Shown here: piece after piece, positions 1 to 35,222 of the stretch
Numbering within the stretch: the stretch's first letter is position 1
Layout of the letters: every line of letters starts with the position of its first letter
Origin: an uncultured Alphaproteobacteria bacterium
Lineage (GTDB): Bacteria; Pseudomonadota; Alphaproteobacteria; CAAHEQ01; UBA3637
NCBI GenBank assembly: GCA_944393195.1
Contig: CALXZG010000003.1
Coordinates: 1-35,222 of the forward strand
Reading direction: 5' to 3'
DNA: 35,222 nucleotides
Notes under the pieces: generated by a model
The model's database searches: none
The model's input: the letters and a program-made list of their open reading frames with translations, nothing else
What the model was told of the DNA's origin: nothing
Program-made: the position numbers and the translations under genes

Positions 1-1010
1 GGGATAAAGGGTTCTTTGCGTTAACGGTATCGGCAGTCCCGCAACGGGTGTGTGATGAAATCCTGAAACAGGATTGGAATATGCCGGTGGAAACCGCCGT
101 CGGTGGTGTTGTGGTCGATGATGATACCGCCTGCGCCGCCGGGGATAATGAAATGTTGTTTGCGTTTGCGAATACATTGGATAATTCGTTGGTCCCGGGG
201 GAAGGGAATGGAGAAGAGAACGGAGATGATAACGAACCCGAACTTGAACCGTGCGGAGAGGGCGAATATCGATTGTCAACAGGGGAATGCATTACAGACC
301 CGCATACGGAGTGCGCGGATGGGGAGTTTTATAATGGATATACGTATTCTTGTACAGCCTGTCCGACAGAGGGAAATGCAGTTGAAAATAATTCATCATA
401 TATAGAGGATACATGTGAAAAGTGTTCAGGAGCACAATCCAGTGGAGGCGATCTTGAACACTACTGCGTCTATTGTCCAACGGGTGTTGTATGTGGCGAT
501 CAATGTTGTGGTGAAGGACAAATGTGTCAACGTAGTGGTTCTTATCCGTATACATATACCTGTGTATCCACATTAGGGGAAGGAGAATGTATGACGAATG
601 ACGATTGTGGGGATAATCAATATTGTAAATCGGCCTATGGTTGTCAGGCAATGAACGGGACATGTAAAACAATTAGCAGCACGACGGTGACGATTAACGA
701 GAAAACATACACGGCATCGACAGATCATATGTCGTATCATGCGGCAGAGAACTTCTGTGATGCGCTTGGGAAAAAATTAGCACCGGTGACAGACGGGTGT
801 ACGGCGGAAGAATTAGCTGCGGTTAAGGCAAACGATTATTATGGCAATTATTATGGTAGTTGCACGGGGTGGGCGCAGACGACGGGGCATGAATATTGGA
901 CAGCAACAAAGATAAATGGGTGTACTTCGTATTATGTAGAGAGTAGCCGTTCAGGCGCGGTCGGGGCTTGCAATTGGAGCATGTACTACAACCCCGCCCT
1001 GTGTCGCTAA
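1..1010 (+). CDS. Pilin-like, cysteine-rich surface protein with lectin-like C-terminus (5' partial)
   Basis: The reading frame is open to the left edge (codons from base 3), so the N-terminus is missing. The GTG at 48 is only an internal codon. The first ~60 visible residues (VPQ..C near the start, then a VVVDDDTACAAGDNEM stretch) resemble the C-terminal half of PilS-type type IV prepilins. Next comes a ~150-residue cysteine-rich region with many CxxC pairs, like EGF or TNFR-type spacer modules. The last ~100 residues carry C-type-lectin-like hallmarks: a SYHAAENFCDALGKKLAPV helix, EYWTA, and a final C-W...P-LC-R ending. The likely role is a secreted or pilus-tip adhesin with disulfide-stabilised modules, but this is inference. 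Gene family members may vary in the tail. I am sure it is coding and moderately sure of the module reading. Confidence 0.75.
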   Translation, partial: DKGFFALTVSAVPQRVCDEILKQDWNMPVETAVGGVVVDDDTACAAGDNEMLFAFANTLDNSLVPGEGNGEENGDDNEPELEPCGEGEYRLSTGECITDPHTECADGEFYNGYTYSCTACPTEGNAVENNSSYIEDTCEKCSGAQSSGGDLEHYCVYCPTGVVCGDQCCGEGQMCQRSGSYPYTYTCVSTLGEGECMTNDDCGDNQYCKSAYGCQAMNGTCKTISSTTVTINEKTYTASTDHMSYHAAENFCDALGKKLAPVTDGCTAEELAAVKANDYYGNYYGSCTGWAQTTGHEYWTATKINGCTSYYVESSRSGAVGACNWSMYYNPALCR

Positions 1011-1054
1011 GGTTCCCGCTTTTTTAATATCTCCTTTACCCATTTAATTATTTG

Positions 1055-1080
1055 TGTTGGGGCATTTAAGAGCCCCGACA
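1055..1080 (+). other. Strong hairpin downstream of the surface-protein gene
   Basis: TGTTGGGGC (1055-1063) pairs with GCCCCGACA (1072-1080) over nine positions, one of them G-T, with an 8-base loop. No T tract follows, so it is not a classical intrinsic terminator. It may stabilise the 3' end of the upstream mRNA. Apart from this hairpin and the repeat at 1149-1223, the gene-free stretch 1011-1255 shows nothing I can name. Confidence 0.45.
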
Positions 1081-1148
1081 CGGGCAAAGAGGTCCGCTTG
1101 GCCGCCCTCGCTTTCCCCGCGGGGGTGGCCGTGCGTTTTGTTTTTCCC

Positions 1149-1223
1149 GTCATTCCCGCGTAGGCGGGAATCTTTTTAAAGGAGTCGAATCGTCAAAAGA
1201 TCCTCGCTTGCGCAAGGATGACG
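1149..1223. repeat. Composite palindromic intergenic repeat (REP/MITE-like)
   Basis: The left half holds ATTCCCGC-GTAG-GCGGGAAT (1152-1171), a perfect 8-bp inverted repeat. The right half holds an imperfect hairpin, ATCCTCGC then GCAAGGAT, ending in GATGACG (to 1223). The outer ends (GTCATTCC at the left, GGATGACG at the right) are roughly inverted copies of each other. Elements of this GTCATTCCCGCG..GCGGGAATC style are dispersed in many proteobacterial genomes. Only one copy is in this window, so dispersion cannot be shown here. Confidence 0.55.
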
Positions 1224-1255
1224 TAGAATTATAGGGGGTGACGGGAAATTGGGGT

Positions 1256-1278
1256 ATAAAAAAACGCCAAAAGGCGTT
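1256..1278 (-). terminator. Intrinsic terminator of tRNA-Ser
   Basis: On the - strand, AACGCC-TTTT-GGCGTT is followed directly by a run of T (the A run at 1258-1264 on the + strand). It lies just past the CCA end of the tRNA gene. Confidence 0.75.
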
Positions 1279-1283
1279 CAGTA

Positions 1284-1374
1284 TGGCGGATGGGGCGAGA
1301 TTCGAACTCGCGTTAGGCTTTAGACCTAAACACACTTTCCAGGCGTGCGCCTTCAACCACTCGGCCACCCATCC
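1284..1374 (-). tRNA. tRNA-Ser (anticodon GGA)
   Basis: The - strand begins GGATGGG and ends CCCATCC-G-CCA, so the 7-bp acceptor stem is perfect and CCA is encoded. The anticodon stem CACGC/GTGTG encloses CTGGAAA, giving anticodon GGA, which reads UCC and UCU. A long variable arm precedes the T-arm loop GTTCGAATC, as is normal for class II serine tRNAs. The length is 91 bases including CCA. It is transcribed leftward from its own promoter at 1390-1418 and ends at the hairpin at 1256-1278. Confidence 0.96.
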
Positions 1375-1389
1375 TTCGGAATAAGAAAC

Positions 1390-1418
1390 CTTATACACCA
1401 CTTTTAAACAAAAATCAA
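1390..1418 (-). promoter_or_regulatory. Sigma-70-type promoter for tRNA-Ser
   Basis: On the - strand a TTGATT -35 box (1413-1418) and a TATAAG -10 box (1390-1395) are separated by 17 bases. The -10 box lies about 15 bases upstream of the tRNA 5' end. Confidence 0.6.
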
Positions 1419-1522
1419 GAAATTTCTTTTGTTCGATGCGGTAATCGAATCATTCGGTCGTGCGGAGAGGGTATAAGTCCGGAAATCGGGTGTTTCTTTT
1501 TTACAAAAAAAGAGAATTTTGC

Positions 1523-1552
1523 TTGCATTTTGAAATCTGTTCGGGCTACAAT
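1523..1552 (+). promoter_or_regulatory. Sigma-70-type promoter for divK
   Basis: TTGCAT (1523-1528) and TACAAT (1547-1552) are separated by 18 bases. The expected transcript start is near 1559, giving a leader of about 14 bases before the divK ATG. It probably also drives the SCS-like genes downstream. Confidence 0.55.
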
Positions 1553-1572
1553 AAACAAAAAAGTGAGGTGGC

Positions 1573-1938
1573 ATGGCTAAAATTTTAATCGTAGAAGACA
1601 ATGAATTCAATATGCGGCTTTTTTCCGACCTGTTGCAATCGCAGGGGCATCAGGTGATTGAATGTCCGGAGGGAACGGAAGCTTTGGCTTTGGTTCAGAA
1701 GAAACGGCCGGATTTGGTTTTAATGGATATTCAAATGCCGGAAATATCCGGTTTGGCGGTGACGAAGCTTATCCGAGAAACGCCCGAAATTGCCGCGACT
1801 AAAATTGTGGCGGTATCGGCTTTTGCCATGCCGGGGGATGAGGAAAAGATTTTGGCGGCCGGGTGTGATGCCTATATCGCCAAGCCGATTTCCGTTCCGT
1901 TATTTTTTCAGACCGTAGCGGATAACTTGCCAAAATAA
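1573..1938 (+). CDS. divK: DivK-type single-domain response regulator
   Basis: This is a stand-alone receiver domain (121 residues) with no output domain. The acidic pair E8-D9, phospho-acceptor D52 (in VLMDIQMP), S82 (VAVSAF) and K104 (AKPIS) are all in place, so it should be phosphorylatable. The N-terminal ILIVEDNEFNMRLFSDLL and the SAFAMPGDEEKI segment match the DivK family, which controls asymmetric division through the kinases DivJ/PleC and the CckA-CtrA relay in Alphaproteobacteria. The start at ATG 1573 has GAGGTGG just upstream. The usual neighbour pleD is absent; instead an SCS-like gene follows 19 bases later, probably in one transcript. Confidence 0.88.
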   Translation: MAKILIVEDNEFNMRLFSDLLQSQGHQVIECPEGTEALALVQKKRPDLVLMDIQMPEISGLAVTKLIRETPEIAATKIVAVSAFAMPGDEEKILAAGCDAYIAKPISVPLFFQTVADNLPK

Positions 1939-1957
1939 AGGAGCCGGAGCGGGCGCA

Positions 1958-3115
1958 ATGCTGATTAAAGAATATCAGGTTAAGAAGATTTTTAAAAAGC
2001 ATGGTGTTCCCTTATTGCGGGGCGGGGTGGCCTATACCCCCGAAGAAGCGCGTCGGGTGGCCGAAGAAATCGGCGGAAAAGCGTGGGTGGTGAAGGCTCA
2101 GATATTGGCGGGCAGTCGATCGGCCGGTCGATTTTTGGACGGCGCGGAAGAGGAGTTGAGCGGGATTGCTTGGGCAAACGCCCCGATGATGGCGGCGGCT
2201 TTGGCAGAACAGATGTTGGGGCGGTATTTACAAACGCCGGAGACGGGCGGTATTTATCATGAAGTACAGCGAGTGTATGTGGAAGAAGCTTGCCTGGGGC
2301 AGGGTGAATATCAGATGTCTTTGCGCATTGACTTTTTGACCCAAAAGCTTATTTTAACGATTGTATCGGCGGGGAATATGCTTCACCGATATGAGTTGCC
2401 GGGGTATCGGTTGGATGTGCGAACAGAGCGGCGTGTCTTGCGTGAGTTGCGCTTAAAGGACGGAAAGGCCGATCAGATGGCGGATTTGCTACGCCGGCAG
2501 GTGGCTTTGTTTGAGGCGTACGGGGCTATCGCGGTTGAGTTTGATCCGGTTATTGAGACGGCGGGAGGCTTCGTCGTTTTGGACGGGCGGATTGTGTTTG
2601 ATTCGGATTCTTTATTTCGGTATCCGGAGGTCGCGGGGATGATTGAAATTGAGGCGGGGCGTGAGCGGGAAGCGGCCGCGCGGCAACATCAATTTCGCTA
2701 CATTCATTTAGAGGGAAATATTGCCTGTTTGGTGAACGGTATCGGTTTAGGGCAGGCGACGATTGATTCCATTCACCGGAACGGGGGACAGGTGGCTTGT
2801 TTACTGGATATCGGGACGGAACCGTCCCGGGATGCGGTGGCGCGGGCTTTGAAGATGGCTTTATCGGATCCGGATATTGACGGGGTTTTAGTGAATATTT
2901 TCGGCGGCATTACGCGGTGTGATGAAATTGCGGAAGGCTTAATCGCGGCGTCGGGAGAGATTTTGGCGGGGTTGCCGGTTGTGGTGCGGATGGATGGGAC
3001 GAACGCGCATATCGGGCGGCGGTTATTGTTTGAGTCGCGGTTGTCTTTTACGGTGGTGCAAAAAATGGACGAGGCGGTTCGGACGATTATTCAACAGGTT
3101 CGGGAGGTGTCGTAA
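1958..3115 (+). CDS. Succinyl-CoA synthetase beta-like ATP-grasp protein, divergent
   Basis: The 385 residues follow the whole SucC fold: an N-terminal ATP-grasp domain opening EYQVKKIFKKHGVP, then the C-terminal ligase domain with VNIFGGITRCD (312-322) and VVVRMDGTNA. Normal length is about 390. Important positions differ from true SucC. The nucleotide-loop motif GGRGKAGG is GSRSAGRF (52-59), the metal-binding EINPL is EFDPV (194-198), and the LDVGGGAT loop near the CoA-ligase site is LDIGTEPS (283-290). K46 and D215 remain. It overlaps the alpha-like gene by one base (TAATG), so the two are surely co-translated. The TCA-cycle assignment is doubtful given the companion subunit. It is more likely a pseudoenzyme, or an enzyme with another substrate. 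Confidence 0.8.
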   Translation: MLIKEYQVKKIFKKHGVPLLRGGVAYTPEEARRVAEEIGGKAWVVKAQILAGSRSAGRFLDGAEEELSGIAWANAPMMAAALAEQMLGRYLQTPETGGIYHEVQRVYVEEACLGQGEYQMSLRIDFLTQKLILTIVSAGNMLHRYELPGYRLDVRTERRVLRELRLKDGKADQMADLLRRQVALFEAYGAIAVEFDPVIETAGGFVVLDGRIVFDSDSLFRYPEVAGMIEIEAGREREAAARQHQFRYIHLEGNIACLVNGIGLGQATIDSIHRNGGQVACLLDIGTEPSRDAVARALKMALSDPDIDGVLVNIFGGITRCDEIAEGLIAASGEILAGLPVVVRMDGTNAHIGRRLLFESRLSFTVVQKMDEAVRTIIQQVREVS

Positions 3116-4005
3116 TGTTGGTATTGCCGAATCAAAAAACGCCTATTTTAATTCAGGGTATTACGAGTGAGCTCGGGACGGTTCATACAGAATTAGCAAT
3201 AGCCTATGGGACGCATATCGTGGCGGGGACGAGTCGAGATAAAAACGTTGATTCGTTTCAGAATATTCCCGTGTTTCGGACGGTTAAGGAAGCCGTGCGG
3301 AAGACAAAGCCTTTGGTCAGTGTTATTTTTTCATCACCGGCGCGGGCTTTGGGAGATGTTGAGGAAGCGGCGCGGGCAAAGATTCCTTTGATTATTTGTA
3401 CGACGGAGCGAGTGCCTTTGCATGATGCTTTAAAAATGGCGGCTGCGGCGGAAAAATACCATGTAACATTGATCGGGCCGTCGTCACCGGGAATTGTGCG
3501 GGCAGGGGCGTGCATTGCGGGAACGATTCCGGCGCATTTATTTCCGAAGGGTAGCGTCGGTATTATGGGGCGGTCCAGTTCGTTGATTTATGAAGCCGTA
3601 CAGCAATTGGCGGAAGAAGGATTGGGTGTATCGACGTGTGTGGCTTTGGGTGCCGCGCCGATTGTGGGAACATCTTTTGAGCCTATTTTTGATGCGCTAT
3701 CGGTAGATCCGGCGACCAAAGTTATTTTGGTTATCGGGCAGTTATCGGGGCAGTTGGAAAATGATTTGGCGGCGGCCTATCATATGCGGCGGCGGAAAAA
3801 GCCGTTGGTGGTTTATATTCCGGGCGGAACAATGCGGCGGACGGTGAGGACGCCTTTAATCGGGACACCGGCATTTTCTCCGGCCGGGATTGTGGCAGAA
3901 AAGCGGGCTGTTTTAGAAAAGGCCGGTGCGGTATGGGTTGATGATCCGGCCGGGTTAGGGCAGGCGGTGGCTCGATACATTCGAAAAAAGGTGGTGCCGG
4001 CATGA
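3115..4005 (+). CDS. Succinyl-CoA synthetase alpha-like protein lacking the active-site histidine
   Basis: The fold is clearly SucD-like over 296 residues (family about 290): a CoA-binding N-terminus with ILIQGITSELGTVHTELAIAYGTHIVAG, then IGPSSPGIV (120-128), GRSSSLIYEAV and the C-terminal ligase domain. The residue that carries phosphate in true SucD (E. coli His246 in GHAGAI) aligns with L248 in TPLIGTP, and no histidine lies in that region. The glutamate that supports it (E. coli E208, IGEIGG) is Q209 in IGQLSG. The NCPG motif is SSPG. By family knowledge the normal phosphoryl-transfer chemistry cannot work. The gene starts inside the beta gene's stop and overlaps the next gene by four bases. 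Confidence 0.8.
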   Translation: MLVLPNQKTPILIQGITSELGTVHTELAIAYGTHIVAGTSRDKNVDSFQNIPVFRTVKEAVRKTKPLVSVIFSSPARALGDVEEAARAKIPLIICTTERVPLHDALKMAAAAEKYHVTLIGPSSPGIVRAGACIAGTIPAHLFPKGSVGIMGRSSSLIYEAVQQLAEEGLGVSTCVALGAAPIVGTSFEPIFDALSVDPATKVILVIGQLSGQLENDLAAAYHMRRRKKPLVVYIPGGTMRRTVRTPLIGTPAFSPAGIVAEKRAVLEKAGAVWVDDPAGLGQAVARYIRKKVVPA

Positions 4006-5378
4006 AAATGATGTGGGTGGCAGCGGTTATCGGGATGTGTATCGGGGGTATCGTATCGGCGGCAATTGCGGCGCCGGCGGGGGATGTTGTTTTACGGTCG
4101 GCAGACGGATGTCAGATGCATTATGTAACGGAGAAAAACACGGTCGGGTGGCGTATCGACGGGCAAACGGGGGTGTGTCTTGACGGATGGATTGACGGGT
4201 ATGCGGAGGTCACGATTTCGGATGCATTTCAAAAACCGGTTGAGCAAGTTTTCGGATATTTTCGGAATGGATTTTGGGTCGGATCGGAGCCGATTTCTTT
4301 TCCGGTAATGGATTTATCAACGCCGGCAGATGGGGTGCGGGCTTTGAGTGTTGCGTTGGGAGAGAGCGAAGTTGACGGAATTCGCTACGTCGGGCAATTA
4401 CGGGCAGAACGGATGGCGGATGGGTCTTTTGGGGCTTTTACGGGATGTCCGACGGCGCGGGTGTTGGCGGTAACGGATCGAACGGATGTGTTTGAGGATG
4501 AAACGGTTCAATCCGTGTTATTAAACGAAGCGATACATCAGGCTCAGGTTATGTGTCCGGCCGTGGACGTGATTCATTTTTACGGAGCGTCGGTGGTTCA
4601 GCCGACGGATGCGGATGTTTTCTTTTTTGCCGAAATTGATTTAGGATTGCGACAGATTCAGGTTCGGCGGCTGCCGTCTTCTGCCGCACGGCGTGCCGAG
4701 GCAGCACGAATGGTGCGGGTTCGGGCGGAACCGTCGGGGGTACCTATTATGCGGGTAACACCGATTCGGCCGAATACAACGTCTGTTGAAGCGGCGCACA
4801 TGTCGGAAGAGACGGATACGGCAGAGACACCGGTAGTTGATACACCGTTTGATTCCGAGGTGGCCGGTGGTGTTGAAACAGATGTGCATGCCTCGTCCGA
4901 CGGTATGGTTTTGGCGGCGGAATCGCGCTTTATCGGTCAGACGGAGAGAATGGCGGAAATCGCAAAAGAGGAAGCGGCGTCGGGTGCGGAGCCGTCGGAT
5001 ACGGTCGGTGAGGTGGTTAATAATCAGGCTGTGGCGACAGAGGATGTTGCCGTACCGGAAGTGGTTTATGATGCCGTGCCACATTTATTGACGGCGAGTC
5101 GGTTATTGGGCAAGCCGGTATCGGGGCAGGCGGCGGTTCATGTCTTTCGGGTAGATTTATCGGGGCAGGCGTGGATTGATTTACCGGTGCCGATGAAGGC
5201 TAACGGTCGGTTGGTTCAGACAGGATGGAATATGGTATCCGGATTATTTTCGGCCGAGCGTCCGACGGGAACGAAGCCGGGGGCTGTGGCACCGATGGGA
5301 ACGATAGTCATGACGGATGCGGTGGCTTGCGCCGCCGATGGATGTTTTGCGGATCCGGTGAAAGGAGAGGTTCCCTAA
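4002..5378 (+). CDS. Exported protein of unknown function with MORN-like segment
   Basis: I do not recognise a family for this 458-residue protein. An N-terminal signal sequence (a hydrophobic stretch to about residue 23, ending SAAIAAP) indicates export. Residues ~30-95 contain an aromatic/glycine pattern (GCQ, W.IDG, CLDGWIDG, GYFRNGFWVG) that recalls MORN-type repeats. The middle, about residues 225-345, is low-complexity, acidic and threonine/alanine-rich, and looks like a disordered linker. A last folded part follows. The ATG overlaps the SucD-like stop (ATGA), which implies translational coupling. The next gene starts on its stop codon. Coupling to the SCS-like pair and to a membrane protein suggests one shared, unknown process. 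Confidence 0.65.
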   Translation: MKMMWVAAVIGMCIGGIVSAAIAAPAGDVVLRSADGCQMHYVTEKNTVGWRIDGQTGVCLDGWIDGYAEVTISDAFQKPVEQVFGYFRNGFWVGSEPISFPVMDLSTPADGVRALSVALGESEVDGIRYVGQLRAERMADGSFGAFTGCPTARVLAVTDRTDVFEDETVQSVLLNEAIHQAQVMCPAVDVIHFYGASVVQPTDADVFFFAEIDLGLRQIQVRRLPSSAARRAEAARMVRVRAEPSGVPIMRVTPIRPNTTSVEAAHMSEETDTAETPVVDTPFDSEVAGGVETDVHASSDGMVLAAESRFIGQTERMAEIAKEEAASGAEPSDTVGEVVNNQAVATEDVAVPEVVYDAVPHLLTASRLLGKPVSGQAAVHVFRVDLSGQAWIDLPVPMKANGRLVQTGWNMVSGLFSAERPTGTKPGAVAPMGTIVMTDAVACAADGCFADPVKGEVP

Positions 5379-6133
5379 TGCGGCGGTTTATTTTATTTTA
5401 CGGGTTAATCGCGGTAGCTTTGGTCGGCTTAATTGTTGTGTGGTACATTCAATCGGGAGCGGAGGAAACGTTAGTTCGATATCAAAAGACAGCCGCTTTT
5501 TCGCCACGGGAAATGACGTATGTGTCGGCTGTTCATCCGTTATCGGGGGACGGGGTTGTTTTGTATAGTGTTCAATGGCCGGGGATATCGGCAACGCATC
5601 GGGCAGAACGGGTTTTAATGCGGGTGACATCGGATGAAATTGTTATCAAGGCAACCGATGTACAGGTTGATGTCGGGCAGGCTTTGGCCGATCGTTACGG
5701 GGATGATTTAGTGGCGGTGTTTCGGGCGTATCGGGCACCGGCGGATATCTTGACAAAGCCTTTTGAAACGGCGGCGTTGCTTGGGATAGATCGGTTGACG
5801 GGGGATTGGGAGTTGACGGTTCGGCCGCAGGGGGAAGCCGCACGTGTATCGGTGATTTGGAAGCGGGGACGGAAGCCTGTGGCGCAGGTGGACGCGACGG
5901 TATATATTCCGGCGATTGAGCGGGGACGTTTATGGGGATGGACGCGCGGATGGATGACGGACATGACGGTTCGGATTGATGATATGGATTTATTGCGGGC
6001 TTATGCGGGATATTTAACGGCATCAGGCAATGGTGTACCGGGTGGTTTGGCAGAGGCGGTGGCGCGGTCGGAGCCGTTGGCCATGCATATTGAATTACAA
6101 CAGCCGTTGACGGTTGCAGATTGGGTTTTATAG
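5378..6133 (+). CDS. Single-span inner-membrane protein of unknown function
   Basis: The 251-residue protein has one N-terminal transmembrane segment (about residues 4-24, after MRRF) and a large, probably periplasmic, beta-rich remainder with no motif I recognise. The start is set by AAAGGAGAGG at 5361-5370, seven bases before an ATG that shares the A of the preceding TAA. The frame stays open upstream to 5225, but that part overlaps the previous gene and has no ribosome site. It may be a scaffold or a distant AsmA/DUF2125-like protein, which I cannot show. It is the fifth gene of the divK operon and is followed by rlmB after nine bases. Confidence 0.65.
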   Translation: MRRFILFYGLIAVALVGLIVVWYIQSGAEETLVRYQKTAAFSPREMTYVSAVHPLSGDGVVLYSVQWPGISATHRAERVLMRVTSDEIVIKATDVQVDVGQALADRYGDDLVAVFRAYRAPADILTKPFETAALLGIDRLTGDWELTVRPQGEAARVSVIWKRGRKPVAQVDATVYIPAIERGRLWGWTRGWMTDMTVRIDDMDLLRAYAGYLTASGNGVPGGLAEAVARSEPLAMHIELQQPLTVADWVL

Positions 6134-6142
6134 GAGGAACGG

Positions 6143-6895
6143 ATGGCAAAGAGTAAGGGTGATAAAGAGATTTTATTGTATGGTCGGCATCCGGTGACGA
6201 TGGCTTTACAGAATCCGCGGCGGCAGATTCGGGAGATTTTAGCCGTGAAAGGGGCGGTTGACGGGCTATCGGTGCCGCCGAAAATTCCGGTTCGGATTGT
6301 CGGTCGGGAACAGATAGAGGCTTTGGTCGGTCGGGAAGCGGTTCATCAGGGGCTTGTCGCACGGTGTATGCCGTCAGCGGGGGTTCGATTGGATGATATC
6401 CTGACAGAATTAGGAGAAACAGCCGCCGGTGTTGTGTTGTTGTTGGATCAGGTAACGGATCCGCACAATATCGGGGCTATTTTACGGTCGGCAGCGGCTT
6501 TCGGCGCGTTGGCCGTTATTGTGCCGGAGGCGGGGGCTCCGGATGAAACGGGCGTTTTGGCTAAATCGGCCAGCGGGGCTTTGGAAGTGGTGCCGTTGGT
6601 TCGGGTGGCTAATTTGGCGCGCGCGATGGCTCGGTTAAAAGAGACCGGATTTTGGTGTATCGGTATGGACGGGCATGCGACGGGTGTAATCGGGGATCAA
6701 AAGTTGCCGGCTCGGGCGGCTTTTGTGATGGGATCCGAGGGGGACGGTATGCGGCGGTTGACGGCAGAAACGTGTGATTTTGTGACGAAGTTGCCGATGA
6801 GTCCGGCTATTGAAAGTTTAAATGTATCAAATGCGGCGGCTATTACGTTGTATGAATATCGGCGGCAATATCCGTTCGGAACACGGAAAGGATAA
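6143..6895 (+). CDS. rlmB: 23S rRNA 2'-O-ribose methyltransferase RlmB (SpoU/TrmH family)
   Basis: SPOUT-class methyltransferase, 250 residues. The N-terminal substrate-binding domain starts ILLYGRHPVTMAL. The catalytic domain shows all three SpoU motifs: DPHNIGAILRSAAAFG (107-121, catalytic arginine R115), FVMGSEGDGM (194-203) and SLNVSNAAAI (225-234). These form the trefoil knot that binds AdoMet. RlmB methylates G2251 of 23S rRNA, and the LYGRH start favours it over TrmH, although substrate identity is not proven by sequence. An ideal AGGAGG at 6132-6137 precedes the ATG. It sits in the divK operon, three bases ahead of a lipoprotein gene. Confidence 0.85.
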   Translation: MAKSKGDKEILLYGRHPVTMALQNPRRQIREILAVKGAVDGLSVPPKIPVRIVGREQIEALVGREAVHQGLVARCMPSAGVRLDDILTELGETAAGVVLLLDQVTDPHNIGAILRSAAAFGALAVIVPEAGAPDETGVLAKSASGALEVVPLVRVANLARAMARLKETGFWCIGMDGHATGVIGDQKLPARAAFVMGSEGDGMRRLTAETCDFVTKLPMSPAIESLNVSNAAAITLYEYRRQYPFGTRKG

Positions 6896-6898
6896 AAA

Positions 6899-7216
6899 AT
6901 GGCAATATATGGAAAAATCGGATTGGCGGTTGTGGCTATGGTCGGGTTGGTCGGATGTGCGGCGATCCAACAGGGAAAGATATCGGTACCGACAACGGAA
7001 ACAACGGCAACGGTCGAAGAGACGATGAGTCAATGTTTGCGGCGGGAGGCTATTGCCCAGATTCAAAACGGATCGGCTTTTGCCGCGTCGGTTCGGACGA
7101 CGGCCAAAGCGGTTGTGACCGCGTGTTTGGCGTCGGATACGGACGGAACCGAAAATCAGGCGGATTTATTGCCGCAGGCTATCCGGATTATCAATGAATT
7201 GATGGCGGCACAATAA
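6899..7216 (+). CDS. Small predicted lipoprotein
   Basis: This 105-residue protein has a signal peptide ending in the lipobox LVGC, so C20 would be lipidated. Alanine follows at +2, which predicts delivery to the outer membrane by Lol. The mature part is short, alanine/threonine-rich and helical, with two cysteines (in SQCLRR and TACLAS) that could pair. No family is recognised. GAAAGGA at 6887-6893 serves as the ribosome site, so it is the last gene of the operon. The convergent gene ends only six bases beyond its stop, and no terminator is visible between them. Confidence 0.65.
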   Translation: MAIYGKIGLAVVAMVGLVGCAAIQQGKISVPTTETTATVEETMSQCLRREAIAQIQNGSAFAASVRTTAKAVVTACLASDTDGTENQADLLPQAIRIINELMAAQ

Positions 7217-7222
7217 GTTGAT

Positions 7223-9340
7223 CTATCGGATAAAAATAACCTGTTGCGTGGGTGTCGGTTTTGTTTGGTGCGCCACCCGTTTGGCTTGTGTCGTTTGGCG
7301 TTTTAATTGTTGGGCTAATTTTTTAATATAGTCTGCCTGAGTGTCATCGTAAGCGTGGTCCCGTTCCCGGCTGGGGAAAACATAGAATGTGGTTCCGTTA
7401 GTAATATAGGGGACGCGCCAGGCTTTGCCGGAATAAGTGATTTTAAAAGCCGCGACGTTATAGGTTTGCGGTTTCATTTCCCGGTTTTGGCGTTCACGCA
7501 AAGCAGAACTGTACGGTTCCGGAAAATCGGCAATTTCCGTTTCAACCAAGCGGATAAAGTCGGCGTTTTTCCGTTCGTTATCATGACCGATATATATTAT
7601 GTTCCACGGTGTTTTTTGTGTTGCGGGCGGTGTCGGTATCGGTTCCGGCACGAGTGTGACCGGTGCCACCTTTTCGGTTAATTTTACCGTATCGATGCGA
7701 TAACCGGCATCGATGAAAGCTTGTTTCAAATCCGGTATCAGTTGAATAGTCAGCTTCATTATTTTGGTGTTGGCGTAAATCAAATCGATCAATGTTTTAC
7801 CGGAATTGTCCGGTGTATGCAGCAATTCAATGAATGTGCGGCGCATGGAGGGGGTCATCTTCTTAAAAAATTCTTTATGATGACAGGCGCAAATAACATG
7901 CCATGGTGTTCGGCCGGCGCTGTCTTTTTGACGCCAGAAAAACTCCCGTGTTTTGGCAGGCAGGTTATATTCGCAGAAAAAGTTTTGAATCTTAGTATAT
8001 TCGCCCAGCTTGGCCCAGTGGTGCATGATGTGATAATGGGAGAACAATTTCAGTCGGGCGGCCGGTACCTGAACAAATTGGCTCATATCGTTCCAGTAGG
8101 CTGCCGGATTTTGGCGTACATCCGAGAACGTATCCAGAAAGCGCAGCGCTTGTGTGGGGCGGCCTTGAAAATAATCACGGAAAGCGATAAAAACCGGAGA
8201 ATCGGCCGGTGGCAGTTTTTTCTTGGCCCCGAAGATAATATCTTCGTTTGATTGGTTTAGAGCACGTTCCGTTAATTGACGGGCATGTTGATCCGTATAT
8301 GGGAGGGTGCCTTCATCCAACGTATGCCACAGCAGGGATTTGTCGGGGGTTTCTTTTGTTGTCAGAGTGGCTTTGAGGGCGGTATCGTATCCGTCACTTG
8401 TTGCACAAAGGGTATGAAGCAGAGTAGCCGATTGAGCCGGTGTGAGTTTGGATGCCAGTAAGGTATCCAGAATCGGTTGGTGTTGCGCATTGAGGCGAGT
8501 ATAGCGGTTCGGCAACAACAGATCCGCAAACAGAGCTTGGTAAGCGGTATGGGGAGAGTGGTAGGCATGTTCCAAAAGCGGCAGAATATCGATTATTTTA
8601 TGGGGTGGAATCGGATCGTTCAGCAGGCTGAAGCTTAGGCACCGGAAGAACGAGCGTTCTGTTTCGGGAGATAATTGGTCAAAGTACGCTTTTTGTTTTG
8701 CCAGGAGGCCTGTTCGAGTGGGGTTATGGATTTGGGCATTAACGGACAGGGCCAAGGGAATACCGTTCCCGAGAAAAAAGGAAGCAGGGAGGAGTTGCAG
8801 GGCGATGTCGTTAAAAACCGGGGACAGGAAGAAAAAGCGAAAGCGCATAGCATCTTCGTTTTTATCCGTATGACCGAAACGGTCGCTGAGCAAATAGGGG
8901 CCGAGGTATTTGGGGTTGGCCTGATATTGTTCGAGGGCGTAGCGGATTAAGCGAGAGTTATTTTTTTCAATGATTTTATCCAGAAAGGAGGTATGATGAA
9001 ATAAAGCAAACAGGTTTTCGGAAGTTTCTTTTGATACGGCCGGCAGGTAGGACAGCAGTGTTTTTTCCGTTTTGGATGAAAGAGGTGTATCGGGGGCAAA
9101 CAGTTGTCGTAAAGCCTGATTGATTTTTTGGGCTTTATCCATAGCCTTGGAAAAGGTTGTCGGATGTTGGGCCAGTTCGTCGATAAAAAAGTGATAAAAG
9201 GCATTCGCCGCCGTTTGTTCAACATGAGGCAGCGATTGATTTAACAGGGCGCACAGGTCTTTCCGTTGGCGACTTTCCGTTGACGTGTGCATGATATCAC
9301 GCCATAAAGAGGGATAGTCAAACGGGTCGTTGTGTGGCAT
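7223..9340 (-). CDS. Large helical protein of unknown function, possible RelE/HigB-like C-terminus
   Basis: I do not recognise the family. The 705-residue protein has no signal peptide or membrane segment. Residues 1-560 look almost all helical, with repeated leucine/alanine-rich helices and an ankyrin-like patch (AGRTPWHVICACHHKEFF). A proline-rich linker follows, then a separate domain at 576-680: a helix with DFIRLVETEIADFP, a strand pair with FKITYSGKAWRVPYI, a strand TTFYVFPS and a final lysine-rich helix. This order recalls the small RelE/Gp49 (HigB) toxin fold, but the similarity is weak. The start at 9340 is chosen because AAGGAAC precedes it and because an in-frame extension to 9403 would cover the promoter boxes. 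It is monocistronic. Threonine, proline and histidine are high, consistent with its lagging orientation. Confidence 0.75.
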   Translation of the reverse strand: MPHNDPFDYPSLWRDIMHTSTESRQRKDLCALLNQSLPHVEQTAANAFYHFFIDELAQHPTTFSKAMDKAQKINQALRQLFAPDTPLSSKTEKTLLSYLPAVSKETSENLFALFHHTSFLDKIIEKNNSRLIRYALEQYQANPKYLGPYLLSDRFGHTDKNEDAMRFRFFFLSPVFNDIALQLLPASFFLGNGIPLALSVNAQIHNPTRTGLLAKQKAYFDQLSPETERSFFRCLSFSLLNDPIPPHKIIDILPLLEHAYHSPHTAYQALFADLLLPNRYTRLNAQHQPILDTLLASKLTPAQSATLLHTLCATSDGYDTALKATLTTKETPDKSLLWHTLDEGTLPYTDQHARQLTERALNQSNEDIIFGAKKKLPPADSPVFIAFRDYFQGRPTQALRFLDTFSDVRQNPAAYWNDMSQFVQVPAARLKLFSHYHIMHHWAKLGEYTKIQNFFCEYNLPAKTREFFWRQKDSAGRTPWHVICACHHKEFFKKMTPSMRRTFIELLHTPDNSGKTLIDLIYANTKIMKLTIQLIPDLKQAFIDAGYRIDTVKLTEKVAPVTLVPEPIPTPPATQKTPWNIIYIGHDNERKNADFIRLVETEIADFPEPYSSALRERQNREMKPQTYNVAAFKITYSGKAWRVPYITNGTTFYVFPSRERDHAYDDTQADYIKKLAQQLKRQTTQAKRVAHQTKPTPTQQVIFIR

Positions 9341-9374
9341 TTTTTTTGTTCCTTTGTTAGTCCGATAAAAGAAC

Positions 9375-9403
9375 AGTATAGGAAATAAAAGACTTTTTGT
9401 CAA
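9375..9403 (-). promoter_or_regulatory. Near-consensus sigma-70 promoter of the 705-residue gene
   Basis: On the - strand TTGACA (9398-9403) and TATACT (9375-9380) are separated by exactly 17 bases. This is the strongest promoter match in the window. The transcript should start near 9368, about 28 bases before the ATG at 9340. Confidence 0.78.
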
Positions 9404-9467
9404 GAAATTTTATCGTTTGTCCGTTGGAGCTTAAAAGCGGGTGTGTGGGACAGGGGCGTGTTTTTAC

Positions 9468-9496
9468 TTGACTTTTGGCAAAAAAAGAGGCATTCT
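9468..9496 (+). promoter_or_regulatory. Possible gatCAB promoter
   Basis: TTGACT (9468-9473) is a good -35 box. The hexamer 17 bases on, CATTCT (9491-9496), matches the -10 consensus at only three positions, so the site is tentative. It lies about 30 bases before gatC. Confidence 0.35.
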
Positions 9497-9525
9497 GTCG
9501 GGCATATTAATCAAAGGAGTCAGGT

Positions 9526-9813
9526 ATGAGTTTTAACGAGCAAACGATTAAAACGGTGGCCAATTTAGCGCGGTTACGGTTTCCGAAAGAAGATGAAGCC
9601 AAGTTTATGGCGGATATTGACAGTATTTTGGATTGGGTTGAACAATTAAAAGAAGTGGATGTGACAGGGGTTGAACCTTTGGTATCGGTGTCACCTCGGG
9701 AAACGGCTATACGGGCCGATGAAGTGCGTGACGGCAATATTCAAGCGGAATTGATGGCGAATGCGCCGGAATCGGTACAGGGATTTTATGTTGTCCCGCG
9801 GATGGTGGAGTAA
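9526..9813 (+). CDS. gatC: Aspartyl/glutamyl-tRNA amidotransferase subunit C
   Basis: The 95 residues match GatC in length and pattern: [17 protein letters not shown], then [19 protein letters not shown] and a C-terminal tail ending FYVVPRMVE. GatC wraps around GatA and GatB and stabilises the heterotrimer that turns Glu-tRNA(Gln), and often Asp-tRNA(Asn), into the amidated forms in the cytoplasm. AAAGGAG stands upstream of the ATG. gatA begins four bases after the stop, and the complete gatC-gatA-gatB order is present, as in many Alphaproteobacteria. Confidence 0.95.
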
Positions 9814-9817
9814 AAAT

Positions 9818-11299
9818 ATGACGGATTTAGTGACATTACATATCGCCGAAGCGGCGGACTTATTAAACAAAAAAGAAATTTCGGCGGTGGAATTAACCAA
9901 TGCGCATTTGGCCGAGATGGAAAAAGGGCGAATCTTAAATGCCTACATTACCGAAACGCCGGAACGGGCTTTGGCGGATGCCGAAGCGTCGGACAAGCGT
10001 CGGGCGGCCGGGTCGGCTTTGGGTGTATTGGATGGGATTCCGATTGCGAACAAGGATTTATATTGCACGGCCGGTGTTCGGACGACGGCGGCTTCCAAGA
10101 TGTTAGCGAATTTTGTTCCGCCGTATGAATCGACCGTGACGCAAAAGTTAAAAGACGCGGGGACGGTCATGTTGGGAAAAGTCAACACGGATCAGTTCGC
10201 GATGGGCGGATCGACGATGACCAGCTATTTCGGGGTGACGAAAAACCCGTGGACGGATGAGCAGGGGGCTTATTCTTTGGTGCCGGGGGGGTCTTCCGGC
10301 GGATCGGCGGCGGCGGTTGCGGCCGGGTTATGTATGGGTGCGACGGGATCGGATACCGGCGGATCTATTCGGCAGCCGGCTTCTTTTTGTGGTGTTACGG
10401 GGATTAAGCCGACGTACGGGCGGTGTTCGCGGTATGGGATTGTGGCTTTTGCTTCCTCTTTGGATCAGGCGGGGCCGATGGCGCGGTCGGTCAAAGATTG
10501 CGCTTTGTTATTAGGGGCTATGGCCGGTGCGGACAAGTGGGATTCGACGGTGGCGGAGTTGCCTGTACCGGATTTTGCGGCGGCTTTGACGGGGGATATT
10601 CGCGGGAAGAAGATTGGTATTCCGAAAGAATATCGGCCGGCAGGATTGAACGAGCAGGTTGCCAAAGTTTGGGACAAAGGGATTCAGTTGTTGCGGGATG
10701 CCGGGGCAGAGATTGTGGATATTTCTTTGCCACACACGAAGTATGCGTTGCCTGTTTATTACATTATCGCTTGTGCCGAAGCGTCGTCGAATTTATCCCG
10801 GTATGACGGGGTTCGGTACACGGAGCGTGTGCCGGGGGCGACGTTGGATGAGATGTATGAAAATACACGGACGGACGGATTCGGTTCGGAAGTCATTCGC
10901 CGGATTTTATTGGGAACGTTTGTGTTGTCGGCCGGATTTTATGATGCGTACTATATTCGGGCGCAGCGGGTACGGCGGTTAATTTACGATGATTTCCAAA
11001 AGGCTTTTGAAACGGTAGATGCCATTTTGGCTCCGGCCGCGCCGACACCGGCTTTGTCGTATGAAGCGATGAAGCGCATGAGTCCGGTGGACACGTATTT
11101 AGGCGACGTTTTCACGACACCGAGTTCGTTGGCGGGGGCGCCGGCTTTGTCTTTACCGGTCGGGTTATCCGATACGGGATTGCCGATCGGCTTACAGATT
11201 ATCGGCAAGCATTTTGATGAAAGCACGGTATTGCAGATTGGTGATGTATTGGAAAAAGCAGCGGGATTTGATTTAACGCCGCGGCGGGTGAAAGGATAG
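9818..11299 (+). CDS. gatA: Aspartyl/glutamyl-tRNA amidotransferase subunit A
   Basis: Amidase-signature enzyme of 493 residues that frees ammonia from glutamine for GatB. The Ser-cisSer-Lys triad is visible: K79 in IANKD, S159 in [15 protein letters not shown], and nucleophile S183 in [12 protein letters not shown]. The length is normal for GatA. The start is placed at ATG 9818, four bases after gatC, with GGTGGAG at 9803-9809. An upstream in-frame start at 9761 would overlap gatC and is rejected. gatB follows six bases later. Confidence 0.96.
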
Positions 11300-11305
11300 A
11301 GTGTC

Positions 11306-12760
11306 ATGTATACGATTCAAGGAAAAACAGGTGATTGGGAGTTAGTCATCGGATTAGAGGTTCATTGTCAGATTTTATCGAAAGCAAAAGTGTTTTCAGG
11401 AGCTTCGGCGGAATTCGGTGCGGAACAGAACACGCATGTTTCTTTTATTGACGCAGGGTTTCCGGGTATGTTGCCGAAGGTCAATGAAAAGTGTATTGAA
11501 CAATGTGTCAAGACGGGATTCGGATTGAATGCCAAGATTAATACTTTTTCACGCTTTGATCGCAAAAATTACTTTTATGCCGATTTGCCGCAAGGGTATC
11601 AAATTTCCCAGTTATATTATCCGATTGTCGGAGAAGGCTACATTGAAGTGACGACGGAAGAAGGAACGCGTCGGATTGGGGTTGAACGACTACATTTGGA
11701 GCAGGATGCGGGGAAATCCATTCATGACATGGTGCCGGGGAAAAGCTTAATTGACTTAAACCGGTGCGGGGTCGGGTTAATGGAAATCGTATCCAAGCCG
11801 GATATGCATTCGCCGGCGGAAGCGGGGGAATACCTGCGGCAATTACGGGCGATTGTTCGGGCGCTCGGGACTTGTGACGGGAATATGGATGAAGGATCGA
11901 TGCGGTGTGATGTCAACGTATCGGTGCGCAAAGTCGGCGAGACGGCTTTACGGCCGCGGGCAGAGGTTAAGAATGTGAACTCGGTTCGGTTCGTGATGCA
12001 GGCGATTGAGATTGAAGCGCAACGGCAGATTGACATTTATGAAAACGGCGGAGAATGTCGGCAGGAAACACGGTTATTCGATTCGGTTAATTTAGAAACG
12101 CGGCCGATGCGATCCAAAGAAAATGCCAATGACTATCGGTATTTCCCGGATCCGGATTTGTTGCCGGTCATCTTAACGGACGAATACATTGAAAACATTC
12201 GTCGGAATTTACCGGAATTGCCGGAAGCCAAGAAAAAACGGTATGTGGAGGAGTTGGGCTTAACGCCGTATGATGCGTCTATTTTAACGGCAGATGTGGA
12301 AACAGCGACTTACTTTGAAACAGCGATTCAGGGGCAGGATGCGAAAAAAGTGGCAAACTGGGTCATGGGGGATTTGTTTGCCTATTTGAACAAATCGGCC
12401 AAGACAATTGCCGAAAGTCCGATCCGGGCGATTGATTTAGGGGCTTTGGTCGGGTTAATTGCCGATGGAACAATATCGGGCAAGATTGCCAAGGAAGTAT
12501 TCGAAATTATGGCGGAAACGGGAAAAGCTCCGGCCGTTATCGTGGAAGAAAAGGGGTTGAAGCAGGTATCGGATACGGGGGCGATTGAAGCTTTGATTGC
12601 CGATATTTTAGCGGCGAATATGGACAAGGTGGCCGAGATTAAGGCCGGTAAAGACAAGTTGAAAGGGTGGTTCGTCGGGCAGATTATGAAGGCGAGTCAA
12701 GGTAAAGTCAATCCGGCTTTAGCCAATCAATTGTTAGATAAAAAACTGAGCGAAGTATAA
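11306..12760 (+). CDS. gatB: Aspartyl/glutamyl-tRNA amidotransferase subunit B
   Basis: GatB phosphorylates the misacylated glutamyl or aspartyl tRNA and amidates it with the ammonia channelled from GatA. The 484 residues contain the hallmark openings [14 protein letters not shown] and [18 protein letters not shown], then RCDVNVSVR and [15 protein letters not shown]. The C-terminal helical and YqeY-type tail ends [16 protein letters not shown] and grips the tRNA elbow. The length is normal and no change is seen in key residues. It is the last gene of the operon, followed within a few bases by an intrinsic terminator. Confidence 0.96.
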
Positions 12761-12765
12761 AAACG

Positions 12766-12791
12766 GGGCGGTTTTCCAGCCGCCCTTTTTC
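12766..12791 (+). terminator. Intrinsic terminator after gatB
   Basis: GGGCGG (12766-12771) and CCGCCC (12780-12785) form a stem with an 8-base loop, followed by a T run. It starts five bases past the gatB stop codon. Confidence 0.85.
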
Positions 12792-12842
12792 ATTGAGAAT
12801 ATTGGAAGTTTAGTATGGTTATCATACGAAGAGAGCGTATTG

Positions 12843-13298
12843 ATGAAACAAGTTGAGATGTTTACGGACGGTGCGTGTTCGGGGAATCCGGGTGCCGGCG
12901 GATGGGGGTGTATTTTACGGTATCGCGGGCAGGAAAAAGAGTTGTCGGGCGGTGCGGCGGAAACAACGAACAACCGAATGGAAATGACGGCGGTCATTAT
13001 GGGGCTTCGGCAATTAAAGGAAGCGTGTGCCGTTCGAATTTGCACGGACAGCAAGTATGTTGTTGAGGGTGTGACGAAGTGGCTAAACGGATGGCAGGCC
13101 AGGGGGTGGCGGCGGGCGGATAAAAAGCCGGTGTTAAATGTGGATTTATGGCAGGAGATGTCGGATTTATTGGCGCGGCATGAGGTGAGTTGGATTTGGG
13201 TTAAAGGGCATGCCGGGCATCCCGAAAATGAGCGGGCGGATGCGTTGGCTGTTGCGATGCGAGATAAGTACAGAGACGGAAATTTTGGCGGTGCATAA
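12843..13298 (+). CDS. rnhA: Ribonuclease HI
   Basis: RNase HI cleaves the RNA strand of RNA-DNA hybrids during replication and repair. All catalytic acids are present in their motifs: D9 (MFTDGACSGNPG), E47 (NNRMEMTA), D69 (CTDSKYV) and D133 (ERADALA). H123 lies in the flexible loop KGHAGHPENE. The 151 residues equal the usual length, and the basic handle region (GWQARGWRRADKKPV) is intact. ATG 12843 is preferred over the in-frame TTG at 12840. The ribosome site is weak (GAAGAGAG). The gene stands alone between the gatB terminator and a convergent gene. Confidence 0.95.
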   Translation: MKQVEMFTDGACSGNPGAGGWGCILRYRGQEKELSGGAAETTNNRMEMTAVIMGLRQLKEACAVRICTDSKYVVEGVTKWLNGWQARGWRRADKKPVLNVDLWQEMSDLLARHEVSWIWVKGHAGHPENERADALAVAMRDKYRDGNFGGA

Positions 13299-13338
13299 AA
13301 TCGTCAATGGGATTATCGCCGGAACGCATTTTTCAAAT

Positions 13339-15045
13339 TTATGGTGTAAAAGAGCTGTCAAGAAAGCGTTGCAGGCGACGGAGGGTCAGGCTTTGCGGCC
13401 AGATGAAGCGTCGGCCGTCGGGGAGTAGCAGGACATAAGCGGGGGCGGTTCCCGCAGGTAAATCGTGTGTTAATGTTTGGGCGGCAGATGAGTTAATGTC
13501 GGCTGTTGCTATTTGGATGTTATGTTGTTTCAGCAGGCGTTGGGCGGTTGGTGTGTTCAGGGTGACAGCCTGATCCCAAGCGCAGGACCAGCAATGGGAT
13601 TGGGTGATGGTGACCAATGTGGGGTGTGTGACGGGTGTGTCGGTTGAAAAAAGCGTCGGTTTATTAATCGTTCCGAGGAGAAGGGTGGTAATCAGCCAAA
13701 GGGTTAATGCGATATACGGTACGCGTAATAAGATGGCGTATGTCGTTGGTGTCGCGGTTGTCATGGCATGAAACCGAGACAGTGCTTTATGTGAGGCACG
13801 GCTTTTCAACCAGAAGGGTAACATGGCACCGCATAACCAGAAGAACCAAATCAAGAGAACGGTTGGATGCGTATAATCGGCAGCCCCTTGCCAAAAGGGT
13901 TTCGGCAGAATCAACAGGCCGGCGGCCGTGATGAAGATTGACGGTCGCGGTCGGAATAGAAAGAAAGCCAGAAGCAGCAAGATAGCGATATTCGCACCGG
14001 GTAGAGCGCAGAAGATTTGCATGGTACCGGACGTGGTGGCGGCGGCCGCTATCAGAACCCAAGGTGTCAGGTGGCGGATAGAAGCAGATATGTTTTGTCG
14101 GACGGTGGCGGTTGTTCGACCGATATTGGTCAGCCAGACGGGCCAAAGCGGGCTGAACAAAAACAGGCATAATCCGCCAAAGAGTGCTGTAAACCAAGGG
14201 AAAGGCTTGGTCGGTCGGGGGAGCGGTTGATCCGTGACGGGCAGGTTAATTTGGTAAAAGAGGTCAGGTGTTTTCAAGTAGAGAGGAATGGTATCGCCGG
14301 GGGTGACGGGTAAATCCGAGACAGGAAACGTCAGACGGGCTTCACGACCGGTGACGGTGGCAGCCGATTCCGGAGTTCCGTCCATGGTTTGGGCGTGGAT
14401 GGACCGGACGGTATCGGGGAAAGAAATGACAGCCTGCCATTGTGTGTCGTTCAGGCGGGCGGCTTGCCCGATGACGTTTTGAGTATCTGCGGGAACGGCC
14501 GATGTGCTTAACGCATTTTGGATAAAGCCGCACCAAGGGGTTGGGCGGTTATGAACGGCGGGTAAAGTCAATGTTTGAAGAATGGTTTCTTTTTGGCAGA
14601 CACCGATTCGGGAACAGGCCGTGACGGTGGCGATGACAGCGAGGGGCGTGTCGTGTGTCGGGGGTGTCGGGAAGGTAAAAAGAATCGGGAAAAAGGCAGT
14701 GTCACGATAATTGTTGCCCCACGGTTCGCCGGGGGTGTGGCGGAGGGGTGTCAGGCGCGTAACATGTGCGGTGTCGGCGAAAGCTTGAATAACGGGATGT
14801 TGAAGTGTCCAGCCGTTTGTGAGGGTAAAAAGGAGGCCCGTGGCGACGGTTCGGGTATCGCGCAGGCCGCCGGGGCAGGCCAGCAAGCGGACGCGACCGA
14901 AACCGAATGTTTGTTCGGTTGAAGCGCCGGCATCGGTGTCGGTCAATGTCGCTTTGAAATCATCGGCGATTTGTGCGAGGGATATGGCACCGGCCGGTTG
15001 CGCGGTGATTAAAAAGAAAAAAAGGACGGTTAAAAATGCTTTCAT
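13339..15045 (-). CDS. DsbD/ScsB-like membrane thiol-disulfide protein, degenerate core
   Basis: The architecture is that of DsbD, which carries electrons across the inner membrane to periplasmic disulfide proteins. A signal peptide (1-20) leads into a periplasmic alpha domain with C144 and C150 spaced as in nDsbD (C-x5-C). A membrane core spans about 284-465, and a C-terminal thioredoxin-like domain has CWSC (485-488) and a cis-proline near P535. The total is 568 residues. The core is odd: where DsbD family members have a PCVLP-type motif with the essential cysteine, this protein reads SPLWP (298-302). Fewer helices are recognisable than expected. Electron transfer by the standard route looks impaired. 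No good ribosome site is seen. The gene diverges from infC. Confidence 0.7.
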   Translation of the reverse strand: MKAFLTVLFFFLITAQPAGAISLAQIADDFKATLTDTDAGASTEQTFGFGRVRLLACPGGLRDTRTVATGLLFTLTNGWTLQHPVIQAFADTAHVTRLTPLRHTPGEPWGNNYRDTAFFPILFTFPTPPTHDTPLAVIATVTACSRIGVCQKETILQTLTLPAVHNRPTPWCGFIQNALSTSAVPADTQNVIGQAARLNDTQWQAVISFPDTVRSIHAQTMDGTPESAATVTGREARLTFPVSDLPVTPGDTIPLYLKTPDLFYQINLPVTDQPLPRPTKPFPWFTALFGGLCLFLFSPLWPVWLTNIGRTTATVRQNISASIRHLTPWVLIAAAATTSGTMQIFCALPGANIAILLLLAFFLFRPRPSIFITAAGLLILPKPFWQGAADYTHPTVLLIWFFWLCGAMLPFWLKSRASHKALSRFHAMTTATPTTYAILLRVPYIALTLWLITTLLLGTINKPTLFSTDTPVTHPTLVTITQSHCWSCAWDQAVTLNTPTAQRLLKQHNIQIATADINSSAAQTLTHDLPAGTAPAYVLLLPDGRRFIWPQSLTLRRLQRFLDSSFTP

Positions 15046-15069
15046 GAAAGCAGAATAGCAAAAAAAAGC

Positions 15070-15098
15070 TTGATTGTCTTGTAAAAAATGTGTAAATT
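15070..15098 (+). promoter_or_regulatory. Sigma-70-type promoter for infC
   Basis: TTGATT (15070-15075) and TAAATT (15093-15098) are separated by 17 bases. Transcription would start near 15105, giving a leader of about 30 bases to the proposed ATT start. Confidence 0.6.
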
Positions 15099-15124
15099 AA
15101 CGTCGTCAGTTCAACTTTTTTAAT

Positions 15125-15130
15125 GGAGGT
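15125..15130 (+). promoter_or_regulatory. infC: Ribosome binding site that decides the infC start
   Basis: GGAGGT lies four to five bases upstream of an in-frame ATT at 15135 but overlaps the only nearby upstream ATG (15123). That ATG has no ribosome site of its own, so the signal favours initiation at ATT. Confidence 0.6.
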
Positions 15131-15134
15131 TCAT

Positions 15135-15671
15135 ATTAAACCGAATATTCAAGGCTCGTCAACGGGGAAAAATGATTTCCGGATGAATGAGCAAATTACC
15201 AATCCGCAGATTCGCTTAATTTTGGCGACCGGAGAAAATTTTGGGATTATTTCAACACGGGAGGCTTTGCGTAAAGCGGCCGACCAAGGGCTTGATTTGG
15301 TAGAGATTGCACCAGGGGAATTTCCGGTGTGTAAGATTTTGGAAGCGGGCAAGTATCGGTATGAGATGCAAAAGCGCAAAGCGGAAGCCCGAAAAAATCA
15401 AAAAGTGGTTGATATTAAAGAAATTAAATTAACACCCAATATCGGTGATAATGATTACGGTGTCAAAATGCGGGCGGCTCGTCGCTTTTTGGAAGGCGGG
15501 GACAAGGTTAAGTTCAACCTGCGCTTCCGGGGACGGGAAATGTCGTATTTGGATTTAGGGGCGGCTGTTTTAGAACGGGCTAAAGCCGACTTGGCCGATA
15601 TTGCAAAGGTAGAGCATGCGCCTAAATTGGACGGTCGTCAGATGAGTATGACGATGGCGCCGGTCAAATAA
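15135..15671 (+). CDS. infC: Translation initiation factor IF-3, probable AUU start
   Basis: IF-3 binds the 30S subunit, checks initiator tRNA and start codon, and prevents premature 50S joining. The N-domain (MNEQITNPQIRLIL, then LDLVEIAPGEFPVCKILEAGKYRYEMQKRK), the lysine-rich linker and the C-domain (EIKLTPNIGDNDYGVKMRAARRFLEGGDKVKF) are all intact. From ATT 15135 the protein has 178 residues, a normal IF-3 length. AUU is the known self-limiting start of infC in E. coli: IF-3 discriminates against it and so represses its own synthesis. ATG 15123 would add four residues but overlaps the ribosome site. rpmI and rplT do not follow; a terminator does. Confidence 0.9.
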   Translation: MKPNIQGSSTGKNDFRMNEQITNPQIRLILATGENFGIISTREALRKAADQGLDLVEIAPGEFPVCKILEAGKYRYEMQKRKAEARKNQKVVDIKEIKLTPNIGDNDYGVKMRAARRFLEGGDKVKFNLRFRGREMSYLDLGAAVLERAKADLADIAKVEHAPKLDGRQMSMTMAPVK

Positions 15672-15696
15672 CGGTTTGAAATGACGTTTGAAATGA

Positions 15697-15726
15697 AAAA
15701 CACCGGTATCATCCGGTGTTTTTTTG
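15697..15726 (+). terminator. Intrinsic terminator after infC
   Basis: AACACCGG (15699-15706) pairs perfectly with CCGGTGTT (15713-15720) across a TATCAT loop and runs into a T tract. infC is therefore monocistronic. Confidence 0.9.
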
Positions 15727-15736
15727 ATAAAGGATA

Positions 15737-15765
15737 TTGACAGTGCCCCGCCTTTTTGATACAGT
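15737..15765 (+). promoter_or_regulatory. Sigma-70-type promoter for rpoH
   Basis: TTGACA (15737-15742) and TACAGT (15760-15765) are separated by exactly 17 bases. Transcription near 15772 leaves a leader of about 80 bases that contains a short ORF and a hairpin. It also rules out the in-frame rpoH extension that begins at 15770. Confidence 0.65.
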
Positions 15766-15792
15766 ATAAATGATAAATCCGAAAGGATTGTC

Positions 15793-15849
15793 ATGGGTTT
15801 TTGTCTCGAGCAGAAAAAACCCGCTTATATTGCTTTTGAAAGGATATAA
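15793..15849 (+). CDS. Putative 18-codon leader ORF upstream of rpoH
   Basis: ATG 15793 has AAAGGA five bases upstream, the frame runs 18 codons, and TAA ends at 15849, a single base before the rpoH ATG. The ribosome site of rpoH lies inside its last codons. Both starts follow the same octamer GAAAGGAT. A hairpin, GGGTTTTT with AAAAACCC, lies within the ORF at about 15795-15822. The layout is what a leader peptide that couples or gates rpoH translation would look like. No homologue is known to me, and translation is unproven. Confidence 0.45.
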   Translation: MGFCLEQKKPAYIAFERI

Positions 15850-15850
15850 A

Positions 15851-16726
15851 ATGACACAGGCAAATGCTTTATCTTTATTATACTCACAAAACTCCCTCTC
15901 TTTATATTTAGCGGAAATTAACCGGTTCCCGATGTTGGATGCCGACAAAGAGTATATGTTGGCTAAGCGGTATCATGAAACCGGGGATTTAGCGGCCGCG
16001 CATGAATTGACGACCTCTCATTTACGATTGGCAGCAAAAGTGGCTTTGTCTTTCCGGCATTACGGGTTGGCTTTGGCGGATTTAATTTCGGAAGCAAACA
16101 TCGGGTTAATGCAGGCGATTAAAAAGTTTGATCCGGACAAGGGATTTCGGTTGGCGACGTATGCGATTTGGTGGATTAAGGCATCTGTATCCGAATTCAT
16201 TTTAAAATCGTGGTCGTTGGTCAAAATCGGAACGGTGGCGACGCAAAAGCGGTTGTTTTACAATTTGCACAAGATTAAATCGCGGTTGGGGTTGTATGAT
16301 GAAACGGCCTTGAACGAAGAAACGGCGACGCAGATTTCGCGGATGTTGGGTGTGACGAAAAAGGATGTGTTGGAGATGGAGCAACGGCTCAGCGGCGATT
16401 CGTCTTTAAACACTATGTTATCCCGCGATTCGACGACGAATCATCAGGATATGTTGGTTGATGAACATGAGTCGGTCGAAGAGCAATTGGGATCGTATCA
16501 AGATTTATCCATTAAAAAGAAGTTGTTGACGGATGCTTTGATGACGTTATCCGACCGTGAACAGGAAATTGTGAAGAAGCGGTTTTTAACGGATACGCCG
16601 GAAACGTTGGAAGATTTGGGGGCTCGATTCGGTATCAGCCGGGAGCGGGTACGTCAGATTGAAACGAAGGCTTTTGAAAAAATGAGCCGGCAGGTTCGGG
16701 CGGCGGCGCAGAAATTAGTGATTTAG
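15851..16726 (+). CDS. rpoH: RNA polymerase heat-shock sigma factor RpoH (sigma-32)
   Basis: Group 3-type sigma-70 family factor of 291 residues that directs polymerase to heat-shock promoters. Region 2 holds LISEANIGLMQAIKKFDPDKGFRLATYAIWWIKASVSEFIL. The RpoH box, QKRLFYNLH (132-140), separates it from primary sigma factors. Region 4 has DREQEIVKKRF and the helix-turn-helix LEDLGARFGISRERVRQIE. The start at ATG 15851 has GAAAGGA a few bases upstream. A leader ORF ending one base before it and a hairpin suggest translational control. Thermal control by a leader RNA is known for rpoH in E. coli, but whether this one acts the same way is inference. tolB follows after its own promoter. Confidence 0.92.
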   Translation: MTQANALSLLYSQNSLSLYLAEINRFPMLDADKEYMLAKRYHETGDLAAAHELTTSHLRLAAKVALSFRHYGLALADLISEANIGLMQAIKKFDPDKGFRLATYAIWWIKASVSEFILKSWSLVKIGTVATQKRLFYNLHKIKSRLGLYDETALNEETATQISRMLGVTKKDVLEMEQRLSGDSSLNTMLSRDSTTNHQDMLVDEHESVEEQLGSYQDLSIKKKLLTDALMTLSDREQEIVKKRFLTDTPETLEDLGARFGISRERVRQIETKAFEKMSRQVRAAAQKLVI

Positions 16727-16799
16727 AATCGGATAGGTAAGCATTGCAATATTTGGTCGGAAGCCGTGATGTGTCGCATCGACAAGGCGTACTTTTTGT

Positions 16800-16828
16800 T
16801 TGAAATCGGTTCAAAAATATGGCATACT
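16800..16828 (+). promoter_or_regulatory. Sigma-70-type promoter for tolB
   Basis: TTGAAA (16800-16805) and CATACT (16823-16828) are separated by 17 bases. The site lies in the rpoH-tolB gap and gives a leader of about 35 bases before ATG 16871. Confidence 0.5.
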
Positions 16829-16870
16829 GTCGAGCAGATTAATATACGGTTGACAATGAAGGGGTCGGAT

Positions 16871-18178
16871 ATGTCTTTGTGGCGGAAAGTGGTTGTGTGT
16901 TTGTGCGTGTTATTCGGTGTGAGCGGGGCTTTGGCCGAACTACGCATTGATGTGACGGGGGCCGTATCCGCGCCTTTACCGATTGCAATCCCTTATTTCA
17001 GCGGTAGTGGTCCGGCGGCCGAAATGACGGATATTATTGCCGCGGATTTAGAGCGGTCGGGATTGTTCCGGTTAGTGAATCGGGACGCCTACATTCAACA
17101 GATAACAGGGGCGAACGATCGGCCGCGTTTTGCGGATTGGCAGGCGGTTCAGGCGCATGCTTTGTTACATGGGCAGGTGGAGCAAGGTCTTGACGGTCAG
17201 ATGAAGGTTTCTTTCCGGTTATGGGATGTTTTTGCGCAACGGCCGATGGAAGCAAAGGTAATGGCGGCGGATCCGGCGGCTTGGCGTAAATTGGCGCACA
17301 TTGTGGCGGATACGGTATATGAACGGATAACGGGGGAGACGGGGTATTTTGATTCACAGATTGTATTTGTGTCCGAGAGCGGGGATCAAAAGCATCGGGT
17401 GAAACGGTTGGCCGTGATGGATCAGGACGGTGCCGGTTTTAAATATTTAAGTGACGGGAAAGAGATGGCTTTGACACCGCGGTTTTCGCCGAATATGCAG
17501 AAGATTGCTTATTTTTCGTACAAGAACGGGGATCCGAAAGTGTATCTGATGGATTTGCAGACGGGGGAGACGGAGCTTGTCGGACGGTTTGACGGAATGT
17601 CTTTTGCGCCGCGGTTTTCGCCGGACGGAACGCAATTGGTGATGAGTTTGGCGCGGCAGGGGAATTCGGATATTTATCTGTATGATTTACGGACACGGAC
17701 GCAGAAGCGGTTGACAAATCATCCGGCGATTGACACGACACCGAGTTTTTCTCCGGACGGGAAAAAGTTGGTATTCAGTTCGGATCGCAGCGGGAACCAG
17801 CAATTATACCTGATGGATAAGGACGGCAGCGGTGTGAAGCGTATCAGTTTCGGGGAAGGAACGTATGCGACACCGGTCTGGTCGCCGCGCGGGGATTATA
17901 TTGCTTTTACCAAAATTAAGGCCGGGCAATTTCATATCGGTGTCATGCGGCCGGACGGGAGTGGGGAACGGCTTATCGCTAATGGTTTTTTAGTGGAGGG
18001 GCCGACATGGGCACCGAACGGACGGGTGTTGGCTTTCTTTAAGCAAATTCCATGGGATCAGCGCGGGAAAAACGGTGGTGTTCGGTTATATTCAATTGAT
18101 GTGACGGGGCACAACGAACAGGTGTTTGAAACGCCCGAGGACGGGTCGAGTCCGGCTTGGTCGCCGTTATTACATTAA
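16871..18178 (+). CDS. tolB: Tol-Pal system periplasmic protein TolB
   Basis: TolB is the periplasmic beta-propeller of the Tol-Pal complex, which holds the outer membrane to peptidoglycan and constricts it at division. A signal peptide (to about residue 22, GALA-E) precedes the N-terminal domain ([18 protein letters not shown]). Five or more propeller blades follow with the repeated FSPDG..L/F-S-DR-G..Q/DIYLMD pattern. The 435 residues are a normal length. ATG 16871 is chosen for GAAGGGG just upstream; upstream in-frame ATGs (16766, 16856) lack a site and would bury the signal peptide. tolQRA and pal are not adjacent. The next gene encodes a different lipoprotein without an OmpA-like domain. 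Confidence 0.94.
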
Positions 18179-18184
18179 GGATAT

Positions 18185-18218
18185 GCAAAAAAAGTTTGCC
18201 TTTTTGCAAAAAAAGTTT
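18185..18218 (+). repeat. Tandem 13-bp direct repeat with embedded inverted repeat upstream of the lipoprotein gene
   Basis: GCAAAAAAAGTTT occurs at 18185-18197 and again at 18206-18218, 21 bases apart, which is two helical turns. GCAAAAA (18185-18191) can also pair with TTTTTGC (18201-18207). It overlaps the -35 box and spacer of the promoter at 18196-18224. It could be a protein-binding site, or a weak transcript end for tolB. Confidence 0.55.
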
Positions 18219-18224
18219 TACAAA
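18196..18224 (+). promoter_or_regulatory. Sigma-70-type promoter for the proline-rich lipoprotein
   Basis: TTGCCT (18196-18201) and TACAAA (18219-18224) are separated by 17 bases. The start would lie near 18231, about 37 bases before ATG 18268. Confidence 0.5.
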
Positions 18225-18267
18225 TAAAATCAGGATTGTTTCATCGGCTTGAAAAAGGAGAAAAGGC

Positions 18268-18900
18268 ATGAAAAAATTAGGCATTGTTTTGGCGGCTTGC
18301 GGGCTTGTGGCGGCGTGTACGTCGTATGAGCCGGATCAGGATATCGCGGCGGAAAAACGGCGTGAAGCGCAAGTGGCGTATCATCAGGATGTGGGATGTC
18401 CGATGGTGGATGATCATGAGGCGTATCGGAATTGTGTCATGAACACATACTATAAAAATTCACCGAAAACATTTGTGCCGGCCAAATTGCCGGATGGGCG
18501 GAGCGTGGCCATTATTCGGAATGATCAGACATCGTCGTATGATGAGGCGACGGATACATACAAAACAGAGCGTGTTGTGGTAATTGAAACGGTTGAAACA
18601 ATCAGCGGGAAGCCGGCCGAGGCTAAAATGCCTGTGGTTGAAACGCCCGTGATTGAAACGCCGGCTCCGACACCGGCTCCGGTTGTTGCGGAACAGCCGA
18701 AACCCGCACCAAAGGCGGAATCCGTGATTGAAATCGAGGTGGAATCGACACCGAAGGCGGAACCGGTTCCGGCCGAAACGGAAGTTCGTGAACAGACATG
18801 GTGGGAAACGTATCAAAAGGAAAAGCCGGCGGAAGTTGTGGCACCGCAATGTCCGTGTCCGGATCCGAATGAACCGTGTCCGCAATGTATTGACAAGTAA
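18268..18900 (+). CDS. Proline/glutamate-rich predicted outer-membrane lipoprotein
   Basis: The 210-residue protein has a signal peptide ending in lipobox LVAAC, with C17 as the lipidation site and T at +2 (outer membrane). A short folded head (about 20-110) has a pair of cysteines at GCPMV and RNCVM. It is followed by a repetitive stretch of Pro-Ala-Glu-Val (about 118-178) likely to span periplasm or peptidoglycan. The tail holds WWETYQKEKP and a cysteine cluster CPCPDPNEPCPQC. No family is recognised. GGAG stands upstream of the ATG. It directly follows tolB, but it is not Pal since no OmpA-like domain exists. An intrinsic terminator closes the unit. Confidence 0.7.
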   Translation: MKKLGIVLAACGLVAACTSYEPDQDIAAEKRREAQVAYHQDVGCPMVDDHEAYRNCVMNTYYKNSPKTFVPAKLPDGRSVAIIRNDQTSSYDEATDTYKTERVVVIETVETISGKPAEAKMPVVETPVIETPAPTPAPVVAEQPKPAPKAESVIEIEVESTPKAEPVPAETEVREQTWWETYQKEKPAEVVAPQCPCPDPNEPCPQCIDK

Positions 18901-18906
18901 AAAAAT

Positions 18907-18932
18907 CCCCCCGTTTCGAACGGGGGTTTTCT
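18907..18932 (+). terminator. Intrinsic terminator after the proline-rich lipoprotein
   Basis: CCCCCGTT (18908-18915) pairs with AACGGGGG (18919-18926) around a three-base loop, followed by TTTT. An A run precedes it. Confidence 0.9.
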
Positions 18933-18983
18933 TTGACCGAAACGGAATATTGTTGTTCGGTGAGGGGCGGTATCGGGAAGATA

Positions 18984-19013
18984 GAAAAATGCCGCCGAAA
19001 ACAGAACGGCGGC
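18984..19013 (-). terminator. Intrinsic terminator of the HIT gene
   Basis: On the - strand GCCGCCG and CGGCGGC form a 7-bp stem (18991-19013) followed by ATTTTTC. It lies about 23 bases past the HIT stop codon. Confidence 0.75.
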
Positions 19014-19035
19014 GATGTGTATCATATCCCAATGG

Positions 19036-19389
19036 TTACAAGTCCGTTGAAAGAGGTTCACCGCCGAGAATATGGGCGTGCAGATGGGGAACCTCCTGTC
19101 CCGAATTTTTGCCGGTATTAAACACAATCCGGTAGCCGTCTTTGGCAACGCCGATCAGTTCGGCCGTTTTCAGAATAGCGCGGGAAAAAGCGGCGATTTC
19201 GTCATCGGAGGAGTGATTGATAAAATCGTTATAGTCGGTAAACATCCCTTTGGAAATGACTAACGCGTGGATTTTGGCTTTGGGATTAATATCATAGAAG
19301 GCGAGTGCATGGTCGTCTTCATAGATGGTTTGGCTGGGGATTTCGCCCCGCAGAATTTTGGCGAAAACGTTGTCGGCATTATATTCCAT
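19036..19389 (-). CDS. HIT family (HinT-like) nucleotide hydrolase
   Basis: Histidine-triad protein of 117 residues, the usual HinT length. NVFAKILRGEIPSQTIYEDDHALAF at the N-terminus and the active-site triad HLHAHILGG (H102, H104, H106) are clear. HinT proteins hydrolyse adenosine phosphoramidates and aminoacyl-adenylates in the cytoplasm; the precise substrate here is unknown. Start at 19389 is preferred over the longer frame to 19674 because AAGGAC stands eight bases upstream and because homology begins there; the extension runs over the divergent gene. The gene is transcribed alone, away from the DUF2066 gene. Confidence 0.92.
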   Translation of the reverse strand: MEYNADNVFAKILRGEIPSQTIYEDDHALAFYDINPKAKIHALVISKGMFTDYNDFINHSSDDEIAAFSRAILKTAELIGVAKDGYRIVFNTGKNSGQEVPHLHAHILGGEPLSTDL

Positions 19390-19416
19390 GTTATTGTCCT
19401 TTTCTGTTGTTTTTTG

Positions 19417-19445
19417 TTGCTCTTTGCTATGTCTTTTGCTAAAAT
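19417..19445 (+). promoter_or_regulatory. Sigma-70-type promoter for the DUF2066-hdaA-ftsK operon
   Basis: TTGCTC (19417-19422) and TAAAAT (19440-19445) are separated by 17 bases, giving a leader of about 35 bases before ATG 19486. Confidence 0.5.
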
Positions 19446-19485
19446 AACGGAAAACGAAGAACGGTTCAACGAAAAAAGGATAAAA

Positions 19486-20571
19486 ATGAAAAAAATTTGG
19501 ATGGCTTTGGTCTGCGGGGTATGGTGGGCGACGGGTGTCGCGGCCGCTAACCTGTATCAGGTTGCCAACGTACCGATTGCCGCCGAAGTCGGAACAGCCA
19601 TGGAAGCGCGGGACATTGCAATTGCCAACGGGCAGGTGGATGCTTTTTGGGTATTGTTGCGGAAAATGGTGCAAAGCGATGATTTGACAAAGTTGCCGTT
19701 AGTAGGGCAGGATGAGGTTGTGAACTTTGTTCAAAATGTGTCGCTATCGGATGAAAAAACAACGGCGACAAAATATATGGCGTCGATGACGGTAACGTTT
19801 AAGCCGCGTGCCGTTCAGGATTTCTTAACGGAAAATCAGGTTCCTTTTTTGGTGCAGGCACCGCCGACGGCTTTGGTGGTACCGGTCTATCGGCACGGGG
19901 CCGATGTTTGGTTAGTGGAGGCGGACAGCCCGGTATATACGGCTTTAAGGAATGTGGTTTCGGCCAACGGATTATTTGAATGGGTTTTACCGGAATCCGA
20001 TCCGGATACGGCGGAGATGATTCGGGCGGCTTGGTCGGCACCGGAGAGTGATTTGTGGCGGGATATTTTATCCGGTGTGGGGGTCGGGCGTGTCTTTTTA
20101 TGGGAAGTGATTCAGGCGGGGCCGACGGTGGCGGTCATGACGCGGGCTTTGCCGGCAGAACAGGACGGATGGGATCGGATTGTTTTTCAGACAATTGTGC
20201 CGAGTGGAGATATCGGGGCAGCCGTTCCGGCGTTGTTCGCGCGGACGGAGAGCCTGTTGGAAAAAGCCTGGCGGGCGGCAAAGACGAATAATTTGGAGAC
20301 ACCGAATGTGTTTTGGATTACGGTTCCGATTACGAGTGTGGCCGAGTGGGTGAATATTCGTCAAAAATTAAGCAAAGCCGGATTCTTGGACGGTTTGGAT
20401 GTGCGGGGATTTCGGCCGCGGGAAGCTTTGGCGGCTTTACGGTTTAAAGGAACGGGGGAACAATTGGATGAAAAGCTGCGGCAAATCGGGTTACAGGTGC
20501 GGCCGGTTACGGGCAGCAGTGCTTGGGAATTGACGACAATTGATACGGACGCGGAAGGAGAAGCAGAATGA
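19486..20571 (+). CDS. DUF2066 domain-containing exported protein
   Basis: The 361-residue protein has a signal peptide (about 1-20) followed by NLYQVANVPIAAEVGTAMEARDIAIANGQVDAFWVLLRKMV, which is the start of the DUF2066 family. The function of DUF2066 is unknown; its genes often sit beside an AI-2E-family permease and hdaA in Alphaproteobacteria, as here. The rest is a probable periplasmic domain with no recognisable motif, ending in an acidic tail. Start at ATG 19486 is set by AAAAAAGGA six bases upstream and by the signal peptide; the frame to 19267 overlaps the divergent HIT gene. Its last codons overlap the permease start (ATGA). Confidence 0.8.
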   Translation: MKKIWMALVCGVWWATGVAAANLYQVANVPIAAEVGTAMEARDIAIANGQVDAFWVLLRKMVQSDDLTKLPLVGQDEVVNFVQNVSLSDEKTTATKYMASMTVTFKPRAVQDFLTENQVPFLVQAPPTALVVPVYRHGADVWLVEADSPVYTALRNVVSANGLFEWVLPESDPDTAEMIRAAWSAPESDLWRDILSGVGVGRVFLWEVIQAGPTVAVMTRALPAEQDGWDRIVFQTIVPSGDIGAAVPALFARTESLLEKAWRAAKTNNLETPNVFWITVPITSVAEWVNIRQKLSKAGFLDGLDVRGFRPREALAALRFKGTGEQLDEKLRQIGLQVRPVTGSSAWELTTIDTDAEGEAE

Positions 20572-21629
20572 CAAAGCGCATGAAAGCGAACTTAATTATT
20601 TTGGCGGCTGTTTTAGGAATCATCGGTTTTGTTATTTCGGTGGAGCAGATTTTATTGCCGTTTATTCTGGCTTTTGTTTTGGCCTATATTTTACATCCGA
20701 TGGTGGTTCGGTTAGAGCGGCGGCATATCGGACGTGGAATGGCGACCAGTATTGTGGTGACGGGTTTTTGTTTGGCGGTTATTGCGATTGCCTTAATTGT
20801 GTTACCGTTATTGCAGGCTCAGATTTTTGATTTTATCGGGCGGGTGCCTTCTTTTTCGGCGGCGGTTTGGAATAAGATCAAGGATGTGATTTTATACACG
20901 CGGGAAAACGTATCGCCGGCGCAGATGGCGCGTCTATCGGATGCGGTCAGTCAGACGGTGTTCGGTGTGTTTAATGCCGTCGGGGCAGGGTTGACACGGA
21001 TTTTATCCAGCGGTATTGCCATGTTTAATGTTTTGTCGTTATTACTCATCACACCGGTTGTTTTATTCTATGTGTTGCGGGATTGGCAGGAGGTTCAAGT
21101 GCAAGTTAAAAGTTTGGTGCCAAAAGATAAGGAAGCGGAAGTCACGTCGGTTTGGCAGGAAATTAACGGGACGTTGGCCGGTTTTATTCGCGGTCAGTCG
21201 ATGGTGTGTGTGGTACTGGGGATTTTCTATGCATTAGGATTATCTTTGGTCGGATTAGAGTTTGGGATTTTGGTCGGATTCATTGCCGGTATTTTATCTT
21301 TCATCCCGTATTTCGGATTTGGGACGGGATTATTATTGAGTTTGTTTTTAGGATTGGTACAGGGATTAAGTTGGGGGCAATGGGCCGGTATGGCAGCGGT
21401 CTTTACCATCGGTCAATTGTTGGAAAGTTATGTGTTGACACCGTATTTGGTTGGTAATCGGGTCGGGTTGGGGCCGGTATGGGTTATCTTCGCTTTATTG
21501 GCCGGTGGTGTTTTATTCGGATTTTTAGGCATTTTAATTGCGGTGCCAGTGGCGGCGGTTATCGGCGTCTTGGTCCGGCGCGGATTGGCGTGGTATCGGA
21601 CGACGTCTTTTTACACGGGAAAAAAGTAG
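20568..21629 (+). CDS. AI-2E family (PerM/YdiK-type) permease
   Basis: Polytopic inner-membrane protein of 353 residues with the family's layout. Two N-terminal helices lead into YILHPMVVRLERR. A long soluble helical segment (about 90-150) follows, then a set of C-terminal helices with the signature GFIRGQSMVCVVLGIFYALGL, FIPYFGFGTG, QLLESYVLTPYLVGNRVGL and a final GFLGILIAVPVAA. Members have been linked to export of autoinducer-2 or to ion transport, but no substrate can be inferred here. ATG overlaps the preceding TGA, so translation is coupled; hdaA starts seven bases on. Confidence 0.9.
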   Translation: MTKRMKANLIILAAVLGIIGFVISVEQILLPFILAFVLAYILHPMVVRLERRHIGRGMATSIVVTGFCLAVIAIALIVLPLLQAQIFDFIGRVPSFSAAVWNKIKDVILYTRENVSPAQMARLSDAVSQTVFGVFNAVGAGLTRILSSGIAMFNVLSLLLITPVVLFYVLRDWQEVQVQVKSLVPKDKEAEVTSVWQEINGTLAGFIRGQSMVCVVLGIFYALGLSLVGLEFGILVGFIAGILSFIPYFGFGTGLLLSLFLGLVQGLSWGQWAGMAAVFTIGQLLESYVLTPYLVGNRVGLGPVWVIFALLAGGVLFGFLGILIAVPVAAVIGVLVRRGLAWYRTTSFYTGKK

Positions 21630-21636
21630 GCGGATA

Positions 21637-22299
21637 ATGTCGGAGTTTATACAGCTGCCTTTAATGTTATCTTACCGCAAGGCGTTCGGGCGGGAGGACT
21701 TTGTCGTGGCACCGTGTAATCAGGAAGCGGTATCGTGGGTTGATAAGTGGCCGAATTGGCCGGTGCCGGCCGTGTTGATTTACGGGGAATCGGGATCCGG
21801 CAAAACGCATTTGGCGAGTATTTTTTCCGAGTATCGGTTGGATGCGCGGGAATTGACGGATGATTTTATGCCTTTTTTCCAGAAAAAAATTGTGGTGGAA
21901 AATTTGGAAAATTTGAGCAGTGAAGTAGCGTTGTTTCACTTATTCAATTTCGTGCGCGATTTGGGGGGATCATTGTTATTAACGGCGCGAACGGTACCGA
22001 CATTTACTTTACCGGATTTACGGTCGCGGATGATGGCGGTTCCGAAGGCTCAGATCGGGATGCCGGATGAAAATTTTGTGTTGGCAGTTTTGGCGCAGGC
22101 TTTTGAAGAACGGCAGATTTTGGTGGATGAATCGGTTTTAAGTTATGCCGTGCGGCATATGTCGCGTTCTTTTCGGGATATTCGGCGGGTCATCGCTGCG
22201 GCGGATGCGTTATCGTTGATGGGCAAACGGGGAATTACGGTACCGCTTATGCGGGAGGCGATCGCAGGCTTACAAAAACAGGAGGATGGGCATGTTTAA
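21637..22299 (+). CDS. hdaA: HdaA-type DnaA-related regulator of replication initiation
   Basis: Hda-type proteins bind the sliding clamp and trigger ATP hydrolysis by DnaA, which prevents re-initiation. The 220 residues carry the clamp-binding motif QLPLML at 6-11, Walker A GESGSGKT (50-57) and an AAA+ core with DnaA-like ARTVP and LRSRM segments. Sensor 2 is SFRDIRRVI. Walker B is weak (VVENLENL), as in many HdaA proteins. The length is that of HdaA, not of DnaA, and domain IV is missing. Start at ATG 21637 is chosen because homology begins there; the longer frame lies within the permease gene. Its last eight bases overlap the ftsK start. Confidence 0.86.
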   Translation: MSEFIQLPLMLSYRKAFGREDFVVAPCNQEAVSWVDKWPNWPVPAVLIYGESGSGKTHLASIFSEYRLDARELTDDFMPFFQKKIVVENLENLSSEVALFHLFNFVRDLGGSLLLTARTVPTFTLPDLRSRMMAVPKAQIGMPDENFVLAVLAQAFEERQILVDESVLSYAVRHMSRSFRDIRRVIAAADALSLMGKRGITVPLMREAIAGLQKQEDGHV

Positions 22300-24454
22300 G
22301 AAGCGGATGTTAATCGTAGCGGGATGGATTGTCGGTATCTGGTTGGCGGTTTCGTGTATTTCTTATTCATCGGCGGATTCGTCCTGGAATACGGCAGGGG
22401 CCTTAGCGGTTCATAACTGGGGTGGTATGGCGGGAGCCGTGGTTGCCGACTTGTTGTGGCAGGGATTGGGGTGTATGGCTTTGTTGGTGCCGATGGCGAT
22501 GATTGTCTGGGGGATTGTGGCCTGGCGGGGTGGTTTTGTCCGTCGGCGGATGTGGATCGGGTTGGCGGTTTTGGTGTTGGGGTGTTGGCTTTGTGCAGGA
22601 TATGAACCGTTTACGGAAAGTCGCTTTTTAAAGGCGGGAGCGGGCGGCTTTGTCGGATTTTATTTAGGGCGTTGGGGTGTTATTTCGGTTGTTTGGATGC
22701 GGGCGGCCTTGTGGGGAATTTGGGGGCTTGCCGCGGTATATGTTTTTGCGGTACCGGTTCGGCGATTAGCCGGTTGGGCGGTGGCAATGTTGCCGATGCT
22801 TCGGCGGATGATGCCGGTATGGCAACGGGCGGAAAAGGTGGTTGCGCCGTTAAAGCGGGTACGGGTTAAAAAGGAGAAAGAGGCGGTCAAGAAAGCACCG
22901 GTGGCGCGGGCTAAATCCGCTTCGGTGAGTGTTAATCCGTATCAATTACCGACTGTGGATTTGTTAGCACCGGCAAAAGTGACGGGCAGTACGATTTCAA
23001 AGGAAACAATGGCGCAGATTTCGCGGGCTTTGGAGGCGGTCTTGGCGCAATTCGGTATCAGCGGACGGATTGTGGGAGCGCAGCCGGGGCCGGTGGTAAC
23101 ACTTTATGAATTTGAGCCGGCATCGGGGGTCAAGACGGCGCGGGTGATTGCTTTGTCGGATGATATCGCGCGGGAAATGCGGGCGGTATCGGTTCGAATT
23201 GCGGTAGTGCCCGGGTCGAATGTGATTGGGATTGAAATGCCGAATCCGAAGCGGGACACGGTGTATATTCGTGAATTGATTGAATCGCCGAAGTTTAGCG
23301 CGCATACAGGGGCTTTGCCGTTGGTATTAGGGAAAGACATCGGTGGTGTGGCGACGTATGCGGATTTAGCCAAGATGCCGCATTTGTTGGTAGCGGGGAC
23401 AACGGGTTCGGGAAAATCGGTTGCGATTAACACGATGATTTTATCGTTATTGTATCGGTTTACGCCGGCAGAGTGTCGGTTAATTTTAGTGGATCCGAAA
23501 ATGGTGGAGTTATCGGTTTACAATAACATACCGCATTTATTGACGCCGGTGGTGACGGAGGCGCCGAAAGCTGTGGTGGCTTTGAAGTGGGCGGTTCGGG
23601 AAATGGAAGATCGGTATCGGGCGATGAGTCGGTTGGGCGTTCGGAATATTGACGGGTATAATCAAAAATTATTGCAGGCAGCGCGGGACGGGCAGGTTTT
23701 GACGCGACGGGTACAAACGGGGTTTGATGAAGCGGGCCGGCCGATTATGGAGGAGCAGGCACTTGACCTGACACCGATACCGTACATTGTGATGATTGTG
23801 GATGAAATGTCCGATTTAATGGGGCAATGCGGGAAGGAAGCGGAACCGCCTATTTTACGGTTGGCTCAGATGGCGCGTGCCGTGGGTATTCACTTAATTT
23901 TAGCGACGCAGCGGCCGAGTGTGGATGTCATTACGGGGTTGATTAAGGCGAACTTCCCGACGCGGATTTCGTTTCAGGTGACGAACAAAATTGACAGTCG
24001 GACGATTTTGGATGAACAGGGGGCCGAGCAATTATTGGGACGCGGGGATATGTTGTATCGACCGGCAGGGTCGAAGCCGCTTCGGTTGCATGGGCCTTTT
24101 GTCAGTGATGAAGAAGTTGAGAAGGTTGTTGCTTTTTGGCGGACGCAGGGTGAGCCGCAATATTTGGATGCGGTTGTGACGGAGGTTGACGGCGACAGTG
24201 GTGTCGGTGCGGGTATCGGCGGTGCCGGAATATCGGGCGGCGGAGCGGATATCGGTAGCGGTGATTTATATGATCAAGCGGTTGCGATTGTGTTGCGTGA
24301 CAGGAAGGTATCCACCAGTTATATTCAACGGCAATTGCGAATCGGATATAATCGGGCAGCGGACTTAATTGATAAAATGGAGGCCGAGGGTGTGATATCG
24401 AAGCCGAATATTGCGGGTAAGCGTGAGATTTTGGTTCCGACGGATTCTGTATAA
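22292..24454 (+). CDS. ftsK: DNA translocase FtsK
   Basis: FtsK pumps chromosomal DNA through the closing septum and brings the dif sites together for XerCD. The protein has four hydrophobic helices within about residues 5-170, then a short basic linker. The motor domain has Walker A GTTGSGKS (about 369-376) and Walker B IVMIVDEMSDL (about 497). The C-terminal gamma winged helix has DLYDQAVAIVLRDRK and TSYIQRQLRIGYNRAADLIDKME (about 656-720). At 720 residues it is much shorter than E. coli FtsK because of the linker. GGAGG at 22281-22285 abuts an ATG at 22286 but stands six bases from ATG 22292, so the latter is chosen. Confidence 0.95.
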   Translation: MFKKRMLIVAGWIVGIWLAVSCISYSSADSSWNTAGALAVHNWGGMAGAVVADLLWQGLGCMALLVPMAMIVWGIVAWRGGFVRRRMWIGLAVLVLGCWLCAGYEPFTESRFLKAGAGGFVGFYLGRWGVISVVWMRAALWGIWGLAAVYVFAVPVRRLAGWAVAMLPMLRRMMPVWQRAEKVVAPLKRVRVKKEKEAVKKAPVARAKSASVSVNPYQLPTVDLLAPAKVTGSTISKETMAQISRALEAVLAQFGISGRIVGAQPGPVVTLYEFEPASGVKTARVIALSDDIAREMRAVSVRIAVVPGSNVIGIEMPNPKRDTVYIRELIESPKFSAHTGALPLVLGKDIGGVATYADLAKMPHLLVAGTTGSGKSVAINTMILSLLYRFTPAECRLILVDPKMVELSVYNNIPHLLTPVVTEAPKAVVALKWAVREMEDRYRAMSRLGVRNIDGYNQKLLQAARDGQVLTRRVQTGFDEAGRPIMEEQALDLTPIPYIVMIVDEMSDLMGQCGKEAEPPILRLAQMARAVGIHLILATQRPSVDVITGLIKANFPTRISFQVTNKIDSRTILDEQGAEQLLGRGDMLYRPAGSKPLRLHGPFVSDEEVEKVVAFWRTQGEPQYLDAVVTEVDGDSGVGAGIGGAGISGGGADIGSGDLYDQAVAIVLRDRKVSTSYIQRQLRIGYNRAADLIDKMEAEGVISKPNIAGKREILVPTDSV

Positions 24455-24469
24455 ATGTGGGGAGGCGAA

Positions 24470-25087
24470 ATGCGTTTTATTGTTTTATTCATTTGTATTT
24501 TTATGATGCGGCCGGCTTGGGCGATTATTGAACCGGCCATTGACACGCCGGACAATCGGGCTATTTTAACGGCAGTTGAAACGGCATACAATCAGATACG
24601 GACGTTACGGGCGCAGTTTGCTCAGTTTAATTCAAAAGTTAAAGATGATTTACAGACGGGGACTTTATATTTAGCGCGGCCGGGGCGGTTGCGGTTGGTG
24701 TATGAAAAGGGGTCGCCTTTGGAATTTTACGCCGCAAACGGGTATTTAACGTATCATGACAAAGAGGCAAAAGAGGTAAGTTATTTTGAGTTGGCTCAGA
24801 CACCGGTTGAGTTGATTTTAAAAGATCAGTTACGGTTTGACGATCCGGCTTTTGTCGTGACGGATGTCCAGGATATTTTGGATGAGTATTATGTGACGGC
24901 GCATAAGAAAGGGGCAAAGGAATTGGGAAGTTTGACGTTAATTATTGATAAAGAAACGATGCAATTGAAGCAATGGGATGTTGTGGATATGGCGGGCGTT
25001 AAATCGACGGTTTCTCTTTTTAAAACGGAAGTCAACATTCCTGTTGACAATCGATTATTTTTGTTTCAAAATCCCTATCAGGATTAA
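24470..25087 (+). CDS. lolA: Outer-membrane lipoprotein carrier protein LolA
   Basis: LolA ferries lipoproteins from the LolCDE exporter through the periplasm to the outer membrane. The 205 residues begin with a signal peptide (to about residue 18, RPAWA). They show the family pattern IRTLRAQFAQFNS, then LYLARPGRLRLVYEKGSPLEFYANG-type strand pairs, and the tail VDNRLFLFQNPYQD. The ATG at 24470 has GGAGG four bases upstream; the ATG at 24455 abuts the ftsK stop and has no site. ftsK-lolA adjacency is frequent in Alphaproteobacteria. The predicted lipoproteins at 6899 and 18268 would be clients. Confidence 0.9.
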   Translation: MRFIVLFICIFMMRPAWAIIEPAIDTPDNRAILTAVETAYNQIRTLRAQFAQFNSKVKDDLQTGTLYLARPGRLRLVYEKGSPLEFYAANGYLTYHDKEAKEVSYFELAQTPVELILKDQLRFDDPAFVVTDVQDILDEYYVTAHKKGAKELGSLTLIIDKETMQLKQWDVVDMAGVKSTVSLFKTEVNIPVDNRLFLFQNPYQD

Positions 25088-25104
25088 TTGAGAAGGAGGT
25101 TATC

Positions 25105-25683
25105 ATGAAAAAAGAGTTATTAACAGCAGTGGCGGTATGTTTCATTGCGGGAAGTGCCGTGGCACAGTACAATAAAGGAACAACGGTATGTTCCTATACG
25201 CCGATGCAGGATTTGATTCGGAATGCACGGAGTGCCGATCAGGTTCAACAGCTTATCAACAGCGGTGTTCAGATGAATGACGCGACGATTAAATGCGGCG
25301 GAAATTTGTTGCAATTGGCGATTCGGCGCGGGAATACGGAAATTTTGGGGTTGTTGTTGAGTCAGAACAAAAGTCAGATTAATGCAAATGTTTCGTTGAC
25401 CGGTTTTGAAATTCCGGGAGCGCCGAAGGAAGTTCCTTTGGTTATGTTTGCCGCCTACTATGCCCCGTCCGAAGCGGTGTTTCAGACGTTGATGAATGCC
25501 GGCGTGGATGTGACGGTGTTGGATACGTCGAACAATTCAGCATTGTGGTACATGGATCAAAACCCGGTTTTGCGTGAAACACCGACAGCCGATCAGGTAC
25601 GATCCAAAATTTTATACGGGTCAGCGTCAGCCAATGACGGAAACAAACAGGATAAGCAAGAGGCTCAGCCGGCTAAAAAATAA
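25105..25683 (+). CDS. Exported ankyrin-repeat-like protein
   Basis: The 192-residue protein has a signal peptide (cleavage near residue 20, GSAVA-Q). It then has ankyrin-like units: CGGNLLQLAIRRGNTEILGLLL and PLVMFAAYYAPSEAVFQTLMNAGVDVTVLD, followed by NNSALWYM. Ankyrin repeats bind proteins; in the periplasm they are seen in a few bacterial families of unknown target. Two cysteines (in TTVCSYT and TIKCGG) could form a bond. The ribosome site AAGGAGG is ideal. It is the last gene of the ftsK-lolA run, and its end overlaps a convergent gene by 19 bases. A hairpin terminator follows within that gene. Confidence 0.75.
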   Translation: MKKELLTAVAVCFIAGSAVAQYNKGTTVCSYTPMQDLIRNARSADQVQQLINSGVQMNDATIKCGGNLLQLAIRRGNTEILGLLLSQNKSQINANVSLTGFEIPGAPKEVPLVMFAAYYAPSEAVFQTLMNAGVDVTVLDTSNNSALWYMDQNPVLRETPTADQVRSKILYGSASANDGNKQDKQEAQPAKK

Positions 25684-26231
25684 CCCGTGGCATTGTTTTG
25701 AATCAGGGAATCGGCCTTTGGGCCGATTTTTTGTCGGAGTGCGTAAATGTGACTTTCTACCGTGTGTGTTTCGATATCGGGACGATAGTGCCAGACTTCT
25801 GTCAGTAATTGGGTACGGCTGACCGTTTGGGGGGCGGCGGCCGCCAAGCAGCACAGAACGGCGTTTTCTTTTTCCGTCAGTGGAATACGGCGATTATCAT
25901 CCTTACAGGTCAGCAGGCGCAAGCGGCCGTCAAAGCGGAAAACGGCATTTTCGAACAGGGGTAAATTGGCCCGGCGAGAGAGAAAAGCCATGACTTGGTC
26001 GCGTAAATCGGCGGGGGATATCGGGGTCGGCAATATCAGATCGGCGGGTTGGGTGTCGGATCCCAGAGCTATGGTTGGTGCGGTTATCGGTTCTTCCGAT
26101 ACAGGGAGTGGCGGGGCAAGCAAAACGGCGGCGTAGGTTCCCGCGGGTTGCCATGCTTCGGCCGGAATGTCGCTCAACAGGTCGCACAGGGCATTCAGAA
26201 CGGTTGTGTTTTGTGAAATGATTCCAATCAT
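25665..26231 (-). CDS. Winged-helix transcription regulator with pseudo-receiver domain
   Basis: The C-terminal half (about 93-186) is an OmpR-type winged helix: IPLTEKENAVLCCLAAA, VSRTQLLTEVWHY, DIETHTVESHIYALRQKIG and ATGYFLAG. The N-terminal ~87 residues follow the receiver fold but lack its chemistry. The acidic pair after strand 1 is absent (MIGIISQN), and the phospho-acceptor position in the VLLDxxLP motif reads VLLAPPLP (A39). It is therefore unlikely to be a kinase-controlled regulator and may be constitutive or ligand-controlled. No sensor kinase is adjacent. The gene diverges from waaA, whose promoter begins four bases from its start, so it may regulate itself and the lipid A genes. 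The ribosome site is weak. Confidence 0.8.
   Translation of the reverse strand: MIGIISQNTTVLNALCDLLSDIPAEAWQPAGTYAAVLLAPPLPVSEEPITAPTIALGSDTQPADLILPTPISPADLRDQVMAFLSRRANLPLFENAVFRFDGRLRLLTCKDDNRRIPLTEKENAVLCCLAAAAPQTVSRTQLLTEVWHYRPDIETHTVESHIYALRQKIGPKADSLIQNNATGYFLAG
25709..25732 (+). terminator. Intrinsic terminator of the ankyrin gene, inside a convergent coding region
   Basis: AATCGGCC (25709-25716) and GGCCGATT (25721-25728) form a perfect 8-bp stem with a 4-base loop and a T run to 25732. On the other strand the same bases encode residues near the C-terminus of the pseudo-receiver regulator. Confidence 0.78.
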
Positions 26232-26234
26232 ATG

Positions 26235-26263
26235 TTGCCTTTTTTATAAACTTGTTGTATGAT
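26235..26263 (+). promoter_or_regulatory. Sigma-70-type promoter for waaA-lpxK-lpxL
   Basis: TTGCCT (26235-26240) and TATGAT (26258-26263) are separated by 17 bases. The -35 box lies only four bases from the divergent regulator's start codon, so transcription of the regulator must cross this region. Confidence 0.6.
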
Positions 26264-26266
26264 AAG

Positions 26267-26282
26267 CCGGTTATTGAACCGG
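26267..26282 (+). other. Perfect inverted repeat in the waaA leader
   Basis: CCGGTT (26267-26272) and AACCGG (26277-26282) flank a four-base spacer right after the -10 box and about 10 bases before ATG 26293. It could fold in the mRNA near the ribosome site or bind a repressor, for example the divergent regulator. Confidence 0.5.
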
Positions 26283-26292
26283 GAAAAATAAA

Positions 26293-27558
26293 ATGGTTGC
26301 ATTCATACTATATCGAATTTTTGTTGTCTTGGCAACGCCTTTCATTTTTGTGTGGTTGTTTATACGGAAAAAGAAAGGAAAAGAAGATGCCGTTCGTTTT
26401 CCGGAGCGGTTCGGGCGGCAATTACCCGATCGGCCGGCAGGACGCTTGGTTTGGTTGCATGGGGCGAGTGTGGGTGAGTGTTTATCCATGTTGCCGTTAA
26501 TTAATCGGTTGTTGGTCGAGGATGCCGATTTGCATGTGATGGTGACCTCCGGAACGGTAACATCGGCGGCATTGATGGCAAAGCGATTGCCGGATCGGGC
26601 TTTTCATGTTTATGTGCCGGTTGATATGCGGGGAGCGGCCCGACGGTTTGTCCGTCATTTTCGACCGGATGCCGTATTGTGGTTTGAATCAGAATTTTGG
26701 CCGACTATTTTACAGGAAATTCGGGCAATCGGGGTGCCTTTGATTTTATTAAACGGGCGGATTTCCGATCGGTCTTTCCGGCGGTGGCAAAAAGCGTTAT
26801 GGATTATTCGGCCGTTATTGGGATTGTTTACGTTGGTTTTCGGGCAGACGGAGGAAGATGCGCGGCGGTTGCGTGTCTTGGGGGCTTCGGAGGCCGTTTG
26901 TGTCGGCAATTTAAAGTGTGCGGCGCCGCCGGCTCCTTTTGACGCGGCGGAATTGGCACGGTTAACGGAGGCTATCGGAAATCGGCCGTGTTGGGTCGGT
27001 GGCAGTACGCACCCCGGAGAAGAGGCAATGATGGCCGATGTGCATCGGGCTTTGGCGGCAGAATTTCCGGACTTGTTGACGATTTCGGCACCGCGGCATC
27101 CGGAGCGAGCAGATGTGGTGTCGGCTTTTGAGCAACGGGGATTACGGGTTGCCCGGCGGACGGCGGGGGAAGCGATTACGCCGGATACAAATGTTTATTT
27201 CGCCGATACGTTGGGGGAGATGGGATTGATTTATCGGTTAGCCCCGATTGTTTTTGTGGGCGGATCTTTGGTTCCTTTTGGCGGGCAGAACATGTTGGAG
27301 CCGATGCGATTGGGACGGGCGGTTGTGATCGGGCCGCATGCTTTTAATTTTCGGGAAATTGTCGCGACAGCCAAGGCGCGGGAGGCTTTGGTGGAAGTAT
27401 CGGATGTGGCCGGATTGACGGATGTGTTACGGCAATGGTTATTGTATCCGGCGGAGCGGGCGGCTATCGGTGAACGGGCAGAGGCGCAGGCGTGTGCCGA
27501 GATGGCTGTATTAGATCGGGTATGTGCCGTATTACGACAACAGGGGGTTATTGCATGA
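26293..27558 (+). CDS. waaA: 3-deoxy-D-manno-octulosonic acid (Kdo) transferase
   Basis: WaaA adds Kdo from CMP-Kdo to the lipid A precursor on the inner face of the cytoplasmic membrane. The 421 residues start with one membrane helix (about 5-24) and then RFPERFGR (35-42, with the glutamate of the catalytic ER(x)G motif). The N-domain motif HGASVGE (56-62) follows. VMVTSGTVTSA and RPDAVLWFESEFWP lead to the C-domain, which has GGSTHPGEE (about 235), APRHPER and FVGGSLVPFGGQNMLEP, all typical of this GT30 family. The ribosome site is poor. It heads an operon with lpxK and an lpxL-type gene, each overlapping the last by four bases. Confidence 0.94.
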   Translation: MVAFILYRIFVVLATPFIFVWLFIRKKKGKEDAVRFPERFGRQLPDRPAGRLVWLHGASVGECLSMLPLINRLLVEDADLHVMVTSGTVTSAALMAKRLPDRAFHVYVPVDMRGAARRFVRHFRPDAVLWFESEFWPTILQEIRAIGVPLILLNGRISDRSFRRWQKALWIIRPLLGLFTLVFGQTEEDARRLRVLGASEAVCVGNLKCAAPPAPFDAAELARLTEAIGNRPCWVGGSTHPGEEAMMADVHRALAAEFPDLLTISAPRHPERADVVSAFEQRGLRVARRTAGEAITPDTNVYFADTLGEMGLIYRLAPIVFVGGSLVPFGGQNMLEPMRLGRAVVIGPHAFNFREIVATAKAREALVEVSDVAGLTDVLRQWLLYPAERAAIGERAEAQACAEMAVLDRVCAVLRQQGVIA

Positions 27559-28529
27559 GGGCTCCGGCTTTTTGGCAGAAAAAGGGCGCTTGGCAAAGTC
27601 GGATTTTACGGCCGTTCGGGTGTGTATATGCTTGGTTAACGGCGCGACGGTTGCGGCGGGGTAAGCCTTGGGCAGCGGGGGTGCCGGTTTTTTGTGTCGG
27701 TAATATCGGTGTCGGCGGAACGGGAAAAACACCGGTGTGTTTGGCTTTGGGGGAATTGTTAACCAAGGCGGGTGTCGGGTTTTACTTCCTTAATCACGGC
27801 TATGGGGCCAAAGTTCAGAATGTTGTTGTTCGGCAAGGTGTTCATACGGCCGTAGAGGTGGGGGATGAGGCTTTGTTGTTAGCGGCGGCGGCACCGACGG
27901 TTGTGGATCGGCGGCGGAATCGGGGGGCGGCGACGGCGGTTGCAAATGGGGCGGCGGCGATTATTATGGATGACGGGTTTCAAAATCCGTCGTTACAAAA
28001 AGATGTTTCTTTTGTTGTGATTGATGGTCGAAAGGGGCTTGGCAATTTATGTGTGTTGCCGGCCGGACCTTTGCGGGAACCGGCGATTGTCGGGTTGCGA
28101 CGGGCTTCGGCGGTTATTATTGTCGGAGAAGACACCTGGGGTGTGCAATCGTGGTTGGCGCAGCAGGGCATAATGGTGCCGGTTTTTACGGGGGCTTTTG
28201 TGCCGGATGCGGATGTGTTGGCCGGGTTACAGGGGCAGGAGGTTGTGGCTTTTGCCGGTATCGGGCATCCGGATAAATTTTTTGATATGTTGACGGCGGC
28301 GGGTGTGGTTGTCGGGCAGCGGCAGGCTTTTCCGGATCATTATTTTTACACGCGGTTTGATATTGAACAGTTGTTAGCGGAGGCCGGTCAGCGCCCGTTG
28401 GTGACGACGGCGAAGGACTTTGTTAAAATACCGCGGGATTTACAGGGACGGGTTATTGTTGTGCCGGGGGTGTTCCGGTTTGATGATGAAGCCGCCGTTT
28501 TACAGATGATACAAGGAGTCATATCATGA
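27555..28529 (+). CDS. lpxK: Tetraacyldisaccharide 4'-kinase
   Basis: LpxK phosphorylates the 4' position of the tetraacylated disaccharide to give lipid IVA, at the membrane. The 324 residues contain the P-loop GNIGVGGTGKTP (49-60) and the catalytic-site stretch MDDGFQNPS (family DDGxQ). GYGAKVQ and FAGIGHPDKFFDML in the C-domain also match. The N-terminal hydrophobic segment anchors the protein. Start at ATG 27555, overlapping the waaA stop as ATGA, is set by CAGGGGG a few bases upstream; an in-frame ATG at 27492 lies within waaA. lpxK follows waaA and precedes an acyltransferase, a logical lipid A cassette. Confidence 0.93.
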   Translation: MRAPAFWQKKGAWQSRILRPFGCVYAWLTARRLRRGKPWAAGVPVFCVGNIGVGGTGKTPVCLALGELLTKAGVGFYFLNHGYGAKVQNVVVRQGVHTAVEVGDEALLLAAAAPTVVDRRRNRGAATAVANGAAAIIMDDGFQNPSLQKDVSFVVIDGRKGLGNLCVLPAGPLREPAIVGLRRASAVIIVGEDTWGVQSWLAQQGIMVPVFTGAFVPDADVLAGLQGQEVVAFAGIGHPDKFFDMLTAAGVVVGQRQAFPDHYFYTRFDIEQLLAEAGQRPLVTTAKDFVKIPRDLQGRVIVVPGVFRFDDEAAVLQMIQGVIS

Positions 28530-29434
28530 CGGTAACGGAAGAGCAGGTACGGCAATCGCCGCGTAACGGTTTTCAGCGGGTTGTGTCGGATCCGGCAGTT
28601 GCAATAACGGCGTTGTTGTTTTGGGGGATGTTTAAGGTGTTGCCGGTTCGGTGGGCATCGGCTTTAGGCGGGGCTATCGGTGGGGTGGCCGGTCTTTTTT
28701 TACGGAAACGGAATCGGATCGCCCTTGTCAATTTACGAATTGCTTTTCCGGACAAAACAGAGGCCGAGCGACGGGCTATTTTACGGCGGTCGTGGCAACA
28801 TTGGGGACGATTTTATGCGGAAATGCCGCATGCGTCGGCTTTGTTTCGGACGGCGGAAATTGTCGGAATGGACTATTTAAAGCAAGTGGCCGCCGCGGGG
28901 CGGGGCGGATTGGTTTGTTCGGCCCATTTGGGAAATTGGGAATTGGCCGTGTCACAACCTTTGTTCGATGATGTTTGTTTAAATCCGGTGTATCGGCGGG
29001 CAAATAATCCGTGGCTTGATAAATTGATGTTTCAACGGCGAACGGGAACGTTGATTCCGAAAGGGACAACAGGGGCGCGGCAGTTGGTTTCCGTGCTTCG
29101 GCAGGGCGGATTAGTGGTTATGTTATGTGATCAGAAGTTACGGGAAGGCATTACGGTTCCTTTCTTCGGCAAGCCGGCAATGACGGCACCGGCCATTGCG
29201 ACGATGGCTTTAAAGTTTAACACGCCGATTGTGATGGCGCGGAGTATTCGCAAGCCGAGCGGGCAATTTTATGTGGAAGTATCGGCCCCTTTATCTATGC
29301 CGAACACGGGGGATATGGCGGCGGATACGGCGACGGTGATGGGAAACATCAACCGAATTATGGAAGGGTGGATCCGCGAAACGCCGGAGCAATGGTTATG
29401 GATGCACCGGCGTTTTGACAAATCCGAGTATTAA
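28526..29434 (+). CDS. lpxL: Lipid A acyltransferase (LpxL/HtrB family)
   Basis: This family transfers a secondary acyl chain onto Kdo-lipid IVA. The 302 residues include an N-terminal membrane helix (about 24-55), VNLRIAFPDKTEAER and the catalytic HxxxxE motif AHLGNWE (H134, E139). Also seen are PVYRRANNPWLDKLM, LCDQKLREGITVPFFG and the end QWLWMHRRF, as in LpxL. Which acyl chain it uses cannot be read from the sequence, and LpxM-type activity is possible. ATG overlaps the lpxK stop (ATGA). Its stop and that of the convergent gene share the bases TTAA (29431-29434), so there is no room for a terminator. Confidence 0.9.
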   Translation: MTVTEEQVRQSPRNGFQRVVSDPAVAITALLFWGMFKVLPVRWASALGGAIGGVAGLFLRKRNRIALVNLRIAFPDKTEAERRAILRRSWQHWGRFYAEMPHASALFRTAEIVGMDYLKQVAAAGRGGLVCSAHLGNWELAVSQPLFDDVCLNPVYRRANNPWLDKLMFQRRTGTLIPKGTTGARQLVSVLRQGGLVVMLCDQKLREGITVPFFGKPAMTAPAIATMALKFNTPIVMARSIRKPSGQFYVEVSAPLSMPNTGDMAADTATVMGNINRIMEGWIRETPEQWLWMHRRFDKSEY

Positions 29435-30123
29435 TGTTTTAAGCTTGATTGTTGGCGGTGGTATTGCCACAAGGCTATGGCAAACAATAGCGGAAGGCAG
29501 GCTTCGCCGCCTTCTTCAACCAATTTAAACCAGATTTCGGTTGCTTCGGTCAGGTGCGTGCCGGTTGCCTTATAGTAATTACCGGGGAAGCGATCGGCGA
29601 TTTTGGAGAGGATACCGATCCCGCCAAAGGTGCATATTGTCCAATAGATCGGATTACCGGCGAAGAAACCGCGGATGATTTTCGGGGTATATTGAATCAA
29701 TAATTTAAGAATGATTGCGACGACGCTGAGGACAAGAATGGCCGTAATGATTTTTTCGGACAGTGGGTTATTCGGGTTGGTAAAGAAACGGATTTTGATG
29801 GCCGTGGTATCCGTTGATGTCAGAGCGTGTTGAATTCCCATTTCCCGCAACAAAGCGGCCAGCCAGAGAACCAAAAACAGAACATAAGATGTTTGTTGCG
29901 GTGTATTGATAAAATCACGATGGAGGGCGAGGGCGGTTATGAAGGCCAGTCCATACATGGTATAAGTGATGATTTCCAGTGCGCCTTCCGTTTCAAAAAA
30001 GGTAATGGGGCGGTCGGGGTTCAGGATAAAGCTGAGCCCGAAGCACAGTGTCAGAAATGCCAAAACAACGGCCGGTGCAAAAAGGGTAGGGAGAGAAAAA
30101 TTCTTTTTCATTTTTTTAATCAT
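29431..30123 (-). CDS. Multi-span membrane protein of unknown function
   Basis: The 230 residues hold about six hydrophobic helices: near 10-34, 52-70, 79-95, 120-140, 157-172 and at the C-terminus near LPLLFAIALW. Charged or polar motifs in the loops include LREMGIQHALTSTD, KIRFFTNPNNPLSEKII and EIWFKLVEEGGEACLP, with several acids inside hydrophobic context. I do not recognise a family. It faces the lipid A operon tail to tail. GAAAGG stands upstream of the ATG at 30123. A promoter with a perfect palindrome in its spacer (30158-30187) suggests tight repression. A role in envelope lipids is only guilt by location. Confidence 0.72.
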   Translation of the reverse strand: MIKKMKKNFSLPTLFAPAVVLAFLTLCFGLSFILNPDRPITFFETEGALEIITYTMYGLAFITALALHRDFINTPQQTSYVLFLVLWLAALLREMGIQHALTSTDTTAIKIRFFTNPNNPLSEKIITAILVLSVVAIILKLLIQYTPKIIRGFFAGNPIYWTICTFGGIGILSKIADRFPGNYYKATGTHLTEATEIWFKLVEEGGEACLPLLFAIALWQYHRQQSSLKH

Positions 30124-30157
30124 GAGACAGACCTTTCATCAGAGGGATACTGATTGG

Positions 30158-30187
30158 AAAATACAACTGATACAGTTGGAAAGTCAA
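30158..30187 (-). promoter_or_regulatory. Promoter of the multi-span membrane protein
   Basis: On the - strand TTGACT (30182-30187) and TATTTT (30158-30163) are separated by 18 bases. The spacer contains the palindrome at 30164-30178. The transcript would start about 27 bases before the ATG. Confidence 0.55.
30164..30178. promoter_or_regulatory. Candidate operator, perfect 6-3-6 palindrome
   Basis: CAACTG (30164-30169), ATA, CAGTTG (30173-30178). It lies exactly between the -35 and -10 boxes, where a bound dimer would block polymerase. No second copy was noticed in the window. Confidence 0.5.
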
Positions 30188-30312
30188 GGAAAAAATAGGA
30201 TGGTATGCTTTGGACGGGGGGTGAAAAAGCGGTCGATGTGACGGGTCGGAAAAAAGAGATTTATCGGAAAAAACATATTTTTTTATTGTCAAACGAACAA
30301 AAACGGGGTATG

Positions 30313-30343
30313 TTGCCAACATTATTGCATATCGATGTATGAT
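30313..30343 (+). promoter_or_regulatory. Possible promoter of the DUF3943 gene
   Basis: TTGCCA (30313-30318) and TATGAT (30338-30343) are separated by 19 bases, slightly long. A TG lies just upstream of the -10 box. Nothing else is seen in the gap 30188-30312. Confidence 0.4.
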
Positions 30344-30378
30344 GTGTGTTGAATTGAATATCACAAAGCGGAAAGAAA

Positions 30379-31146
30379 ATGATGCGGATCCGGAATCTTG
30401 TTTGTTATTTGGTATGCTTGTGTTTACCTCTGACAGTTGTATGCCCCGCGTGGTCGATGGGCGGAGAGGAGATGATTGGGCCGCTGGTCAAGCCGAGTAT
30501 TTATGATCGGCCGTATTCCATTGACGAAAACGAGGTGGATAGCCGTTTGTTGACCCGGAATACGGTTGCTTTGGTCGGGACGGGTGTGGCGACAATGGGG
30601 TTTTTGTATTTAATGCCGTCCAGCTTTACGAATTGGGAAGATGACGGGAAAAGTCCGGCGAAAAAGTGGTGGGACAATGTTTCGCGCGAACCGGTTTGGG
30701 ACAGCGATGATATTTTTCTGAACTATGTGACACATCCGTATGCGGGGGCGATTTATTATATGGGTGCGCGGTCGGCCGGGGCAAATGCCACGTATTCTTT
30801 GCTCTATTCATTTGCGTTGTCGACTTTCTTTTGGGAGTATGGGATAGAGGCTTTTGCCGAACGACCGTCGATACAGGATTTGATTGTGACACCGTTGGCG
30901 GGGGCTGTGTTGGGGGAATGGTTTTACATCAGCAAGCGCAAGATTATTGAAAACGGCTATGAATTATGGGGATCGCGAGGATTAGGAAAGACAGCCGTCT
31001 TTTTAATGGATCCGATGACGGAAGTCAGTCATTTGATATGGGGGGATGACAAGCCCGTCAATGAATCCTTTCAATTAAGTTCGCAGCCGTTTATGACGCG
31101 AAGCGGTAATATCGGATACGGGATATCGATGCAGTTCCGTTTTTAG
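30379..31146 (+). CDS. DUF3943 domain-containing exported protein
   Basis: The protein has 255 residues with a signal peptide (about 1-26, ending PAWS). The central region DDIFLNYVTHPYAGAIYYMGARSAGANA, YSLLYSFALSTFFWEYGIEAFAERPSIQDLIVTPLAGAVLGE is the DUF3943 signature. Members are outer-membrane or envelope proteins of unknown function. The C-terminus, IGYGISMQFRF, ends in phenylalanine like outer-membrane beta-strands. It has its own promoter and a good terminator. It lies just upstream of an arylsulfotransferase-family gene but in a separate unit. Confidence 0.82.
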   Translation: MMRIRNLVCYLVCLCLPLTVVCPAWSMGGEEMIGPLVKPSIYDRPYSIDENEVDSRLLTRNTVALVGTGVATMGFLYLMPSSFTNWEDDGKSPAKKWWDNVSREPVWDSDDIFLNYVTHPYAGAIYYMGARSAGANATYSLLYSFALSTFFWEYGIEAFAERPSIQDLIVTPLAGAVLGEWFYISKRKIIENGYELWGSRGLGKTAVFLMDPMTEVSHLIWGDDKPVNESFQLSSQPFMTRSGNIGYGISMQFRF

Positions 31147-31171
31147 AAAATGTATGAATCGGTATATATCA

Positions 31172-31206
31172 AAGGAAGCCCAACCGAAACGGTGGCTTCC
31201 TTTTTT
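31172..31206 (+). terminator. Intrinsic terminator after the DUF3943 gene
   Basis: GGAAGCC (31174-31180) pairs with GGCTTCC (31194-31200). Inside, ACCG pairs with CGGT around an AAA loop. Six T follow, and the A run before the stem could make it work on both strands. Confidence 0.88.
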
Positions 31207-31247
31207 GTGAGGGGTATTCGGGCGGGAAAAGAGGGAGAGGCGAAGGC

Positions 31248-31276
31248 TTGTTTTTATATTCTTTTGGGAGTATATA
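31248..31276 (+). promoter_or_regulatory. Possible promoter of arylsulfotransferase-like gene A
   Basis: TTGTTT (31248-31253) and TATATA (31271-31276) are separated by 17 bases, about 48 bases before ATG 31324. Confidence 0.45.
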
Positions 31277-31323
31277 AAAAAGGAGATTGAGTTGACAATC
31301 CGATTGCCTGATGGAAAAAGGAA

Positions 31324-32898
31324 ATGATAAAACATATTGTATCATTTGTCATAGGTATCATGTTATTGGGTATGTGTATTCCCGTTCGGGCCGATGGATG
31401 GGCGAAAATTGACAAGGAGTATGCCCGATCGGTTTATACGCCGTCGGCACCTTATGTAAAAGTGAATCCCTTTGGAACGTCGCCGTTATCGGCCATTTTA
31501 AAATTTTCCCTACCACAGCCCGCGAAGGTGTCTATTCGGATTAAAGGTAAAGAGGGGGCCCCGGATTTGGCAACGAATTTTTCGGCGTTTCAAACGGAGT
31601 GGGAGATTCCCGTCTACGGTCTTTATCCCGGTACGGAAAACCGGGTTGAGATTGTCGTGACGGATAACAAGGTATCAAAGACGTACCCGATCGTTGTGAA
31701 AACACCGTTACTATCGGGGGAGATGCCTTGGGTTGTCCCGTTTCAACATCAACAGGGGCAGAATGGTTTTTATGGGGCGAGCGGTGGGCGGAACGGCGGT
31801 TCTTTTTTTGTATTTGACGAGTACGGCTATATTCGCTTTGTCTTTTTAAATCCTCAAGATGCCGTATATCAGCAGGCTTCCTTGATTCATCATCGGTTGG
31901 TTGTTGATAAAGGAGATGGGAAAATAGCGGTTTATTCTTTGTTGGGGGAGAAAATACATGAGTGGCAGGTGCCGGATGATTTCAATAGTTTTCAGCATGG
32001 TATTTACGCCGGTCCCGGAAAGATAATTTTTTTAATCGGCACGTTTCCCGATACGTCCGTTATGATCAAGGGGCATTGGCAAAAGACAGCCAATGATTGG
32101 ATTGTGGCATTTGATTTAGAAACGGGACGAATTGTCAAAAAATGGCATATGGCATCAATTTTAAATCCGGAGCGTTCTGTTTATTTTCAGAGCCCGTCCC
32201 AAGGATGGGGGGCCGATTGGGCACATGTGAATTCAGTTCAATACATACCGCGGGAAGAGGCTTTGCTTGTTTCCGCCAAGCATGTCGGATTCTTTTTAAT
32301 GGGGTATACGGACGGGGATTTAAAATGGTTGGTATCGCCGCATTTGTCTTGGGAAAAATCGGGGGTGGATGGAAAAGGACCGGCTTTGTGGTCCCAACTT
32401 TTAACAGCCGTTGATGACAGATTGTTTCCTTTTGAACGGGAGGTGCAGCAGGGGCGGAAGATTGTTGATTCTTTTCATTGGCCGATGATGAATCATGATG
32501 TCAAAGAAGTAGGACCCGGGGTTATCAGTGTTTTCAGCAATAATGGGCCGTTGGCAGACAAAAGTTTGGTGTCTTTGGATAAAAGCGATGTGTTGTTATT
32601 CGAAATTGATGCGGGAAAGAAAACCGTTCGCTTAAAAAAGAGAATACCATTGCCGTATTATGCCGATATCGCTTCCGGTGTGACATATTTACCCAGGCAG
32701 GATGATTTTTTTGTCTTTCTGTCAAATTTACCCGATCAAAACACGCATGATGTTTTTCACAAAATATATCGCTATGACGGGCGGATGCGTGAGGTTCTTT
32801 TTGAAGCATCTGTATTTTATCAGTCTTATTTTTATCGGATTGAGCCGATATCGTTTTATCGGGCAAAACAGATGGTACCGGATACACGCATCAATTAA
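31324..32898 (+). CDS. Arylsulfotransferase (ASST) family protein A, periplasmic
   Basis: ASST enzymes move sulfate between phenolic compounds in the periplasm through a sulfo-histidine intermediate on a six-bladed propeller. The protein has 524 residues, a signal peptide (about 1-23, VRA-D) and an N-terminal beta-sandwich (about 40-128). The propeller carries family motifs around FQHGI (H225), DWAHVNS (H301) and MNHDVK (H391, the acceptor position). In E. coli AssT the corresponding residues are H252, H356 and H436, with R374 eighteen residues after H356. Here that position is K319 (SAKH) rather than arginine. The mature chain has no cysteine. It converges on paralogue B. The family is firm; activity is uncertain. 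Confidence 0.85.
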   Translation: MIKHIVSFVIGIMLLGMCIPVRADGWAKIDKEYARSVYTPSAPYVKVNPFGTSPLSAILKFSLPQPAKVSIRIKGKEGAPDLATNFSAFQTEWEIPVYGLYPGTENRVEIVVTDNKVSKTYPIVVKTPLLSGEMPWVVPFQHQQGQNGFYGASGGRNGGSFFVFDEYGYIRFVFLNPQDAVYQQASLIHHRLVVDKGDGKIAVYSLLGEKIHEWQVPDDFNSFQHGIYAGPGKIIFLIGTFPDTSVMIKGHWQKTANDWIVAFDLETGRIVKKWHMASILNPERSVYFQSPSQGWGADWAHVNSVQYIPREEALLVSAKHVGFFLMGYTDGDLKWLVSPHLSWEKSGVDGKGPALWSQLLTAVDDRLFPFEREVQQGRKIVDSFHWPMMNHDVKEVGPGVISVFSNNGPLADKSLVSLDKSDVLLFEIDAGKKTVRLKKRIPLPYYADIASGVTYLPRQDDFFVFLSNLPDQNTHDVFHKIYRYDGRMREVLFEASVFYQSYFYRIEPISFYRAKQMVPDTRIN

Positions 32899-32951
32899 AG
32901 CGGAAGAGCATATCGGTAGCAGGGTTGTTATGATGACAGGTTCGTCGGAGA

Positions 32952-34730
32952 TTATCGGACAAGGGTTGTGATGTCAATCGGTTCCATACGGTAATTCCAA
33001 CCGGCACCATGAATGACGGCTTCGAACAGAACCTGATCGGTTATGCGGTTAACGCGGAACAGACGACCGTATTGCAGGTTGGAATTTTTATCCTGTATTT
33101 CGAATACATAGATGACTGCAATCTTATTATCCGGAAGAAAAGAGATATTGGAGCCGGGACCGGAGTAGAAATGTGTCGGGAAAGACCAGACCTGTTCAAT
33201 TGTTTTTTTCTGTTCGTCAATTTTAAACAGCATACCGGTACTGTTTTGGTGGGCAATGATGCGTTTGTTATAGGCGAAGTTATCGTTATTAAAAATACTG
33301 AAATACCCGTTACCGAGGACTTTGGCGTCGTGGGTCGTTGTCGGCCATTGGAAGTGTGGAGATTCCGTCAACCCTTGTTGAACGGCGGTCGGCAGTGGTG
33401 TTCCCGATGAATCGACGGCCGTCAGAACTTTATCCCAGAGTGCCGGGCCGGTTCCGTCCCGACCGGATTTATCGTAGCCAAGTGCGGGACCGAACACCCA
33501 TTTGAGGCGGCCGCTTTGGTAATCAAATTTGACCATCCCGACATGGCGACCGGATAGGACGATACTGTTATCGGAGGTATCGAATTGAACGGAGTTGGTA
33601 TGAATCCAATCAATGGCGCCATAATCTTTTTGAGATGAGCGGACAATAACACTTCTGTCCGGATTGAGAATTTGAGCAATATCCCAGCGGCGGACTTCGT
33701 TCCCCGTTCGATAATCCATTTCCAAAATAATATCGCGGTGTGTCGGTTGTTCGGTTCCTTCGATGTTAGCTGTGGTTCCGGTTTGTGTGCCGATGACGAG
33801 AAAGTTGCCGTTGGGCATACGACCGATCCCGTGGGTAAAGGAGGTAAAGTCTTTCGGATAGGGATAGGATTGTTCTTTCCGACCGAGCAGGGAATATCGG
33901 GTTAGTCCTTTGGAGCGGTGTTCGGTAATGACTTCGCCAGGATACAGATAAGCCATATCGCCGGTATCTATGTTATAGCGAATAAAACCGTATTCATCAT
34001 AGATCAGGCCGTCAAAGGTATAGTAAAAAAGATCTTGGGTATCTTGTTTGATGAGTGGTTGATAGACAATGCGGCGATTGCTGGCCTCCCGAGTTGAAAT
34101 GGTCAACGGGTAGTCGTGTGTTGTGTGATCGGTGATGATGGTCAGAATGATTTGGTTTTTGTGTTTGGGGTATAATCCGATAACGGGCAGGGCGTGTTCC
34201 GTTGTGTTTTCGGGATAATCGAATGTCAGGTCGGCGGCCGGCGGGATACCTTTGACGGTGATACGGGCGCGGGTGGGAGCCGGTGTCGTAAATCGGATTA
34301 AAGCGGAAAGAGGTGTTTTGGCATACGGGTTAAGGACGATATAGGGGGATTCCGGTGTATAATCGGCCAGTTGGTATTCGGTGTCCATACGTTCGTCCGG
34401 TGTCATGAACTCGGAGGTAAGCCATTTATCCTGTTTACGGACTTTTATCGGGTGGCCGTCCGGATGAATCAGCATGAAGTGCGTCGATGTTTCGTTTAAA
34501 ATGTCCCAGACATGATGATCTGTATCGGTTAACAGGCCATTCTTATTTTGTGTCAGGCAGATATTTTTTTGACGTAGGGGCAGGATGTAGGTACACGTGT
34601 TCAGGGCATCGTTTTGAACGGGATGCGGGATTAAGCGATCCTGACGATAAATATTAGCCAAACGTAACAGTAGGAGGCTTTCCAACAAAATCAGAAAAAC
34701 AATACCGACAAAAGTCAACCGTTTTTTCAT
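32952..34730 (-). CDS. Arylsulfotransferase (ASST) family protein B, membrane-anchored
   Basis: This is a paralogue of gene A, with 592 residues. One N-terminal hydrophobic helix (about 5-25) has no clear cleavage site, so the protein probably stays anchored facing the periplasm. An extra ~100-residue segment (about 30-125, two cysteines C46 and C58) precedes the beta-sandwich. The propeller then shows all expected residues: H300 (FTHGIG), H377 (DWIHTNS), R395 (LSGRH, 18 residues later) and H467 (TTTHDAK). It should be the active member of the pair. The ATG lies six bases past the porin-like stop and has no ribosome site of its own, so it depends on coupled translation. No terminator is seen in the 53 bases before gene A's end. 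Confidence 0.87.
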   Translation of the reverse strand: MKKRLTFVGIVFLILLESLLLLRLANIYRQDRLIPHPVQNDALNTCTYILPLRQKNICLTQNKNGLLTDTDHHVWDILNETSTHFMLIHPDGHPIKVRKQDKWLTSEFMTPDERMDTEYQLADYTPESPYIVLNPYAKTPLSALIRFTTPAPTRARITVKGIPPAADLTFDYPENTTEHALPVIGLYPKHKNQIILTIITDHTTHDYPLTISTREASNRRIVYQPLIKQDTQDLFYYTFDGLIYDEYGFIRYNIDTGDMAYLYPGEVITEHRSKGLTRYSLLGRKEQSYPYPKDFTSFTHGIGRMPNGNFLVIGTQTGTTANIEGTEQPTHRDIILEMDYRTGNEVRRWDIAQILNPDRSVIVRSSQKDYGAIDWIHTNSVQFDTSDNSIVLSGRHVGMVKFDYQSGRLKWVFGPALGYDKSGRDGTGPALWDKVLTAVDSSGTPLPTAVQQGLTESPHFQWPTTTHDAKVLGNGYFSIFNNDNFAYNKRIIAHQNSTGMLFKIDEQKKTIEQVWSFPTHFYSGPGSNISFLPDNKIAVIYVFEIQDKNSNLQYGRLFRVNRITDQVLFEAVIHGAGWNYRMEPIDITTLVR

Positions 34731-34736
34731 GGCGTA

Positions 34737-35222
34737 TCAGAGTAAAAATTTAATTTGAACACTACTGATGATAGCGGTGTTGCGTTCTTTTGTCAAGGCG
34801 GGGTTGATGTATAATTGGAAATCCGGAATGATGGTGACAAAATCAGACACGCCCCATGCCCAATATGTTTCCAAAACATTTTCCCACGGGCGGACGGCTT
34901 TGGGGTTCAGACCGCTGACTTTATTGGCGGCAAAACCGATGCCGATTTGATCCAATTCATTGCGTCCCAATGGGTTGTTATACATCACATCCAGAGCATA
35001 GCTTTGTTCGATGCACATACGGTTGCCGGTGGAGCCGTTAATTTTGCCGAACAGCGTCCATTTCCCGATATCCTGACGCATGGTCAAAACCCAGCCGTCG
35101 GCCGGTTTTTTAAAGGCTTTATTAAATTGGCCGGAATATTTTGGAATGGCAGGGCTATGGTAAATCCAACCGGTGATGACTGTTTTGCCTAAATCCGTCA
35201 TATGGGGCGACCATGAGGCGTA
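34737..35222 (-). CDS. Porin-like outer-membrane protein, C-terminal part (5' partial)
   Basis: The frame is open to the right edge (last visible codons encode YASWSPHM), so the ATG at 35201 is probably internal. The visible ~162 residues alternate short strands with turns, as in an outer-membrane barrel, and end NTAIISSVQIKFLL. The segment NVLETYWAWGVSDFVTIIPDFQLYINPALT resembles the end of OprB-type carbohydrate-selective porins (E.yY.....l...PdiQ...nP). It lies directly upstream of ASST paralogue B in one operon. A pore that admits the sulfated or phenolic substrate would fit, but this is inference. Confidence 0.65.
   Translation of the reverse strand, partial: YASWSPHMTDLGKTVITGWIYHSPAIPKYSGQFNKAFKKPADGWVLTMRQDIGKWTLFGKINGSTGNRMCIEQSYALDVMYNNPLGRNELDQIGIGFAANKVSGLNPKAVRPWENVLETYWAWGVSDFVTIIPDFQLYINPALTKERNTAIISSVQIKFLL

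Follow-up and report, generated by a model that had tools for sequence, protein, structure and literature searches.

A succinyl-CoA synthetase-like gene pair without the phosphohistidine, found beside cell-cycle relay genes in a family of Alphaproteobacteria

Introduction

The two-subunit succinyl-CoA synthetase (SCS) SucCD, represented by the E. coli enzyme (PDB 1jkj) and by the human and pig GTP-specific SCS, is the closest described relative of the gene pair reported here. The pair resembles SucCD in its gene order (sucC-sucD), in both folds, in the presence of all domains and in vertical descent. It differs from SucCD in lacking the phosphohistidine, Glu208 and the NCPG motif, in its altered nucleotide loop and metal-binding Asn, and in scoring below the NCBIfam equivalog cut-offs; it also has no Krebs-cycle neighbors and is adjoined by chpT or divK instead. 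ChpT is the phosphotransferase of the CckA-ChpT-CtrA cell-cycle relay. A second SCS-like protein, FdrA, is tied to oxamate carbamoyltransferase and shares with the pair an SCS-like fold used outside of the Krebs cycle. FdrA, unlike the pair, is a one-chain protein of another architecture, and the alpha subunit described below scores 32.9 bits against the NCBIfam FdrA cut-off of 433. The roles of His246α, Glu208α and Glu197β in SCS have been described (PMC10342173).

Metabolic enzymes have been recruited to cell-cycle control in Caulobacter crescentus, where the citrate synthase CitA controls CtrA without a need for catalysis, and where KidO and GdhZ, which have metabolic-enzyme folds and bind NAD(H), act on cell-cycle proteins (PMC7083601). 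These roles came from screens, and the primary structure of the proteins does not reveal them (PMC7083601). CitA is similar to the pair in that a Krebs-cycle enzyme lineage regulates the CtrA pathway in an alphaproteobacterium (PMC7083601), a link that for the pair is suggested here by gene order. CitA is an active enzyme with paralogues, whereas the pair is a sole copy that has lost catalytic residues. KidO and GdhZ are NAD(H)-based proteins with unrelated folds and are not SCS homologues. In the papers searched, we found neither an SCS-derived regulator linked to ChpT nor an SCS described as a pseudoenzyme.

Results

The window analyzed here is the whole 35,222-nucleotide stretch of contig CALXZG010000003.1 from an uncultured alphaproteobacterium (GCA_944393195.1). 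It encodes a SucC-like beta subunit of 385 aa (1958..3115, + strand) with ATP-grasp_2 and Ligase_CoA domains, followed by a SucD-like alpha subunit of 296 aa (3115..4005, + strand) with CoA_binding and Succ_CoA_lig domains. The original prediction described an intact, coupled pair with no frameshift, and this was borne out: both reading frames are whole, and the beta stop overlaps the alpha start in TAATG at 3113-3117. Both proteins retain the full SCS domain set, and Pfam and predicted structures place them in the SCS architecture with the beta and alpha folds, respectively. AlphaFold models of the pair have mean pLDDT values of 85 and 87, and their top PDB matches are SCS chains, including a Foldseek E of 3e-30 between the alpha model and E. 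coli SCS (1jkj). The beta model reached an overall TM of only ~0.65, probably because the relative placement of its domains is uncertain (pTM 0.61), and the weakest internal block of the alpha model, residues 241-250 (pLDDT 51), is the old histidine loop. The two subunits presumably form a heterodimer. Scores fell short of the NCBIfam equivalogs for both proteins, with 300.5 bits for beta against the SucC cut-off of 370 and 239.1 bits for alpha against the SucD cut-offs of 353.2 and 336.

Upstream, a 19-base gap with an AGGAG-like ribosome site (1939..1957, +) separates the beta gene from a divK-type gene. Downstream, the alpha stop has a 4-base overlap with a gene for a predicted secreted protein of unassigned family (4002..5378, +), which possibly shares a transcript with the pair; its adjacency to the pair is not conserved among relatives. 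Elsewhere in the window are two large proteins of 726 and 568 aa (7223-9403 and 13339-15045, both on the − strand) with no Pfam or PHROG match, and two arylsulfotransferase (ASST) genes on opposite strands (31324-34730), which are unexpected for a 1.15 Mb genome.

Residue columns were assigned by alignment with 16 canonical alphaproteobacterial SucCD pairs. In the alpha subunit, L248 (3856..3858, +) replaces the phosphohistidine (E. coli H246), Q209 (3739..3741, +) replaces the supporting Glu (E. coli E208), and SSPG (3481..3492, +) replaces NCPG, with S123-S124 at the N-C columns; each of these columns is canonical in 16/16 SucD sequences, which confirms the substitutions first read from the DNA. 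A displaced histidine was considered and ruled out, as no His occupies a conserved position in the loop among family members. In the beta subunit, for which we take the metal and nucleotide roles of residues from general knowledge of SCS structures, the altered nucleotide loop was likewise confirmed, with GSRSAGRF (2111..2134, +) in place of GGRGK (GSRSAGR aligned with AGGRGK). Where beta faces the histidine site, its loop reads GTEP (2813..2824, +) instead of the canonical GGGA, and the Pro of GTEP is fixed in 39/40 family members. The metal motif, EFDPV (2537..2551, +), had also been predicted to be altered, and this holds in part: the metal-binding Asn (16/16 in canonical sequences) is now D196, but the beta Glu (E. 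coli E197) is unchanged as E194. The second metal ligand, D209, is also retained. The proposal that all chemistry had been removed was thus overstated, since E194 persists in 31/31 and D209 in 26/31 beta subunits of the main clade of the family, and these residues leave room for some chemistry. From the alignments, we conclude that loss of SCS phosphoryl-transfer catalysis in the pair is well supported and that, judged in the same way, the nucleotide site is more damaged than the CoA site.

The loss extends throughout the bacterial family of the window. Among 43 genomes searched, the alpha subunit is present in 41, the other two being only 63% and 68% complete; alignment and tree show the phosphohistidine in 0/41. 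In the histidine column, the 31 genomes of the main clade show Leu, Phe, Ile, Val, Met or Thr, with one gap, and Asn occupies it in 9/9 genomes of a second clade. Glu208 is gone from 30/31 main-clade alpha subunits and retained in 9/9 of the Asn clade, and NCPG is missing from 40/40 full-length family alpha subunits. The beta Glu197 equivalent is found in 31/31 main-clade and 4/9 Asn-clade members. The beta subunits of the main clade have all (31/31) lost a GGM..EEV stretch that canonical SucC conserves. The CoA-domain residues Q14, G15, T17, G21, E26 and G38 are kept in the main clade, T17 being replaced in the Asn clade. Across the family alignment, the alpha/beta core is better preserved than the nucleotide and histidine pockets.

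The tree indicates vertical descent of the pair from SucCD, and no canonical sucCD was found elsewhere in the window's genome or in the 43 family genomes, where the pair is the sole SucCD match per genome if a one-chain ADP-forming synthetase that also matches SucD is set aside. The only other SCS-superfamily protein found in the window's genome is a one-chain ADP-forming acyl-CoA synthetase (L002 241-2388), in which the SHTGS histidine motif is intact. Citrate synthase (PF00285) and 2-oxoglutarate dehydrogenase E1 (TIGR00239) were absent from 40/40 family genomes, 27 of which are over 90% complete, in searches that detected the positive controls. Because both enzymes are missing, the pair can have no Krebs-cycle duty left. 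Rs-D84, a similar reduced gut lineage, has also been reported to lack the Krebs cycle (PMC12306168), which we note as a likeness only. The original prediction took the absence of a canonical sucCD elsewhere in the genome as grounds for refuting a new role. That absence was found, but it does not refute the idea, because without a Krebs cycle the pair is not needed to act there.

The dN/dS comparison suggested with the original prediction gave omega values of 0.01-0.17 for both genes between closely related members; several dS values were saturated, and the firm set, with dS under about 1.5, spans 0.02-0.17. Nearly all of 40 genomes carry the pair at full length with unbroken frames. Within the family, ten positions have become fixed for residues that differ from canonical SCS, among them alpha S156 (40/40), alpha Y234 (40/40) and beta P289 (39/40); S156 and P289, placed from canonical motifs, lie in loops facing the old phosphohistidine. 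Strong purifying selection on the pair is well supported, and the newly fixed residues fit an altered function and not decay. With omega well under 0.2 and these residues in hand, we reject decay; the predicted loss of function without decay is upheld by family-wide residue loss, purifying selection and an intact fold.

ChpT lies directly 3′ of the pair in 25 genomes from 11 genera, usually with a 4-base overlap, while the remaining neighbors vary between genera. The identity of this ChpT is strongly supported by profile matches to solved ChpT structures (4qpj, E 7.5e-15; 4fmt, E 1.6e-6) and by an H13-D14-L15 (HDL) motif invariant in 19 sequences. Profile search also placed chpT directly after the pair in genome G012, and CtrA adjoins in two genera, after chpT in G013 and beside chpT in G009. 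In the Asn clade (g5, g8, g9; L083-L086, L106), the genes after the pair-chpT block were named by eye as those of a short receiver-like protein and of a methyltransferase resembling CheR, as if in a small signaling operon.

In the window's genome, ChpT was not found with Pfam or the family profile. Directly upstream of the pair is instead a DivK-type single-domain response regulator (1573..1938, +; Response_reg E 2e-26), whose closest solved match is Caulobacter DivK (1m5t, E 3.8e-40; next best 1.9e-19). DivK occupies this place in 3/3 intact loci of the genus, including G001 and G003. With the family profile, no ChpT was detectable in the window's genus (g1) or in G006 (g4), and the pair is still present in both; in G006 a close DivK was likewise not found, and none of the genes flanking the pair was recognized as belonging to the relay. 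It seems unlikely that two genes of one pathway would neighbor the pair in different branches by chance, and this gene order suggests a link between the pair and the relay.

CtrA is encoded in the window's genome at C2:103057-103722. Next to it on contig C2 lies a Cys-rich protein with a prepilin-like N-terminus (L187 486-1739), which belongs to one family with the Cys-rich protein at 3-1010 of the window, the two having long near-identical stretches. No CckA could be assigned in the window's genome, where a 661-aa candidate at C4:42281 was rejected as a receiver/SpoIIE phosphatase. This protein type (L186 1445-3430, 661 aa, a receiver and SpoIIE-type phosphatase with a HATPase domain) resembles frames of about 650-700 aa in most family genomes searched.

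Phosphohistidine loss was also found in other families. In f48 (G089 and G097-G111), Tyr fills the histidine column in 16/16 alpha subunits and nearly all have Gln for Glu208, in pairs otherwise well kept; the beta subunits retain Glu, Asn and Asp and a conserved NVKGGVDKD loop. G112, of family f55, also has Tyr, and the NVKGGVDKD loop is common to it and all 16 f48 genomes. In f39, G113 has Asn in the column, and G080 still has His although its beta site is eroded. Because the Tyr-type G089 sequence branches with canonical SucD in the tree and not with the window's family, the phosphohistidine was lost at least twice; the placement of L068 in the same tree is unsure owing to its long branch. 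The f48 and f55 pairs resemble the window's pair as sole SucCD copies without a phosphohistidine in alphaproteobacterial genomes of 1.4-1.7 Mb. They differ in their independent loss, in the beta Glu, Asn, Asp and NVKGGVDKD loop that they keep, and in the position of chpT, which in G089, the one f48 genome examined, lies elsewhere than beside the pair. By eye, the G089 pair (L100 6520-9765) sits between SufE-like and ComF-like genes. Since chpT lies away from the pair in G089, a relay link is not the general fate of a dead SCS.

Discussion

We propose that the pair is an SCS that has given up phosphoryl-transfer chemistry and survives as a heteromeric regulator with a tie to the CtrA relay, in a family without a Krebs cycle; we hold this proposal to be evenly balanced against everything else. 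The more specific proposal, that across the family the dead heteromer acts within the ChpT/DivK-CtrA relay as a metabolite-gated component, a Krebs-cycle enzyme that has outlived its cycle as a signaling protein, is tentative and somewhat short of even. In the mechanism that we propose for the regulator, the ligand of the alpha Rossmann domain and the conserved alpha/beta ligase core would be a CoA species (an acyl-CoA or a dicarboxylate being possible), and the complex would dock on ChpT either with this ligand or free of it. In the window's genus, with no detectable ChpT, docking could be on DivK or on partners of DivK. Docking would then shift phosphate flow to CtrA, in either direction. 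ChpT cannot be the only partner of the pair, because genera without it (g1 and g4) keep the pair. The original prediction of a new role, such as that of a sensor, is plausible, on gene order with ChpT, DivK and CtrA that could not be seen from the window, and as a whole it is partly supported. Against the relay proposal, conserved gene order can reflect co-expression only.

The main rival shares that last point. It holds that the pair is still an enzyme and carries out some other reaction without a phosphohistidine, such as direct acyl-phosphate or carbamoyl chemistry or CoA-ester hydrolysis or transfer, and that the chpT link is co-expression only. Strong selection, a beta E194 invariant in the main clade and the frequent D209 all agree with this, as does FdrA, which shows the SCS-like fold in other enzymes and is matched weakly by alpha. 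However, the nucleotide loop, metal Asn, Glu208 and NCPG have changed differently between members, unlike a conserved new active site, and the GGM..EEV stretch is gone from the whole main clade; we give a new reaction a low probability, though one to be taken seriously. It is also rather improbable that the pair senses no metabolite and serves ChpT, or some other protein, only as a passive structural partner or scaffold. The better kept alpha/beta core and the conserved chpT adjacency would be expected of such a protein, but a pure scaffold has no need of the six CoA-domain residues that the main clade keeps (T17 being replaced in the Asn clade).

Two further explanations have very little in their favor. 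Reduced genomes that have lost the cycle might be expected to carry a decaying relic, yet the full-length, in-frame genes, the low omega and the newly fixed residues strongly disfavor this, and we consider it highly improbable. Equally hard to credit is that the pair works as a succinyl-CoA synthetase with a relocated histidine, or with one provided in trans by a protein such as ChpT. That the neighboring ChpT is itself a histidine phosphotransfer protein is purely suggestive, whereas no conserved His lies in or near the loop, the nucleotide site is eroded, no 2-oxoglutarate dehydrogenase is present to supply substrate, and genera without ChpT retain the pair.

For the proposed regulator, catalytic loss and gene order together would betray a link by which central metabolism signals to the bacterial cell cycle. 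Annotation of sucCD by similarity credits such reduced genomes with a reaction that is probably impossible there. The pair may instead serve as a clean pseudoenzyme for asking what the fold of a Krebs-cycle enzyme gives to signaling.
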